64,000 nucleotides of DNA from positions 301,825 to 365,824 of the forward strand of contig NZ_BMSG01000003.1 of the NCBI RefSeq assembly GCF_014649035.1, written 5' to 3'. Below the pieces are notes generated by a model. It saw nothing but the letters and a program-made list of their open reading frames with translations, was not told where the DNA came from and searched no databases. The position numbers and the translations under genes were made by a program. The stretch is from Streptomyces sindenensis (lineage in GTDB: Bacteria; Actinomycetota; Actinomycetes; Streptomycetales; Streptomycetaceae). Below are positions 1 through 64,000 of the stretch, one piece after another. The number at the start of each line of letters is the position of its first letter. Position 1 is the first letter of the stretch.

Positions 1-619
1 AGTAGGAGGCGGCGACGGAGAGCCCCTCGGGCCCCGGCTCGTCCGGGAACGCCCAGCGGATCGGGTGCGTCACGGAGAACACCCAGCGCCCGCCGGGCCG
101 CAGCACCCGGTGGACTTCGCGGAAGACCCGCACCGGGTCGGCGACGAACGGCACCGCCCCGTACGCGGAGCAGGCCAGGTCGAAGGAGCCGTCCCGGAAC
201 GGCAGCCGGCCCGCGTCCGCCTCCACCAGGGGCAGGCCCTCGCCGATGCGCAGGGCGTGCTGGAGCTGGCGGTGGGAGAGGTCCAGCGCCACCGGGCGGG
301 CGCCCTGGGCGGCGAGCCAGCGCGAGCACTGGGCGGCCCCGGCCCCGACCTCCAGGACGTCGAGGCCCTTGAGGGAGGCGGCGGGCCCCAGGAGACCCGC
401 CTCGGCCTCGTCGAGCCCTTCCGGGCCCCAGACGAAGCGGTCGTCGCCCAGGAAGCCGCCGTGGTCGCTCTGGTACTCGTCGGCGTTGCGGTCCCACCAG
501 CCCCGGCTGGCCCGGCTGCTCTCGGCCTCGTCCGCCGCGCGGCGGGTGGCCTCCGGTTCCGGAGACTCTGCGGGTTCTCCGGGTTCCGGGGAGTAGGTCC
601 CGTGGATCTCTTGGCTCAT
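1..619 (-). CDS. Class I SAM-dependent methyltransferase (3' end outside window)
   Basis: Reading the minus strand from the ATG at 619 gives 206 codons that run off the left edge, so the C-terminus is missing. The first 40 residues are acidic and probably disordered. Motif I of the Rossmann-like fold, VLEVGAGAA, lies at about residues 88-96. It is followed by the acidic ribose-binding strand PVALDLS and a post-motif FREVHRVLRPGGRWVFSV typical of class I methyltransferases. The family transfers methyl from S-adenosylmethionine; the acceptor cannot be told from the sequence. The gene is transcribed divergently from rpsA, with about 410 bp between them. Confidence 0.85.
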   Translation of the reverse strand, partial: MSQEIHGTYSPEPGEPAESPEPEATRRAADEAESSRASRGWWDRNADEYQSDHGGFLGDDRFVWGPEGLDEAEAGLLGPAASLKGLDVLEVGAGAAQCSRWLAAQGARPVALDLSHRQLQHALRIGEGLPLVEADAGRLPFRDGSFDLACSAYGAVPFVADPVRVFREVHRVLRPGGRWVFSVTHPIRWAFPDEPGPEGLSVAASY

Positions 620-1030
620 CGTGCCCGTCGTTGTAGTTTGCCTTCACCCGCCGCGTGCGGTCCGTACCAGGGGGCGTGCCCCCGGGGCGTGCGGACGCGT
701 CCCCGTGGCGCCGTGCCGTGGTGTTCTCGGACCGATGTGGCCTCGGAGAACATGAGTTGCGCCGGGAATGGGGCGATGTGCCCCGGGTGTGCGCCTTCGC
801 GCATTGACCCTGTCCGGCTGCCCCCGTATGCTACAAGTTGCGCTGCGAGCCTGCGCGCCTCAGACCTAGCAGGCCGCGCTCGCGTCTGTTGCATGTCCCC
901 TCGGTTGTCGAGGCGTCTCTCCGGAAACGGATTGCGCGCTTTCCAGGCTGTCCGGCTTCTGCAGAGGCGATACGGGCTTTCGGCGTAGCAGTACCTACGA
1001 CTCTCTGTCCGTACCGGAGCCCTTTCCCAC
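620..1030. other. Intergenic region between methyltransferase gene and rpsA
   Basis: This 411-bp gap holds the rpsA promoter (804-832) and about 190 nt of untranslated leader. It also contains a 7-bp inverted repeat, TGTTCTC at 722-728 and GAGAACA at 746-752, which could be a protein-binding site for either divergent gene. I see no convincing reading frame; the open frames crossing it have no family features. Confidence 0.6.
804..832 (+). promoter_or_regulatory. Vegetative promoter of rpsA
   Basis: TTGACC at 804-809 and TATGCT at 827-832 are separated by 17 nt. This is a near-consensus HrdB-type (sigma-70) promoter and one of the best in the window. The predicted transcript starts near 839 and leaves a leader of about 190 nt before the rpsA ATG at 1031. 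A long leader would fit the autoregulation known for S1 genes in other bacteria, but I cannot identify a specific structure. Confidence 0.75.
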
Positions 1031-2545
1031 ATGACGAGCAGCACCGAGACCACCGCCACCACTCCGCAGGTTGCGGTCAACGACATCGGCGACGCGGACG
1101 CGTTCCTCGCGGCGATCGACGAGACGATCAAGTACTTCAACGACGGCGACATCGTTGACGGTGTCATCGTCAAGGTTGACCGGGACGAGGTTCTCCTCGA
1201 CATCGGTTACAAGACCGAAGGTGTCATCCCGAGCCGCGAGCTCTCGATCAAGCACGACGTCGACCCGAACGAGGTCGTCAAGGTCGGCGACGAGATCGAG
1301 GCCCTGGTCCTTCAGAAGGAGGACAAGGAAGGCCGCCTGATCCTCTCGAAGAAGCGCGCTCAGTACGAGCGTGCCTGGGGCACCATCGAGAAGATCAAGG
1401 AAGAGGACGGCATCGTCACCGGTACCGTCATCGAGGTCGTCAAGGGTGGTCTCATCCTCGACATCGGCCTCCGCGGCTTCCTCCCGGCGTCGCTCGTCGA
1501 GATGCGTCGTGTCCGCGACCTCCAGCCCTACGTGGGCAAGGAGCTCGAGGCGAAGATCATCGAGCTGGACAAGAACCGCAACAACGTGGTCCTGTCCCGC
1601 CGTGCCTGGCTCGAGCAGACCCAGTCCGAGGTTCGCCAGACGTTCCTCACCACCCTGCAGAAGGGTCAGGTCCGCTCCGGCGTCGTCTCCTCGATCGTCA
1701 ACTTCGGTGCCTTCGTGGACCTGGGTGGCGTCGACGGTCTCGTGCACGTCTCCGAGCTGTCCTGGAAGCACATCGACCACCCCTCCGAGGTTGTCGAGGT
1801 CGGCCAGGAAGTCACCGTCGAGGTCCTCGACGTCGACATGGACCGCGAGCGTGTCTCCCTGTCGCTCAAGGCGACGCAGGAAGACCCGTGGCAGCAGTTC
1901 GCCCGTACGCACCAGATTGGTCAGGTCGTCCCGGGTAAGGTCACCAAGCTCGTTCCGTTCGGTGCGTTCGTCCGCGTCGACGAGGGCATCGAGGGTCTGG
2001 TCCACATCTCCGAGCTGGCCGAGCGCCACGTGGAGATCCCGGAGCAGGTCGTCCAGGTCAACGACGAGATCTTCGTCAAGGTCATCGACATCGACCTCGA
2101 GCGTCGTCGCATCAGCCTCTCGCTGAAGCAGGCCAACGAGTCCTTCGGTGGCGACCCGGCCTCGGTCGAGTTCGACCCGACGCTGTACGGCATGGCCGCG
2201 TCGTACGACGACCAGGGCAACTACATCTACCCCGAGGGCTTCGACCCCGAGACCAACGACTGGCTCGAGGGCTTCGAGGCGCAGCGCGAGGTCTGGGAGA
2301 CCCAGTACGCCGAGGCGCAGCAGCGCTTCGAGCAGCACCAGGCCCAGGTCATCAAGTCCCGCGAGGCCGACGAGGCCGCTGCGGCCGAGGGCGCTGCGGC
2401 CCCGGCCGGCGCTGCTCCGGCCGCCTCCGGCGGCAGCGGTGGCGGCGGTTCGTACTCCTCGGAGTCGGCGGACAACTCCGGCGCCCTGGCGTCGGACGAG
2501 GCCCTTGCCGCGCTGCGCGAGAAGCTCGCGGGCGGCCAGAGCTGA
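1031..2545 (+). CDS. rpsA: 30S ribosomal protein S1
   Basis: The 504-residue protein has four S1 (OB-fold) RNA-binding repeats, starting near residues 37, 124, 211 and 296. Each carries the usual G-x-V glycine-rich strand and a GLVH(V/I)SEL-type motif; the third and fourth are the most canonical. Actinobacterial S1 proteins commonly have four repeats rather than the six of E. coli. The C-terminal 100 residues are acidic, then Ala/Gly/Ser-rich and probably disordered. S1 binds mRNA on the 30S subunit and helps initiation. The start codon has only a weak, distant purine stretch (CGGAG, about 11 nt away), as is common for rpsA. Codon use is strongly biased, as expected for high expression. Confidence 0.97.
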   Translation: MTSSTETTATTPQVAVNDIGDADAFLAAIDETIKYFNDGDIVDGVIVKVDRDEVLLDIGYKTEGVIPSRELSIKHDVDPNEVVKVGDEIEALVLQKEDKEGRLILSKKRAQYERAWGTIEKIKEEDGIVTGTVIEVVKGGLILDIGLRGFLPASLVEMRRVRDLQPYVGKELEAKIIELDKNRNNVVLSRRAWLEQTQSEVRQTFLTTLQKGQVRSGVVSSIVNFGAFVDLGGVDGLVHVSELSWKHIDHPSEVVEVGQEVTVEVLDVDMDRERVSLSLKATQEDPWQQFARTHQIGQVVPGKVTKLVPFGAFVRVDEGIEGLVHISELAERHVEIPEQVVQVNDEIFVKVIDIDLERRRISLSLKQANESFGGDPASVEFDPTLYGMAASYDDQGNYIYPEGFDPETNDWLEGFEAQREVWETQYAEAQQRFEQHQAQVIKSREADEAAAAEGAAAPAGAAPAASGGSGGGGSYSSESADNSGALASDEALAALREKLAGGQS

Positions 2546-2593
2546 CGCTCTGACCCCGGCGGCTCATCGGCTGCGGTAGCTGTAGAGAGCGGT

Positions 2594-2631
2594 GAGTGAG
2601 GCCCGTCCCCTTCGGGGGGCGGGCCTCACTC
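2594..2631 (+). terminator. Intrinsic terminator after rpsA
   Basis: A 17-bp hairpin containing one T-G wobble is closed by a TTCG tetraloop at 2611-2614 (arms 2594-2610 and 2615-2631). There is no T-run, which is usual for Streptomyces. It lies between the convergent rpsA and beta-helix genes and could end transcription in both directions. Confidence 0.85.
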
Positions 2632-2653
2632 GCGTATGCAGTCCGTCATGACG

Positions 2654-3658
2654 TCACGGCGTCACGGCGATGTTGGTCAGCCCCTTGCCGCCGGTGACGG
2701 TGTTGCTCGCGTGGACCGTGGTGGGGCAACCGGAGCTGTGGTTGGTCACGTTGATGGCGAGCTGTCTGCCGCCGGTGGCCCCGGTCAGGTCCGAGGAGTT
2801 GTTCCGGAAGACGGTGCCGCAGCCCCAGCCGCTCCGCTGCGTATGGGTCTCGTAGCCGTTGTTGGTGGTGCGCGACCCCTTGTTGCCCTCGACCAGCACG
2901 TTGTTGCCCTTCACGTCGACCCAGGAGTCGTCGTAGTTGGCGCCGGTCAGGCCGTGGCCGTCGAAGGTGTTCCCGATGATGCGGGCGCCGGTCGTGCCTT
3001 CCTTGATGTCGATGGACTCGCCGCCGACGTCCGGCCCGATGGTGTTGTTCAGGATCTGCGCGTTGTCGCTCCGGTCGGAGAGATCCCCGGCCGAACCGAC
3101 GTACACGCCCTCGCCCATACCGCGCCCGTTCTGCCCGGTGTCGTAGATCCGGGAGTTCTTCAGGACGCCGTCCCGGCTGGACCTGCGGAAGTGGACGCCC
3201 TCCATGTCGAGGTCGTGCACGGTCACCGAGTCGATCACCACCCCGTTCGCCGTGTCGGCCATGATGCCCTTCTGCCCGCCTCTGACCGTGATCCCGTGGA
3301 CCGTCCAGTACGAGGCGCCGTTCAGGTGCAGCCCGTAGCCGCCGCCCGCCGTCAGGACCGCCCTGCTGGAGCCGGTGAGGATGATCCGCGCGCCGGGGGT
3401 GCCGGGCCGGGTGGCCTTGAAATTGCCGGTGTACGTGCCGTCGGCGAGCCGGATCGTGTCGCCGGGGGAGACGGTGGTGAGCGCCGACTTGAGCTGGGCC
3501 GCGGTGCTCACCTCGATGACCGCGGCGTTCGCGGGCCCGGCACCGGTCAGGGTGAGGCCACCGGCCGCCAGGGCGGCGGCGAGCAGGACGGTGAGGGGGG
3601 GAGCGGGTGCGCATGGGGGGTGCCTTCCCGTCGAAGGGGTCCACGTGTTCTCGTACAT
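2654..3658 (-). CDS. Secreted right-handed parallel beta-helix protein (pectate-lyase-like); 5' end possibly frameshifted
   Basis: The 334-residue frame has a hydrophobic stretch LTVLLAAALAAGGLTLTGAG followed by an ANAA signal-cleavage site, so the protein is exported. The mature part consists of beta-helix coils (ITVRGG, VTVHDLDMEGVHF, NTIGPDVGGESIDIKEG), as in pectate-lyase and polysaccharide-lyase folds. The substrate is unknown. The ATG at 3658 keeps the frame open but has no ribosome-binding site, and the signal peptide then lacks a positive N-region. A better start, ATG at 3614 (reading MRTRSP) with GGGAAGG upstream, is one base out of frame because of a run of seven G at 3595-3601. An indel there is likely, so the true N-terminus is uncertain. 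Confidence 0.8.
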   Translation of the reverse strand: MYENTWTPSTGRHPPCAPAPPLTVLLAAALAAGGLTLTGAGPANAAVIEVSTAAQLKSALTTVSPGDTIRLADGTYTGNFKATRPGTPGARIILTGSSRAVLTAGGGYGLHLNGASYWTVHGITVRGGQKGIMADTANGVVIDSVTVHDLDMEGVHFRRSSRDGVLKNSRIYDTGQNGRGMGEGVYVGSAGDLSDRSDNAQILNNTIGPDVGGESIDIKEGTTGARIIGNTFDGHGLTGANYDDSWVDVKGNNVLVEGNKGSRTTNNGYETHTQRSGWGCGTVFRNNSSDLTGATGGRQLAINVTNHSSGCPTTVHASNTVTGGKGLTNIAVTP

Positions 3659-3891
3659 GAATGCGGGATGCGTGTCTGAACGTGTTGCCCAGTGACGGTA
3701 GGGGTGGCGGCGAAGTGCGTCAAGGTCTGGACCAGGATCGGCGAGGGCGGCGCCGGAAGCGGTGAAGCGGCTTCGCACCACCGGCAACTGACGCGCCGTG
3801 ACCCGCCCCCGCCGGGGAAGGGCCAGGACGCGGGGAATGCTCGTGACGCCGGTCGTGTTCTTGTCTAGGAACACGAGGAGGAGCGGTAACC

Positions 3892-4830
3892 GTGCCTGAT
3901 CCGCAGAGTTTGTACGAATGGGAGCCGAAGGGCCTGGCCGTCGTCGACATGGCGTTGGCGCAGGAGTCGGCCGGCCTGGTCATGCTCTACCACTTCGACG
4001 GCTACATCGACGCGGGTGAGACCGGCGAGCAGATCGTCGACGGCCTGCTGGAGACGCTGCCGCACCAGGTCGTCGCCCGCTTCGACCACGACCGGCTCGT
4101 CGACTACCGCGCGCGGCGCCCCCTGCTCACCTTCCGGCGCGACCGCTGGGCGTCCTTCGAAGCCCCCGCCCTGGAGGTCCGGGTCGTCCAGGACGCCACC
4201 GGAGCGCCCTTCCTGCTGTTGTCGGGCCCGGAGCCGGACGTGGAGTGGGAGCGGTTCGCCGCCGCCGTCGAGCAGATCGTCGAGCGCCTCGGCGTGCGGC
4301 TCGCGGTGAACTTCCACGGCATCCCCATGGGCGTCCCGCACACCCGCCCCGTCGGCATCACCCCGCACGGCAACCGCACCGACCTGATGCCCGGCCACCG
4401 CAGCCCCTTCGACGAGGCCCAGGTGCCCGGATCCGCCGAGGCCCTCGTGGAGTACCGGCTGATGGAGGCCGGTCACGACGTCCTCGGGGTCGCCGCCCAC
4501 GTACCGCACTACGTGGCCCGGTCCGCCTACCCGGACGCGGCGCTCACCGCACTGGAGGCGATCACCGCCGCGACCGGTCTGGTGCTGCCCGCCCTCGCGC
4601 ACTCCCTGCGGACCGAGGCGCACCGCACCCAGACGGAGATCGACCGGCAGATCGGCCAGGGCGACGAGGAGCTCGTCTCCCTCGTCGAGGGCCTTGAGCA
4701 CCAGTACGACGCCGTCGCCGGTTCCGAGACGCGCGGCAACCTCGTCGCCGAGCCCGTCGACCTGCCGTCCGCCGACGAGATCGGCCGGGAGTTCGAGCGG
4801 TTCCTCGCCGAGCGGGAGGGCGAGGGCTGA
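3892..4830 (+). CDS. PAC2 family protein
   Basis: This 312-residue protein starts with GTG behind a strong GAGGAGGAGCGG ribosome-binding site. It contains the PAC2 core: an N-terminal [19 protein letters not shown] and a central [12 protein letters not shown] loop, with a helical C-terminus. The domain is named after a proteasome-assembly chaperone. Its role in actinobacteria is not established, although these organisms have a 20S proteasome. It lies 31 bp upstream of coaE on the same strand. The family assignment is firm; the function is not. Confidence 0.88.
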
Positions 4831-4854
4831 CCGCCCGGGACCGGCCCGTAGGCT
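4827..4854 (+). promoter_or_regulatory. Candidate leaderless promoter of coaE
   Basis: CTGACC at 4827-4832 and TAGGCT at 4849-4854 are 16 nt apart. The -10 box ends 7 nt before the coaE ATG at 4862, so the transcript would start at or next to the start codon. No ribosome-binding site is visible, which agrees with a leaderless mRNA. Confidence 0.5.
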
Positions 4855-4861
4855 GCGGCCC

Positions 4862-5464
4862 ATGCTGAAAGTGGGCCTGACCGGCGGCATCGGCGCCGGC
4901 AAGAGCGAAGTGTCGCGGCTGCTCGTCTCGTACGGGGCCGTCCTCATCGACTCCGACCTGATCTCCCGCGAGGTCGTCGAGCCCGGCACGCCCGGACTCG
5001 CGGCCGTCGTCGAGGAGTTCGGGCCGGGCGTCCTGACCGCCGAAGGAACCCTGGACCGCCCGGCGCTCGGTGCGCTCGTCTTCGCCGACGACGAGCGGCG
5101 GGCCGCCCTCAACGCGATTGTCCACCCCCTGGTGGGCGCCCGCGCGGCCGAACTGGAACGGGCGGCCCCCGAGGACGCCGTCGTCGTCCACGACGTCCCC
5201 CTCCTCACCGAGAACGGGCTCGCCCCCTTCTACGACCTGGTCGTCGTCGTCGACGCCTCCGCCGAGACCCAGCTCGACCGGCTGGTGACGCTGCGCGGGA
5301 TGACGGAGGCCGACGCCCGTGCCAGGATGGCCGCCCAGGCCACCCGCGAGGAGCGCCGGGCCGTCGCCGACCTGATCGTGGACAACGACGGGCCGCGGGA
5401 GGCCCTGGAGGCCCGGGTCCGCGAGGTCTGGGACGAACTGGTCCGCAGGGCCGCCGCCCGCTGA
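4862..5464 (+). CDS. coaE: Dephospho-CoA kinase
   Basis: This 200-residue enzyme performs the last step of coenzyme A synthesis, ATP-dependent phosphorylation of the 3'-OH of dephospho-CoA. The P-loop [11 protein letters not shown] is at residues 5-15. The family motif [16 protein letters not shown], including the conserved D-x-D, follows at about residue 31, and [10 protein letters not shown] is the lid-proximal segment. Its length is normal for a single-domain CoaE. Some actinobacterial CoaE proteins carry a C-terminal UPF0157 domain; this one does not. I chose the ATG at 4862 because the reading frame upstream of it shows no family similarity and a -10 box lies just before it. Confidence 0.95.
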
Positions 5465-5590
5465 GTACGGTCGGCGCAAGCGCTCCGGCGGAACAGGTCG
5501 GCCGCGGCGGACGTTGGACCCGCGCGAGGAAGCGACGAAGCGACGAAGGACCCGCGCGAGGAGATCGCGAGGAGAGGAAGGGACGCGACC

Positions 5591-5983
5591 GTGCCCGAGA
5601 GGAACCCGGAGACCGACGTCATCGACTTCCGTGCGGCCGAGCACCTGCTCGACGCCCGGGACCCCCGGGGCGCCGTCAAGCTCCTCGACTCGGTGATCGC
5701 CGCGCACCCGGAGAACACCGCCGCCCGGCTGCTGCGGGCCCGCGCCTTCTTCGCCGCCGCCCAACTACGCGCCGCCGAGCTGGAATTCGAGCTGGTGCTG
5801 GAGCGCGAGCCGGACAACGCGTTCGCCCACTTCGCCCTGGCCCGCACCTTCGAACGGTCCGGCAACCCGGAGCGGGCGACCCGGCACTTCCGCCTGGCGG
5901 CGGCGCTGGATCCGAAGCCGGAGTACCTGCGGGCGGCGAAGTTCGACGAGCGGGACCAGCGGGGCGACGGTCCGCACCCCTGA
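5591..5983 (+). CDS. Tetratricopeptide repeat protein
   Basis: This small 130-residue protein is made almost entirely of TPR-like helix pairs: DARDPRGAVKLLDSVIAAHP, then NTAARLLRARAFFAAAQL, ERALEREPDNAFAHFALARTF-like repeats and GNPERATRHFRLAAALDP. TPR units are scaffolds for protein contacts, and no partner is evident. It starts with GTG at 5591, preceded by GAGGAAGGGA. It follows coaE by 126 bp on the same strand. Confidence 0.85.
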   Translation: MPERNPETDVIDFRAAEHLLDARDPRGAVKLLDSVIAAHPENTAARLLRARAFFAAAQLRAAELEFELVLEREPDNAFAHFALARTFERSGNPERATRHFRLAAALDPKPEYLRAAKFDERDQRGDGPHP

Positions 5984-6012
5984 CGGGCCGACGGTCCGCA
6001 TCCCTGACGGGG
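5965..6012. repeat. 24-bp tandem duplication over the stop of the TPR gene
   Basis: Two adjacent 24-bp copies (5965-5988 and 5989-6012) differ at two positions. The first contains the stop codon of the TPR gene and the second is non-coding. It looks like a simple local duplication that has extended the 3' untranslated region. Confidence 0.75.
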
Positions 6013-6057
6013 CGATGGCCGGAATCCTGCGCGAGCAGCCTGCCCGACTCCGTGCGG

Positions 6058-7245
6058 TCAGCCGGCCGCGAGGGCGGCCGATGTGCCGATCAGGGCGAGC
6101 TGACCGGGCCCGGCCCCGCGGGGCCGGGCCTCCGCCACGAAACGGGCCAGCTCGGCGCGGAGCGTGGCGGAGTCGATGCGTCTGATCGCCGGCAGGGTGG
6201 CGTCCACGATCCCGCACGCGTCGTCGAGCCGGCCGATGCCGGCCAGGGCTGTCGCCTGCCGTACCGCGAAGCGCGCCCTGGAGTTGCCGTCCGACAGGAC
6301 GGCCGGTCCGCACGCGGACGCGAAAAGATCGGCGGCCGGGCCGAAGCGGCGCAGGCCGAGCAGGCAGGATGCTTCGAGAAGGTGTGAACCGCCGTTCCCG
6401 ATGCGCGGACCCCAGTGCGGTGGACGGCCGTCGGTGTTCTCGGCGGCATGGCTCCGGAACCGCTCCAACGCGTCCCGGCAGGCCCCGGCGTCACCACGGT
6501 GCGCATGGCCCAGAGCCGCGCGCCGTGCGGCGTGGGCGCGGATCGCCGGGCCGGCCGCCGGATGCCGGGCCGCCTGATCCGCGAACCCGATCGCCGCACC
6601 GGAGTCGCCGCGGTGCTGGGCGATGAACGCCTTGCGGGTCAGGGCATACGCGGCCACCGTCTCGTCCCCGCCGTACGCACCCCAGCGGACCGCGAGATTC
6701 GTCCAGCGCAGGGCCTCCGCGGAATTTCCCGCCTCCTGCGCCATCCACCCCGTGTATTCGGCGAACTTCGACGCCAGCAACCAGATCTCGGCACGCTGCT
6801 CACCGACGGCGTGCTGACCGGTGTCCGTCAGGACGCGGATGATCGATTTGATCGAAGCGGTGACGAACCTCGGTCCGGTCGATCTGCCGATGCCCTTCAG
6901 CTCTCCCAGGACCCGCTCGTACCCGGAGACCACCGGGCCGGAGTCGACGATGCCGCCGTCCCGGGGGCCGCGGCGGCCGGACCCGGCCAGCTCGGCCAGC
7001 TCCCCGTCGGCCCCGAAGGCCGCGTCGCAGGCCGCCGCCACGGCGGGCGAAGGGTTGCGCAGCCCGCTCTCCAGATTGCAGATCTGCCCCTCGGACACGT
7101 TCGCCCGCCGGGCGACCTCACGCACACTCCAGCCGCGACGTGCCCGAAGCGTGGCGAGGACGACGCCGAAGTCGCCCGGCGGCAGCAGCGTGCCGCCGGA
7201 TTCCCCCGCCGAGGTTGTCCCCGCTGTGCGCTCCGCCGCATCCAT
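6058..7245 (-). CDS. XRE-family helix-turn-helix regulator with a helical C-terminal domain
   Basis: The 395-residue protein has a Cro/C1-type HTH at about residues 27-80: LATLRARRGWSVREVARRANVSEGQICNLESGLRNPSPAV. The rest is Ala-rich helical repeats of TPR character, such as the segments around WTNLAVRWGAYGG and FADQAARHPAAGPAIRAHAARRAALGHA. This layout is common in Streptomyces regulators that sense a ligand or partner through the repeats. A candidate -10 (TACGCT on the minus strand, 7253-7258) ends 7 nt before the ATG, so the mRNA may be leaderless. The gene is divergent from the TIR/nSTAND locus and shares its 124-bp control region. It is the obvious candidate regulator of that locus, by inference. 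Confidence 0.85.
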   Translation of the reverse strand: MDAAERTAGTTSAGESGGTLLPPGDFGVVLATLRARRGWSVREVARRANVSEGQICNLESGLRNPSPAVAAACDAAFGADGELAELAGSGRRGPRDGGIVDSGPVVSGYERVLGELKGIGRSTGPRFVTASIKSIIRVLTDTGQHAVGEQRAEIWLLASKFAEYTGWMAQEAGNSAEALRWTNLAVRWGAYGGDETVAAYALTRKAFIAQHRGDSGAAIGFADQAARHPAAGPAIRAHAARRAALGHAHRGDAGACRDALERFRSHAAENTDGRPPHWGPRIGNGGSHLLEASCLLGLRRFGPAADLFASACGPAVLSDGNSRARFAVRQATALAGIGRLDDACGIVDATLPAIRRIDSATLRAELARFVAEARPRGAGPGQLALIGTSAALAAG

Positions 7246-7252
7246 ACCCGCC

Positions 7253-7282
7253 AGCGTACGGAGACGTACGGCGGCTATTCAA
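7253..7282 (-). promoter_or_regulatory. Candidate leaderless promoter of the HTH regulator
   Basis: On the minus strand, TTGAAT (7282-7277) and TACGCT (7258-7253) are separated by 18 nt, and 7 nt separate the -10 from the ATG at 7245. The -35 falls inside the left arm of the perfect dyad at 7270-7301, so a bound repressor would block the promoter. Confidence 0.5.
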
Positions 7283-7301
7283 TCCTCGGTGAATAGCCGC
7301 C
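7270..7301. promoter_or_regulatory. Perfect 12-bp dyad, likely operator in the divergent control region
   Basis: GGCGGCTATTCA (7270-7281) and TGAATAGCCGCC (7290-7301) form perfect inverted arms around an 8-nt spacer. The dyad lies between the HTH regulator and the TIR gene. Its size (32 bp, arms centred 20 bp apart) suits a dimeric HTH protein binding one face of the DNA. The sequence supports the palindrome directly; its use as operator by the adjacent regulator is inference. Confidence 0.65.
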
Positions 7302-7369
7302 CGGGGATTGCCCCGCCCCTAGGGTGAGCACCATCCCCGCAGTCAACTCCTGCTGAAGAGAGGGAAATT

Positions 7370-7978
7370 GTGCCGCGCGTATTCCTCAGCTTTCGTAAAC
7401 GGGATTCCCGGTGGATGCGGGAGCGCGTCTATCGCGCGCTGTCCGACCGCCTGGGGGCCGAGGAGGTCTTCAAGTCGAGCGAGTCGATCCCGCCCGGTGC
7501 CGATTTCGCCGAGGTGCTGGTGAACCAGGCCGCCGAATGCAAGCTCATGTGCGTCCTGATCGGGCCGGAGTGGCTCGACGCGCGGAACGAGGACGGTGTG
7601 CGGCTGCTGGACCGGGATCACGACTGGGTCCGTCGGGAGATCGCGACGGCTCTGCGGGCGGGAAACCGTGTGGTCCCGGTGCTCCTGGGCGACGCGACCA
7701 TGCTGCCCGGCCCCTCGGAACTGCCGGTCGAGATCGCGGAGCTGGGGCGACTCCAGTGCCTCCGGGTCCCGGAGACCCATCTGCCGGACGGGCTGGAGCA
7801 GTTGGGCGACGCGCTGACGGCGCTCCTGACCGGTGCCGCCACCGACTCCGCCACCGGCCCCGGGCCGGGCACGACGCCGGCCGGGGAACCCGGCCCGCCC
7901 ACGACCATGACGGCCCATGTGTCCGGCGGCGGCAGCGCCTACCAGGCGGCCCGTGACCAGACGATCAACCTGACGTGA
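7370..7978 (+). CDS. TIR-domain protein with C-terminal GGGSxYQAxRD tag
   Basis: The 202-residue protein begins with box 1 of the TIR fold, PRVFLSFRKRD (residues 2-12). It continues with the BB-loop region SIPPGADF, the strand CKLMCVLIGPEWL, and helix C DWVRREIATAL, whose Glu90 occupies the position of the catalytic glutamate in NAD-cleaving TIR domains. RVVPVLL is the next strand. After about residue 140 comes a Pro/Thr/Gly-rich linker and the terminal tag GGGSAYQAARDQTIN (about 186-200). TIR domains in bacterial defence usually degrade NAD or make signalling nucleotides. Start is GTG after GAGAGGGAAATT. It is followed 10 nt later by the pseudokinase gene. Effector function is inferred. Confidence 0.9.
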   Translation: MPRVFLSFRKRDSRWMRERVYRALSDRLGAEEVFKSSESIPPGADFAEVLVNQAAECKLMCVLIGPEWLDARNEDGVRLLDRDHDWVRREIATALRAGNRVVPVLLGDATMLPGPSELPVEIAELGRLQCLRVPETHLPDGLEQLGDALTALLTGAATDSATGPGPGTTPAGEPGPPTTMTAHVSGGGSAYQAARDQTINLT

Positions 7979-7988
7979 GGGGCTGACG

Positions 7989-10205
7989 ATGGAGGTTCCA
8001 GGAGCCGAGCGGAAGCGTCGGATCGGGCCGTACACGCTGCTCGGAAGCGGGCGCACGGTCGGCGGAGGCGAAAGCTTCGCGGCCCGCACGGACGAGGGAC
8101 TGCTGGTCACGGTCACGGTCGTGGGACCCGAACCGGCCGCGAACCCGGAGTTCCGGGACCGCTTACGTGCCGCCGTCGAGGCGGCACGGAGCCTGTCCGG
8201 ACTCTTCCTCGTACCCGTGGTGGATGCCGACGTCGACGCACCGGTTCCCTGGGTGGCGACCCGGTTCACCGCCGGGCTGCCGCTCCGGCACGCGGTGGAC
8301 CGGCACGGGGCCCTGGGAGAGCCGGCTCTGCGCGTGCTCGCCGACGGCCTCGCCCGAGCGCTCGCCGTACTCCACGGGTCCGGAACGGCCCACGGTGAGG
8401 TGGATCCGGACGCGGTGCTGCTGACCATGGACGGCCCCCGCATCGGCGTCCTGGGGTTGGTGGGGGCCACCGCGAGTCCGCCGCCGTCGCCCACGGACGA
8501 CATGTTCGACCTCGGATCGACCGTGCTGTACGCCGCCACCGGAGGTGAGCGGGACACGGACGCCCTGCCCGCGTCGCTGCGCGAGGTCATCGGCGGCTGC
8601 CTGTACCCGGAACCGTCGGACCGCCCCACGGCCGAGCAGCTCGTCGACTACCTGGAGCACCAGGGGCTGCCCGCACCGGAAGGAGGTTGGCTGCCGCCGG
8701 CGGTGACCGCCGACATGGCGTCGGCGGCCGCGGCGGTCGGCTCCGCCCGTGCCGTCCAGGGGCCCGTTCCTCCACGTCCGGTCCGCGCCCCCGGGGCAGG
8801 TGTCAGCCGCCGGAACCTGATCATCTCGCTGGCCGGAGGCGCGGCTCTGCTCGGCGGCGGGGCGGCGGCACTCGCGTTCTCCGGCGATCCGACACCGCCC
8901 CCCGAGGGCCGGGCGGGCGGACTCGGGACCACCGCGCGGCCCACCCGTCCGTCAGACGTGCGCACCACGTCCGCCCCCTCCGCGTCGCCCTCATCCTCGG
9001 ACGGGCCAGAACCGGTCGTGCTGGCCGGGCCCGACGCCGCCAAGGCCTGGTCACGGGCCGGGAAGCGCGCCCCCACCTGTCTGGAAGCCTCCGACAAGGT
9101 GGTCATGGTGGTCACGGACAAGGCCACCTCGTTCATGGAGGCCGCGAGCGGAGACCGCGCGTTCGACGCGCTGAACGCGAGGAACAGCTTCGGCGCGAAC
9201 TCGGGCACGCACCCCACGGCCTACGCGGACGGAGTGTTCTACCTGCTCTGCGAGACGCCGGGTCAGTGGGACCTGCTGGCGGCGTTCGACGCCGCCGACG
9301 GAAAGGTGAAGTGGACGGTCAGCCTCGCGGCGAGCGATCCGGGCGGGGCCAAGATCGTGTCGAACTACGGCAGGCAGTACCTGGCGGCGTCGGGCGGCAT
9401 CGTCTACGTATGCGGCAAGGTGAACGACTACGACGGGAAGTTCTCGGTCCACGACCCGGTCACCGGCTACATCCGCGCGTTCGCCGCCACCACCGGGAAG
9501 AAGCTGTGGCAGGTCCAGGGCACGGACATCAACAACGTACTCGTGCCGTCCACCGGTTCTCGTCTGCTGGCCGCCTCGGCCATCCCGGCGAAGCAGCCCG
9601 GCCGGGTCCAGATGATCGACGCCGCCCGGAAGGGCGCCCGCGGCTGGAGGAAGCCCGTCCGACACCCCTCGTCCTACTTCACCTCCGGCTGGCCGCTGAC
9701 CGGCTACGCGGACGGGCACTTCCTCTTCGCCTCCGGCAAGGGCGACACGCTCTCCGTCGTCGACGCGGCCACCGGAACCGAGAAGTGGCACCAGCGCTTC
9801 GAGGCGAGAAACGGGGACCGGGTCAGCCTGGGAGCGCCGTTCTCCAGCCCGGACGGCGCGACCGTCTACGTACCGGTCGGCAGCGACCTGGTGGCCCTGG
9901 CCACGGCCGATGGCACGCCCCGGTGGATCTCGAAGCTCGACGGAGCCAGTGACACGGGCGGTGCCAACATCTTCAGGGCCTCCCTCGGGCTGGGCGGCAG
10001 GCACGCGCAGTGCTCGGCCGACACCGTCTTCGCCACGGACGGCGCCAAGACGTTGTGGGCCATCGACGCGGCCACCGGCAGGGCCAGATGGAAGTACAGC
10101 GACCCGAGCCAGCCCGACGTGGGATTCCGGTGGACGGTGGGCGGCGACCGGGTGTTCATTGCCTCCCATCTGACCGTGACCGCGATCGCGGCCGACGGGC
10201 GCTGA
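7989..10205 (+). CDS. Membrane-anchored pseudokinase with PQQ-type beta-propeller (AfsK-like layout)
   Basis: This 738-residue protein starts like a Streptomyces Ser/Thr kinase (IGPYTLLGSGRTVGGGESFAA) but lacks the catalytic residues. The VAIK lysine is absent (LLVTVTVVG), HRDLKP-N is replaced by HGEVDPDAV (residues 135-143), and DFG is replaced by VLGL (154-157). A basic RRNLIISLAGG precedes a membrane segment at about 276-297. A Pro/Ser/Thr linker then leads to repeats of PQQ-propeller type (GKVKWTVSL, GKKLWQVQG, GTEKWHQRF, GTPRWISKL, GRARWKYSD). The active family member AfsK has the same order of domains. A TTA leucine codon at 8163-8165 suggests bldA dependence. A scaffold or sensor role is inferred. 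Confidence 0.85.
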   Translation: MEVPGAERKRRIGPYTLLGSGRTVGGGESFAARTDEGLLVTVTVVGPEPAANPEFRDRLRAAVEAARSLSGLFLVPVVDADVDAPVPWVATRFTAGLPLRHAVDRHGALGEPALRVLADGLARALAVLHGSGTAHGEVDPDAVLLTMDGPRIGVLGLVGATASPPPSPTDDMFDLGSTVLYAATGGERDTDALPASLREVIGGCLYPEPSDRPTAEQLVDYLEHQGLPAPEGGWLPPAVTADMASAAAAVGSARAVQGPVPPRPVRAPGAGVSRRNLIISLAGGAALLGGGAAALAFSGDPTPPPEGRAGGLGTTARPTRPSDVRTTSAPSASPSSSDGPEPVVLAGPDAAKAWSRAGKRAPTCLEASDKVVMVVTDKATSFMEAASGDRAFDALNARNSFGANSGTHPTAYADGVFYLLCETPGQWDLLAAFDAADGKVKWTVSLAASDPGGAKIVSNYGRQYLAASGGIVYVCGKVNDYDGKFSVHDPVTGYIRAFAATTGKKLWQVQGTDINNVLVPSTGSRLLAASAIPAKQPGRVQMIDAARKGARGWRKPVRHPSSYFTSGWPLTGYADGHFLFASGKGDTLSVVDAATGTEKWHQRFEARNGDRVSLGAPFSSPDGATVYVPVGSDLVALATADGTPRWISKLDGASDTGGANIFRASLGLGGRHAQCSADTVFATDGAKTLWAIDAATGRARWKYSDPSQPDVGFRWTVGGDRVFIASHLTVTAIAADGR

Positions 10206-10284
10206 GGACGGCCGTCGGGTGGTCAGAACGGCCGACGCGCGTCGAGGACGGCCGTCCGGTGGTGAGGACGACCGTCGGGCGCTG
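10204..10284. repeat. Four degenerate ~20-bp tandem repeats between pseudokinase gene and small ORF
   Basis: Units start at 10204, 10225, 10244 and 10264 and share the pattern GAGGACGGCCGTCSGGTGGT; the second unit is the most diverged. The first unit overlaps the stop codon of the pseudokinase gene. They may be a multi-site binding region or slippage products. No known family is recognised. Confidence 0.7.
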
Positions 10285-10304
10285 GGGAACAGAAAGAAGA
10301 GGAC

Positions 10305-10418
10305 ATGGACACGAGCGTGGAACTCGCCGCGCCGGCGACGACGGCCGCGGTTCGCCCGATCGGCCTGCCGGCGACGGGCGGCCGGGCCCTGAGCGCCACC
10401 AGGGGCGGACGGCCGTGA
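10305..10418 (+). CDS. Putative 37-residue leader peptide or small protein
   Basis: ATG at 10305 follows AGAAAGAAGAGG, a good ribosome-binding site. The 37-codon frame ends with TGA at 10416-10418, which overlaps the GTG start of the nSTAND gene (10415) as GTGA. The peptide is Ala/Thr/Gly-rich with no signal peptide or domain. The coupling and the ribosome-binding site support real translation. It may serve mainly to set translation of the nSTAND protein. No homologue is known to me. Confidence 0.5.
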   Translation: MDTSVELAAPATTAAVRPIGLPATGGRALSATRGGRP

Positions 10419-13400
10419 CGGAGAACAACACCGGCGCCCCGCCGCCCCCCGCCAGGCCGCCCCGCTGGCAGCCGAAGGAGCAGAGGGCGAGTGCGACCGG
10501 CGGGGGCAGCGTCTACCAGGCGGGCCGGGACCTCCACGTGCGCCACGGCGACGAAGGCCGCAGAACCGTGCCCGGCCCGGGTGCGGACCGGGTCCCGTGC
10601 CCGTATCCGGGCCTGGCCCCGTTCGGCGCCGAGCACCGGCAGTGGTTCCACGGCCGCGAACGCATGGTCCACCTCGTGTGCGAGCGGATGGACGCCCGGA
10701 TGCGGGAGGGCGGCCCCCTGGTGCTGATCGGCCCTTCGGGGGCCGGCAAGTCGTCCCTGCTCGCGGCCGGGGTACTGCCGGCCCTGGTCGAGGGCCGGCT
10801 TCCGGTGGCGGGTTCCAGCACCTGGCCCCGGCTGCTGCTCACCCCGACGGCCTCCCCGGCCCTGGCCGTGGCGGCCGCCGCCGGGCTCGACGCCGAGACC
10901 GCCCGGCGGACGGTGCCGCAGTGGCGGGCCGATCCCGCACAGTGCGTGGCCGAGCTGCGCGAGCTCACCGCAGCCGAGGAGACGGTGTCCGACCGCACCC
11001 GATCCACCGGCCTGGTCGTCGTGGTCGACCAGTTCGAGGAGGTCTTCACGGCCTGCGGTGACGCCACCGAACGGGAATGGTTCATCGACGTGCTCGACCG
11101 TCTCGCCCGGCCCGAGGGCGGTGCGGTCGTGGTGCTGGGGGTACGCGCGGACTTCTACGCCGCCTGTACGGCACATCCGCAGCTCCGGGAGGCGCTCCGG
11201 GCCGGACCGGTCCTGCTGGAGCCGATGACGCAGGCCGAACTCAAGGACGCGATCCGGCGCCCCGCCGCCGATGTCGGACTCGACGTCGAGGACGGCCTGG
11301 TCGAGGTACTGCTGGCCGACCTGGGCGCGGTGGACGGGCCGGCCGGCACGGGCAGCACGGGCCGGCTGCCCCTGCTCGCGCACGCGCTGCGCGCCACCTG
11401 GCAGCAGCGTCACGGCCACACCCTCACCGTGGACGGATACCGGGTGACCGGCGGTATCCAGGGCGCCATCGCCACCACGGCGAACCGGCTCTACGACACT
11501 CTGCCGCCGCCCTGTCACGAGGCCGCGCGGTGGGTGTTCCTGCGGCTCGTCATCGTCGGGCGGGACGCCGACGACAGCCGCCGCCGCGTCCGGAACGACG
11601 AACTGCTGCGCAACGCCCCGGACCCGGAGGCCGCCGCCAGAGTCCTGGACGACTTCACCCGGGGCCGGTTGCTGACGCGGGACCAGGACACGGTCGTGAT
11701 GACCCACGAGGTGCTCATCCGTGCCTGGCCCCGGCTGCGGGGCTGGATCGAGCACGACCGCAACGGGAACCTCGTACGCCAGGAGGTGGAGGAGGCGGCC
11801 GCGGTCTGGGAAAACGCCGGCCGGGAGGCCGCCGCGCTGTATCGCGGGAACCGGCTGGCGGCCGCCCTGGCCTGGTCGGAGACGCGCGGTACGGAACTCA
11901 GCGGCTCCGGACGGGCGTTCCTGGCGGCCGCCCGCCGCCACCAGAGGCGTGGGCAGCACCTGCGGCGTGCGGCGGTCGCCACCATCACCGCCCTGGCCGT
12001 GGTCGCCTCGATGGCCGCCGTCTTCGCCTTCCGGCAGGAGGCCGAGGCCAGGAAGGCCACCGACGAGGCAGTGGCGGAACGCGACAAGGCGATCAACGCC
12101 GCGGTCATCTCCGCGTCCGTACAGCTGGCGCCGACCGATCCATCGCTGTCCGCCCAACTCGCGCTGACTTCCTACCGCATGGCCCCGACGCGGGATGCGG
12201 CGTCCCGGCTCATCACGACCGCGAACACGCCCCTGGCCACCCGCCTCCCCGGCCCGCCGGACTGGGTGCAGACCGTGGCCTACAGCCCCGACGGGCACAT
12301 GCTGGCGGCCGGGAACCTCCGCCACAACCTCGTCCGGCTGTGGGACGTGTCCGATCCCGGACGCCCGGTCGCACTGGGCCGGCCCGTGCCGGTGGACCGT
12401 TCCGTGACGTCGATCCGGTCGCTCGCGTTCAGCCCGGACGGCCGGGTGCTGGCCATCGGCGGCCACACCAGCGACCACGGCGACGGCGGTTCCGGAGGAT
12501 TCACCGAACTGTGGAGCCTGAGGAGCCCCAGCCACCCTGTCCTGCTCGGACGGTTGAAGAGTCCTGGCGTCCGGGGCTTCGACGCTGCGACGACCGTCGA
12601 GTCGCTGACGTTCAGCCCCGACGGCCGGACGCTGGCGGCCGAATGGCATGCGGGCCTGGTCAGTCTGTGGGACGTCACCCGCCCCGACGCCGCCCGCCCC
12701 GTGGGGAAGCCGGTGAACCTCCACTGTCCCGATGTCTTCTCCCGCCGGATCGCCTTCAGCCCCGCCGGACACACCATGGCCGCGGCGTGCGACGACAAAG
12801 CCGGCACGATCGGCCTGTGGGACCTCACCGACCCGGCCCGCCCCGACCGCGGACGTACCGTGAGGGCCGGGAGCGCCGTGAAGGCTCTCGCGTTCAGTCC
12901 CGACGGCCGGACCTTGGCCGCCGGGGCGAGGGACAGTTCGGTCCACCTGTGGAAAGGGGCCGGCACCGACCGCCCGACCCGCCTGGGCAAGCCGTTGAAA
13001 GGCCCCGCCCAGCCCCTCCTCGCGGTGGCGTTCAGCCCCGACGGGAGCACCCTCGCGGCGGGCAGCGCCGACCACAGCATCCATCTGTGGAACGTCACCC
13101 ATCCCCAGTCCATCACCCTCCTGGGCCGGCCGCTGACCGGCCCGGGTTCCCAGGTGACCGACCTGGTGTTCAGCCCGGACAGCCGGACTCTCGCCGCCGC
13201 CAACGCCGATGGCAACGTCGACCTGTGGAGTCTGCCGCCGACCCGGATCCCCGGCGCGGGAGGGAATGTGGCCTCCGTGGCGTTCAGCCCGGACGGACGC
13301 ACCCTCGCCGCGGCGAACCAGAACGCGACCGTCTCCCTGTGGAACACCGCCGACCCGAACAACCCGGTTCCGCGCGGCGAGCCGCTCCCGGCCCGCGAGG

Positions 13401-14305
13401 AGCCGGTCAACGCGGTGGCGTTCAGCCCGGACGGACGCACCCTGGCCGCAGGCGACAGCGGTGGCGACGTCACGCTGTGGAACATCGCCGACCCCAGCCG
13501 TCCCGTTCGGCTGGCCGAACCCCTCACCGGGGCGGACGGGCTCATCTTCGCCGTCGCGTTCAGCCCCGACGGCGACACCCTGGCCGCTGCCGGGGACAAC
13601 CGCGACGGCAGAATCGCCCTGTGGGACGTCAGCGACCCCGCGCACCCCGCCCGTGCGTCCGGCGTTTCCGGCTCGGGCGGGCGGTCCGTGCTGTCCCTGG
13701 ACTTCAGTCCCGACGGATCGGTCCTGGCGGCCGGCGGCGACGGAAGCAACGGCACCGTCGGACTGTGGAGCACCGAGCAGCCCGGAGTCCGCGTCGGGAA
13801 GAAGATCGACCAGCCGGCCGCCACCAGCACCTGGGTGGCGTTCAGTCCGGACGGCCGTACGCTCGCCACCGGGAACAGCCGCGGCGTCGTCACCCTCTGG
13901 GACTCCACCGACCCCCACCACCTCAAGCGCAGGGGCAAGCCGTTGACCGTCCCCGGCGGCAGCCTGTGGTCCGTGGAGTTCAGCCCGGACGGGAAGATTC
14001 TCGCGGCGGGCGGCCACACCGACAGCGGCACCATCCACCTGTGGAACGTCACCGATCCGGACCGTCCCACCGCCATCGGACGGCCGCTGGCCGTGGAGAC
14101 CGGATTCGTCGCCGTTCTCGCGTTCAGCCCCGACAGCCGGACCCTGGCGGCCACCACCGACGACGGCGTGGCCACCCTCTGGGACCTCGATGTCGAGTCC
14201 TCCATCAGCCGCATCTGCGCCGCGAGTTCCGGCGCGCTGGGCAAGGAGGAGTGGAAACGGTACGTCGTCCTACCGCCCTACGATCCGCCCTGTGAGGAGT
14301 CCTGA
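10415..14305 (+). CDS. nSTAND1-type NTPase with transmembrane segment and 14 WD40 repeats
   Basis: This 1296-residue protein starts with GTG at 10415. The tag GGGSVYQAGRDLHV is at about residues 29-42, and the nSTAND1 signature CPYPGLAPF at 62-70. The P-loop GPSGAGKSS follows at 106-114 and Walker B VVVVDQFEEVF (Asp205). A single membrane segment is at about 516-540. From about 620 to 1265 there are 14 repeats with an FSPDGRTLA core and LW(D/N)V-type blades, enough for two seven-bladed propellers. The end has the ICA...EEW..Y...PPC motif seen in related WD40 STAND proteins. Such proteins act as ligand-triggered switches in bacterial conflict systems; the ligand and link to the TIR protein are inferred. 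Confidence 0.9.
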   Translation: MTENNTGAPPPPARPPRWQPKEQRASATGGGSVYQAGRDLHVRHGDEGRRTVPGPGADRVPCPYPGLAPFGAEHRQWFHGRERMVHLVCERMDARMREGGPLVLIGPSGAGKSSLLAAGVLPALVEGRLPVAGSSTWPRLLLTPTASPALAVAAAAGLDAETARRTVPQWRADPAQCVAELRELTAAEETVSDRTRSTGLVVVVDQFEEVFTACGDATEREWFIDVLDRLARPEGGAVVVLGVRADFYAACTAHPQLREALRAGPVLLEPMTQAELKDAIRRPAADVGLDVEDGLVEVLLADLGAVDGPAGTGSTGRLPLLAHALRATWQQRHGHTLTVDGYRVTGGIQGAIATTANRLYDTLPPPCHEAARWVFLRLVIVGRDADDSRRRVRNDELLRNAPDPEAAARVLDDFTRGRLLTRDQDTVVMTHEVLIRAWPRLRGWIEHDRNGNLVRQEVEEAAAVWENAGREAAALYRGNRLAAALAWSETRGTELSGSGRAFLAAARRHQRRGQHLRRAAVATITALAVVASMAAVFAFRQEAEARKATDEAVAERDKAINAAVISASVQLAPTDPSLSAQLALTSYRMAPTRDAASRLITTANTPLATRLPGPPDWVQTVAYSPDGHMLAAGNLRHNLVRLWDVSDPGRPVALGRPVPVDRSVTSIRSLAFSPDGRVLAIGGHTSDHGDGGSGGFTELWSLRSPSHPVLLGRLKSPGVRGFDAATTVESLTFSPDGRTLAAEWHAGLVSLWDVTRPDAARPVGKPVNLHCPDVFSRRIAFSPAGHTMAAACDDKAGTIGLWDLTDPARPDRGRTVRAGSAVKALAFSPDGRTLAAGARDSSVHLWKGAGTDRPTRLGKPLKGPAQPLLAVAFSPDGSTLAAGSADHSIHLWNVTHPQSITLLGRPLTGPGSQVTDLVFSPDSRTLAAANADGNVDLWSLPPTRIPGAGGNVASVAFSPDGRTLAAANQNATVSLWNTADPNNPVPRGEPLPAREEPVNAVAFSPDGRTLAAGDSGGDVTLWNIADPSRPVRLAEPLTGADGLIFAVAFSPDGDTLAAAGDNRDGRIALWDVSDPAHPARASGVSGSGGRSVLSLDFSPDGSVLAAGGDGSNGTVGLWSTEQPGVRVGKKIDQPAATSTWVAFSPDGRTLATGNSRGVVTLWDSTDPHHLKRRGKPLTVPGGSLWSVEFSPDGKILAAGGHTDSGTIHLWNVTDPDRPTAIGRPLAVETGFVAVLAFSPDSRTLAATTDDGVATLWDLDVESSISRICAASSGALGKEEWKRYVVLPPYDPPCEES

Positions 14306-14317
14306 AGGGGGCTGGGT

Positions 14318-14632
14318 TCATCCTCCTCCCGGCCGGCCGCCGTCGGTGCTGGGCCCCGGACCGCGCGGTCGGCCGTCGCCGTGGTCCGGTTCGTACGGGG
14401 GAACGTCACGGCCCGGCTGGTAGTGCGGGCCCTGGCGCATGCGGTACGTGATCACGCCGAGGTCCACCACCGCGAGCAGCAGCACCACCGCGCAGGCCGC
14501 CGCCCAGCCCGGCCGCCCGTTCATCGAGAAGGCCACCAGGCCGAAGAGGGCCCAGGCCGTTCCCCACAGGCTCAGCCAGAGCCGCATCCGGAGAGGACTG
14601 CGGGCGGTCACGGGTTCACTGCCCGTACGCAT
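14318..14632 (-). CDS. Small two-helix membrane protein (DUF6343-like)
   Basis: A 104-residue protein, MRTGSEPVTARSPLRMRLWL... at the start. It has two hydrophobic helices (LWLSLWGTAWALFGLVAFS and AAACAVVLLLAVVDLGVI), then a basic QGPHYQPGRDVPPYEP tail. The pattern matches small actinobacterial proteins annotated DUF6343, recalled from memory. I prefer the ATG at 14632 because GAGGTGATCGCC precedes it; the in-frame ATG at 14656 has no ribosome-binding site. Function unknown. Confidence 0.75.
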   Translation of the reverse strand: MRTGSEPVTARSPLRMRLWLSLWGTAWALFGLVAFSMNGRPGWAAACAVVLLLAVVDLGVITYRMRQGPHYQPGRDVPPYEPDHGDGRPRGPGPSTDGGRPGGG

Positions 14633-14672
14633 GGCGATCACCTCACTCTCCAGCATGGACCCACCGGGCGAC

Positions 14673-14732
14673 GGGACGAAAAGCGCCGGGACGAAAAGCG
14701 CCGGGACGAAAAGCGCCGGAACGAAAAGCGGC
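14673..14732. repeat. Four tandem 15-bp repeats
   Basis: The unit GGGACGAAAAGCGCC occurs four times (14673, 14688, 14703, 14718). The last copy has substitutions. The array lies in the short gap between the divergent DUF6343-like and methyltransferase genes, so it may affect their promoters. Confidence 0.85.
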
Positions 14733-14794
14733 GGCCGGAACGGTGGCGGACAGGCGGCGGGGAACCGCGCCCGGGGACGGCTCGTTCCTCCTCC

Positions 14795-15493
14795 ATGGGC
14801 GAATCACTGGTACGTGAGGGGTACGCGGGGACGGGTCCCGGAGCCATCACGCCGGACGGGTGCGCGGTCGAGCTGTACCGCCGGCTGGCCGTCGGCGAGG
14901 AGCCGGAGGTGATCGCGGGCGTCGCCCCCGAGGGGGCGAGCATTCTCGAACTGGGCTGCGGGGCGGGCCGGGTCACCCACCCGCTGGTGCGGCGCGGGTT
15001 CCGGGTGACGGCGGTGGACGAGTCGCCGGAGATGCTGGCGGAGATCGTCGGGGCACGCACGGTGCGCAGCCCCATCGAGTCGCTGGACCTGGGCGCCGAG
15101 CGGTTCGATGTGGTGCTGCTCGGCTCGTTCCTGGTCCACGCGGGCGAGCACCGGGTGCGCGACGGGATGCTGCGTGTCTGCCGCGCCCATGTGCGGGACG
15201 ACGGGATCGTCCTCGTCCAGCGCGAGGGCGTGGGGCACCGCTCGGAGCTGCCGTGGGAGCGGACCGACCCGTCCGGGTGCCTGGTCCGGATCGTCTCGGC
15301 CGATCCGGTGGGCGACGGTGTGCGCTCGGTGCGCGCGGAGTATCACTTCGACGACGCGCGGTGGACGCAGACCTTCCTGTCGCGGGAGCTGTCCGACCAG
15401 GACCTCGCCGGGCATCTGGCGGCGGCCGGGCTCACGGTGGACCGCACCCTCACCGACGACGGCACCTGGCTGCTGGCCCGCCCCGCACTCTGA
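14795..15493 (+). CDS. Class I SAM-dependent methyltransferase
   Basis: This 232-residue protein has motif I ILELGCGAGRVT at about residues 50-61 and the acidic strand VTAVDESPEM. A motif-II-like FDVVLLGSFLVHAG and a post-motif VRDDGIVLVQRE follow. Methyl transfer from SAM is clear; the acceptor is not. I place the start at the ATG at 14795 because the frame upstream is repeat-derived. Confidence 0.88.
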   Translation: MGESLVREGYAGTGPGAITPDGCAVELYRRLAVGEEPEVIAGVAPEGASILELGCGAGRVTHPLVRRGFRVTAVDESPEMLAEIVGARTVRSPIESLDLGAERFDVVLLGSFLVHAGEHRVRDGMLRVCRAHVRDDGIVLVQREGVGHRSELPWERTDPSGCLVRIVSADPVGDGVRSVRAEYHFDDARWTQTFLSRELSDQDLAGHLAAAGLTVDRTLTDDGTWLLARPAL

Positions 15494-15530
15494 CCGGAGG
15501 GGCCGGCCCGCGCCCGCCCGGCCCTGGCGC

Positions 15531-15887
15531 TCAGTGCACGAAGCTGTAGCTGCGCCAGGGCTCGCTGCCCGGCGCCGTCACATCGGTGACCCCGGTCGGC
15601 ACATAGATCGTGCTGCCACCCGTGCAGTCACGTGTGCGGTACATGATGGCGTCGATCAGCGTCCCGTTCTCCACCTCGTGGGCCCCGGCCGGGGCGATCC
15701 GGTGGCAGCCGCGTACCGACGGGCTGTTCACCTGGATCACCGCTTCGCGCTCCGTCGTGTAGGTCACCGGGCCCACCGCGGTGCGGCCGAGCCCGGAGCA
15801 GCCCGTGGCGGCGAGGGCGAGCAGCGCGACTCCGGCGGTGAGGGCGAGGCGGCGTCGGCGGCGGGGAACGGTAGCGGTCACGGACAT
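15531..15887 (-). CDS. Putative lipoprotein
   Basis: A 118-residue protein with a basic N-terminus (PRRRRR), a hydrophobic core and the lipobox LAATGC, so it is probably lipidated and held on the outer face of the membrane. The mature part carries two possible disulphide cysteines (RGCHRI and TRDCTGG). No family is recognised. GAAGGA stands 8 nt before the ATG at 15887. Confidence 0.75.
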   Translation of the reverse strand: MSVTATVPRRRRRLALTAGVALLALAATGCSGLGRTAVGPVTYTTEREAVIQVNSPSVRGCHRIAPAGAHEVENGTLIDAIMYRTRDCTGGSTIYVPTGVTDVTAPGSEPWRSYSFVH

Positions 15888-16259
15888 GGGCGGGTCCTTC
15901 TCTGCTCGTCCGGTGCTCGTCCGGCGAAGTCGGTACGTCGGAAAAGACGTGCTGGCGCTGGCCACCCTGCCCGGCCCGGCCCACCCCGGCATCCCGGGCG
16001 CGGCCGACCGGGCGAGCCGCGGGGCGACGGCGGTTCCACCGGTCACAGCCGTTCGCCTGTCACCGAGCGTGGCGGCCCGCTCGCCGAGCCGGGGACGCCC
16101 GGACGTACCACTGCGGGGTCTGGCCAACCGCTGAGCTGCGGCGATGCTGCGGGCGTCCGCAGTGTCAGACCTCCCGCCTAGACTCGCGGAGTCAGCACAT
16201 TCCGTGCCGACGGAGACCGGAGACCCGGATACGGGGATCGAGCGGGAGGGGGAGTGGAC
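15888..16259. other. Intergenic region between lipoprotein and SNF2 genes
   Basis: These 372 bp separate divergent genes. A TAGACT hexamer at 16179-16184 could be the -10 box for the SNF2 gene, though I see no matching -35. The ribosome-binding site GGGAGGGGGAG lies just before 16260. I see no supported gene or repeat here. Confidence 0.5.
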
Positions 16260-19200
16260 ATGACGGAGCGGACCCGTGAAGGCGCGGCGTCGGACACCTC
16301 CGGTGCGCCCCGGACCGCCGATGTCGCCCGCCTGCTGCGCTGTGCGGCGGTCTTCCTGCCCGGCCCGGTGCCCCGGGACGGCCGCATCGCCTTCTGGGAC
16401 CCGCTCGCGGACGCCGGCCCGTGGCAGGACGACGGCGCACCGGAGGTGGCCGGGGCGTCCTTCGCGTACGCGGACGCCTCCGCGCGCCCCGACACCGTCC
16501 CGTACACCTCCGCCCGGCTCACGGTCGCCCGTCCGGACGACGCCGCGGGCCCCGGGGGCGTCCGGACCGCCGAGGTGCCCGCGGCGGTGCTGTCCGTGGC
16601 CGACGCGCTGCCCCTCCTCGTCCGGGCCCGGCAGCAGGCGTCCGCCCACCCCGCCACGCGCTGCTGGGGGGCCGCCGCCCTGCACGCCCTCCACCTCGTC
16701 GCCCGAGGCCGGCTCCTGCCCGGACTCACGGCGGACGGCCACGACGCCTGGCGGGCCGGTCCTTCGGACGCCGAGGACGTCGCCCATCTGCGGGCGGTCG
16801 CCGCCGCCCTGCCGCCCGAAGGGCACGCGGTGCCGGTCCCCGGCTCCGCGCCGCCCCGGCTCCCCGCCCCCGAGGCGCTGACCGGTGCGTTCCTGGACGC
16901 CGTCGCCGACACGCTGCCGCGCACCCCCGCCGCCGCGTTCGCCATGGGCGCGCCCTTCGCCGCCCGCGAGCCCCAGCATCTGCCCCAGGCCGCGGCCTGG
17001 GCCGTCGAGGTGGCCTCGGGCCTGGACGCGGGCGTGCGGGTCTCGCTGCGCCTGGACCTCTCCGCGTACGAGCTGTTCGACACCGCCGACACCTACGCGC
17101 TCACCGCCGCCCGCGAGGAGACGGGGACCACCGGGCCGGAGCACGCCGACGACCCGGCGGTCCGCCCCGCCGCCGCCGCGATCGTGCAGGTCCACAGCCT
17201 CGCCGACCCGACGTACGTGGTGGACGCGACGGCCCTGTGGAACGGCGGGGCGGACGAGCCGTTCGGGCCGCGCTCCCAGGTCGACGCGGTGCTGGCCCTG
17301 CGCCGCGCCGCCCGCGTCTGGGCCCCGCTGGAACGCCTCCTGGGGCAGCCCGTCCCCGATGTCCTCGCGATCACCGAGGACGAGCTGTACGAGCTGCTGA
17401 GCGACGCCGGATCCCGGCTGGCCGCCGCCGGGGTCGAGGTGCGCTGGCCGCGCGAGCTGGCCCGTTCGCTCACCGCCGCCGCGGTCGTGCGGCCCGCGCC
17501 CGGATCGGCCACCGATGGCACGTCCTTCTTCGACGCCGAGCACCTCTTCGCCTTCGACTGGCAGCTGTCCCTGGGCGACGAGCGGCTGACCGAGGCGGAG
17601 ATGGACGTCCTGGCCGAGGCGCACCGCCCGGTGGTGCGGCTGCGCGACCAGTGGGTGGTCGTCGACCCCGCCCTCGTACGCAAGGCGCGCAAGCGGGAGC
17701 TGGGGCTCCTGGATCCGGTGGACGCGCTCGCCGTCGCCCTCACGGGCAGCGCCGAGGTGGACGGCGAGCGGGTCGACGCCGTCCCGGCCGGGGCCCTCGC
17801 CGCGCTCCGGACCCGCCTCCTCGCCGACGACACGACGATCGCCCCGCCGCCCGGCCTGGACGCGACCCTGCGCGACTACCAACTGCGCGGTCTGGCCTGG
17901 CTGGACCGGATGACCTCGCTCGGGCTCGGCGGCTGCCTCGCCGACGACATGGGCCTCGGCAAGACCATCACCCTCATCGCCCTCCATCTGCACCGGGCGC
18001 ACCCCGCGCCCACCCTCGTGGTCTGCCCCGCCTCCCTCCTCGGCAACTGGCACCGCGAGATCAACCGCTTCGCCCCCGGCGTGCCCGTGCGCCGCTTCCA
18101 CGGCACGGACCGCACCCTGAGCGATCCGGACGGCGGGTTCGTCCTGACCACCTACGGCACCATGCGCTCCAGCGCCGCGCAGCTCGCCGAGCAGAGCTGG
18201 GGGCTGGTCGTCGCCGACGAGGCGCAGCACGTCAAGAACCCGCACTCCTCCACCGCCAAGGCGCTGCGCACCATCCCCGCACCGGCCCGGGTCGCCCTCA
18301 CCGGCACCCCCGTCGAGAACAACCTCTCCGAGCTCTGGGCGCTCCTCGACTGGACGACTCCCGGCCTGCTCGGCCCGCTCAAGGCGTTCCGGGCCCGGCA
18401 CGCCCGGATCGTGGAGAGCACGGACACGGCCGCCGGTCTCGGCAACGACGAGGCGGTCGAGCGGCTGTCCCGGCTGGTGCGCCCCTTCCTCCTGCGGCGC
18501 AGGAAGTCCGACCCCGGCATCGCCCCCGAGCTGCCGCCCAAGACCGAGACCGACCACCCCGTCCCCCTCACCCGGGAACAGGCCACGCTCTACGAGGCCG
18601 CCGTCCGCGAGACGATGGCGCAGATCGAGGCGGCCGAGGGCATCGCCCGCCGGGGCCTGATCATGAAGCTGCTGACCTCGCTCAAGCAGATCTGCAACCA
18701 CCCCGCGCAGTATCTGAAGGAGGAGCCGACCCGGCTCGCGGGCCGCTCCGGCAAGCTCGCCCTCCTCGACGAACTGCTCGACACGATCCTGTCCGAGGAC
18801 GGCTCGGTCCTGATCTTCACCCAGTACGTGTCGATGGCGCGGCTCCTCTCCGCGCACCTCGCCTCCCGGGCGATCCCCTCCCAACTCCTGCACGGCGGCA
18901 CGCCGGTGGCCGAGCGGGAGCGGATGGTGGACCGCTTCCAGGCCGGCGAGGTCCCCGTCTTCCTGCTCTCCCTCAAGGCGGCCGGCACGGGGCTGAACCT
19001 CACCCGCGCCGCCCACGTCGTCCACTTCGACCGCTGGTGGAACCCGGCCGTGGAGGAGCAGGCCACCGACCGGGCGTACCGCATCGGCCAGACCCAGCCC
19101 GTCCAGGTCCACCGGATCGTCGCCGAGGGCACGGTGGAGGACCGGATCGCCGAACTGCTGGAGTCCAAGCGGGCCCTGGCGGACGCGGTGCTCGGCAGCG

Positions 19201-19271
19201 GGGAGAGCGCCCTGACCGAGCTGAGCGACCGTGACCTCGCCGACCTCGTGTCCCTGCGGAGGCCCGCATGA
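16260..19271 (+). CDS. SNF2-family DEAD/DEAH helicase (Swi2/Snf2 translocase)
   Basis: The 1003-residue protein has an N-terminal SNF2-associated region of about 530 residues, then the two RecA-like lobes. Visible motifs are motif I ADDMGLGKTITLIA, DEAQHVKNPHS (motif II), VALTGTPVENNLSELWAL (motif III), and the motif V/VI segment FDRWWNPAVEEQATDRAYRIGQ. These enzymes use ATP to move along double-stranded DNA and displace proteins. The gene ends ATGA, overlapping the SWIM-protein start, so the two are coupled and likely act together. ATG at 16260 has a better-placed ribosome-binding site than the GTG at 16254. Confidence 0.95.
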   Translation: MTERTREGAASDTSGAPRTADVARLLRCAAVFLPGPVPRDGRIAFWDPLADAGPWQDDGAPEVAGASFAYADASARPDTVPYTSARLTVARPDDAAGPGGVRTAEVPAAVLSVADALPLLVRARQQASAHPATRCWGAAALHALHLVARGRLLPGLTADGHDAWRAGPSDAEDVAHLRAVAAALPPEGHAVPVPGSAPPRLPAPEALTGAFLDAVADTLPRTPAAAFAMGAPFAAREPQHLPQAAAWAVEVASGLDAGVRVSLRLDLSAYELFDTADTYALTAAREETGTTGPEHADDPAVRPAAAAIVQVHSLADPTYVVDATALWNGGADEPFGPRSQVDAVLALRRAARVWAPLERLLGQPVPDVLAITEDELYELLSDAGSRLAAAGVEVRWPRELARSLTAAAVVRPAPGSATDGTSFFDAEHLFAFDWQLSLGDERLTEAEMDVLAEAHRPVVRLRDQWVVVDPALVRKARKRELGLLDPVDALAVALTGSAEVDGERVDAVPAGALAALRTRLLADDTTIAPPPGLDATLRDYQLRGLAWLDRMTSLGLGGCLADDMGLGKTITLIALHLHRAHPAPTLVVCPASLLGNWHREINRFAPGVPVRRFHGTDRTLSDPDGGFVLTTYGTMRSSAAQLAEQSWGLVVADEAQHVKNPHSSTAKALRTIPAPARVALTGTPVENNLSELWALLDWTTPGLLGPLKAFRARHARIVESTDTAAGLGNDEAVERLSRLVRPFLLRRRKSDPGIAPELPPKTETDHPVPLTREQATLYEAAVRETMAQIEAAEGIARRGLIMKLLTSLKQICNHPAQYLKEEPTRLAGRSGKLALLDELLDTILSEDGSVLIFTQYVSMARLLSAHLASRAIPSQLLHGGTPVAERERMVDRFQAGEVPVFLLSLKAAGTGLNLTRAAHVVHFDRWWNPAVEEQATDRAYRIGQTQPVQVHRIVAEGTVEDRIAELLESKRALADAVLGSGESALTELSDRDLADLVSLRRPA

Positions 19272-20647
19272 GCCCGCGCCCGACCACCGGCCCCGCCCCG
19301 CGCCCGACCACCGGCCCGGCCGCCCGCAGATCCGCTCCGCGCGCCCGGATCGGCCCGGACGATCTGCGGCGCACCTTCGAGGCGGTGCCCGCCCGCACCT
19401 CCGCCGATGGCGAGCCGTTCGCCGCGAGCTGGTGGGGCCGGGCCTGGGTGGAGGCCCTGGAGTCCCTGTCGATGGACGAGGCCCGTCTCGCCCGCGGCCG
19501 GGCGTACGCCGACGACGGCCAGGTCGCCGCGATCACCGTCACCCCCGGCCGGGTCGTCGCCTATGTGCACGGCAGCCGCGCCCGCCCCTACCGCGCCGAA
19601 CTGCGCCTGCGCACCTTCGCCGACCCGGGCTGGGAGGCCCTGCTCGACGCGGTCGCCGCCCGGCCCGGCCATCTGTCCGCGCTGCTGGCCAAGGAGATGC
19701 CGCACTCCCTGGCCCGGACAGCGGAAGAGGCGGGTGTCCGGCTGCTGCCCGCCGCCGACGACCTCGACCCCAGCTGCACCTGCCCCGACCACGGGCGGCC
19801 CTGCAAGCATGTCGCCGCCCTCTGCTTCCAGACGGCGCTGCTGCTCGACAGCGACCCGTTCGTGCTGCTGCTGATGCGCGGCCGGGGGGAGCGCGAACTG
19901 CTGGACGCGCTCGCCCGGCGCAACGCCGAACACTCCGCCCGCGAGCGCCCCGCCGCCCCGGCCATGCCCTCGGTCGCGGCGGACGAGGCGTTCGCCGCCC
20001 GCTTCCTGCCGCCGCTCCCGGCGCCCCGCCCCGTCCCGCCGCACCCGGGCCAGCCGCCGTCGTACCCGGACCTGCCCGGTGCCCGCGACCCGCTGGGCCT
20101 GGACCACCTCGCCACCGACGCCGTCGCTCGCGCCCACGCCCTGCTGACCACCGGCCGCGATCCGCTGGCCGGTCTGACCGAGTGGCAGGACGCCGTCCGT
20201 ATCGCCGCCGCGCGTCCGACCGCCGGGCTCACGGCCACCACTCGCGCGCTCTACCGCGAGCTGGCGTACGCCACCGGCCGCACCACCACCGACCTGGCCC
20301 GCGCCGTCGCCGCCTGGCGCCAGGGCGAGGCCGAGGGCCTGGCCGCCCTGGAGACGCCCTGGGACCCGCCCGCCGGTCCCTTCGACCGGGCCAGGCCCGC
20401 GCTCGCCGCCGCCGGGTTCCCGCGTTTCACGCCCTGGCGCAACCACCTCACCCACCCGGCCGGTTCGCTCCAGCTCCGCTTCGGCCAGGACCTGCGCTGG
20501 TACGGCTACGAGTCCGACCCCGGCGCCGACGACTGGTGGCCGCGCGCCGCCCCGGACCCCGACCCGGTCTCCGCCCTCGAAGCGCTGCTCGCCGGCGACT
20601 CCATCCCGGACACCGCCGGGGACGACGACCTCCACTACGTACGGTAA
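19268..20647 (+). CDS. SWIM zinc-finger protein
   Basis: This 459-residue protein carries the SWIM signature CTCPDHGRPCKH (C-x-C-x(n)-C-x-H) at about residue 175, expected to bind zinc and DNA or protein. The N-terminal 170 residues match the usual SWIM-protein leader (WWGRAWVEALESL, RGRAYADDGQV). The start overlaps the SNF2 stop by ATGA. SNF2-SWIM gene pairs are common in actinobacteria and suggest a shared task on DNA; the task is unknown. Confidence 0.9.
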   Translation: MSPRPTTGPAPRPTTGPAARRSAPRARIGPDDLRRTFEAVPARTSADGEPFAASWWGRAWVEALESLSMDEARLARGRAYADDGQVAAITVTPGRVVAYVHGSRARPYRAELRLRTFADPGWEALLDAVAARPGHLSALLAKEMPHSLARTAEEAGVRLLPAADDLDPSCTCPDHGRPCKHVAALCFQTALLLDSDPFVLLLMRGRGERELLDALARRNAEHSARERPAAPAMPSVAADEAFAARFLPPLPAPRPVPPHPGQPPSYPDLPGARDPLGLDHLATDAVARAHALLTTGRDPLAGLTEWQDAVRIAAARPTAGLTATTRALYRELAYATGRTTTDLARAVAAWRQGEAEGLAALETPWDPPAGPFDRARPALAAAGFPRFTPWRNHLTHPAGSLQLRFGQDLRWYGYESDPGADDWWPRAAPDPDPVSALEALLAGDSIPDTAGDDDLHYVR

Positions 20648-20690
20648 AACCCTTGGCCACCGGGGAGTTGCCCCTGTTAGCGTCCTCGAC

Positions 20691-21422
20691 GTGGCGAAAC
20701 TCAATCAGATCATCGCAGTGGAGAAGGGCGTCAAGTCCAAGGCGCACCAGGACCTGACGGCGGCCCATCACGGCCTCCAGAAGGCCGCGTTGCTGGCCGG
20801 GATCTCCCGTACCTACCAGCCCAAGGACGAGGAGGGCGAACAGCTTCCGCCCGAGTCGACGCTGGTCCAGGTCAAGGCCGAGGACGTGCTGCGGGAGACC
20901 GCGACGACGCTGACCCGCCTCTTCGATGTGACCGCCACGAAGGACTGGGCGAACTGCTCGGCCCGGGCCGATGTGAAGGTCGACGGCCGGGTGCTGGTGA
21001 GCGAGGTGCCGGTGGCGTACCTGCTCTTCCTGGAGAAGCAGCTGACCGACCTCAACACCTTCGTCCGCAAGCTGCCCGTCCTGGACGCGGCCGAGGCCTG
21101 GGTGCAGGACCCGTCGACCGACTCCTGGAAGACCGAGCCGGTCCGTACGCTCCGCACCAAGAAGGTCCCCCGCAACCATGTGAAGGCGGAGGCCACCGAG
21201 AAGCACCCGGCGCAGGTCGAGGTGTACTACGAGGACATCCCCGTCGGGTACTGGACGACCGTCAAGTTCTCCGGGGCGCTGCCCGCGCGGCGCGTCAACG
21301 AACTGCTGGACCGGATCGAGAAGCTCCAGCAGGCCGTGAAGTTCGCCCGCGAGGAGGCCAACGGCGCGGAGGTCACCGACCAGCGGGTGGGTGATGCGGT
21401 ATTCGGTTACCTCTTCGGGTGA
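20691..21422 (+). CDS. DUF7873-type conserved actinobacterial protein
   Basis: This 243-residue soluble protein starts with GTG at 20691. A TAGCGT hexamer at 20678-20683 ends 7 nt before it, so the mRNA may be leaderless. The sequence (MAKLNQIIAVEKGVKS at the start, RTLRTKKVPRNHVKAEATEKHP in the middle, VYYEDIPVGYWTTVKFSG near the end) matches a conserved Streptomyces family that I recall as DUF7873. It has no known catalytic motif. A strong hairpin and two permuted tRNA-like elements follow immediately. A role in handling that RNA is possible but is inference from position alone. Confidence 0.7.
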   Translation: MAKLNQIIAVEKGVKSKAHQDLTAAHHGLQKAALLAGISRTYQPKDEEGEQLPPESTLVQVKAEDVLRETATTLTRLFDVTATKDWANCSARADVKVDGRVLVSEVPVAYLLFLEKQLTDLNTFVRKLPVLDAAEAWVQDPSTDSWKTEPVRTLRTKKVPRNHVKAEATEKHPAQVEVYYEDIPVGYWTTVKFSGALPARRVNELLDRIEKLQQAVKFAREEANGAEVTDQRVGDAVFGYLFG

Positions 21423-21435
21423 CCGACCATGGATT

Positions 21436-21463
21436 CCCCGGCCGCCGTCTCAGGCGGCCGGGG
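21436..21463 (+). terminator. Hairpin after the DUF7873-type gene
   Basis: A perfect 11-bp stem, CCCCGGCCGCC (21436-21446) with its complement at 21453-21463, closes a GTCTCA loop 13 nt after the stop codon. It could be the terminator of the gene or a 5' domain of the RNA that follows. Confidence 0.65.
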
Positions 21464-21506
21464 TGCGCGAGGAGCGCAAGCTGAAACTGAAGCTTGTCGT
21501 GAAGGC

Positions 21507-21578
21507 GCGGTACCAGTGGAGGTTCGACTCCTCCCTCCGGCACGGGCCGGAGTAGCCCAAGCAGGCAGAGGCAGCCGC
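21507..21578 (+). ncRNA. Circularly permuted tRNA-like element 1 (3' half before 5' half)
   Basis: Reading 5' to 3': anticodon-stem 3' strand GCGGT (21507-21511); variable ACCAGT; T-arm GGAGG-TTCGACT-CCTCC (21518-21534) with a canonical T-loop; acceptor 3' strand CTCCGGC (21535-21541) and discriminator A; a 3-nt linker CGG; acceptor 5' strand GCCGGAG (21546-21552); TA; D-arm from GCCC to AGGC (21555-21572) with a GG-containing loop; A; anticodon-stem 5' strand GCCGC (21574-21578). The acceptor pairs over 7 of 7 bases and the anticodon stem over 5 (one G-U). Order is permuted relative to a normal tRNA. No canonical U33-anticodon can be assigned. Whether it matures to a tRNA is unknown. Confidence 0.8.
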
Positions 21579-21653
21579 CGTCAATCTCAGACTCTTGCTC
21601 CAGACTCAGCATTCGCCGCCGATCGCCGGATCGAACGGGCCCGGGCCCGCGCG

Positions 21654-21723
21654 CGTCGAGATGCCGGTTCAAGTCCGGCCCGCAGAGCTCCGATCTGCGG
21701 TGGTCCAAAGGCAGGACGCGACG
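21654..21723 (+). ncRNA. Circularly permuted tRNA-like element 2
   Basis: Same order as element 1: anticodon-stem 3' strand CGTCG (21654-21658); variable AGAT; T-arm GCCGG-TTCAAGT-CCGGC (21663-21679); acceptor 3' strand CCGCAGA (21680-21686); discriminator G; 6-nt linker CTCCGA; acceptor 5' strand TCTGCGG (21694-21700); TG; D-arm GTCC-AAAGGCA-GGAC (21703-21717); G; anticodon-stem 5' strand CGACG (21719-21723). All stems pair perfectly and the loops have tRNA consensus bases. Primary sequence differs from element 1, so it is not a simple duplicate. The linker is bounded by what would be RNase Z and RNase P cleavage points. Confidence 0.82.
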
Positions 21724-21782
21724 ACATCATGACTGACCCGGACCCTTAAACGTGCCGGCGTGCCAGATGGGTGGCATTCACA

Positions 21783-21813
21783 GGGCCCGGAGGCCGGCTA
21801 CGCCTCCGGGCCC
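21783..21813. terminator. Strong hairpin between the tRNA-like elements and the aminotransferase gene
   Basis: A perfect 12-bp stem (GGGCCCGGAGGC at 21783-21794, complement at 21802-21813) closes a 7-nt loop. It lies between convergent transcription units and may end both the RNA locus on the plus strand and the aminotransferase mRNA on the minus strand. Confidence 0.8.
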
Positions 21814-21912
21814 GCTCCCGTCTCCGACGTCTCCGCCGCTCCCAGCGACACGCCCCCACCAGCTCCGGAGTGGCGAACCGGGTAGGGGCGGGGACGGAGC
21901 AGAGGGCACAGG

Positions 21913-23124
21913 TCACTGGCGATATCCGTCGAGGAAGCGGCCGATGCGGCTGATCGCCGCGTCGAGATCGTCGGCGTAGGGAAGGGTGAGGATGCGGAAG
22001 TGGTCCGGGCGCGGCCAGCTGAATCCGGTGCCCTGCACCACCTGGATCTTCTCCCGCAACAGCAGGTCCAGCACGAACTTCTCGTCGTCGACGATCGGAT
22101 GGACCTTCGGGTTGATGCGCGGGAACGCGTACAGCGCGCCCTTCGGCTTCACGCACGAGACACCGGGGATCTCGTTCAGCCGCTCCCAGGCCCGGTCGCG
22201 CTGCTCGTGCAGCCTTCCGCCCGGGGCGACCAGCTCCCTGATGGACTGCCGGCCCCCGAGCGCGGCCTGAATGGCGTACTGAGCGGGCGCGTTGGGGCAC
22301 AGCCGCATGGAGGCCAGCATCGTCAGGCCCTCCAGGTAGTTGCGGGCGTGCTGGTGCGGGCCCGACACCACCATCCAGCCGGAGCGGAACCCGGCCACCC
22401 GGTACGTCTTCGACAGACCGCTGAACGTCAGGCAGACCAGGTCCGGGGCGAGGACGGCCGCACTGTGGTGCTCGGCGCCGTCGTACAGGATCTGGTCGTA
22501 GATCTCGTCGGCGAACACCATCAGCCCGTGCCGCCGGGCCAGATCGAGAATGCCGTCGAGGATCTCGCGCGGATAGACCGCGCCGGTGGGGTTGTTCGGG
22601 TTGATGATCACGACGGCCTTGGTCCGGTCGGTGATCTTCGACGCCATGTCGGCGAGGTCCGGGTTCCAGTCGGACTCCTCGTCGCAGACGTAGTGCACCG
22701 CCTTGCCGCCCGCGAGCGTGGTCACCGCCGTCCACAGGGGAAAGTCCGGGGCCGGGATCAGCACCTCGTCGCCGTCCTCCAGCAGCGCCTGCACGGCCAT
22801 CGAGATCAGCTCGGAGACCCCGTTGCCGAGGAACACGTCGTCCACGCCGACCTCGGTCAGCCCCATCGACTGGTAGCGCTGGGCCACCGCCCGCCGGGCC
22901 GAGAGGATGCCACGCGAATCGGTGTAGCCGTGGGCCTGCGGCAGCATCCGGATCATGTCCTGGACGATCTCCTCGGGGGCCTCGAAGCCGAAGAGCGCGG
23001 GGTTGCCCGTGTTGAGCCGGAGCACGCTGTGGCCCGCCTCCTCCAGGGCGTTGGCGTGCTCGATGACCGGGCCCCGGATCTCGTAGCAGACCTCGTTGAG
23101 CTTGCTGGACTGCCGGAACTCCAT
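21913..23124 (-). CDS. Pyridoxal-phosphate aminotransferase, AlaA-like (alanine-synthesising)
   Basis: This 403-residue fold-type I aminotransferase has the PLP lysine in SGLSKTYRVAGFRSGW, the substrate-binding NPNNPTGAVY segment and FADEIYDQILYDG. It closely follows the AlaA/YfbQ group, which makes alanine from pyruvate and glutamate. Length is normal. The ATG at 23124 is chosen because GGGAGG stands 9 nt upstream; the frame upstream of it would run into the HxlR control region. Divergent HxlR regulator next door. Confidence 0.92.
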   Translation of the reverse strand: MEFRQSSKLNEVCYEIRGPVIEHANALEEAGHSVLRLNTGNPALFGFEAPEEIVQDMIRMLPQAHGYTDSRGILSARRAVAQRYQSMGLTEVGVDDVFLGNGVSELISMAVQALLEDGDEVLIPAPDFPLWTAVTTLAGGKAVHYVCDEESDWNPDLADMASKITDRTKAVVIINPNNPTGAVYPREILDGILDLARRHGLMVFADEIYDQILYDGAEHHSAAVLAPDLVCLTFSGLSKTYRVAGFRSGWMVVSGPHQHARNYLEGLTMLASMRLCPNAPAQYAIQAALGGRQSIRELVAPGGRLHEQRDRAWERLNEIPGVSCVKPKGALYAFPRINPKVHPIVDDEKFVLDLLLREKIQVVQGTGFSWPRPDHFRILTLPYADDLDAAISRIGRFLDGYRQ

Positions 23125-23152
23125 GCGCTGCCTCCCGAGCCGAATTGCGATA

Positions 23153-23167
23153 CTTGGTTTTACCAAG
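23153..23167. promoter_or_regulatory. Inverted repeat between aminotransferase and HxlR genes
   Basis: CTTGGT-TTT-ACCAAG is a 6-bp perfect dyad in an unusually AT-rich patch. It is followed at once by the related AAGCTTGAGCTTGG. It lies between the divergent starts at 23124 and 23192, where an autoregulatory operator would be expected. Confidence 0.5.
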
Positions 23168-23191
23168 CTTGAGCTTGGAAAGTCCAACAAC

Positions 23192-23914
23192 ATGTCTAGA
23201 CTGCGTCGCATGCCACGTCAGCAGCAGCCAGCAGCACGTCCAGCGGCCCGACCCGTCCGCCGCCGGAGCTACGACCAGTTCGACGCCACCGCCCGCGCCC
23301 TCGACTCCGTCGGCGACCGGTGGACCCTGCTGATCGTCCGTGAACTGCTGGGCGGACCGCGCCGGTACACGGACCTGCACGCCGACCTGCCCGGGGTCAG
23401 CACGGACGTGCTGGCCTCCCGCCTGAAGGACATGGAGCAGTCCGGGCTGGCCCTGCGCCGCAAGCTGCCGCCCCCGTCCGCCGCGTCGGTCTACGAGCTG
23501 ACCGAGCGCGGCCTGGGCCTGCTGCCGGTGCTCGCCGCCCTCGCCGAGTGGGGTGCGCCCGCCCTCGCCGAGCGCCGCCCGACCGACGCGGTGCGGGCTC
23601 ACTGGTTCGCCCTGCCGCTGCTCGGTGCCCTGACCGGACTCACCCGGGAGGGCGTGCTCGAAGTCCGCCTCGACGAGGGGGAGTTCCACCTCCGTGTCGA
23701 TGGGCGAGCGGGAGCTGTGCCGCCCGGCGGGGAGGCGTACGGGGCGGTGTACGGCTACGGTCCCGCCGAGCGCCCCGACGCCCGGCTCGTCCTCGGCGCG
23801 GAGGTCTGCCTGGAGCTGGCGCGGGGCGGGGTGACCCTCGCGGAGGCGGTGAAGGACGGCCGCGTCGAGGTGCTGGGCGAAAGCCCGCTCGCGGCGGAGC
23901 TGCGCGGGGAGTGA
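23192..23914 (+). CDS. HxlR-type winged-helix regulator with C-terminal extension
   Basis: The 240-residue protein has an HxlR core at about residues 20-110: SVGDRWTLLIVRELLGGPRRYTDLHADLPGVSTDVLASRLKDMEQSGL, followed by the wing ASVYELTERGLGL. The C-terminal 110 residues (a region like SCP2/DUF24-associated extensions) may bind a ligand. The start could be ATG 23192 (GGAAAG 9 nt before) or ATG 23210. Divergence from the aminotransferase gene suggests that it controls that gene or itself. Confidence 0.88.
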   Translation: MSRLRRMPRQQQPAARPAARPVRRRSYDQFDATARALDSVGDRWTLLIVRELLGGPRRYTDLHADLPGVSTDVLASRLKDMEQSGLALRRKLPPPSAASVYELTERGLGLLPVLAALAEWGAPALAERRPTDAVRAHWFALPLLGALTGLTREGVLEVRLDEGEFHLRVDGRAGAVPPGGEAYGAVYGYGPAERPDARLVLGAEVCLELARGGVTLAEAVKDGRVEVLGESPLAAELRGE

Positions 23915-23973
23915 ACGGTCCGGTGCGGTGGCCTTCCGGAGCGGCCCCCCACCGGACCGGCGATGATGGGACC

Positions 23974-24621
23974 GTGCGACTCGAAGCGATCACCTGGGAA
24001 CGGCTGGCCGGCGAACTGGCCCGGTACGGCGACGGACTGTTCGCCGACGGCGGCGGGCCCCGGCTCGCCCTCGGGATCGACGGCGCGCCGGCCGCCCGCA
24101 CCGGCGAGACCGCCGAACGCCTCGCCGCGGAGCTGCGGCTGCTCGGCCGTTCGGTCCTGGTGGTCCCCACCGAGGGGTTCCTGCGCCCGGCCAGTCTGCG
24201 CTTCGAGTACGGGAAGCAGGACGCGGACGCGTACCTCGACGGCTGGTTCGACACCGGGGCGCTGTGGCGCGAGGTGTTCGGACCGCTGGAGGCGGGCGGC
24301 TCCGGCCGGGTGCTGCCCGACCTCTGGGACTCCGTGACGGACCGGGCCACTCGCTCCCCGTACCACGCGCTCCCCGAGGGCGGGGTGGTCGTCGTGCACG
24401 GCCCGTTCCTGCTGGGGCACTGGTTCCCGTTCGCGTGCACCGTCCATCTGCGGCTGTCGCCGGGGGCGCTGCGGCGGCGCACGGCGGAGTCGGAGCGCTG
24501 GACGCTGCCCGCCTTCGCCCGGTACGAGGACGAGGTGGCACCCGCCGAGCGGGCCCATGTGGTGGTCCGGGCGGACGATCCCGCCCACCCGGCCTGGTCG
24601 GGGCTGCCGGGCAGCGGGTGA
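23974..24621 (+). CDS. Uridine-kinase-like protein with degenerate P-loop
   Basis: This 215-residue protein resembles actinobacterial proteins annotated as uridine kinase. The nucleotide-binding loop reads GIDGAPAARTGETA, with an Arg where the Walker A lysine should be. The lid and base-binding segments (LRFEYGKQDADAYLDGWFDTGALWREV is the family core) remain. Phosphotransfer is therefore doubtful. It starts with GTG at 23974, 60 nt after the HxlR gene on the same strand. Confidence 0.7.
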   Translation: MRLEAITWERLAGELARYGDGLFADGGGPRLALGIDGAPAARTGETAERLAAELRLLGRSVLVVPTEGFLRPASLRFEYGKQDADAYLDGWFDTGALWREVFGPLEAGGSGRVLPDLWDSVTDRATRSPYHALPEGGVVVVHGPFLLGHWFPFACTVHLRLSPGALRRRTAESERWTLPAFARYEDEVAPAERAHVVVRADDPAHPAWSGLPGSG

Positions 24622-24716
24622 AGCCCGCGCGGCCCGCGGCGACCCCCACCGTACGCGCGGTGCGGCGCCCGGCCTCGGCGGACCGGTGGCCGCTCCCGGC
24701 GAATCGATGGCCGTGC

Positions 24717-25682
24717 TCAGCGGACCGGTGGCCGGCCGCCCACCGTGGCCACGGCCGCCGCCCCCGCCCGGCAGCCCTCGGCGGCTGCGGTCATCTCGTC
24801 CGCACCGGCCAGCAGGGCCGCCAGGAACCCGCCGGTGAACGCGTCGCCCGCACCCGTCGAGTCGACCGGTTCGGGCACCGGCGGGGCGGGAACGCGGCCC
24901 ATCACCTCACCCCCGGCCGCCACCACGGCTCCCCGCGCGCCCAGCGTCACGACGACGCGCGGAAACCACCGGCTCAACTCGGCCGCCGCGGCACCGGGTT
25001 CGGGCAGCCCGGTGAGCAGCCGGGCCTCGTCCGCGTTCGGCAGGAGCAGCTCCGCCCCCTCCGCGAACTCCAGGAACCGCTTCGGCCCCAGCTCCCCGAG
25101 AAACCCGGCCGACGCCGGGTCCACACTCACCGGAATCGACCGCTCCAGGGCGGTGCGCAGGGCGAGGAGAGCGGCGGCCCGGCTCACCTCGGCGAACAGG
25201 AGATAGCCGGAGAGGTGCAGGCGTCCGACACCGTCGAGCAGCGTGGGCGTGAAGTCCTCGACGGCCAGCCTCAGGACCGCCCCGCCGTCGGTCAGGAACG
25301 TACGCTCCGCCGCCGCGTCGACCAGGGCGATGACGGTTGCCGTCGGCACCTCGTCGTCCACCGCGAGGTGCGCCCGCACCCCCGCCGCCGTCAGCGCTTC
25401 CCGGTGCCAGTCGGCGGACTCCGCCCCCGCGCGGGCCAGCAGCCGGACCTCCGGACAGCCCGAACGCACCGCCCAGCAGGCGACGTTGGCCCCCGCGCCG
25501 CCCGGCAGGGTAAGGATCCGGGCCTTCGTGTCCGTACCGTGCGCGAGCGTCGACCCGTGCCGCGCCACCACATCGGTGACCACGTCCCCCACCACCAGCA
25601 GCCCACGGCCGACCTCCGGACGGCCCGCGGGGCCTCGGACGCCATGAAGGCTCGTCGGACCTTGGTCGCCGTGACGGTTCAC
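24717..25682 (-). CDS. psuK: PfkB-family sugar kinase, probable pseudouridine kinase
   Basis: This 321-residue ribokinase-type enzyme has the PfkB signature 1 region PGGAGANVACWAVRSG and signature 2 DSTGAGDAFTGGFLAAL, with the catalytic Asp in GAGD. Its GTG start (25682) overlaps the stop of the pseudouridine-phosphate glycosidase gene as GTGA. This tight coupling supports phosphorylation of pseudouridine to its 5'-phosphate, the substrate of the neighbour. Other sugars are possible from sequence alone. An internal start is also possible, since about 28 residues precede the conserved GLLVVGDVVTD. Confidence 0.85.
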   Translation of the reverse strand: MNRHGDQGPTSLHGVRGPAGRPEVGRGLLVVGDVVTDVVARHGSTLAHGTDTKARILTLPGGAGANVACWAVRSGCPEVRLLARAGAESADWHREALTAAGVRAHLAVDDEVPTATVIALVDAAAERTFLTDGGAVLRLAVEDFTPTLLDGVGRLHLSGYLLFAEVSRAAALLALRTALERSIPVSVDPASAGFLGELGPKRFLEFAEGAELLLPNADEARLLTGLPEPGAAAAELSRWFPRVVVTLGARGAVVAAGGEVMGRVPAPPVPEPVDSTGAGDAFTGGFLAALLAGADEMTAAAEGCRAGAAAVATVGGRPPVR

Positions 25683-26614
25683 TTGGTCTCCGCCGCCGCG
25701 GCGGCGATCCGCGCCGCGAGCGTCACGTTTCCGCGTACGGCCGCGAGGTTCGCCTCCAGCGACGCGCCGCCGGTCCGCCGCATCAGCTGGTCCAGCAGGA
25801 ACGGCGTGACGCCCTGCCCCGAGATGCCCCGTTCCCGGCACGCGTCCAGCGCCTCCGCCAGGACCCGGTCGTGCAGTGCCGGATCCAACTGATCCGCTTC
25901 CGGTACGGGGTTGGCGACGATCAGCGCGGACGCCGGCCCGCCCAGCGCCTCCCTCGCCCGGATCACCTCCACCACCTCGTCGGGGCCGTGCACCGTCCAG
26001 TCGACGGGTTCGCCGGAGCTGCTCAGATAGAACCCGGGGAAGTGCCCGGTGCCGTAACCGACGACACAGACGCCGAGGGTCTCCAGCCGCTGGAGGGTCG
26101 CCGGGACGTCGAGGATCGACTTCACCCCCGCGCAGACCACGGTGATCCGGGTGCCGGCGAGCAGCCGCAGATCGGCCGACTCGTCCTGGTCGGCGGCCCA
26201 CTCCCGGTGTACGCCGCCGAGCCCGCCCGTCGCGAAGACGCCGACGCCCGCCCGCGCTGCCAGGAACGCCGTCGCGGACACCGTCGTCGCCCCGCTCGCC
26301 CCGGCGGCGAGCGCCGGGGCGAGATCGCGGTGCCCCAGCTTGCGTACCGCGGGGTCCCCGGCGACCCGCTCCAACTGGTCCTCGCCGAGGCCCACATGGG
26401 CCCGGCCGTCGAGAACGGCGACGGTGGCCGGGACGGCTCCGGCGGACCGGACGAGCCCCTCCAGCTCCAGGGCCACGGTCAGGTTGCGGGGGCGCGGCAG
26501 ACCGTGCGCGATGATCGTCGACTCCAGCGCCACGACGGGCAGACCGGTACTCAGAGCCGCGCGCACCTCTGCCGAGAGGACCGGCTCGTAGGGTTCTGGT
26601 GAGTTCTGAGGCAT
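25679..26614 (-). CDS. psuG: Pseudouridine-5'-phosphate glycosidase
   Basis: The 311-residue enzyme cleaves pseudouridine 5'-phosphate to uracil and ribose 5-phosphate. Family motifs are clear: VALESTIIAHGLPRPRNL near the start, VSATAFLAARAGVGVFATGGLGGVHR in the middle, the catalytic-lysine region VVCAGVKSILD, and GQGVTPFLL near the end. Length is typical. ATG at 26614 has AGGGA upstream. It is coupled to the downstream PfkB kinase by GTGA, forming a two-gene RNA-base salvage operon. Confidence 0.95.
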   Translation of the reverse strand: MPQNSPEPYEPVLSAEVRAALSTGLPVVALESTIIAHGLPRPRNLTVALELEGLVRSAGAVPATVAVLDGRAHVGLGEDQLERVAGDPAVRKLGHRDLAPALAAGASGATTVSATAFLAARAGVGVFATGGLGGVHREWAADQDESADLRLLAGTRITVVCAGVKSILDVPATLQRLETLGVCVVGYGTGHFPGFYLSSSGEPVDWTVHGPDEVVEVIRAREALGGPASALIVANPVPEADQLDPALHDRVLAEALDACRERGISGQGVTPFLLDQLMRRTGGASLEANLAAVRGNVTLAARIAAAAAETK

Positions 26615-26718
26615 GACCCATCCCTGTCGCGGGCGGGAGGGGCGCAAACCACGGCCGGACGTTCTCCGGCGGGTCCTGGTCACCCGGTGGCCGGAAGCGG
26701 TCGCTAAGGTGACCGGCC

Positions 26719-27081
26719 ATGACGACAAACGACCAGGTCCCCGCCTCCTTCGCCGTGCACATCCCGGACGCCGAGCTCGTACCGGAGCCCCTCGATCCGG
26801 CGCAGATCGTCTCGGGCGATCCCGTGGTGACGGGCAAGGTGCTGTGGGAGTCGCCCGACGGCAAGCAGATCCGCGGCATCTGGCAGATCACGCCCGGCGT
26901 GGTGACCGACACCGAGGCGAACGAGCTGTTCGTGGTCGTCAGCGGCCGGGCGACGGTCGTGGTCGAGGGCGGGTCGACGCTGGAGATCGGCCCGGGGGAC
27001 GCCTGCGTCCTGCGCGAGGGCGACCGGACGACGTGGACCGTCCACGAGACGCTCCGCAAGGCGTACCACATCAGCGTGTGA
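26719..27081 (+). CDS. Cupin-domain protein (DUF861/ureidoglycine-aminohydrolase type)
   Basis: The 120-residue protein is one cupin barrel with GIWQITPGVVTDTEANELFVVVSGRATVVVEG and GDACVLREGDRTTWTVHETLRKAYHI. The E-L-F-V and TW-VHE segments resemble the DUF861 cupins. The usual metal-binding histidines of motif 1 are largely absent, so catalysis is doubtful. TAAGGT at 26705-26710 stands 8 nt before the ATG and could be the -10 of a leaderless transcript. Confidence 0.85.
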   Translation: MTTNDQVPASFAVHIPDAELVPEPLDPAQIVSGDPVVTGKVLWESPDGKQIRGIWQITPGVVTDTEANELFVVVSGRATVVVEGGSTLEIGPGDACVLREGDRTTWTVHETLRKAYHISV

Positions 27082-27154
27082 GTGCCGCGGTCTGCGACGG
27101 AGCGGCCGGGGCGGGGTCCCGAGGCAACGAGCGTCCGGACCTGCCGCGTGCGGG

Positions 27155-28438
27155 TCAGCCGCCGACCGCCCCCGCCTCCGGCCGCTGCCGCAGGCTCCGG
27201 CGCAGGGCGAGCGCGGCGACCGGCAGCAGCAGGGTCGCGCCGATCGCGTTGAGGGGGCCGTACCCCCACTGGGCGACGATCACTCCGGCCGTCGCCCCGC
27301 CGACGCCCGCTGCCGCGTTCATGGTCAGGTCCGACAGCCCCTGCACCGCCGCCTGGGCGGACCGCGGCACCGCGTCGGTGAGCAGCGCGGACCCGGCGAT
27401 CATCCCCGCCGACCAGCCGAGACCCAGCACGAAGAGGCCCGCCGCGGTCTGCCCGTGCCGTGGCCCGGCCGTGCCCGCGAGGAGCGCGGCGCAGCTCAGC
27501 AGTCCGACGGCGAGCCCGATCACGGTCAGCCGGCCGAACCGGTCGGCCAGCCACCCCATCACCGGCGAGAACGCGTACATGCCCGCGATGTGGCCGCTGA
27601 TGACGAGCCCGATCAGCTGGAGACCGGCGCCGTGCCGGCTCAGGTCGACCGGGGTCATCACCATGATCGACACCATGGCCGTGTGCGACATGGTGACCGT
27701 CACCAGGGCGAGCCGCGCCATCGGGGACGCGCGTACGGCGTCGATCCCGGCGCGCAGGGAGCGCTTCGCGGGCCCTGCCGGGCTCTCCGGGGCCAGGGCG
27801 CGGGCGGTGAGGAGCGGATCCGGGCGCAGTCCGAACGTCACGACGAGACCGGCGAGCAGAAAGACGGCGGCCGAGCAGAGGAACGGCCCCGCCGCCTCGG
27901 GCACCGGCGTACCCCGGAACAGCCGGCTCACCGGGGCCGAGATGTTGGGGCCGAGGACCGAGCCGATCGTGGTCGCCCAGACGACGGTGGAGATGGCCCG
28001 CCCCCGCCGTTCCGGCCCCACCAGGTCGGCCGCGGCGAACCGTGCCTGAAGACCGGCCAGCGCACCCGCGCCGAACCCGGTCATGCCGAGCAGCAACAGC
28101 GGGAAGCTCGGCAGCATGGTGGCCAGGACCACCAGGCCGCCGCCCAGCGCACCGATCAGATAGGCGAGACCCAGTCCGGACCGGCGGCCCCGGGAGGTCA
28201 TCAGGGTGGCCAGCGGCAGCGACAGCAGCGCCGTGCCGAGGACGGAGGCGGTCGGCGCGAGGCCGGACAGCGCCTCCGATCCGCTCACCTCGGCGGCGAG
28301 CATCGGGGCCAGGGCGACACCGATGGCCACGCCGAGGCCGCCGAGTATCTGGCTGACGACAAGGACGGCCGACGTCCGGCGCTGCAGAGCGGGCAGGCCG
28401 ACGGCCGGGGCCGGGGGGAGGGAGAGAGAACTCGTCAC
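27155..28438 (-). CDS. Major facilitator superfamily transporter
   Basis: The 427-residue protein has about 12 hydrophobic helices and the MFS loop 2-3 motif GTALLSLPLATLMTSRGRRSG. A repeat of that signature sits in the second half at VMGWLADRFGRLTVIG. Several glycine-rich helices are typical of drug or metabolite exporters. Substrate is not evident. Start is GTG at 28438. Confidence 0.9.
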   Translation of the reverse strand: MTSSLSLPPAPAVGLPALQRRTSAVLVVSQILGGLGVAIGVALAPMLAAEVSGSEALSGLAPTASVLGTALLSLPLATLMTSRGRRSGLGLAYLIGALGGGLVVLATMLPSFPLLLLGMTGFGAGALAGLQARFAAADLVGPERRGRAISTVVWATTIGSVLGPNISAPVSRLFRGTPVPEAAGPFLCSAAVFLLAGLVVTFGLRPDPLLTARALAPESPAGPAKRSLRAGIDAVRASPMARLALVTVTMSHTAMVSIMVMTPVDLSRHGAGLQLIGLVISGHIAGMYAFSPVMGWLADRFGRLTVIGLAVGLLSCAALLAGTAGPRHGQTAAGLFVLGLGWSAGMIAGSALLTDAVPRSAQAAVQGLSDLTMNAAAGVGGATAGVIVAQWGYGPLNAIGATLLLPVAALALRRSLRQRPEAGAVGG

Positions 28439-28678
28439 CGGCGCAGTGTGTCACCGCTCGGCCGCCGCCGTGCACCCGGACGGGTGAACGCCTCACGGGT
28501 TGAGCACGACTATCAGGACGGAACACGCCGCGGCCGTGAGCGTGTTCGTCGCCACCGGTACCGCGCGGCCGGCCGGGAGCCGTCCCGCGATCGCGGAGCA
28601 CCCGGCGCCGCGCCGGCTTCGGGCGCCGGTGCCGGATCCGGCGGGCGGTGGCTCCGGTGACCCGGGCCGCCGAACCGT

Positions 28679-29236
28679 CTAGAACAGCGGCTGCGGCAGC
28701 ACCCCCTCCAGCGCCAGCAGTTGCCGCTTGGTCTCCAGACCCCCGCTGAATCCGCCCAGGCCCCCGTCGCTCTCGACCACCCGGTGGCACGGCACCACCA
28801 CCGGCAGCGGGTTGGCCCCCATGGCCGCGCCCACCGCCTGCGCCCCGTCCGGCCGGCCCACCCGAGCGGCCAGCTCGCCGTAACCGACGACCGTCCCGTA
28901 GGGCACCCCGGACGCCAGCTCGCGGAGCACCTCGCGGTGGAAGCCGGAGGTCAGCGACCAGTCCAGGGCGAGGCCCAGGTCCCGCGGCTCACCCGCGAAG
29001 TACGCCGCGAGCTCGCGTATCGGCTCGGCGAGCCGTGCCGAGCCGGGCGCCGCCACCGGCTCCGTGCCGAACCGGGTGCGCAACCGGTCGAGGGTCGCGT
29101 CCCGGACGGCGGGGCGGGCGTGGAAGGCCACGGTCACCAGGCCGGTCGCGGTCGCCGCGAGCAGCAGTGGGCCGATGCCGCTGTCCACGACATCCCACTC
29201 GACGGCCGGCTCCCCACCGACCCCGTAGCTGTTCAT
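28679..29236 (-). CDS. ogt: Methylated-DNA-protein cysteine methyltransferase
   Basis: This 185-residue suicide repair enzyme removes alkyl groups from O6-alkylguanine in DNA onto its own cysteine. The active site PVVVPCHRVV and the helix-turn-helix GTVVGYGELAARVGRP are present, with the end motif GLGGFSGGLETKRQLLALE. No Ada N-terminal domain is present, so it is of Ogt type. Start ATG 29236 is only 7 nt after the -10 of a RecA-independent damage promoter, so the mRNA is probably leaderless. Confidence 0.95.
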   Translation of the reverse strand: MNSYGVGGEPAVEWDVVDSGIGPLLLAATATGLVTVAFHARPAVRDATLDRLRTRFGTEPVAAPGSARLAEPIRELAAYFAGEPRDLGLALDWSLTSGFHREVLRELASGVPYGTVVGYGELAARVGRPDGAQAVGAAMGANPLPVVVPCHRVVESDGGLGGFSGGLETKRQLLALEGVLPQPLF

Positions 29237-29243
29237 GCCGACC

Positions 29244-29266
29244 ACCGTACGGCCCGCCACTGACAG
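29244..29266 (-). promoter_or_regulatory. PafBC-type DNA-damage promoter of ogt
   Basis: On the minus strand, CTGTCAGTG (29266-29258), 8 nt, then TACGGT (29249-29244) matches the mycobacterial RecA-NDp consensus TTGTCRGTG-N8-TAnnnT with one mismatch. The -10 ends 7 nt before the ATG. Confidence 0.7.
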
Positions 29267-29320
29267 CGACGGGCCGTACGGCCGAAAGACGCCGAGGGGC
29301 GGGCCCGCCCCTCCGCCGCG

Positions 29321-30208
29321 TCAGCTCGTCGCGTCGCGCACCACGTCGGGGAAGTTGGTGATGATGCCGTCGACCCCGTAGTCACGGACCTTCACCGCGT
29401 CCGCCGCCTTGTTGACCGTCCACGTGTTCACCCGCAGACGCTTGCCGTGCGGGCCCTTGAGCCGCTGGACGGCCGCCACGTAGTCGGCGCCGATCGTCGC
29501 GTACGACGGGTTGATCTGGTCGGTGAACTCCGCGTACGAGGGCAGGTCCGCCACCGCCGGGGTGCCCAGGAAGCCGGTCGTGATGTCGGGGCGGAGTTCG
29601 TGCACCTTCTTCACGCTGTCGGCGCCGAAGCTCTGGATGACCAGCCGGTCCCGCACGTGGGAGCGGTCCAGCCACCCCGACCGGCCCAGCGTCCGGATGA
29701 TGTCCCGCTCGATGCCCGGGTAGGTCGCCGGGCTCTTGATCTCCAGGAGCAGCTTCTGCCGGTTGCGCTCCAGGCGGTGCAGGAACTGGGTGAGCGTCGG
29801 GATCCGGGCCCCGGTGAACTGCTCCCCGAACCAGCTGCCCGCGTCGAGTTTCGCCAGCTCCGCCGCGGTGAAGTCCTTGACCGCCCACGGAGCCCGGTCG
29901 GGGAAGACCTCCTCGACGTCCGTCGTGCGCTTCAGGCCGGTGTCGTGCAGCACGACGAGCACACCGTCACGGCTGCGGTGGACGTCGTTCTCGACCCAGT
30001 CGATACCGAGCGCGTCCGCGGCGTCGACGGCGGCGAGGGTGTTCTCCGGCGCGTAGCCCGACGCCCCCCGGTGGGCCACGACGACCGGGGCCGCCCGCTG
30101 CGCGGAGACCTGGTCCGGGGCCTCGGGCCGGTCGGCGGGCAGCAGCAGGGCGCCGGCGCCGAGCAGGGCGGCGGCCGTGGCGGAGGCGGTTGCGGTGCGG
30201 ACGAACAC
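29321..30208 (-). CDS. Secreted glycerophosphodiester phosphodiesterase
   Basis: The 295-residue enzyme has an N-terminal signal peptide (residues 1 to about 35) and the GDPD core. VVVAHRGASGYAPENTLAAVDAA carries the catalytic HR and Glu, and WVENDVHRSRDGVLVVLHD carries the metal ligand and second histidine. The family hydrolyses glycerophosphodiesters to glycerol 3-phosphate and an alcohol, here outside the cell. It starts with GTG at 30208 behind GAGGAG. Confidence 0.93.
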   Translation of the reverse strand: MFVRTATASATAAALLGAGALLLPADRPEAPDQVSAQRAAPVVVAHRGASGYAPENTLAAVDAADALGIDWVENDVHRSRDGVLVVLHDTGLKRTTDVEEVFPDRAPWAVKDFTAAELAKLDAGSWFGEQFTGARIPTLTQFLHRLERNRQKLLLEIKSPATYPGIERDIIRTLGRSGWLDRSHVRDRLVIQSFGADSVKKVHELRPDITTGFLGTPAVADLPSYAEFTDQINPSYATIGADYVAAVQRLKGPHGKRLRVNTWTVNKAADAVKVRDYGVDGIITNFPDVVRDATS

Positions 30209-30439
30209 GGGGACTCCTCACGTCGGGAGTGTGCGGACACGCAGAGAGTGACAGCGGCCCGCCAACGCCCGGCGGGGCGGCGATGGCCGTGAAATGAACG
30301 GAACCTTCGGTCCAGAGGACCACCACCGCGGCACGGCCCGCGACCGTGCCGATAAAATGCGCCTTCTTTTGTCTGTCTGCCGGGACTCGCCCCTTGGGGA
30401 CCCTCCTCGACCCCGGGCATTCTCGAAGGGCGCACACGC

Positions 30440-31270
30440 ATGCAAGGAACAGTCGACGGATTCACCTACGGCCTGGTGACCCCGGTCGCGGCGTTCCTCA
30501 TGGCCGCGCTGGGAGCCGCCCTCGGACTCCGCTGCACCACCCGGTCCCTTCACACGACACGCTCCTGTCGCATCGGCTGGCTGGCGCTGGGCTCGCTGTC
30601 CATCGGCTCCGGGGTGTGGACCATGCACTTCATCGCGATGACCGGCTTCACCGTCCGGGAGACGCCGATCTCCTACGACAAGCCCCTCACCTTCGCCGGC
30701 CTGGCCGTGGCCGTCGTGATGATCGGCATCGGCATCTTCATTGTGGGATACCGGGGCGCGACCCGCATGGCGTTGATCACGGGCGGCACCATCACCGGTC
30801 TCGGCATCGCCTCGATGCACTATCTCGGCATGGCGGGCATGCGCCTGGCCGCACACCTCGCGTACGACACGCCCCTCGTCGTCCTCTCGGTGCTGATCGC
30901 CGGGGGCGCAGCCACGGGCGCGCTGTGGGCGGCCGTCACCCTGAGCGGAGCCCTCTCCGGCCTCGGCGCGAGCATCCTGATGGCCGTCGCGGTGACCGGG
31001 ATGCACTACACCGGCATGGCGGCGCTCGACGTGCACCTGCACCTGCCGCCCACCCTGCCGGCCGACCTGGCCGACGTCCTGCCCCGCGACCGGCCCGCCG
31101 AGATCATCGGCCCGATGCTGGCAGGACCCGCCTGCTTCCTGCTCCTCGCCGCCGTCGTGCTGCTGTTCGACCCGAGGGCGATGACGGGCGGCCCCGGCCC
31201 GTACCCGCGGGCCGGACACCGCCCGCGGAGCATGGTCCGCGAGGGCGCGGCACGGGCCCGGTACCGCTGA
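30440..31270 (+). CDS. MHYT-domain integral membrane sensor
   Basis: This 276-residue protein has seven hydrophobic helices and three metal-site motifs: TMHFIAMTG, SMHYLGMAG and GMHYTGMAA. MHYT domains are proposed to sense oxygen, CO or NO through bound copper. No output domain (GGDEF/EAL) is fused; the C-terminus is a short basic tail, so signalling must be through partners. Its 230-bp upstream region contains the AT-rich GATAAAATG near 30350 that could be a promoter element. Confidence 0.88.
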   Translation: MQGTVDGFTYGLVTPVAAFLMAALGAALGLRCTTRSLHTTRSCRIGWLALGSLSIGSGVWTMHFIAMTGFTVRETPISYDKPLTFAGLAVAVVMIGIGIFIVGYRGATRMALITGGTITGLGIASMHYLGMAGMRLAAHLAYDTPLVVLSVLIAGGAATGALWAAVTLSGALSGLGASILMAVAVTGMHYTGMAALDVHLHLPPTLPADLADVLPRDRPAEIIGPMLAGPACFLLLAAVVLLFDPRAMTGGPGPYPRAGHRPRSMVREGAARARYR

Positions 31271-31280
31271 GCCGAGGCCG

Positions 31281-31303
31281 TTGTCAGTGGCGGGCCGTAC
31301 GGT
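31281..31303 (+). promoter_or_regulatory. PafBC-type DNA-damage promoter of uvrB
   Basis: TTGTCAGTG (31281-31289), 8 nt, TACGGT (31298-31303) is an exact match to the RecA-NDp consensus TTGTCRGTG-N8-TAnnnT. The -10 ends 6 nt before the ATG at 31310, so the transcript should be leaderless. Confidence 0.85.
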
Positions 31304-31309
31304 GGTTGC

Positions 31310-33451
31310 ATGCGGCCCGTTTCCAAGATCGAACGTTCGGTGCGGCCTTTCGAGGTCGTCAGTCCCTACCAGCCCAGCGGCGACCAGCCGACGGCCATCG
31401 CCGAGCTGGAGCGGCGTATCCGCGCCGATGAGAAGGACGTCGTCCTGCTCGGCGCGACCGGCACCGGCAAGTCGGCGACGACCGCCTGGATGATCGAGAA
31501 GCTGCAGCGCCCCACCCTGGTGATGGCGCCCAACAAGACGCTCGCCGCCCAGCTGGCCAACGAGTTCCGTGAGCTCCTCCCGAACAACGCGGTGGAGTAT
31601 TTCGTCTCGTACTACGACTACTACCAGCCCGAGGCGTACGTCCCCCAGTCGGACACCTACATCGAGAAGGACTCCTCCATCAACGAGGAGGTCGAGCGGC
31701 TGCGCCACTCCGCGACGAACTCGCTGCTCACCCGGCGCGATGTCGTCGTCGTCGCCTCCGTCTCCTGCATCTACGGCCTCGGCACGCCCCAGGAGTACGT
31801 GGACCGCATGGTCCAGCTCAAGGTCGGCGAGGAGATCGACCGCGACCAGCTGCTGCGCCGCTTCGTCGAGATGCAGTACACCCGCAACGACCTGGCGTTC
31901 ACCCGCGGCACCTTCCGGGTCCGGGGCGACACCATCGAGATCTTCCCGGTCTACGAGGAGCTCGCCGTCCGCATCGAGATGTTCGGCGACGAGATCGAGA
32001 ACCTCTCCACGCTCCACCCGCTCACCGGCGAGATCATCAGCGAGGACCCCACGGTCCACGTCTTCCCCGCGAGCCACTACGTCGCCGGGCCCGAGCGCAT
32101 GGAGCGGGCCGTCAGCGGCATCGAGCAGGAGCTGGAGCAGCGCCTGGCCGAGCTGGAGAAGCAGGGCAAGATGCTGGAGGCCCAGCGCCTGCGTATGCGC
32201 ACCACGTACGACATCGAGATGCTCCGCCAGATCGGCACCTGCTCCGGCGTCGAGAACTACTCGATGCACTTCGACGACCGCGCGCCCGGCACCGCCCCCA
32301 ACACCCTCCTCGACTACTTCCCGGACGACTTCCTGCTCGTCCTGGACGAGTCCCACGTCACCGTCCCGCAGATCGGCGCGATGTACGAGGGCGACGCCTC
32401 CCGCAAGCGGACCCTCGTCGACCACGGCTTCCGGCTGCCCTCCGCCATGGACAACCGGCCGCTGAAGTGGGAGGAGTTCCTGAAGCGGATCGACCAGACC
32501 GTGTACCTCTCCGCCACCCCGGGGAAGTACGAGCTCTCGCGCGGCGACGGCTTCGTCGAGCAGATCATCCGCCCCACCGGCCTCGTCGACCCCGAGGTCG
32601 TCGTCAAGCCCACCGAGGGCCAGATCGACGACCTGGTCCACGAGATCCGCGCGCGCACCGAGCGCGACGAGCGGGTCCTGGTCACCACGCTCACCAAGAA
32701 GATGGCCGAGGACCTCACCGACTATTTCCTGGAGCTCGGCATCCAGGTCCGCTATCTGCACAGCGACGTCGACACCCTGCGCCGCATCGAGCTGCTGCGC
32801 GAGCTGCGCTCCGGCGAGTACGACGTGCTCGTCGGCATCAACCTCCTGCGCGAGGGCCTCGACCTTCCCGAGGTGTCCCTCGTGGCCATCCTCGACGCCG
32901 ACAAGCAGGGCTTCCTGCGCTCGGGCACCTCGCTCATCCAGACCATCGGCCGCGCCGCACGTAACGTCTCCGGCCAGGTCCACATGTACGCCGACAAGGT
33001 CACCCCCGCCATGGAGCAGGCGATCGACGAGACGAACCGGCGCCGCGAGAAGCAGATCGCGTACAACACCGAGCGGGGCATCGACCCGCAGCCGCTGCGC
33101 AAGAAGATCAACGACATCGTCGCGACCATCGCCCGCGAGGAGATCGACACCGAACAGCTCCTCGGCACCGGCTACCGGCAGGGCAAGGAGACCAAGGCCC
33201 CGGTCCCGGCGCTCGGCGGCAAGGCGGCCAAGGGCGGGACGAAGGGGGCGGCGAAGGGCAAGGCCGCCAAGCCCGGCGCGGTGACCGGGGACCGCCCCGC
33301 GACCGAGCTGGCCGGGATCATCGAGGAGATGACCGACCGGATGCGGGCCGCCGCCGCGGATCTGCAGTTCGAGGTCGCCGCCCGGCTGCGCGACGAGGTC
33401 GGCGAACTGAAGAAGGAACTGCGCCAGATGAAGGAAGCGGGCATGGCCTGA
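31310..33451 (+). CDS. uvrB: Excinuclease ABC subunit B
   Basis: The 713-residue helicase-like damage verifier of nucleotide-excision repair. The P-loop [11 protein letters not shown], the beta-hairpin [28 protein letters not shown] (motif II), and the helicase motif VI region TIGRAARN are intact. The C-terminal UVR motif that binds UvrC is present ([31 protein letters not shown]). A Lys/Ala/Gly-rich linker of about 35 residues precedes the UVR domain, common in Streptomyces. Start ATG at 31310 has no ribosome-binding site, agreeing with leaderless transcription. Confidence 0.98.
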
Positions 33452-33480
33452 TCCCGACGTCCGATCCCGCTGTCGACCGA

Positions 33481-33505
33481 CGGTGCCGGGCCGCTCCCGG
33501 CACCG
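33481..33505 (+). terminator. Hairpin after uvrB
   Basis: CGGTGCCGGG and CCCGGCACCG form a perfect 10-bp stem with a 5-nt loop, 30 nt after the uvrB stop. Confidence 0.7.
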
Positions 33506-33666
33506 CCGACCGACACCGTTTCCACCGCACCGGGCGGGCCGCGCCGGGTGTGTTGCAAGACCGACACAAAAACGGACCGAACCTGCTGCCGCCCGGGGTG
33601 GAATGCGTAGGGTGCGGGGAAACCGCACACGGATGGCTGCGGGGCAATGCCGAGAGGGGACAGCGC

Positions 33667-34245
33667 GTGACGGTCAATATGACCAAGGGTCAGGCCATCA
33701 GCCTGGAGAAGAGCGACGGGGGAACCCTGACCGCGGTACGGATGGGGCTCGGCTGGCAGGCGGCTCCGCGCCGTGGCCTGTTCGGTTCGCGCACCCGCGA
33801 GGTCGACCTGGACGCCTCGGCGGTGCTCTTCGCCGACAAGCAGCCCGTCGACGTCGTGTTCTTCCGCCACCTCGTCAGCGACGACGGCTCGGTCAAGCAC
33901 ACCGGTGACAACCTCGTCGGCGGCGCCGGCTCCGGCGGCGACGACGAGGCGATCCTGGTCGACCTCCAGCGCGTTCCGGTCCACATCGACCAGATCGTCT
34001 TCACGGTGAACTCCTTCACCGGGCAGACGTTCCAGGAGGTCCAGAACGCCTTCTGCCGCATCGTCGACGAGACCAACGGCCAGGAGCTCGCCCGGTACAC
34101 GCTCGACGGCGGCGGCCAGTACACCGCCCAGATCATGGCGAAGGTGCACCGCGCGGGCAGCGGCTGGAAGATGACGGCCCTCGGGAACCCGGCCAACGGC
34201 CGCACCTTCCAGGACCTGATGCCGTCGATCCTCCCGCACCTGTAG
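33667..34245 (+). CDS. TerD-family protein
   Basis: This 192-residue protein has the TerD/CABP core: GGTLTAVRMGLGW, REVDLDASAVLFADKQPVDVVFFRHL, GDDEAILVDLQRVPVHIDQIVFTVN and RIVDETNGQELARYTL. The conserved acidic residues bind calcium in related proteins. TerD proteins are linked to tellurite, phage and stress resistance and occur in several copies in Streptomyces. Start GTG 33667 has GAGAGGGGA upstream. A second TerD-type gene and a TerC gene follow. Confidence 0.92.
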   Translation: MTVNMTKGQAISLEKSDGGTLTAVRMGLGWQAAPRRGLFGSRTREVDLDASAVLFADKQPVDVVFFRHLVSDDGSVKHTGDNLVGGAGSGGDDEAILVDLQRVPVHIDQIVFTVNSFTGQTFQEVQNAFCRIVDETNGQELARYTLDGGGQYTAQIMAKVHRAGSGWKMTALGNPANGRTFQDLMPSILPHL

Positions 34246-34288
34246 GGCCGGGACCTGTCCGGGTTCCGGCCCGGCAGCGGAACAGGCG

Positions 34289-34328
34289 GGGGCGGCTCCC
34301 GGCGGCACAGGCCGCCGGGAGCCGCCCC
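34289..34328 (+). terminator. Strong terminator after the TerD gene
   Basis: A perfect 18-bp stem closes the tetraloop ACAG at 34307-34310. It is among the longest perfect hairpins in the window, so the next ter gene probably has its own promoter. Confidence 0.88.
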
Positions 34329-34330
34329 AC

Positions 34331-34412
34331 GCACAGCACAACAGCGCACAGCACAACAGCGCACAGCACAACAGCGCACAGCACAACAGCGCACAGCACA
34401 ACAGCGCACAGC
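34331..34412. repeat. Five and a half tandem copies of a 15-bp repeat
   Basis: GCACAGCACAACAGC is repeated exactly five times from 34331, then 7 nt of a sixth copy. The array is between the terminator and the second TerD-type gene. Perfect identity suggests recent slippage, so copy number may vary between strains. No protein family matches the reading frames through it. Confidence 0.93.
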
Positions 34413-34502
34413 CGGTTTACGCGGCCGTGCGCTGCGGAACACGGCATCGCACGGCCCGGCGCCCACGGCGGCGCGCGGGTCATCGTCGAGGGGGACAGGG
34501 CA

Positions 34503-36500
34503 ATGACGGCCGAACTGGTCCGGGGGCAGAACCACACCTTGCCCCAGACCCGTCTGGAGATCCGGGTGTCGGCGGGCACGCCCGTCGTCGCGGGGGCCAC
34601 CCTCGGCGACGAGCGGGGCACGGTGCGCGGCATCGAGTGGATCGCCCACCCCGGCTCGCCCCAGCTCCCCGGGCTCGAAGTCTCCCAGCAGGCGGCGGCC
34701 GACCACCGGCTCGCCGTCGATCTGGAGGCTCTGCCCCCCGGCGCCCACCGGGTCACCGTGCTGCTCGCGCTGCCCGTCGGAGTCGGCGGCCCGGTGCGGT
34801 TCGGAGCCGTCCCCGCCCCCTTCGTCGCCGTCACCGGGCTCGAAGGGACCGAGATCGCCAGCTTCACGCTCACCGACCTGGACGCCGAGTCCGCGGTCAG
34901 CGCCCTGGAGCTCTACCGCCGCCAGGACGTCTGGAAGGTCCGCGCCGTCGGCCAGGGGTATGCGGGCGGGCTCGCCGCCATGCTCGCCGACCAGGGCGTG
35001 AGGGACCCCGCCGCCCTGGCCGGAACGATCCAGGAAGCCGTCACCCGGGGCCTGGCCCGCTCGGTGGCCCCGCCGCCGCCCCGGACCCCGGAAGGCGACC
35101 GCGTACGGCACGCGACGGGCTCCGCCGACCACCGCCCGACCGCGCCGCCCCCGGCCCCGGAACCCCCCGAGCCGCTGAGCGACCCGGCTGCCACCGGCCC
35201 GGCGCACACCGCTCAGCCGCACACCGCTCCCGGACCGGCCGCCGCGGCACCTTCGGCCGCGGGACCCTCCGCCGGCGGGCCCATCAACTACGCGCACCCG
35301 CGGCGGCAGCACGCCGCGCCCCCCTCACCGCCGCCCACCGCGCCCCCCGCCCAGCCCGGACAGCCCGCCCAGCCGGTCGCGGGCGACGCCACCGGCTGGT
35401 CGATGGACGAGCGCCTCTACAACCAGATCTGGGGCATGTTCGAGGACCTGGCCCGCGCCGTCGCCGCCTACCGCAGCGCCGTCGACTTCGCCGAGTCCCG
35501 GATGGACCAGGAGCTCGACCGGACCCTGTCCGACCCGCGCAACCGGATCGGCGGTGCGGGCGACCGCGCCCGCGAGGAGGCTCGCGCCAAGCGCGACGAG
35601 CTGGCCTCCCGGGCCCGGGAGGCCCTCGACCGCGATCTGGCCCAGCTGGCCGCCGAGGCGGCCGTCGTCGAGCCCGCGCTCCCGGCGGCGTACGCCGGCT
35701 GGGGCAACCCCGTCTGGCACGCCCACCGCATCCCCATGGAGATACCGATGGCCCTGCGCATCGGGGATCTCCATCTGCCCGAGCGCACCGACCTGCGCAT
35801 CCCGCTGCTCGTCCGGCTCCCGCTGGAGCGCGGGATCTGGGTGGACAGCGGACGGGCGGCGTCCGAGGCGGCGGCCCTGATGGACACCGACCGGCTGCGT
35901 CGGCTGGCCATGGAGACCGCGGTCGCGCACGCGGCGCGGCTCCTCGCGGTGTATCCGCCCGGGGAGTTCGCGGTGCACGTCATCGACCCCGCGGGTTCGG
36001 CGGCGGGCCCGCTCGCGCCGCTGGTCGAGGCGGGCGTCCTCGCCGGACCGCCCGCCGCCGGGCCCGGGGGAGTGGCGTCGGTCCTCGCCCACCTCACCCA
36101 GCGGGTGGACCTGGTGCAGATGGCGGTGCGGGCCCGGGCGGCCGACTCGCTCCCGCCCGATCTGGACACCGGTGAACAGCTCCTGGTGGTCAACGACTTC
36201 CCGCACGGCTTCGACGACCGGGCCGTCACCCAGCTCCGCTACCTCGCCGACGAGGGCCCGGCGGTCGGGGTGCACCTGCTGATGGTCGCGGACCGGGAGG
36301 AGGCCAGCGCGTACGGGCCGATCCTCGATCCGCTGTGGCGTTCGCTGCTGCGGATCACGCCGGTCGCCGACAGCCATCTCGCCGACCCGTGGGTCGGGCA
36401 CGCCTGGACGTACGAGCCGCCCGCGATCCCGCCGGGCAGCCGCGTCCTGGAGCAGGTGCTCGCGGCGGTGGCCGAGGCCCGCAGGGCTGCCGGACGCTGA
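34503..36500 (+). CDS. TerD-like protein with long C-terminal region
   Basis: The 665-residue protein has an N-terminal TerD-like beta domain to about residue 175 (TAELVRGQNHTLPQTRLEIRVSAG, TLTDLDAESAVSALELYRRQDVWKVRAVGQGYAGGL). A Pro/Ala-rich linker of about 110 residues follows, then a helical segment with coiled-coil character. The C-terminal alpha/beta part (RIPLLVRLPLERGIWVDSG, FAVHVIDPAG, LLVVNDFPHGFDDRAV) resembles FtsK/SpoIIIE-like NTPase regions but has no P-loop. Such fusions are known in Streptomyces ter loci. Function unknown. ATG 34503 with GGGGGACAGGGCA upstream. Confidence 0.8.
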   Translation: MTAELVRGQNHTLPQTRLEIRVSAGTPVVAGATLGDERGTVRGIEWIAHPGSPQLPGLEVSQQAAADHRLAVDLEALPPGAHRVTVLLALPVGVGGPVRFGAVPAPFVAVTGLEGTEIASFTLTDLDAESAVSALELYRRQDVWKVRAVGQGYAGGLAAMLADQGVRDPAALAGTIQEAVTRGLARSVAPPPPRTPEGDRVRHATGSADHRPTAPPPAPEPPEPLSDPAATGPAHTAQPHTAPGPAAAAPSAAGPSAGGPINYAHPRRQHAAPPSPPPTAPPAQPGQPAQPVAGDATGWSMDERLYNQIWGMFEDLARAVAAYRSAVDFAESRMDQELDRTLSDPRNRIGGAGDRAREEARAKRDELASRAREALDRDLAQLAAEAAVVEPALPAAYAGWGNPVWHAHRIPMEIPMALRIGDLHLPERTDLRIPLLVRLPLERGIWVDSGRAASEAAALMDTDRLRRLAMETAVAHAARLLAVYPPGEFAVHVIDPAGSAAGPLAPLVEAGVLAGPPAAGPGGVASVLAHLTQRVDLVQMAVRARAADSLPPDLDTGEQLLVVNDFPHGFDDRAVTQLRYLADEGPAVGVHLLMVADREEASAYGPILDPLWRSLLRITPVADSHLADPWVGHAWTYEPPAIPPGSRVLEQVLAAVAEARRAAGR

Positions 36501-36582
36501 TCGGGTAAAACGCTTCGACCTGCGAGTTTGACGACTTCTTTACTCTTTTCTTTACCTATCCTTGGTGATGCCTGTACTCTTC

Positions 36583-36738
36583 GGGGAACGGAGGGGAGTA
36601 CTCCTTACGCGACGTGCCCGTCAATACGGACCGCAATCGGTCCCGGGGCGTCGGTCCAGGCGCGCACCACGTGCAGGGATGGAAGAGACCTCCGGCAGCG
36701 ACGACGCTGATTCAGTAGCCGTAGCGAACTGCCGGAGG
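36583..36738 (+). promoter_or_regulatory. yybP-ykoY (manganese) riboswitch with SD-sequestering expression platform
   Basis: The conserved 5' element GGGGAGTA (36593-36600) and the 3' element GAGACC (36685-36690) identify the aptamer. P1 pairs CGGAGG (36589-36594) with CCTCCG (36689-36694). The same 3' strand can instead pair over 10 bp: CCTCCGGCAG (36689-36698) with CTGCCGGAGG (36729-36738), which contains the Shine-Dalgarno GGAGG of the TerC gene. Manganese binding should hold P1 and free the ribosome site, an ON switch. The pairings are visible; the response to Mn2+ comes from the family. Confidence 0.85.
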
Positions 36739-36742
36739 CGCA

Positions 36743-37759
36743 GTGGACGTTTCATGGACCGTTTGGGCCCTGACCATCGTGGGTCTGTCAGCCCTGATCG
36801 CCGTCGACTTCTTCATCGGGCGCAAGCCCCATGACGTGTCGACCAAGGAAGCCGGGATCTGGACAGTCGTCTGGATCGCGCTGGCCATTCTCTTCGGACT
36901 CGGCCTCATGGTCGCCGGTGAGAGCCAGGCGTCCGGCGAGTTCTTCGCAGGTTTCATCACCGAGAAGTCGCTGAGTGTCGACAACCTCTTCGTCTTCGTC
37001 CTGATCATGGCGAAGTTCTCGGTGCCCTCCCACCTCCAGCAGCGTGTGCTGCTGATCGGTGTGCTCATCGCCCTGGTGCTCCGCGCGATCTTCATCGCCG
37101 CCGGCGCCGCCGTGATCGCGAACTTCTCGTGGGTGTTCTACATCTTCGGCGCGTTCTTGATCTACACCGCCTGGAAGCTCATCCAGGAGGCCCGGGCCGG
37201 TGAGGAGGAAGAGGAATTCGAGGAGAACCGCCTCCTCAAGAAGATCGAGCACCGCTTCGGCGTCGCCGACCAGTACCACGGCACGAAGCTCTTCATCCAG
37301 AAGAACGGCAAGCGCATCATGACCCCGCTGATGGTGGTCATGCTCGCCATCGGCATGACCGACGTGCTGTTCGCGCTGGACTCGATCCCGGCGATCTTCG
37401 GCCTGACCCAGGACCCCTACATCGTCTTCACGGCCAACGCGTTCGCGCTGATGGGTCTGCGCCAGCTGTACTTCCTCATCGGCGGCCTGCTGAAGAAGCT
37501 GGTCCACCTCAGCTACGGCCTGTCCGTGATCCTCGGCTTCATCGGCGTCAAGCTGGTGCTGCACGCCCTGCACGAGAACGGCGTGCACACGCCCGAGATC
37601 TCCATCCCCTTCTCGCTCTCCGTCATCTGCGGCGTCCTGGTGATCACCACGATCACCAGCCTCATCGCCAGCAAGAAGCAGGCGGCCGCCGAGACGGCGG
37701 AGGCGGCGAAGGCGGAGACGACCGGCTCGGCCGACGAGGAGAGCAAGACCCTCAGCTGA
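36743..37759 (+). CDS. TerC/Alx-family membrane protein, probable manganese exporter
   Basis: This 338-residue protein has about nine membrane helices and the TerC hallmarks ITEKSLSVDNLFVFVLIM and MTDVLFALDSIPAIFGLTQDPYIVFTANAFALMGLRQLYF, with acidic residues inside helices. A charged loop (GEEEEEFEEN) links the halves. The family includes Mn2+ exporters, and the yybP-ykoY riboswitch directly upstream supports that role. GTG at 36743 lies 4 nt after GGAGG. The last 30 residues are Ala/Glu/Lys-rich. Confidence 0.93.
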   Translation: MDVSWTVWALTIVGLSALIAVDFFIGRKPHDVSTKEAGIWTVVWIALAILFGLGLMVAGESQASGEFFAGFITEKSLSVDNLFVFVLIMAKFSVPSHLQQRVLLIGVLIALVLRAIFIAAGAAVIANFSWVFYIFGAFLIYTAWKLIQEARAGEEEEEFEENRLLKKIEHRFGVADQYHGTKLFIQKNGKRIMTPLMVVMLAIGMTDVLFALDSIPAIFGLTQDPYIVFTANAFALMGLRQLYFLIGGLLKKLVHLSYGLSVILGFIGVKLVLHALHENGVHTPEISIPFSLSVICGVLVITTITSLIASKKQAAAETAEAAKAETTGSADEESKTLS

Positions 37760-37796
37760 CCCGGGGCCGCCCCGGGCGGCACAGGGACACACCGGC

Positions 37797-37841
37797 AGCG
37801 GCCGGGGTGGAAACGGCGGACGCCGTCCCACCCCGGCCGCT
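37797..37841. terminator. Terminator between TerC and MBL-fold genes
   Basis: A 14-bp perfect stem (AGCGGCCGGGGTGG at 37797-37810 with its complement at 37828-37841) is followed by TTTC on the plus strand. It lies between convergent genes and probably serves both. Confidence 0.78.
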
Positions 37842-37869
37842 TTCGTGTCGTCCAGAGCCGTGCCGCGGG

Positions 37870-38526
37870 CTACCAGCCGCGGGCACGCCACTCGGGCAGC
37901 CGGGGACGCTCGGCGCCCAGCGTCGTGTCGTGCCCGTGGCCCGGGTAGACCCACGTCTCGTCGGGCAGCCGGTCGAACAGCTTCGTCTCGACGTCGTTCA
38001 GCAGACTCGCGAACGCCTCGGGGTCCTGGTGCGTGTTCCCGACCCCGCCGGGGAAGAGGCAGTCCCCGGTGAACAGATGCGGGGCGCCGTGCGGATCGTC
38101 GTAGACCAGGGCGATGGAGCCCGGGGTGTGACCGACCAGATGGCGGGCGGTGAGTTCTACCCGGCCGACCGTGATCGTGTCGCCGTCCTCGACCAGGACG
38201 TCGGTCGGCACCGGGATGCCCTCGGCGTCGTAACGGCCCGCGTACGTCCGGGCGCCCGTCGCCCCCACCACCTCGGCCAGCGCCTGCCAGTGGTCCCCGT
38301 GCCGGTGGGTGGTGACGACGGACGCGATTCCGTCGTCACCGATCAGCGCGAGCAGGGTCTCCGGCTCGGCGGCCGCGTCGATCAGCAGCTGCTCGCCGGT
38401 GGCCCGGCAGCGCAGCAGATACGCGTTGTTGTCCATCCCGCCGACGGCGACCTTGGAGATCATCAGGTCCGTCAGTTCGTGCACGCTCGCCGGTCCGCCG
38501 ACCTTCACCGCTCCGCTGTACGTCAT
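37870..38526 (-). CDS. Metallo-beta-lactamase-fold hydrolase (glyoxalase II-like)
   Basis: This 218-residue enzyme has the zinc motif THRHGDH at about residues 73-79, the later histidine HLVGHTPGSIALVY, the bridging aspartate FTGDCLF, and the last histidine YPGHGHDTTLG. This is the arrangement of hydroxyacylglutathione-hydrolase-like proteins. In actinobacteria, which use mycothiol, the thiol substrate would differ. Start ATG at 38526. It ends 11 nt after a mycothiol-enzyme gene on the same strand, suggesting one operon. Confidence 0.9.
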   Translation of the reverse strand: MTYSGAVKVGGPASVHELTDLMISKVAVGGMDNNAYLLRCRATGEQLLIDAAAEPETLLALIGDDGIASVVTTHRHGDHWQALAEVVGATGARTYAGRYDAEGIPVPTDVLVEDGDTITVGRVELTARHLVGHTPGSIALVYDDPHGAPHLFTGDCLFPGGVGNTHQDPEAFASLLNDVETKLFDRLPDETWVYPGHGHDTTLGAERPRLPEWRARGW

Positions 38527-38536
38527 GCGGCTCAGC

Positions 38537-39226
38537 CTATAGCGGGGGCAGCGTGGGCAACGGGCCTCCGGCCACGGTCAGCGCGGAGCCGTCGCGCCGT
38601 CCGCAGAGCCAGCCCAGCAGCTCCACGGCGGGCCCCTGCACTGTCACGAGGTCGCTCGGCGGGCCGCCGCCCGTGCTCCAGGTCCGGCCGTCCGCATCGG
38701 TCAGCCCGGTGGCGGGCACGCTCTCGTTGCCCAGGAAGCGATCGGCCAGGAAGGCGATCTCCCGCTCCACGAATGCGGCGGGGAGGTCCTCCAGCTCGTA
38801 GCCGATACCGAGGTCGACGTGGTGCAGATCGACCTCGACCCAGCGCCGGAAGGGGACCCGGGCCGCGGAGTCCGTCACCCCGTTGCGCAGGGTGACCGTA
38901 CGGGACCAGTCGGCCGGTTCGGCGCAGACGGCCAGGAAGGCGTCCGCGGTCTCCCGCAGGTCGGCCAGCTGCTCGGCCGCCGGGCGGGGGGCGCCGGCCG
39001 CGATGTCGGCGTCGCGGGTTTCGCTGCTCGCGTACATCGGGAGACCCCGGAGAACATTTCCGAGCGCTTCGGCGTTACGTGACAGGTGGGCCAGAACATG
39101 GCCCCGACTCCATCCGGGCAGCCGTGAGGGCTCGGCGACGGCGGCGTTGTCCAGTTTGCCGACTGCGTCGAGCAGCCGTTCGGTCGCTTCCCGTACAGCT
39201 CCCAGGTCGTGCGCATGATCAATCAT
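38537..39226 (-). CDS. Mycothiol-dependent maleylpyruvate isomerase-family protein
   Basis: This 229-residue DinB-like four-helix protein has [21 protein letters not shown], where the histidine and nearby residues form the metal site. The later [16 protein letters not shown] supplies the other ligands. The C-terminal WLCGRRDG segment is typical of the MDMPI family. Substrate unknown; mycothiol is the likely cofactor. ATG 39226 reads MIDHAHDLG; the ribosome-binding site is weak. Confidence 0.88.
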
Positions 39227-39401
39227 GCGGCCGAGCCTAGCTCTGCCACTCGTTCGGGTGAAGAAGGGTGAGGGCGGCCGTAAATCGAATGTGCGTGCTA
39301 TACGCTCGGAATCGAAAGCTTCGTACACCGCTGTGGCGCCCCCCATACCCTGGGAGAGGGGCTCAGTTCCCCCGCTTCTCTCTAGAAAGGTGCGGACCGG
39401 C

Positions 39402-42422
<3,021 letters not shown>

Positions 42423-42459
42423 GCCCCGGGCCCACCGATGGCGGCGACCCTCGCAGGAC

Positions 42460-42497
42460 GACGGGGGCCGCCGCCCTCGGCAGGGGCGGCCCCCCGT
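42460..42497 (+). terminator. Hairpin after uvrA
   Basis: A GC-rich stem (ACGGGGGCCGCC at about 42461-42472 against GGCGGCCCCCCGT at about 42485-42497) has one bulged C and an 11- to 13-nt loop, about 40 nt after the uvrA stop. The rest of the 280-bp gap to the Rieske gene shows nothing else I can support. Confidence 0.6.
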
Positions 42498-42702
42498 CCC
42501 CGGCGGAGCGGAGGCAGGTTCCGCGGGAACCGCCCCTGGCCGCCCGCTCTCGACCGGCCCGCCCGCAGGGCTCCCGTTCCCCGCCGGTATGGTCGGTTCT
42601 GTCACCGGCACCCGCGGCCGCCGTCGTCGCTCCGCGCCCGTCCGGCGACCCGACTGCGGTGCCCCACCGCGGTCCGCCCCGAACGACACCCGTGGAGTCC
42701 GC

Positions 42703-43131
42703 ATGCCCGGCCTGCCCGCCGCCCGCCGTACCGTGCTGAAGGGCGCCGCGCTCGCCGGTGCCGCCGGGCTCGGGGCGGCCGCCTGCTCGACCGAGTCCAA
42801 GCTGGGGCACGCCAAGAACCCCACGCCGACCGCCCCCGTCGCCCTCGGCGCGGCCTCCGAGGTGCCGGTCGGCGGAGCCAAGCTCTACCGGGAAGCGCGC
42901 CTCGTCGTGAGCTGCCCGGCCAAGGGCGAGTACAAGGCGTTCAGCGCGCAGTGCACCCACGGCGGCTGCGTCCTGACCAAGATCGAGGGCACCGAGGGCC
43001 ACTGCCCCTGCCACGGCAGCCGCTTCGACACGACCACCGGTGAGGTCATCGAGGGCCCGGCCACTGTGCCGCTGCCCGCCGTCCCGGTCACCGCCGAGGG
43101 CGGCAACCTCGTCGCGGGCCCCGACGCCTGA
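42703..43131 (+). CDS. Exported Rieske [2Fe-2S] protein
   Basis: This 142-residue protein has a twin-arginine signal (ARRTVLKGAALAGAAGLG) ending in a lipobox-like AAAC, so it is likely folded in the cytoplasm, exported by Tat and lipidated. The cluster ligands are in CTHGGC (about 87-92) and CPCHGS (about 105-110). The C-terminal beta strands are short, giving a minimal Rieske fold. Partner and reaction unknown. ATG 42703 with GGAG upstream. Confidence 0.92.
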   Translation: MPGLPAARRTVLKGAALAGAAGLGAAACSTESKLGHAKNPTPTAPVALGAASEVPVGGAKLYREARLVVSCPAKGEYKAFSAQCTHGGCVLTKIEGTEGHCPCHGSRFDTTTGEVIEGPATVPLPAVPVTAEGGNLVAGPDA

Positions 43132-43205
43132 ACCACGAGCACCGGGCGGCCGCCCACGGCGCCTCCGCCCGGCCGGCTCACAGACGTACCGGGCCCGGCC
43201 GCCCC

Positions 43206-44138
43206 TCACTCCCAGTCCCAGTCGATCCCGATCAGCCCCGGCCGTACGCCCTCCTCCACCAGGTGCACGGTCCGGTGCCGGCCGGTCAGCGTGAGGTCCC
43301 CGCGGGCCCCGCGCGCGGCCCCCGCCGACGCCTGGGCGAACCGGCGGCACCGCACCGGGAGCGCGGCCTCGTCGAAGCCGACCTGGAGCACGTACTGGCC
43401 GCCCCCGAAGGTGAAGCCGCGCACGTACTCGCCGCTCGCCCCACCCGTACCGTCCTCGAAGCCGTATCCGAAGAGGTACGTCTCGCCGGACCGCAGCCGG
43501 GTGTCGAACAGCAGCTCCGCGACCAGCACCCCCGACTCCCCGTCCCAGCGGACCCGGCCCGTCCGGCAGTTCTCCAGGGCCCGCACCGTGATCCGCGACG
43601 GGTCACAGCCGGGATCGCCCCGGTGCACCGCGAGATAGCGGTCCACGCCGTCCCGGTGCGCGCGGACCACATGCCGGGAGGTACGGCCCGCCAGCTCCCG
43701 GCGCGCCCCGATCCGCACCCGCTCCTGGTGCCCCACCGTGTGCAGCCCGCCGTCCACCGGTGACTCCATCGCCGCGAGAAGCCGCTCCACCGAGCCCGAC
43801 GCCTCCATGAGCGAGCGGTACGAACGCCCCGCCGGGCGGTCCCCCTCGCCCGCGGCGTCACCGTCGCGCAGCAGCCTCAGCAGCGAGTCCTCCGGCAGCG
43901 CGAGTACCTCCTCCAGCGCCCGCACGGCCCGCAGCGACTCGGCCCGCCGGGGACGGCGCACCCCCTGCTGCCAGTAGCTGAGACTGGTCACGCCGAGCTT
44001 GACGCCCCGGTGCGCCAGATGGTGCCGCACCCGCTGGAGCGGCAGCCCGCGCACCGACAGGGCCGTGCGCAACGCCAGATGGAACGGACCGGTCCGCAGC
44101 ACCTGCGCCAGTTCGGTCTCGGTCTCGGTCTGCCGCAT
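43206..44138 (-). CDS. Putative HTH regulator with beta-rich C-terminal domain
   Basis: The 310-residue protein has an N-terminal XRE-like segment at about residues 20-95 (LRTALSVRGLPLQRVRHHLAHRGVKLGVTSLSYWQQGVRRPRRAESLRAVRALEEVLAL). The C-terminal half is predicted beta-rich (RTGRVRWDGESGVLVAELLFDTRLRSGETYLFGYGFE). This layout occurs in many Streptomyces proteins of unknown role. It is divergent from the protease pair, and GTTCAC half-sites lie between them. Confidence 0.75.
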   Translation of the reverse strand: MRQTETETELAQVLRTGPFHLALRTALSVRGLPLQRVRHHLAHRGVKLGVTSLSYWQQGVRRPRRAESLRAVRALEEVLALPEDSLLRLLRDGDAAGEGDRPAGRSYRSLMEASGSVERLLAAMESPVDGGLHTVGHQERVRIGARRELAGRTSRHVVRAHRDGVDRYLAVHRGDPGCDPSRITVRALENCRTGRVRWDGESGVLVAELLFDTRLRSGETYLFGYGFEDGTGGASGEYVRGFTFGGGQYVLQVGFDEAALPVRCRRFAQASAGAARGARGDLTLTGRHRTVHLVEEGVRPGLIGIDWDWE

Positions 44139-44151
44139 GGGCGGGCCTCCG

Positions 44152-44252
44152 GTGAACGTTCACGTGGGGAGTGGCGACACCGGCCCCCGGGGGATGCGGG
44201 GGAGCAGGTGACCGGGGCGGTGCCGTTCACACGGACGCCGTGCCGTTCACAC
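44152..44252. promoter_or_regulatory. Cluster of GTTCAC sites in divergent control region
   Basis: A perfect 12-bp palindrome GTGAACGTTCAC (44152-44163) is followed by two identical direct copies of GTGCCGTTCACAC at 44220-44232 and 44240-44252. The copies are exactly 20 bp apart, two helical turns. All three contain GTTCAC. The spacing and shared half-site suggest a regulator-binding region, most simply for the HTH protein encoded next to it. Confidence 0.55.
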
Positions 44253-44279
44253 CGTGATGTCACCTCGCATTGAAGCGTG

Positions 44280-44308
44280 TTGACCTGCTCCGGACAACGC
44301 CGGATGCT
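44280..44308 (+). promoter_or_regulatory. Candidate promoter of the protease gene
   Basis: TTGACC (44280-44285), 17 nt, GATGCT (44303-44308). Transcription would start near 44315, about 50 nt before the ATG at 44367, and just downstream of the GTTCAC cluster. Confidence 0.5.
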
Positions 44309-44366
44309 CTTCGTCAGCGTCCGGACGCGCTCCTCCGATCCCCACCCCCGTTTCGGGAGGAACGCC

Positions 44367-45008
44367 ATGCGCAACCGCAATGTCAGCCCCAGACGGCCCG
44401 GAAGGACTGCAAGGTCCAGAAGGCTCTCGCTCACCGCCCTCCTGGCCGCCGCCCTCCTCGCCGTCCCCGCGGCCACCGCCACCGCCACCGCCGCCCAGCC
44501 CCCTGCCACGACCGGTTCCACCGTCGCCGCCGCCCAGCGGCTCAACATCACCATGCAGGCGCAGCAGCAGAGCAACTGGTGCTGGGCGGCCGGCGGCAAC
44601 ACCATCGCCGCCTGGTTCGGCCGCGGCTACTCCCAGAACCAGTTCTGCAACGCCGCCTTCAACCGCAACCAGAACACCCAGTGCCCCAACTCCCAGGCCA
44701 CCCTGGGCAACGTCCAGACCGGTCTGTCCTGGGCCGGGGTCAGGCCCGGCAGTTACGTCACCGGCTGGCTGCGCTACTCGACCGTGCAGGCCGAGATATC
44801 CGCCCGGCGCCCCATCGAGACCCGGATCCAGTGGTCGTCCGGCGGCGGCCACATGCACGTCATCTACGGGTACGACGACGCCAACAGCTGGGTCTACTGG
44901 GGCGATCCCTGGCCCTCCAGCAACCGCTACAACTGGGCCTCGCACGCCTGGTACGTGAACAACAACGAGTTCTCCTGGACCCACTCGCTCTACCGGATCG
45001 GGGCGTGA
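44367..45008 (+). CDS. Secreted papain-like (C39-type) cysteine protease
   Basis: This 213-residue protein starts at the ATG at 44367 (GGGAGG 6 nt before). A basic N-region and a hydrophobic core LTALLAAALLAVPAATA form a signal peptide. The mature domain has the active-site motif QQQSNWCWAA with Cys72, the histidine in GGGHMHVIYGYDD (His162 or His164) and a late Asp in YWGDPW. This order matches papain-like C39/AvrRpt2-type peptidases. Substrate unknown. A membrane-anchored partner gene starts 4 nt after its stop. Confidence 0.85.
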   Translation: MRNRNVSPRRPGRTARSRRLSLTALLAAALLAVPAATATATAAQPPATTGSTVAAAQRLNITMQAQQQSNWCWAAGGNTIAAWFGRGYSQNQFCNAAFNRNQNTQCPNSQATLGNVQTGLSWAGVRPGSYVTGWLRYSTVQAEISARRPIETRIQWSSGGGHMHVIYGYDDANSWVYWGDPWPSSNRYNWASHAWYVNNNEFSWTHSLYRIGA

Positions 45009-45012
45009 GGAC

Positions 45013-45978
45013 ATGAACTCCACCACCCGGCGCACAGCCACCGCACGGGACGCGGCCACCACCCGGCGCCTCGCCGTCGCCACCGCCCTCACCGCGACCG
45101 CCCTGTTCACCGCCGCCGCTCCCGCCCTCGCCGACGACGGCCGCGCGGCTGTGCCGAAGCTGTCCGCCTCGACCCTCGAAGCCGCCCACGAGGCCGCGAC
45201 CGAGCCGGCCACCCTGGACACCCTGTCCCGGTTCTTCGCCCGGGAGGGCGCGGTGAGCAGGAAGGCGAGCGCACCGAAGATCCAGGGGAAGGCCGTGCCG
45301 GTGCGGACGCTCTCGGCCGCCTTCGTCGCCGGAGAGCCCGGGGCCGCCCCGAGCACCCTGGACTACCTGGCCAGCACCGCCGTCTCCTCCGACGGCCAGA
45401 AGGCCTCCCTGTGGACCCTCCCCGGGGCGGGCGCCGACGGTGACTGGCAGGTGGTGAACATCGCCGCGGGCGACGACGAGGCCCGCTACGTCACCCGAGG
45501 GGCCCGCGCCCTCCCCGGGGGCACCGTCTTCCGCGAACCGCAGATCGACGCCTGGTACGTCCACGACGGCTCCCGGGTCCTCCCGCTCGACCAGGACGCG
45601 AGGGCCGCCGTCGGAGCCGGGGGCACCACGCTCGACGCCTACCGGACCCGGGTGAAGGAGGCGTACGGCGACAAGCTGCCCGGCTCCGGATACGCCCGCT
45701 CCGGCCGGGCGGGCGGCTACGGCCCCGACGCGGCCGGCGGACCGGCCACCGGCCCCGCGCCCGCCGCCGGCCCCGTCCCGGGCCCGGCGGCGGACCAGGC
45801 CGCCGCGGCCCGCGCCGGGGGCCCGGCCGCGGCCGGAGCGGCGCAGAGCCCCGACACGGCCCTGACCGCGGTCTCCACCACCGCGGGGGCCGGGGCGCTG
45901 CTCGCCCTGGTCCTGTGCGGGGCCGCCGCGCTGCGCCGCCGGAGCCGTACCGGGCGATCCCCGGCCACGGACGCCTGA
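45013..45978 (+). CDS. Exported protein with C-terminal membrane anchor, partner of the protease
   Basis: The 321-residue protein has a signal peptide ending near ALADDG (residue about 40). A mixed domain to about 215 follows (EPQIDAWYVHDGSRVLPLD), then a Gly/Pro/Ala linker. One membrane helix (GAGALLALVLCGAAALRRR) ends in a basic stop-transfer tail. It would be held outside the cell. I do not recognise the family. The 4-nt gap to the protease gene points to joint expression; it may be a substrate, inhibitor or anchor. Confidence 0.75.
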   Translation: MNSTTRRTATARDAATTRRLAVATALTATALFTAAAPALADDGRAAVPKLSASTLEAAHEAATEPATLDTLSRFFAREGAVSRKASAPKIQGKAVPVRTLSAAFVAGEPGAAPSTLDYLASTAVSSDGQKASLWTLPGAGADGDWQVVNIAAGDDEARYVTRGARALPGGTVFREPQIDAWYVHDGSRVLPLDQDARAAVGAGGTTLDAYRTRVKEAYGDKLPGSGYARSGRAGGYGPDAAGGPATGPAPAAGPVPGPAADQAAAARAGGPAAAGAAQSPDTALTAVSTTAGAGALLALVLCGAAALRRRSRTGRSPATDA

Positions 45979-46077
45979 GCGGCGGACCGGGCGACACCGG
46001 CGGCCCACCGGCCCGCGCTCCGGAGTGCGCGACACCCCACGGCACTCCGGAGTGCGGCACCAGCCGAGGACGACGCA

Positions 46078-46100
46078 CTGTCACTGCCCGCAAGTAGGGT
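46078..46100 (+). promoter_or_regulatory. PafBC-type DNA-damage promoter of uvrC
   Basis: CTGTCACTG (46078-46086), 8 nt, TAGGGT (46095-46100). It matches the RecA-NDp consensus except at two -35 positions, and its -10 ends 7 nt before the uvrC ATG, as for ogt. Confidence 0.6.
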
Positions 46101-46107
46101 GTGAGAC

Positions 46108-48189
46108 ATGGCAGACCCCTCCAGCTACCGCCCCAAGCCGGGACAGATCCCCGACTCCCCGGGGGTCTACAAGTTCCGCGACGAGCACCGCCGGGTGATC
46201 TACGTCGGGAAGGCCAAGAACCTGCGCCAGCGCGTGGCCAACTACTTCCAGGACCTGGCCAATCTCCACCCGCGTACGCGCACGATGGTCACCACCGCCG
46301 CGTCCGTCGAGTGGACGGTCGTCTCCACCGAGGTCGAGGCGCTCCAGCTGGAGTATTCCTGGATCAAGGAGTTCGACCCCCGGTTCAACGTCAAGTACCG
46401 GGACGACAAGAGCTATCCCTACCTCGCGGTCACGCTCAACGAGGAGTTCCCCCGCGTCCAGGTCATGCGCGGCGCCAAGAAGAAGGGCGTGCGCTACTTC
46501 GGCCCGTACGGCCACGCCTGGGCGATCCGCGAGACGGTCGATCTGATGCTCCGCGTCTTCCCCGTCCGCACCTGCTCCGCCGGCGTCTTCAAGAACGCCG
46601 CGCGCACCGGCCGCCCCTGCCTGCTGGGCTACATCGGCAAGTGCTCCGCCCCCTGCGTCGGCCGGGTCACCCCCGAGGAACACCGGGATCTGGCCGACGA
46701 CTTCTGCGACTTCATGGCCGGGCGCACCGGCACCTACATCCGCCGCCTGGAGAAGGACATGATGCAGGCGGCCGAGGAGATGGAGTACGAGCGGGCCGCC
46801 CGCCTCCGCGACGACGCCGAGGCCCTCAAGCGGGCCATGGAGAAGAGCGCCGTCGTCCTGGCCGACGCCACCGACGCCGACCTGATCGCCGTCGCCGAGG
46901 ACGAGCTGGAGGCCGCCCTCCAGATCTTCCACGTACGCGGCGGCCGGGTGCGCGGCCAGCGTGGCTGGGTCACCGACAAGGTGGAGGCGGTCGACACCTC
47001 CGGCCTCGTCGAGCACGCCCTCCAGCAGCTGTACGGGGAGGAGCGCGGCGACGCCGTCCCCAAGGAGGTCCTGGTCCCGGCCCTGCCCGAGGACACCGAG
47101 GCGGTCTCCCAGTGGCTCGCCGAGCGCCGGGGCTCCCAGGTCAGCCTGCGCATCCCGCAGCGCGGCGACAAGAAGGACCTGATGGCCACGGTCCAGCGCA
47201 ACGCCCAGCAGGCCCTCGGGCTGCACAAGACCAAGCGCGCCTCCGACCTGACCACCCGCTCCCGCGCCCTGGAGGAGATCGCCGAGGCGCTGGGCCTCGA
47301 CACCGCCCCGCTGCGCATCGAGTGCTACGACATCTCCCACCTCCAGGGCGACGACGTGGTGGCCTCCATGGTGGTCTTCGAGGACGGCCTCGCCCGCAAG
47401 AGCGAGTACCGCCGCTTCCAGATCAAGGGCTTCGAGGGCCAGGACGACGTCCGCTCGATGCACGAGGTGATCGGCCGCCGCTTCAAGCGCTACCTCCAGG
47501 AGAAGGAGCGCACGGGGGAGTGGGAGGAGCAGCCGGCGGACCCCGCGGCCCCGGCCGACGGGCCCGCCGCGACCGGCCCCGCCCCCGGACCCGCCGCCCC
47601 CGGACCCGCCGCGACCGGCCCCGTCCCCGCCGTCGCCGAAAACGGCGAGCCCCGGGAGGACGACGGCCGCCCCAAGCGGTTCGCCTACCCGCCGCAGCTC
47701 GTCGTCGTCGACGGCGGGCAGCCCCAGGTCGCCGCCGCCAAGCGCGCCCTGGACGAGCTGGGCATCGACGACATCGCGGTCTGCGGCCTCGCCAAGCGCC
47801 TGGAAGAGGTCTGGCTGCCCGACGACGACGATCCCGTGGTCCTGCCCCGCTCCAGCGAGGGCCTCTACCTCCTCCAGCGGGTGAGGGACGAGGCGCACCG
47901 CTTCGCCATCACCTACCAGCGGGCCAAACGCGCCAAGCGCATCCGCACCAGCCCCCTCGACGCCGTGCCCGGCCTCGGCGAGACCCGGAAGCAGGCACTG
48001 ATCAAGCATTTCGGCTCGGTGAAGAAGCTCCGGCAGGCGACAATCGACGAGATCTGCGAGGTCCCCGGGATAGGGCGAAGGACGGCGGAATCGGTGGCCG
48101 CCGCCCTCGCCTCGACCGCTCCCGCGGCACCTGCCGTGAACACGGCCACAGGAGAGATCATTGAAGAGGACGACGGGGGCAGCTCATGA
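46108..48189 (+). CDS. uvrC: Excinuclease ABC subunit C
   Basis: The 693-residue dual-incision nuclease has an N-terminal GIY-YIG domain ([25 protein letters not shown]), a UVR motif ([27 protein letters not shown]), and the RNase H-like domain ([25 protein letters not shown] and [13 protein letters not shown]). It ends with tandem helix-hairpin-helix motifs ([41 protein letters not shown]). An insertion of about 50 residues of repeated Pro/Ala/Gly (about 478-525) splits the RNase H-like domain. The stop overlaps the rapZ ATG. Confidence 0.98.
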
Positions 48190-49193
48190 CCGAGAACAGC
48201 CACGAGACCGCACACAACACCACAGGCCCGACCGCCACAGGCCCGGCCGTCACGGAGACGGCCGACACCGCAGACCGAGCAGACGGAGCAGCAGACGTGA
48301 GTACGAACACCCCGAACGAGACGGGTGACGCGGCCATCCCCGAGCTGGTGATCATCTCCGGGATGTCGGGCGCCGGCCGCAGCACCGCGGCCAAGTGTCT
48401 GGAGGACCTCGGCTGGTTCGTCGTCGACAACCTGCCGCCCGCGCTGATCCCCACCATGGTCGAGCTCGGCGCCCGCTCCCAGGGCAACGTGGCGAGGATC
48501 GCCGTCGTCGTCGACGTACGCGGCCGGCGCTTCTTCGACAACCTCCGCGAATCCCTCGCGGACCTGGAGGCCAAGCACGTCACCCGGCGCATCGTCTTCC
48601 TGGAGTCCTCCGACGACGCCCTCGTGCGCCGCTTCGAGTCCGTCCGCCGCCCGCACCCCCTCCAGGGCGACGGACGCATCGTCGACGGCATCGCGGCCGA
48701 GCGCGACCTGCTGCGCGAGCTGCGCGGCGACGCCGACCTGGTCATCGACACCTCCAGCCTCAACGTGCACGAGCTGCGGGCCAAGATGGACGCCCAGTTC
48801 GCGGGCGAGTCCGAGCCGGAGCTGCGGGCCACGGTGATGTCCTTCGGCTACAAGTACGGCCTCCCCGTCGACGCCGACCTCGTCGTCGACTGCCGCTTCC
48901 TCCCCAACCCGCACTGGGTCCCCGAGCTGCGCCCCTTCACCGGCGTCAACGAGGAGGTGTCCGACTATGTCTTCGACCAGCCGGGCGCCAAGGAATTCCT
49001 CAACCAGTACACCGAGCTGCTCCAGCTCATCGCCGCGGGCTACCGCCGCGAGGGCAAGCGGTACGTGACCATCGCCGTGGGCTGCACCGGAGGCAAGCAC
49101 CGCTCCGTCGCCATGTCCGAGAAGCTCTCCGCCCGCCTCGCCGCCGAAGGCATCGAGACCGTCCTCGTCCACCGCGACATGGGGCGAGAGTGA
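48186..49193 (+). CDS. rapZ: RNase adapter protein RapZ (YvcJ family)
   Basis: This 335-residue nucleotide-binding protein has [31 protein letters not shown], with Arg in the Walker A lysine position as in other actinobacterial homologues. Walker-B-like [16 protein letters not shown] and the C-terminal [19 protein letters not shown] follow. In E. coli RapZ guides RNase E to small RNAs; the actinobacterial role is not settled. The first 45 residues are Thr/Ala/Glu-rich, and an in-frame GTG at 48297 could be the main start. It overlaps uvrC (ATGA) and yvcK (GTGA). Confidence 0.95.
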
Positions 49194-50224
49194 CCGGACG
49201 CAACCTGCGGATGCGGCGCCTGAGCCGCGCCACCTCGGCGCTCTCGGGCCGCAAGCGCGGTGCTCAGCCCAAGGTCGTCGCGCTCGGCGGCGGCATGGGT
49301 CTCTCGGCGTCCCTGACGGCGCTGCGCCGGATCACCGGCGATCTGACGGCCGTGGTCACCGTCGCCGACGACGGCGGCTCCAGCGGCCGGCTGCGCGAGG
49401 AGCTGGGCGTGCTGCCGCCCGGCGACCTCCGCAAGGCGCTCGCCGCGCTGTGCGGCGACGACGACTGGGGCCGCACCTGGTCCCAGGTGGTCCAGCACCG
49501 GTTCGAGTCCAAGGGCGACCTGCACGGGCACGCGGTCGGCAATCTGCTGATCGTCGCCCTCTGGGAGCAGCTCGGCGACCACGTCCAGGCGCTCGACCTG
49601 GTCGGCAAGCTGCTCGGCGCGCACGGCCGGGTGCTGCCGATGTCGGCCGTCCCGCTGGAGCTCCAGGCCCTGGTCAAGGGCCACGACCCCGATCTGCCCG
49701 ACGCGATCGTCACCGTGCGCGGTCAGGCCACGGTGGCGCTCACGCCCGGCGAGGTGCAGTCCGTGCACGTGGTACCGCCCGACCCGCCGGCCGTCCCGGA
49801 GGCCGTCGCGGCGGTCCTGGACGCCGACTGGGTGGTCCTCGGCCCCGGCTCCTGGTTCTCCTCGGTGATCCCGCACCTGCTCGTGCCGGAGCTGCTCGAC
49901 GCCCTGGTCACCACGAAGGCCCGTAAGGTCCTCTCGCTGAACCTCGCGCCCCAGCCCGGCGAAACAGAAGGCTTCTCACCGCAGCGTCATTTGGAGGTTT
50001 TGGGGCGACACGCCCCTAAACTCGCCTTGGACGTGGTGCTGGCCGACGAGGCCGCCGTGCCCGACCGTGAGTCCCTCGCCGACGCCGCCCAGCGGCTCGG
50101 GGCCGCGGTCGAGCTGGCGCCGGTGGCATCGCCCGACGGCGTTCCGGTCCATGATCAGGAGCTGTTGGCCGCCGCGTACGACCGTATTTTTCGGATGCAT
50201 GGAAGGATCGGCCCATGGCGATGA
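49190..50224 (+). CDS. yvcK: YvcK/CofD-like gluconeogenesis factor
   Basis: The 344-residue protein has [42 protein letters not shown] near the N-terminus, and later [13 protein letters not shown] and [17 protein letters not shown]. These are YvcK-family signatures; B. subtilis YvcK binds UDP-sugars and is needed on gluconeogenic carbon sources and for wall synthesis. GTG 49190 overlaps the rapZ stop. Near the 3' end a low-GC patch (49991-50022) differs from surrounding codon use and likely holds a whiA promoter. Confidence 0.95.
49991..50022 (+). promoter_or_regulatory. Candidate internal promoter of whiA with GACAC motif
   Basis: Inside yvcK, TTGGAG (49991-49996) and TAAACT (50017-50022) lie 20 nt apart in an AT-rich patch that uses rare codons (TTG, GTT, CCT, AAA). 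GACAC at 50007-50011 matches the reported WhiA-binding core. A developmental whiA promoter within the upstream gene is known from S. coelicolor. Spacing is longer than ideal. Confidence 0.5.
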
Positions 50225-51204
50225 CGCCAGCGGTGAAGAACGAAATCTCTCATCTTCCCGTCACCCGGACCTGCTGCAGGAAGGCAGAGGTCTCGGCGAT
50301 TCTTCGGTTCGCGGGCGGGCTGCACCTGGTGAGCGGCCGGATTGTGATCGAGGCGGAGCTGGACACCGGCAACGCCGCCCGCCGTCTCAAGCGCGACATC
50401 CTGGAGATCTTCGGGCACAGCTCGGAGCTGATCGTGATGGCCCCCGGCGGGCTGCGGCGCGGCTCGCGCTACGTCGTCCGCGTGGTGGCGGGCGGCGACC
50501 AGCTGGCCCGCCAGACCGGTCTGGTCGACGGCCGCGGCCGGCCGATCCGCGGGCTGCCCCCGCAGGTGGTCTCGGGGGCCACCTGCGACGCCGAGGCGGC
50601 CTGGCGCGGCGCCTTCCTCGCCCACGGCTCGCTCACCGAGCCCGGCCGCTCCTCCTCCCTGGAGGTCACCTGCCCGGGCCCCGAGGCGGCCCTCGCCCTG
50701 GTCGGCGCGGCCCGCCGGCTCTCCATCGCCGCCAAGGCCCGCGAGGTGCGCGGCGTGGACCGCGTGGTCGTCCGCGACGGCGACGCGATCGGCGCCCTGC
50801 TGACCCGGCTCGGCGCCCACGACGCGGTGCTCGCCTGGGAGGAGCGGCGGATGCGGCGCGAGGTCCGCGCCACGGCCAACCGGCTCGCCAACTTCGACGA
50901 CGCGAACCTGCGCCGCTCGGCCCGCGCGGCGGTCGCCGCCGGGGCCCGGGTGGGGCGCGCGCTGGAGATCCTCGGCGAGGAGGTTCCCGAGCACCTCGCC
51001 GCCGCGGGACGGCTGCGCATGGAGCACAAGCAGGCATCGCTGGAGGAGCTGGGCGCGCTCGCCGACCCGCCGCTGACCAAGGACGCGGTCGCCGGCCGGA
51101 TCCGCCGACTGCTCGCGATGGCCGACAAGCGGGCCCAGGACCTGGGCATCCCGGGGACCGAGGCGACCCTCAGCGAGGAGCTCGCCGACGGCCTGGTCGG
51201 CTGA
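50215..51204 (+). CDS. whiA: Sporulation regulator WhiA
   Basis: The 329-residue protein has an N-terminal LAGLIDADG-homing-endonuclease-like fold ([39 protein letters not shown]; the second half is [14 protein letters not shown]). The catalytic acids are missing, as in all WhiA proteins. The C-terminal HTH is [31 protein letters not shown]. WhiA works with WhiB to start sporulation septation in Streptomyces. Its ATG overlaps the end of yvcK by 10 nt. Confidence 0.97.
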
Positions 51205-51257
51205 CTCGGCGGCGGGCGGGGGACGTTGGTCCCGAACCCGCCGGGACCTCGGTCCCG

Positions 51258-51328
51258 CGCCCGCCGGGACCCACGTCCCGGCGGGCGAAACGGTGGCCCG
51301 TACTCCTACTGGCGAGTACGGGCCACCG
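51258..51328 (+). terminator. Two tandem hairpins after whiA
   Basis: The first hairpin (51258-51287) has a perfect 13-bp stem and a CCAC loop. The second (51291-51328) has a perfect 15-bp stem CGGTGGCCCGTACTC with its complement around an 8-nt loop. Together they should end the uvrC-rapZ-yvcK-whiA transcript before gap. Confidence 0.85.
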
Positions 51329-51451
51329 GTCGTATCCGGTGGCGCGTAGGGGCCCTCTCGATGTCACTCACCGGCCCATGGAGAGGTAGGGTCGGAAGCG
51401 GTCGGGGACATCCCTATACAACTCGCCGGCGTCGAAAACCGGCGTACCTAA

Positions 51452-52477
<1,026 letters not shown>

Positions 52478-52508
52478 TCCTCGGGTCGGCAGGCACATCG
52501 ATGTGAGT

Positions 52509-52552
52509 TGAGGGGCTCGACCGGCGCAACGACGCGCCGGTCGAGCCCCTCA
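52509..52552 (+). terminator. Strong terminator after gap
   Basis: A perfect 19-bp stem around the loop AACGAC (52528-52533) lies 32 nt after the gap stop. It abuts the inverted-repeat element that starts at 52552, so gap and pgk are probably transcribed separately. Confidence 0.88.
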
Positions 52553-52766
52553 GGCCGTGTCGACAGACTGCCGTCTGCCGCGCGACGCCTGGCACGCACG
52601 CTCGCAGCGTTGCCGAAATGGCCAAGTAGCTCCTTCCCCAAGCTCTCAGCTCCGTTCGAGCAGGGGAGGCCCCATTCGAGACCATTCCGGCGCCTTGCGA
52701 TCGCACGCACCAGACGCCGCGCGGCCCGGCCTCCGGCCGGACGACGGCAGTCTGTCGACACGGCCT
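52552..52766. mobile_element. 215-bp palindromic MITE-like element between gap and pgk
   Basis: The element has perfect 24-bp terminal inverted repeats (52552-52575 and 52743-52766, starting AGGCCGTGTCGACAG). Past these, the arms stay recognisably homologous: CCGCGCGACGCCTGG on the left against a diverged inverted copy on the right, with one hairpin inserted on the right arm. The centre carries CTTCCCCAAGCTCTCAGCTC, a type of sequence I recall as dispersed in Streptomyces intergenic regions. There is no transposase gene and no clear target duplication. It ends 39 bp before pgk, whose candidate -10 (TAGCAT at 52766-52771) spans the right end. Confidence 0.7.
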
Positions 52767-52805
52767 AGCATGCTCATCGGTCCTTCCAAGGAGTAAACGG
52801 AACAG

Positions 52806-54017
52806 ATGAAGACGATCGACGAACTTCTCGCCGAAGGGGTCGCGGGCAAGCGGGTATTCGTCCGCGCCGACCTCAACGTGCCGCTGGACGGCACCACGAT
52901 CACCGACGACGGCCGCATCCGCGCCGTCCTCCCGACGGTCGCCAAGCTCGCCGAGGCCGGCGCGCGTGTCGTCGTCGCCTCGCACCTCGGCCGCCCCAAG
53001 GGCGCCCCGGACCCGGCCTTCTCGCTGGCGCCCGCCGCCGCCCGCCTGGGCGAACTCCTCGGCGCCGACGTCGCCTTCGCCACCGACACGGTCGGCGAGT
53101 CCGCCCGCGCCACGGTCGCCGGCCTCACCGACGGCCAGGTCGCCGTCATCGAGAACCTCCGCTTCAACCCCGGCGAGACCTCCAAGGACGACGCCGAGCG
53201 CGGCGCCTTCGCCGACCAGCTGGCCGAGCTCGCCGACTCCTACGTGGGCGACGGCTTCGGCGCCGTCCACCGCAAGCACGCCTCGGTCTTCGACCTCCCG
53301 GCCCGGCTGCCGCACTACGCGGGCTACCTCATCGCCACCGAGGTCGGCGTCCTGAAGAAGCTCACCACCGACGTCCAGCGCCCGTACGCGGTCGTCCTCG
53401 GCGGTGCCAAGGTCTCCGACAAGCTCGGCGTGATCGACCACCTGCTGGAGCGGGCCGACCGCATCCTCATCGGCGGCGGCATGGCGTACACCTTCCTCAA
53501 GGCCCAGGGCCACGAGGTGGGCAGCTCGCTGCTCCAGGAGGACCAGATCCCCGCCGTGCGGGAGTACCTGCGCCGGGCCGAGGAGAAGGGCGTGGAGTTC
53601 GTCCTGCCCGTCGACGTCGTGGTCGCCCCGTCCTTCCCGGACCTGAAGACCAAGGCCCCGGCCCACCCCACCACCGTCGCCGCCGACGCCATGCCGGAAG
53701 GCCAGATGGGGCTGGACAACGGCCCCGAGACCAACAAGCTCTACGCATCGAAGCTCGCCGACGCGGCCACCGTCTTCTGGAACGGCCCGATGGGCGTCTT
53801 CGAGCACCCCGACTTCGCCGACGGCACCCGCGCGGTCGCCCAGGCGCTCGTCGACTCCCCGGCCTTCAGCGTCGTCGGCGGTGGCGACTCCGCCGCGGCC
53901 GTCCGCATCCTGGGCTTCGACGAGAACGCTTTCGGACACATTTCGACCGGTGGCGGCGCGAGCCTCGAATACCTCGAGGGCAAGACGCTTCCCGGCCTCG
54001 CCGCACTGGAGGACTGA
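52806..54017 (+). CDS. pgk: Phosphoglycerate kinase
   Basis: The 403-residue enzyme makes ATP from 1,3-bisphosphoglycerate. The signature [14 protein letters not shown], the substrate-binding [40 protein letters not shown], and the nucleotide loop [15 protein letters not shown] are all present. ATG 52806 is 12 nt after AAGGAG. It is followed by tpiA 6 nt later. Confidence 0.98.
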
Positions 54018-54023
54018 CCTTTC

Positions 54024-54800
54024 ATGACCACCCGCACCCCGCTGATGGCGGGCAACTGGAAGATGAACCTCAACCACCTCGAGGCCATCGCCCACGTCCA
54101 GAAGCTCTCCTTCGCACTGGCCGACAAGGACTACGAGGACGTCGAGGTCGCCGTCCTGGCGCCCTTCACCGACCTGCGCTCCGTGCAGACCCTGGTCGAC
54201 GGCGACAAGCTGAAGATCAAGTACGGCGCCCAGGACATCTCGGCGCACGACTCCGGCGCGTACACCGGTGAGATCTCCGGCTCCATGCTCGCCAAGCTGC
54301 GCTGCACCTACGTGGCCGTCGGCCACAGCGAGCGCCGCCAGTACCACGGCGAGAGCGACGAGATCTGCAACGCCAAGGTGAAGGCCGCCTATCTGAACGG
54401 CCTGACCCCGATCCTCTGCGTCGGTGAGGGCCTGGACGTCCGCAAGGCCGGTAACCAGGTCGCCCACACCCTCGCGCAGCTCGACGGCGCCCTGAAGGAC
54501 ATCCCGGCCGAGCAGGCCGAGACGATCGTCATCGCCTACGAGCCGGTCTGGGCCATCGGGACCGGCGAGGTCGCCACCCCCGAGGACGCCCAGGAGGTCT
54601 GCGGCGCGATCCGCCGCCGGCTGGCCGAGCTGTACTCGCAGGAGCTGGCCGACGCCGTCCGCATCCAGTACGGCGGATCCGTCAAGTCCGGCAACGTCGC
54701 CGCGATCATGGCGCAGCCCGACGTGGACGGCGCCCTCATCGGCGGCGCCGCACTGGACGCCGACGAGTTCGTCAAGATCGTCCGCTTCCGCGACCAGTGA
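54024..54800 (+). CDS. tpiA: Triose-phosphate isomerase
   Basis: The 258-residue TIM barrel has the N-terminal AGNWKMNL (catalytic Lys), the catalytic His in [14 protein letters not shown], and the catalytic Glu in [16 protein letters not shown]. The phosphate-gripping [11 protein letters not shown] and ALIGGAAL close the barrel. It interconverts dihydroxyacetone phosphate and glyceraldehyde 3-phosphate. Co-transcription with pgk is likely. Confidence 0.98.
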
Positions 54801-54914
54801 GTATGCGGTAGCGCCGATCCGTCGTACCCTTGCGGGGGCCGAGAGGTGGTCGCCCTCCGGCCCCCGCTGTACGTACAGGCAGTATTCGAGAAATCCGGAA
54901 AGTAGGGACCAGCC

Positions 54915-55148
54915 GTGATTCTGGCGTTCCAGATCGCCCTGATCGTCTTCAGCCTGCTGCTGATGCTGCTGGTGCTCATGCACAAGGGCAAGGGCGGCGG
55001 CCTCTCCGACATGTTCGGTGGCGGAATGCAGTCCTCCGTCGGTGGCTCCTCGGTCGCCGAGCGTAACCTCGACCGGATCACCGTGGTGGTCGGTCTGGTC
55101 TGGTTCGCGTGCATCGTCGTCCTCGGTCTGCTCATCAAGCTCGACTGA
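54915..55148 (+). CDS. secG: Preprotein translocase subunit SecG
   Basis: This 77-residue protein has two hydrophobic helices (LALIVFSLLLMLLVLM-like and ITVVVGLVWFACIVVLGLLI) around a glycine-rich GKGGGLSDMFGGG loop, as in all SecG. It is an accessory part of the SecYEG channel. GTG 54915. The place after tpiA is conserved in many Gram-positive bacteria. Confidence 0.95.
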   Translation: MILAFQIALIVFSLLLMLLVLMHKGKGGGLSDMFGGGMQSSVGGSSVAERNLDRITVVVGLVWFACIVVLGLLIKLD

Positions 55149-55190
55149 ACGACCCGTTCCGCGATTCCGGTAACGGTGTAACTCCTTCCA

Positions 55191-55219
55191 CTGGACGCAC
55201 GTTGGGCCTTACGTAGACT
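55191..55219 (+). promoter_or_regulatory. Candidate promoter of the rbpA paralogue
   Basis: CTGGAC (55191-55196), 17 nt, TAGACT (55214-55219). Transcription would start about 35 nt before the GTG at 55260. Confidence 0.5.
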
Positions 55220-55259
55220 GAGGCATCCTTCGAGCACCATCACGCAGGGAGTTACGACC

Positions 55260-55595
55260 GTGGCAAGTGGCAACGCGATCCGTGGAAGCCGGGTCGGAGC
55301 GGGGCCGATGGGGGAGGCCGAGCGGGGCGAGTCGGCACCGCGCCTCCGCATCTCCTTCTGGTGCTCGAACGGGCACGAGACGCAGCCGAGCTTCGCCCAT
55401 GACGCGCAGGTGCCGGACACCTGGGACTGCCCGCGCTGCGGCTTCCCGGCCGGCCAGGACAAGGACAGCCCGCCCGACCCGCCCCGCACCGAGCCGTACA
55501 AGACGCACCTCGCGTACGTGCGCGAACGGCGCAGCGACGAGGACGGCGAGGCGATCCTCGCCGAGGCACTGGCCAAACTCCGCGGTGAGATCTGA
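55260..55595 (+). CDS. RbpA-family RNA polymerase-binding protein
   Basis: This 111-residue protein has the RbpA arrangement: an N-terminal tail with AIRGSRVG, a zinc-ribbon-like core (SFWCSNGHETQPSF, WDCPRCGFPA) and a sigma-interaction helix (RTHW-like KTHLAYVRERRSDEDGEAILAEALAKLRG). RbpA stabilises promoter complexes of housekeeping sigma factors in actinobacteria. The core diverges from the main RbpA (TRLVVTSYE segment replaced), so this is probably the paralogue called RbpB in S. coelicolor. GTG start with AGGGAG upstream. Confidence 0.88.
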   Translation: MASGNAIRGSRVGAGPMGEAERGESAPRLRISFWCSNGHETQPSFAHDAQVPDTWDCPRCGFPAGQDKDSPPDPPRTEPYKTHLAYVRERRSDEDGEAILAEALAKLRGEI

Positions 55596-55637
55596 CATTT
55601 CTCCCCGCACGGCTCCACGGAAACCCCAGTCGTCCAA

Positions 55638-55668
55638 CCGGCCGGACACCCCACGGGTGTCCGGCCGG
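55638..55668. terminator. Hairpin after the rbpA paralogue
   Basis: CCGGCCGGACACCC (55638-55651) pairs perfectly with 55655-55668 around the loop CAC. Confidence 0.8.
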
Positions 55669-55779
55669 ACCGCGTTCCCGCGCCACCCGCCTCCTCCACG
55701 CCGTCGGCCTCCGCGATCAATTAGGTTGGAGGGGCAGCGGGGATGCTGATGACGAGTGAGAAGTGGGCTGATATCCCGG

Positions 55780-57438
55780 ATGAACGCAGCAAGCCGAACC
55801 AAGCTCAACCAGACGCCCGAGTGGACGGCTCTCGCCAAGCACCGTGAGGAGCTCGGCGCACCCCAGCTGCGCGAGCTGTTCGCGCGGCAGCCGGAGCGGG
55901 GCACCGCCTACACCCTGCGGGTCGGCGACCTCCACCTCGACTACTCCAAGCACCTGGTCACCGACGAGACGCTGCGCCTGCTGCGCGAGCTCGCCGCCGC
56001 CACCGGCGTCGCGGAGCTGCGGGACGCGATGTTCCGCGGCGAGAAGATCAACACCACCGAGGACCGGGCGGTCCTGCACACCGCGCTCCGCGCCCCGCGC
56101 GACGCGGTCATCGAGGTCGACGGCGAGAACGTCGTACCGGCGGTGCACGCCGTCCTCGACAAGATGGCCTCCTTCGCCGACCAGGTCCGCTCCGGGCAGT
56201 GGACCGGTCACACCGGCAAGCCCGTCAAGAACATCGTCAACATCGGCATCGGCGGCTCCGACCTCGGCCCCGCCATGGCCTACGAGGTGCTGCGCTCCTT
56301 CACGGACCGCGACCTCACCCTCCGGTTCGTCTCCAACGTCGACGGCGCCGACCTCCACGAGGCCGTCCGCGACCTCGACCCGGCCGAGACGCTGTTCGTC
56401 ATCGCCTCCAAGACGTTCACGACGATCGAGACCATCACCAACGCCACCTCCGCCCGGGACTGGCTGCTGACCGAGCTGAGGGCCGGTCAGGACGCCGTCG
56501 CGAAGCACTTCGTGGCGCTGTCGACCAACGCCGAGAAGGTCGAAGAGTTCGGCATCGACACGGCGAACATGTTCGAGTTCTGGGACTGGGTCGGCGGGCG
56601 CTACAGCTACGACTCGGCGATCGGCCTCTCGCTGATGGTCGCCATCGGCCCGGACCGCTTCCGCGAGATGCTCGACGGCTTCCACCTCGTCGACGAGCAC
56701 TTCCGCACCGCCCCCGCCGAGGAGAACGCCCCGCTCCTGCTGGGCCTCCTCGGCGTCTGGTACGGCAACTTCTTCGACGCCCAGTCGCACGCGGTGCTGC
56801 CCTACAGCCACTACCTGTCCAAGTTCACCGCGTACCTCCAGCAGCTCGACATGGAGTCCAACGGAAAGTCCGTGGACCGCGAGGGCGACCGCGTCGACTG
56901 GCAGACCGGGCCGGTCGTCTGGGGCACGCCCGGCACCAACGGGCAGCACGCCTACTACCAGTTGATCCACCAGGGCACCAAGCTCGTCCCGGCGGACTTC
57001 ATCGGCTTCGCCGCCCCGGTCCACGACCTGCTGCCCGGCCTGATCGCCCAGCACGACCTGCTGATGGCCAACTTCTTCGCCCAGACCCAGGCCCTCGCCT
57101 TCGGCAAGACGCCCGAGGAGGTCCGGGCCGAAGGCGTGCCCGAGGAGCTGGTCCCGCACAAGACGTTCCGGGGCAACCACCCCACGACGACGATCCTCGC
57201 CGACAAGCTGACCCCCTCGGTCCTGGGCCAGCTCATCGCGCTGTACGAGCACAAGGTCTTCGTCCAGGGCGCCATCTGGAACATCGACTCCTTCGACCAG
57301 TGGGGCGTCGAACTCGGCAAGGTCCTGGCCAAGAAGATCGAACCGCTGCTGACCGGCGACGGGGGACCGGCCGCCGGGCAGCTCGACAGCTCCACCGCCG
57401 CCCTGGTCGACGCCTACCGCACCCTGCGCGGGCGCTGA
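55780..57438 (+). CDS. pgi: Glucose-6-phosphate isomerase
   Basis: The enzyme (552 residues from ATG 55780; an upstream GTG at 55756 adds 8) interconverts glucose 6-phosphate and fructose 6-phosphate. Both family signatures are present: [17 protein letters not shown] and, for the second domain, [38 protein letters not shown]. The C-terminal catalytic Lys/His region is [21 protein letters not shown]. Start choice is open because neither codon has a good ribosome-binding site. It heads a run with two PH-domain genes 4 nt behind. Confidence 0.97.
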
Positions 57439-57442
57439 GCCG

Positions 57443-57949
57443 ATGCCACCGGGGGAGGGGGAGACGGTCCGGCTGCGGCCGCCGCGCAACACGCTGAACG
57501 AGCGCGCCGTCGGCTGGTGGCGGGCCCAATGGCTGCTGACGACCGCCGTGCCCGTCGTCCCGCTCGCGGTGCTGGGCGTGCTGATCGGGCCGGCCCGTCT
57601 CTGGCTGCTGCTGCCCGCCGCGGTCCTGGCCGCGGCGGGCACGGCGGCCGCCGTCCTCTTCCCCCTGTGGTGGTTCCGTACGCACCGCTGGGAGGTCACC
57701 GAGGCAGCGGTGTACGTCCGCACCGGGTTCTTCTGGCAGGAGTGGCGGATCGCCCCGATGTCCCGGATCCAGACCGTGGACACCGTGCGCGGCCCGCTGG
57801 AACAGCTCTTCCGGCTCGCCACCGTCACGGTCACCACCGCCTCCGCCAAGGGCGCGGTCCGGATCCAGGGGCTGGACCACGAGCTGGCCGCCGACCTCGC
57901 CGGGCAGCTCACCCGCATCACCCGCGACACCCCCGGCGACGCCACATGA
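57443..57949 (+). CDS. Membrane protein with bacterial PH (bPH2) domain
   Basis: The 168-residue protein has two N-terminal membrane helices (WLLTTAVPVVPLAVLGVLI; LWLLLPAAVLAAAGTAAAVLF). A bPH2 domain follows (HRWEVTEAAVYVRTGFFWQEWRIAPMSRIQTVDTVRGPLEQLFRLATVTVTTASA). The gene pair resembles B. subtilis ydbS-ydbT. It overlaps the next gene by ATGA and lies 4 nt after pgi. Confidence 0.9.
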   Translation: MPPGEGETVRLRPPRNTLNERAVGWWRAQWLLTTAVPVVPLAVLGVLIGPARLWLLLPAAVLAAAGTAAAVLFPLWWFRTHRWEVTEAAVYVRTGFFWQEWRIAPMSRIQTVDTVRGPLEQLFRLATVTVTTASAKGAVRIQGLDHELAADLAGQLTRITRDTPGDAT

Positions 57950-59472
57950 GCACCGCCGCCCCGCCCGCCGACTGGCACCGCCTCGACCCCCGTACGGTCC
58001 TGGTCACCGCCCTCGTCGTGGCGGGGGTCGTCGCGGGCGCCGCCGTCCCCGTCACGCTCGGGCTCACCCGCTGGTTCAGCCTCCCCGCCGCCGTGCTCCA
58101 GGTGCTCGCCGGAGCCCTCCTGGTCATCGGGGTCGCGGCGGGCGCCGACCGGGTCCGCTGGCACCGCACCCGCTACCGCGTCGGCACGGAGCGCGTCGAC
58201 CTCCACACCGGCCTCCTCCTCGTCAAGCGCCGCTCCCTGGCCCGCAGCCGCATCCGCACGGTCGACCTCACCGCCAACCTGATGCTCCGCCTCCTCGGTC
58301 TCGTCACGGTCCGGATCGGCACCGGCGAACAGGGCTCCGAGTCCACCCTCGAACTGGACCCGGTCACCCGCGCCGAGGGCGAACGGCTGCGCCTTCTCCT
58401 GCTGGAGCGCGCCGCCACCGCATCGCCCGGCGTCCACCGCGAGGGCGAACTGGCCGTCCTGGACCCCCGCTGGATCCGATACGCCCCGGTCTCCTTCGTC
58501 GCCCCCATGCTCGGCGGAGCGGCCGCCGGGGCCGTGATGCAGGTCAGCGACTGGGTCGGGGCGCAGGGCCAGGTCATCGAGTGGGCCGGCGACCGCTTCC
58601 GGGACACCCCGCTGCTCTGGGTGATCATCGTCCTGGTCCTGGCCGCCCTGGTCGCGGGCGTCGTCGGGGCGCTCGGCCTCTGGATCGAGATGTGGTGGAA
58701 CTACCGCCTGGAGCGCGAGGCGGGCGGCACGCTGCGGGTCCGGCGCGGGCTGTTCACCTCCCGGTCGATCTCCGTCGAGGAGGCCCGGCTGCGCGGCGTC
58801 GACCTGGTCGAGCCCCTGGGCGTCCGGCTGCTCGGCGCGGCCCGCCTCGATGCCATCACCACCGGCCTGGCCAAGGACCACGAGGCCAGGAACGCCGACC
58901 ACAACACCCTCCTCCCGGCCGCGCCCCGGGCCCGGGCCGACACCGTCGCCGCCGACGTCCTGCGCGAGCGGGACACCCCGACCGGCGCGGCGCTCACCCC
59001 GCACCCCCGCGCCGCCCGGGGCCGCCGGCTGCGCTGGTCGCTCGCGGCGGCCCTCGGCCCGGTCCTGATCCTGACGCTCCTCGGGGCGCTGCTCACGCCC
59101 GTGCTGCTGTGGATCGCGCTCGGCTGCGCGGTGGTGGCCGTCCCCGTGGCGGTGGTGCTCGCCCTGGACGCGTACCGGGCGCTCGGCCACGCCCTCTCCG
59201 GCCGCTATCTGGTCACCCGCTCCGGCACGGTCCGCCGCTCCACGGCCGCCCTGGAACGGGCCGGGGTGATCGGCTGGACGGTGAAGCAGTCGGTGTTCCA
59301 GCGCCGGGCCGGGCTGCTGAGCGTCACGGCCACCACGGCCGCCGGAGGCGGTGCGTACACGGCGTACGACACCGACGCGTCCGAGGGCCTGGCGTTCGCC
59401 GCCGAGGCCGTCCCCGGGCTGCTGGAGCCCTTCCTGGAGCGCGCCGGGGACCCCGGGCGCCCGGGCCCGTAG
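57946..59472 (+). CDS. Membrane protein with repeated bPH2 domains (YdbT-like)
   Basis: This 508-residue protein alternates membrane helix pairs with three bPH2 domains at about residues 65-150, 255-340 and 410-490. Each has the pattern RSRIRTVD or VEEARLRGVDLVEPLGVRLLGAARL. Its start overlaps the preceding bPH2 gene, so the two form a complex or a coupled pair. In B. subtilis the YdbST pair protects against certain amino-acid-derived antimicrobials; the role here is unknown. Confidence 0.9.
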   Translation: MSTAAPPADWHRLDPRTVLVTALVVAGVVAGAAVPVTLGLTRWFSLPAAVLQVLAGALLVIGVAAGADRVRWHRTRYRVGTERVDLHTGLLLVKRRSLARSRIRTVDLTANLMLRLLGLVTVRIGTGEQGSESTLELDPVTRAEGERLRLLLLERAATASPGVHREGELAVLDPRWIRYAPVSFVAPMLGGAAAGAVMQVSDWVGAQGQVIEWAGDRFRDTPLLWVIIVLVLAALVAGVVGALGLWIEMWWNYRLEREAGGTLRVRRGLFTSRSISVEEARLRGVDLVEPLGVRLLGAARLDAITTGLAKDHEARNADHNTLLPAAPRARADTVAADVLRERDTPTGAALTPHPRAARGRRLRWSLAAALGPVLILTLLGALLTPVLLWIALGCAVVAVPVAVVLALDAYRALGHALSGRYLVTRSGTVRRSTAALERAGVIGWTVKQSVFQRRAGLLSVTATTAAGGGAYTAYDTDASEGLAFAAEAVPGLLEPFLERAGDPGRPGP

Positions 59473-59565
59473 AACGGCCGGAGAACTCGCGGGCGCCCCG
59501 CCCCGCCCCCGTCCTATCCTGACCGCTGCCGTCCGCACGGGGCGGGCCGACGGAGGGGCGGCTGC

Positions 59566-60090
59566 ATGCCGGACGTGTACGGGTTCCTGCTGGACGCCGA
59601 GTTGAGCAAGGCGTTCGACGTGTGGTCGGGCTATCTGAACAGCCGGACCGGTGAGGACCCCGGGGTCCGCGCCCGGCTGCGCGACCTCTTGGAGTCGGCC
59701 CGCACGGCGGCCGCCGAGGACGAACTCGTCCACGCACGGGCCCTGGTGGCGGAGATGTACGACGAGGCCGAGGAGGCCGGCCTCCCGTGGGCACCGGCGC
59801 GGCCCACCGCCGAGAAGGCGGACCGCCAGGCCCGCGACTACGCCAAGGACGACCTGCGGAAGGTCTGCACGGTCCAGCGGCGCGAGGCTCTCGACACCAT
59901 CGCGATCATCCTGAGCGTCACGAGACGGCGCTTTTGGGCCCTGCCCGATCTGGACGCCGCCACCCGCCGGGACATCGACTACATCTGCGCCCGCGCCGGC
60001 ATGGCCCTGGATCTGGCCCACGAGACGGCGGCCCGACGGGAGCTGGAGCGCCTGGAATCCCTCGCACGACGCCTGGGCGTGAAGCCCTGA
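59566..60090 (+). CDS. Conserved hypothetical helical protein
   Basis: The 174-residue protein is mostly helical and rich in Ala, Arg and Glu. I see no signal peptide, membrane segment or catalytic motif, and no family comes to mind. ATG 59566 has GGAGGGGCG upstream. Codon-position GC and a good ribosome-binding site support it as a real gene. Confidence 0.7.
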   Translation: MPDVYGFLLDAELSKAFDVWSGYLNSRTGEDPGVRARLRDLLESARTAAAEDELVHARALVAEMYDEAEEAGLPWAPARPTAEKADRQARDYAKDDLRKVCTVQRREALDTIAIILSVTRRRFWALPDLDAATRRDIDYICARAGMALDLAHETAARRELERLESLARRLGVKP

Positions 60091-60116
60091 CGCCCTGACG
60101 TCTCCGGGAGGGTGCC

Positions 60117-60479
60117 TCAGCCCCCGTGCGTCGTGTCGATGACGCAGAAGCGGTTGCCCTCGGGGTCGGCGAGCACCACGAAGTCCGGGTCCGGCGGATA
60201 GAGCTCCCACGCGACCCGCTCGGCGCCCAGGCCCATCAGCCGCTCCACCTCGGCCTCCTGCTCGTCCGAGTAGAGGTCCAGATGGACCCGGGGGACCTCT
60301 TGGACGGGGGAGGTGGAGCGCCCCAGCGCCACGCCGACGCCGGGCCCTTCGACCGGGACCAGCACCACCCAGTCGTCCGTCCCCGGCTCGCGCTCGGTGT
60401 ACGTGAGCGCGGCCTTCCAGAAGGCGGCGGCCCTGCTCACGTCGGTCGCGCCCATCACCACGGTTCCGATATGCACCAT
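60117..60479 (-). CDS. VOC-superfamily (glyoxalase/bleomycin-resistance-like) protein
   Basis: The 120-residue protein has paired beta-alpha-beta-beta-beta modules: VHIGTVVMGATDVSRAAAFWKAALTY and the second-module end FVVLADPEGNRFCVIDT. The DPEGN motif is typical. Metal ligands are plausible (His3, Glu or Asp later), but the reaction is unknown. ATG 60479. Confidence 0.88.
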   Translation of the reverse strand: MVHIGTVVMGATDVSRAAAFWKAALTYTEREPGTDDWVVLVPVEGPGVGVALGRSTSPVQEVPRVHLDLYSDEQEAEVERLMGLGAERVAWELYPPDPDFVVLADPEGNRFCVIDTTHGG

Positions 60480-60551
60480 GGGGCCGAGCTTTTCACGGCG
60501 AAGGCCCGGCCCGCTCAAGATATGCGGGCCGGGCCTGAAGAGCGTCAACGC

Positions 60552-61334
60552 TCAGGCGGAGGCCGGAGGGTAGAGCGCGCGCGGCAGTCGCGAGGCCGCC
60601 GCCGCGTCCAGCAGCCACAGCGTGCGGCTGCGGCCGTACGCGCCGGCCGCCGGGGCCTGGATCTCCCCGGCCCCGGACAGCGCGATGGCCGCCGCTTCCG
60701 CCTTGTCCTCGCCCGCCGCCAGCAGCCACACCTCACGCGCCGCGCGGATCGCGGGCAGCGTGAGCGAGACGCGGACGGGCGGCGGCTTGGGCGCCCCGTG
60801 CACACCGACGACGGTGCGCTCGGTCTCCCGTACCGCGGGCAGCTCCGGGAAGAGCGACGCCACATGCGTGTCCGGGCCGACGCCCAGCATCAGCACGTCG
60901 AACGTGGGCACCGGGCCGTGGTCCTCGGGCCCCGCGGCGGCGGCCAGTTCGTCGGCGTAACCGGCCGCCGCGGCATCCGCGTCGTCGCCGTACGGGCCGT
61001 CGGACGCGGGCATCGCGTGCACCCGGGCCGGGTCCAACGGCACCGCGTCGAGCAGCGCCTCGCGGGCCTGGGTGACATTGCGCTCCGGGTCGCCCTCGGG
61101 CAGGAACCGCTCATCGCCCCACCACAGGTCCAGGCGCGACCAGTCGACCGCGTCCCGGGCGGGCGCGGCGGCGAGCGCGGCCAGCAGGCCGTTGCCGTTG
61201 CGCCCGCCGGTCAGCACCACCGAGGCGTGGCCCCGGGAGGCCTGGGCGTCCACGATCTTCGTGATCAGCCGGGCCGCCGCGGCCTGGGCCATCAGCTCCT
61301 TGTCGCGGTGGACGACCAGTTGGGGAGGCGTCAC
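60552..61334 (-). CDS. pgl: 6-phosphogluconolactonase
   Basis: This 260-residue enzyme hydrolyses 6-phosphogluconolactone in the oxidative pentose phosphate pathway. The family motifs are VVLTGGRNGNGLLAAL, LDLWWGDERFLPEGDPERN and VPTFDVLMLGVGPDTHVASLFP. The usual GDGH at the last site reads GPDTH, with the histidine kept. GTG 61334 overlaps the opcA stop as GTGA. Confidence 0.95.
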   Translation of the reverse strand: MTPPQLVVHRDKELMAQAAAARLITKIVDAQASRGHASVVLTGGRNGNGLLAALAAAPARDAVDWSRLDLWWGDERFLPEGDPERNVTQAREALLDAVPLDPARVHAMPASDGPYGDDADAAAAGYADELAAAAGPEDHGPVPTFDVLMLGVGPDTHVASLFPELPAVRETERTVVGVHGAPKPPPVRVSLTLPAIRAAREVWLLAAGEDKAEAAAIALSGAGEIQAPAAGAYGRSRTLWLLDAAAASRLPRALYPPASA

Positions 61335-62371
61335 CTGGAGGCCGCCTTCTTGGCCGGGGCCTTCTTCGCGGCGGGAGCCTTGGCCCCGGCGGCCCGGTCC
61401 GCCTTGTCCGCGGCGCTGTCGACCGGCTTGGCCGTGACCTCGCCGCCCGAGTGCAGCTTGTCGACGCCGAACTTCACCGCCGAGGCGTAGGTGTTGTCCG
61501 GGTCGAGCCGGCGCAGCTCCTCCGCCAGCAGCTCGGCGGTGTCCCGGCGCTTGAGCGCCACCGCGCGGTCGGGCTGGTTCTGCATGGAGAGCGTGGCCAG
61601 CGAACCGTCGGCCCGGTCCAGGACGATGACGCCGTTCTTCGTCTCCATCCGGACCGCGGTGAGCCCGGGGCCCTGGGAGAGCGTGCGCTCCACCGGGACG
61701 CCGAGCCGGTCCGCGAGCCACATGGCCAGCAGCTCGCAGCTCGGGTTGTCGCTCTCGCCCTCGACGGTCGCGCCGATCACCTCGGCCGGCTGCTGGTCCA
61801 GCGCGGCGGCCAGCATGGAGCGCCACGGCGTGATCCGGGTCCAGGCCAGATCGGTGTCGCCGGGGCTGTACGTCGCGGCCCGCACCGCCAGCTCGTCCAG
61901 CGGCAGCTCCGCCGAGTAGGTGTCGGTGATCCGGCGCTGGGCCAGCGCCCCGAGCGGATCGTTCGCCGGGTCGGCGGGGGCGTCCTCGGGCCACCACACC
62001 ACGACCGGAGCGTCCGGCAGCAGCAGCGGCAGGACCACCGACTGGGCGTGGTTGGCCAGTTCGCCGTGGAGGCGCAGGACGACGGTCTCGCCGGTGCCCG
62101 CGTCGGAACCGACCCGCACCTCGGCGTCGAGCCGGGCGTCGCGCCGGGCCCGCGGCGAGCGGCTGACCCGCTTGATCACCGCGATGATCCGCGAGGGGTG
62201 CTCGCGCGAGGCGTCACCGGCCGACTTGAGCGCGTCGTACGCGTTCTCCTCGTCGGTGACGATGACCAGCGTGAGCACCATGCCGATGGCGGGGGTGCCG
62301 ATCGCCCGGCGGGCCGAGACCAGCGCCTGGTTGATCTTGCTGGACGTGGTTTCCGTGAGATCGATCTTCAT
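61331..62371 (-). CDS. opcA: Glucose-6-phosphate dehydrogenase assembly protein OpcA
   Basis: The 346-residue protein has the OpcA core (MKIDLTETTSSKINQALVSARRAIGTPAIGMVLTLVIVTDE at the start; LLLPDAPVVVWWPEDAP, SVEGESDNPSCELLAMWLADRLGVP-like later). OpcA is needed for activity and redox control of glucose-6-phosphate dehydrogenase in cyanobacteria and actinobacteria. A Lys/Ala-rich tail of about 30 residues is added at the C-terminus. It sits between zwf and pgl; its ATG overlaps the zwf stop. Confidence 0.96.
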   Translation of the reverse strand: MKIDLTETTSSKINQALVSARRAIGTPAIGMVLTLVIVTDEENAYDALKSAGDASREHPSRIIAVIKRVSRSPRARRDARLDAEVRVGSDAGTGETVVLRLHGELANHAQSVVLPLLLPDAPVVVWWPEDAPADPANDPLGALAQRRITDTYSAELPLDELAVRAATYSPGDTDLAWTRITPWRSMLAAALDQQPAEVIGATVEGESDNPSCELLAMWLADRLGVPVERTLSQGPGLTAVRMETKNGVIVLDRADGSLATLSMQNQPDRAVALKRRDTAELLAEELRRLDPDNTYASAVKFGVDKLHSGGEVTAKPVDSAADKADRAAGAKAPAAKKAPAKKAASR

Positions 62372-63900
62372 GGCCGCCTCCAGCTCCGTCCGTCACGTGC
62401 GAGCATCTCGTCGGCCTCGGCCGGACCCCAGGTGCCGGCCGCGTACTTCGCGGGCTTGCCGTGCTTGTCCCAGTACTCCTCGATCGGGTCGAGGATGGTC
62501 CAGGAGAGTTCGACCTCCTGGTGGCGCGGGAAGAGGTTGGCGTCGCCGAGCAGGACGTCCAGGAGGAGCCGCTCGTACGCCTCCGGGCTGGACTCCGTGA
62601 ACGACTCGCCGTACGCGAAGTCCATCGTGACGTCCCGGACCTCCATCGAGGTGCCGGGCACCTTGGAGCCGAAGCGCACGGTGACGCCCTCGTCCGGCTG
62701 GACCCGGATGACCAGGGCGTTGCCGCCCAGCTCCTCGGTCGCGCCCGACTCGAAGGGCAGGTAGGGGGCGCGCTTGAAGACGACCGCGATCTCCGTGACC
62801 CGGCGGCCGAGCCGCTTTCCGGTGCGGAGGTAGAACGGCACGCCCGCCCAGCGGCGGTTGTTGATCGTCAGCTTGATCGCCGCGTAGGTGTCGGTCGTCG
62901 ACTTGGGGTCGATGCCGTCCTCCTCGCAGTAGCCGAGGACCTCCTGGCCGCCCTGCCAGGCGTGCTCGTACTGGGCGCGCACGGTGTGCAGACCGAGGTC
63001 CTCGGGCAGCTCGACGGCGGTGAGCACCTTGAGCTTCTCGGCGACCAGGGCCTTCGGGTGGAAGGAGCCCGGCTCCTCCATCGCGGTCAGCGCCAGCAGC
63101 TGGAGCAGGTGGTTCTGGATGACGTCACGGGCGGCGCCGATGCCGTCGTAGTAGCCGGCCCGGCCGCCGATGCCGATGTCCTCGGCCATCGTGATCTGTA
63201 CGTGGTCGACGTAGGACCGGTTCCAGATCGGCTCCCACATCGTGTTGGCGAACCGCAGCGCCAGGATGTTCTGGACCGTCTCCTTCCCCAGGTAGTGGTC
63301 GATCCGGAAGACCTCGTTGGGCGGGAAGACGTCGTGCACGAGCTGGTTGAGCTCCTGCGCGCTGGCGAGGTCGTGGCCGAACGGCTTCTCGATGACGGCA
63401 CGCCGCCAGGAGCCCTCCTTCTGGTCGGCCAGGCCGTGCTTCTTCAGCTGCTGGACGACCTTGGGGAAGAACTTCGGCGGCACGGAGAGGTAGAAGGCGA
63501 AGTTGCCGCCCGTCCCCTGCGCCTTGTCGAGCTCCTCGATGGTCGCCTTCAGCGTCTCGAACGCCTCGTCGTCGTCGAAGTTGCCCTGGACGAAGCGCAT
63601 CCCCTGGATGAGCTGCTGCCAGACCTCCTCGCGGAACGGCGTACGGGCGTGCTCCTTGACGGCGTCGTGGACGACCTGGGCGAAGTCCTCGTCCTCCCAG
63701 TCGCGGCGCGCGAAGCCGATGAGCGAGAAGCCCGGCGGCAGCAGGCCGCGATTGGCCAGGTCGTAGACGGCAGGCATCAGCTTTTTACGGGACAAATCGC
63801 CCGTGACGCCAAAGATGACCAGGCCCGACGGCCCCGCGATACGCGGGAGCCGTCGGTCCTGTGCGTCACGGAGCGGGTTGGCTCCGGGAACAGCAGACAA
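62368..63900 (-). CDS. zwf: Glucose-6-phosphate 1-dehydrogenase
   Basis: The 510-residue enzyme oxidises glucose 6-phosphate and reduces NADP. The coenzyme loop is VIFGVTGDLSRKKLMPAVYDL and the active-site signature is RIDHYLGKETVQNI, with the substrate-binding EKPFGHD segment before it. Start is the rare TTG at 63900, with GGAGGG 11 nt upstream, 5 nt after the tal stop. No better ATG or GTG lies before the conserved region. Confidence 0.97.
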   Translation of the reverse strand: MSAVPGANPLRDAQDRRLPRIAGPSGLVIFGVTGDLSRKKLMPAVYDLANRGLLPPGFSLIGFARRDWEDEDFAQVVHDAVKEHARTPFREEVWQQLIQGMRFVQGNFDDDEAFETLKATIEELDKAQGTGGNFAFYLSVPPKFFPKVVQQLKKHGLADQKEGSWRRAVIEKPFGHDLASAQELNQLVHDVFPPNEVFRIDHYLGKETVQNILALRFANTMWEPIWNRSYVDHVQITMAEDIGIGGRAGYYDGIGAARDVIQNHLLQLLALTAMEEPGSFHPKALVAEKLKVLTAVELPEDLGLHTVRAQYEHAWQGGQEVLGYCEEDGIDPKSTTDTYAAIKLTINNRRWAGVPFYLRTGKRLGRRVTEIAVVFKRAPYLPFESGATEELGGNALVIRVQPDEGVTVRFGSKVPGTSMEVRDVTMDFAYGESFTESSPEAYERLLLDVLLGDANLFPRHQEVELSWTILDPIEEYWDKHGKPAKYAAGTWGPAEADEMLARDGRSWRRP

Positions 63901-63905
63901 AGTGG

Positions 63906-64000
63906 TCAGCCCTCCGAGGGGGCGAGGCGCGAAAGCTCCGCCTCGGTCGACTTGAGCAGGTCGTTCCAGGACGCTTCGAACTTCTCGACGCCTTCGTCTT
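63906..64000 (-). CDS. tal: Transaldolase C-terminus (rest outside window)
   Basis: The minus strand reads the last 31 residues of a protein, ending SWNDLLKSTEAELSRLAPSEG and stop. This matches the C-terminus of actinobacterial transaldolases (DEGVEKFEASWNDLL). The place directly upstream of zwf and opcA agrees. Transaldolase moves a three-carbon unit between sugar phosphates. Confidence 0.85.
   Translation of the reverse strand, partial: DEGVEKFEASWNDLLKSTEAELSRLAPSEG

Follow-up and report, generated by a model that had tools for sequence, protein, structure and literature searches.

What kind of RNA, if any, is encoded at positions 21507-21578 of the Streptomyces sindenensis DNA analysed here (the window, a stretch of 64,000 nucleotides to which all positions refer), where the parts of a tRNA can be read in an unusual order? 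The initial annotation had proposed a circularly permuted tRNA-like RNA. The circular permutation is borne out by the fold and by the covariation of 48 sequences, and the element is tRNA-like as claimed, but it is not an RNA by itself: it is an optional element capping an arm of a larger predicted RNA, which further comprises a core, a hairpin conserved at the 3' end and a second permuted module that is constant. This conserved stretch of about 380 nt (21436-21813) with its two permuted tRNA-like modules begins shortly after the stop codon of a gene for a DUF7873 protein, and we regard both the fold and the link between DUF7873 and the RNA as near certain.

Two permuted tRNA-like modules in one predicted RNA

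Read from the sequence, 21507-21578 (module 1) forms a tRNA-like cloverleaf in which the 3' half precedes the 5' half. The acceptor stem, T arm and five-pair anticodon-type stem of the initial annotation can all be found there; so can the D arm, with the reservation that its stem has three Watson-Crick pairs and a C-A at the fourth position. The features of the window RNA, all on the + strand, are as follows.

21436-21463, +: 5' hairpin of 11 pairs, variable, different or shorter in relatives
21464-21478, +: small hairpin TGCGC/GCGCA, read from the sequence and present by eye in most bacterial rows
21480-21493, +: 5' strand of core helix P2, pairing with 21597-21610 and bearing module 1
21507-21578, +: module 1, a permuted tRNA-like head, optional, with covarying T and acceptor stems
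21507-21511, +: module 1 anticodon-type 3' strand, GCGGT
21518-21522/21530-21534, +: module 1 T stem, 5 of 5 pairs, loop TTCGACT
21535-21541, +: module 1 acceptor 3' strand
21542-21545, +: module 1 acceptor closing loop, A73 followed by CGG, where tRNAs have NCCA
21546-21552, +: module 1 acceptor 5' strand, 7 of 7 pairs
21555-21572, +: module 1 D arm
21574-21578, +: module 1 anticodon-type 5' strand, GCCGC, 5 pairs including one G-U
21581-21611, +: conserved core between the modules (CTCAGACTCTTGCTCCAGACTCAGC), including the P2 3' strand, from alignments
21624-21629, +: 5' strand of helix P3, pairing with 21755-21760, from de novo covariation
21637-21645, +: 5' strand of helix P4, pairing with 21737-21745 and bearing module 2, from de novo covariation
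21654-21723, +: module 2, a second permuted tRNA-like head in the same order as module 1
21654-21658/21719-21723, +: module 2 anticodon-type stem
21663-21679, +: module 2 T arm
21680-21686/21694-21700, +: module 2 acceptor stem, 7 pairs
21703-21717, +: module 2 D arm
21737-21760, +: P4 3' strand, conserved internal loop (TTAAACGTG) and P3 3' strand, from alignments
21783-21813, +: 3' hairpin of 12 pairs with heptaloop CGGCTAC (CGGMTAY in the family)

When 21507-21578 is folded in isolation the same cloverleaf is returned unprompted, yet its folding energy is barely better than that of shuffled sequences (z -1.80; 7 of 200 shuffles were as good), so that energy alone is no proof of the fold. 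The comparative evidence is stronger. The 32 sequences behind the nhmmer profile were ones already seen to contain modules, so its seeds were chosen with pairing in view; this sequence-only profile matched 238 of 251 loci, among which 31 had been retrieved by a blastn search with the RNA and another 20 selected through matches of that type. The 146 full-length matches were reduced to 63 by removing redundancy, and 47 of these together with the window make up the alignment of 48 sequences, the 16 left unaligned being 12 Streptomyces relatives and the viral loci L220, L233, L238 and L241.

In this alignment 89.7% of cells pair across the whole structure, compared with 68.5% in shuffled and 36.5-44.5% in slid versions, and 63 of the 70 pairs of the named structure have changed on both sides; compensatory changes, the absence of which the initial annotation had set as its refuting test, are thus abundant. 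When column pairs were ranked by covariation with no structure supplied, the top 29 all fell within the proposed structure: in both modules they cover the T and acceptor stems, in module 2 also the D stem and the 15-48 pair, and the others belong to helices P3 and P4, which surfaced de novo and had not been proposed before. For module 1, pairing was found in 98.8% of cells in the T stem, 98.8% in the acceptor and 98.6% in the D stem (with both-side changes in 4 of 5, 7 of 7 and 2 of 3 pairs, respectively), and the anticodon-type stem is weaker (45.5% for one pair, 73.7% for the other four). For module 2, the values are 100% in the acceptor, 99.6% in the T stem and 66.3% in the anticodon-type stem. 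The helices bearing the modules also covary, with pairing and both-side changes of 79.0% and 9 of 11 pairs for P2, 95.1% and 6 of 6 for P3, and 88.6% and 9 of 9 for P4. Indels and compensated stems in the alignment led us to reject a coding stretch.

The tertiary contacts of a tRNA are retained in module 2, where the 15-48 pair (21708-21662) is kept in all 48 sequences (UA in 41, CG in 7), 18-55 is UG in 45 of 48 and 19-56 is CG in 47 of 48, suggesting an L-shaped elbow. Module 2 stays constant across the aligned set, and module 1 is optional. Among the best 80 Streptomyces matches listed, a T arm is present at the module 1 site in 59 and absent in 18, where by eye a plain stem-loop is found instead; the remaining 3 lack the anchors and fall in neither class. 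The absence of module 1 from 18 of these best 80 loci indicates that two heads are not always needed. Two relatives (L032 and L033) carry a longer, different sequence of about 100 nt in place of module 1.

In the loops that close the acceptor stems, C74 is kept in 44 of 48 sequences for module 1 and 46 of 48 for module 2, and NCCA is encoded in 15 and 13 of the 48 rows, respectively. The base at position -1 is T in 16 of 31 viral and 5 of 17 bacterial rows for module 1, and in 25 of 31 viral and 3 of 17 bacterial rows for module 2. The closing loops of the window have drifted (ACGG in module 1, GCTCCGA in module 2), and as read from the sequence neither of its modules has the G3-U70 alanine signal. 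At the 3' end, a hairpin of at least 7 pairs with a GGnTA-type loop was found in 57 of the 63 non-redundant relatives but in only 1 of 63 control stretches; a scan for a terminator-like T run at this hairpin returned none.

The statement that no anticodon can be assigned agrees with our reading, as no anticodon loop is seen: joining the half-ends yields no 7-nt anticodon loop in either window module, and the anticodon-type ends open instead into P2 (21480-21493/21597-21610) and P4 (21637-21645/21737-21745). Because these ends open into long helices, the suggested decoding tRNA made by end-joining at the anticodon is unlikely. An ordinary tRNA was rejected, given the reversed order of the halves, the stems opening into P2 and P4, and an ARAGORN output at this locus limited to a 'tRNA-???' at 21457-21543. 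This call borrows the T arm of module 1, and it is a false tRNA in the automatic annotation. Two further overlaps of this kind occur in viral loci, one with a tRNA gene predicted by ARAGORN over the RNA itself (L159) and one in the Klebsiella phage FBKp24, in which an annotated tRNA-Sup-TTA overlaps module 2 (L068:3518-3597) and is probably a mis-call. The RNA linked to DUF7873 is one that tRNA finders miss or mis-call. A known Rfam family was also rejected, since none reaches its cut-off, and we found no description of this RNA in the literature searched.

Association of the RNA with DUF7873 in Streptomyces and in phages

The protein gene (20691-21422, + strand, 243 amino acids) matches Pfam PF25283 with 403.2 bits against a cut-off of 27. 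DUF7873 is an uncharacterised protein that is not basic (pI 6.25); structure prediction gives, at high confidence, a protein of helical and beta elements, and a comparison of this predicted fold returned no confident match. Of 7999 candidates scored, 6917 are DUF7873 proteins at E <= 0.001.

Of 295 genomes sampled from the genus, 143 contain DUF7873 and 144 the RNA (counted at E <= 1e-12, as 143 full-length matches and one partial match adjoining DUF7873 in genome G010). Both occur together in 142, the RNA alone in 2 and DUF7873 alone in 1, and the three exceptions hold truncated copies. With blastn, the stretch is seen in part or whole in 155 of the 295, a count that includes weak matches near E 1e-4. 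Across a wider sample of 296 phylum genomes, full-length RNA matches number six and coincide with the six DUF7873-bearing genomes, all of them belonging to the genus of the window. A count by model R1 has to be read with care at this level: the model, made from 32 of the 48 aligned rows, matches 105 of the 296 at E <= 0.001, nearly all of these matches being partial, and R1 alone is not specific, as matches that lack P3, up to about 52 bits, may stem from tandem tRNA pairs or from YrlA.

The association holds from either side. Starting from the RNA, DUF7873 lies upstream on the same strand in 59 of 60 matches; starting from the protein, the RNA lies downstream in 87 of 87 bacterial loci, or in 107 of 107 if one includes the 20 loci (L032-L051) that were picked by an RNA match. 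The median gap between the gene and the start of the profile match is 19 nt. A loose scan found at least one permuted module downstream of DUF7873 in 87 of 95 viral loci and in all of the 80 named Streptomyces loci (the best 80 among the matches listed), compared with 13 of 95 and 2 of 80 on the minus strand and 8 of 95 and 1 of 80 in shuffled sequences.

The genes that flank the pair in the window recur in 30 and are missing in 59 of 89 long bacterial loci, and one genome has copies near each end of a 9.8-Mb contig. Both observations fit a mobile cassette, which in Streptomyces was probably acquired and kept. In genome G088 a cobalamin riboswitch (L285:2859-3039, 86.4 bits) directly follows the RNA.

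The pair is also found in phages. A tblastn search detected DUF7873 in 73 of 50,697 phage records, of which 14 were inspected; the records are named after Vibrio, Gordonia, Rhizobium, Klebsiella, Serratia, Arthrobacter, Pseudanabaena, Rhodococcus and Microcoleus, and the carriers include phages of actinobacteria, proteobacteria and cyanobacteria. In 112 phage and viral loci with DUF7873, the RNA was found downstream on the same strand in 104 (within 1 kb in 97, farther in 1, and by model R1 only in 6, of which 4 score under 50 bits, at 29.8, 30.8, 32.7 and 46.2, a range that tandem tRNAs also match), elsewhere in 2, and not at all in 6. Two of these last six lie at contig ends; the RNA was not found beside DUF7873 in L160, L161, L181 and L216, and in L216 the stretch downstream looks coding. 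Placement is exceptional in L166 (other strand), L226 (upstream) and L063 (1.8 kb away). In L063 (3950-4159 and 5552-5910), from a Microcoleus phage, a HEARO RNA and the ORF that follows it lie between DUF7873 and the RNA and look like an insertion. No other protein family recurs beside DUF7873 in the viral loci, the best, with Band-7 included in the comparison, reaching 7 of 112. The pair is often near tRNA genes in phages, with at least one tRNA gene called by ARAGORN in 31 of the 60 viral loci tested (of 99), a count made without a control. Taken together, DUF7873 and the RNA are carried by roughly one in two of the Streptomyces genomes sampled and by phages whose hosts are diverse bacteria.

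Possible functions

Our preferred reading, which we consider about evenly balanced between right and wrong, is a ribonucleoprotein whose two tRNA-shaped heads would engage enzymes that handle tRNAs, either as decoys or as docking sites. The DUF7873 mRNA would extend at its 3' end into the RNA, as suggested by the short median distance from the gene, and the RNA, judging from co-occurrence, would bind DUF7873. The heads might be recognised by general binders of the tRNA elbow, for example RNase P, the CCA enzyme, TruB, TrmA or EF-Tu, because the UUCRA T loop, the GG of the D loop, the 15-48 pair and C74 are kept while the acceptor stems vary; this free variation argues against one synthetase as the target. 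In phages, the complex would likely serve to shield or redirect the pool of tRNAs in the face of host defences that cut them. The decoy or docking reading is favoured by the covariation in both modules and in P2, P3 and P4, the retained tertiary pairs, the constancy of C74 with T at -1 common in viral rows (RNase P prefers a T at this position), and the co-occurrence with DUF7873 in both Streptomyces and viruses. Against it stand the lack of a basic character or a confident fold match in DUF7873, the minority of rows encoding NCCA, the rarity of T at -1 in bacterial rows, the weakness of the anticodon-type stems, the absence of module 1 from 18 of the best 80 Streptomyces loci listed, the four viral loci named above with DUF7873 and no RNA, and the low scores of most R1-only loci. 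Of the options offered by the initial annotation, a mimic that binds tRNA enzymes would appear to fit best.

A related possibility, which we consider unlikely, is a tether of the Y RNA kind, with DUF7873 in place of Ro60 and the modules holding an exoribonuclease such as PNPase, so that RNA decay or repair would be steered. The order of the module is that of YrlA, and our model of module 2 matches the T-acceptor-D part of two YrlA-like RNAs beside a Ro60-type gene (49.6 and 39.5 bits); a tether to PNPase is reported for YrlA and Ro60 in PMC8394870. The proteins speak against the parallel, as DUF7873 and a Ro60-like protein have no profile homology (hhalign probability 0.9%).

The closing loops raise the question of processing. 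One could imagine, as a distinctly unlikely extension of the above, a phage and bacterial ribonucleoprotein of an undescribed class, in which RNase P would process a single transcript with two permuted tRNAs into three pieces bearing two CCA ends; held together by DUF7873, this RNA would pass as two tRNAs and seize the host's tRNA machinery. A permuted multi-piece RNA as such, in which RNase P and 3' trimming would cut both acceptor loops to leave three pieces with two chargeable CCA ends, comparable to two-piece tmRNA, seems to us quite improbable. The conserved C74 in both loops, the frequent T at -1 in viral rows, the rows with an encoded NCCA and the seven pairs of each acceptor stem agree with this reading; it is harder to reconcile with freely varying acceptor stems that show no evident synthetase identity, with the drifted loops and missing G3-U70 of the window, and with the rarity of T at -1 in bacteria.

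We give little credence to an RNA directed at the ribosome or translation, with the two L shapes entering tRNA sites, for example in hibernation or in the shut-off of host translation: one predicted RNA does carry two tRNA-like heads on separate arms, but one head is missing in those 18 of the best 80 Streptomyces loci listed. A cis-acting 3' element of the DUF7873 mRNA, sensing tRNA enzymes or stabilising the message, would account for the closeness to the gene and for the strong terminal hairpin, but is very improbable in view of the single loci in which the RNA is on the other strand, upstream or 1.8 kb away. A remnant of tandem tRNA genes, or chance, has next to no probability and is refuted by the compensatory changes, for although identical tandem genes (tRNA-Asn and tRNA-Gly pairs) give partial model matches, the outer tRNA halves are not seen at the window locus, the covariation extends across phage and bacterial copies, and P3, P4 and the 3' hairpin are additional.

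Comparison with known systems

The initial annotation had taken tmRNA as the only permuted precedent in bacteria. This does not hold, as YrlA (Y RNA-like, Rfam RF02553), the closest counterpart known for the window RNA, has the same order, namely T arm, acceptor 3' strand, closing loop, acceptor 5' strand and D arm, and YrlA-like RNAs occur in the same genus. In both systems an RNA gene is paired with one protein gene, Ro60/Rsr for YrlA and DUF7873 here, two proteins unrelated in sequence; and YrlA, too, is present in phages. The two RNAs differ in that YrlA has one permuted tRNA mimic, whereas the DUF7873-linked RNA has two, together with a long core, P3 and P4, and the CGGMUAY hairpin.

The window scores 20.8 bits against RF02553, below the cut-off of 69. 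In a relative from the genus, two YrlA-like RNAs (L284:253-358 and 513-577, minus strand) lie upstream of a TROVE (Ro60) gene (L287:1275-2858), and these also fall below the cut-off (41.2 and 31.5 bits), which may therefore be too strict for this genus. No TROVE gene was found in the genome of the window. TROVE is present in 146 of the 295 genus genomes, and its distribution relative to the RNA (both 78, RNA only 66, TROVE only 68, neither 83; P = 0.13) indicates that the DUF7873 RNA is independent of TROVE, with 66 of the 144 RNA-bearing genomes lacking it.

In PMC8394870, the tRNA mimic of YrlA is described as consisting of D, T and acceptor arms, as modified by DusA and TruB, and as tethering Ro60 to PNPase. 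PMC7790460 suggests that the tRNA-like domain of YrlA might competitively inhibit an anticodon nuclease, an idea of the same kind as the decoy reading favoured here. The DUF7873-linked RNA would thus be partly Y-RNA-like in its working, and we do not file it as a Y RNA.

Permuted tRNA genes of algae and archaea resemble the modules in having the 3' half first and a short joint at the acceptor end. These genes mature into decoding tRNAs; here, in contrast, each anticodon-type stem leads into a long helix, with no sign of an anticodon loop. Permuted or two-piece tmRNA shares a permuted tRNA-like part and a possible RNase P site in the closing loop, but unlike tmRNA the modules have a full D arm and no G3-U70. 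At the Rfam gathering score no tmRNA was found in the window, and none over the DUF7873-linked RNA in 20 loci, which contain two elsewhere. The same 20-locus comparison at gathering threshold gave no match to GOLLD or ROOL, structured phage RNAs of unknown function that, according to PMC12286853, are often near tRNA islands; the same source states that ROOL has no known protein partner, unlike the RNA described here, which adjoins the DUF7873 gene.

Another tRNA-like RNA with a dedicated protein, linked to Band-7/SPFH and found in RNA-repair settings, was reportedly described by Burroughs and Aravind in 2016, and the likeness lies in the combination of a tRNA-like RNA with its own protein. In the Rhodococcus phage NiceHouse, a Band_7 gene (L060:4374-5246) lies about 0.6 kb after DUF7873.

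To our knowledge, permuted protein-bound tRNA mimics are otherwise known only from Y RNAs with Ro60. The DUF7873-linked RNA represents a new family, likely a ribonucleoprotein, related in principle to the Y RNAs. A second family of permuted mimics, with two mimics per RNA, a sequence-unrelated protein and a spread in phages, suggests that such mimicry evolved or was taken up again on more than one occasion and that it is useful in phage-host conflict. The family also provides a lead to the function of DUF7873.
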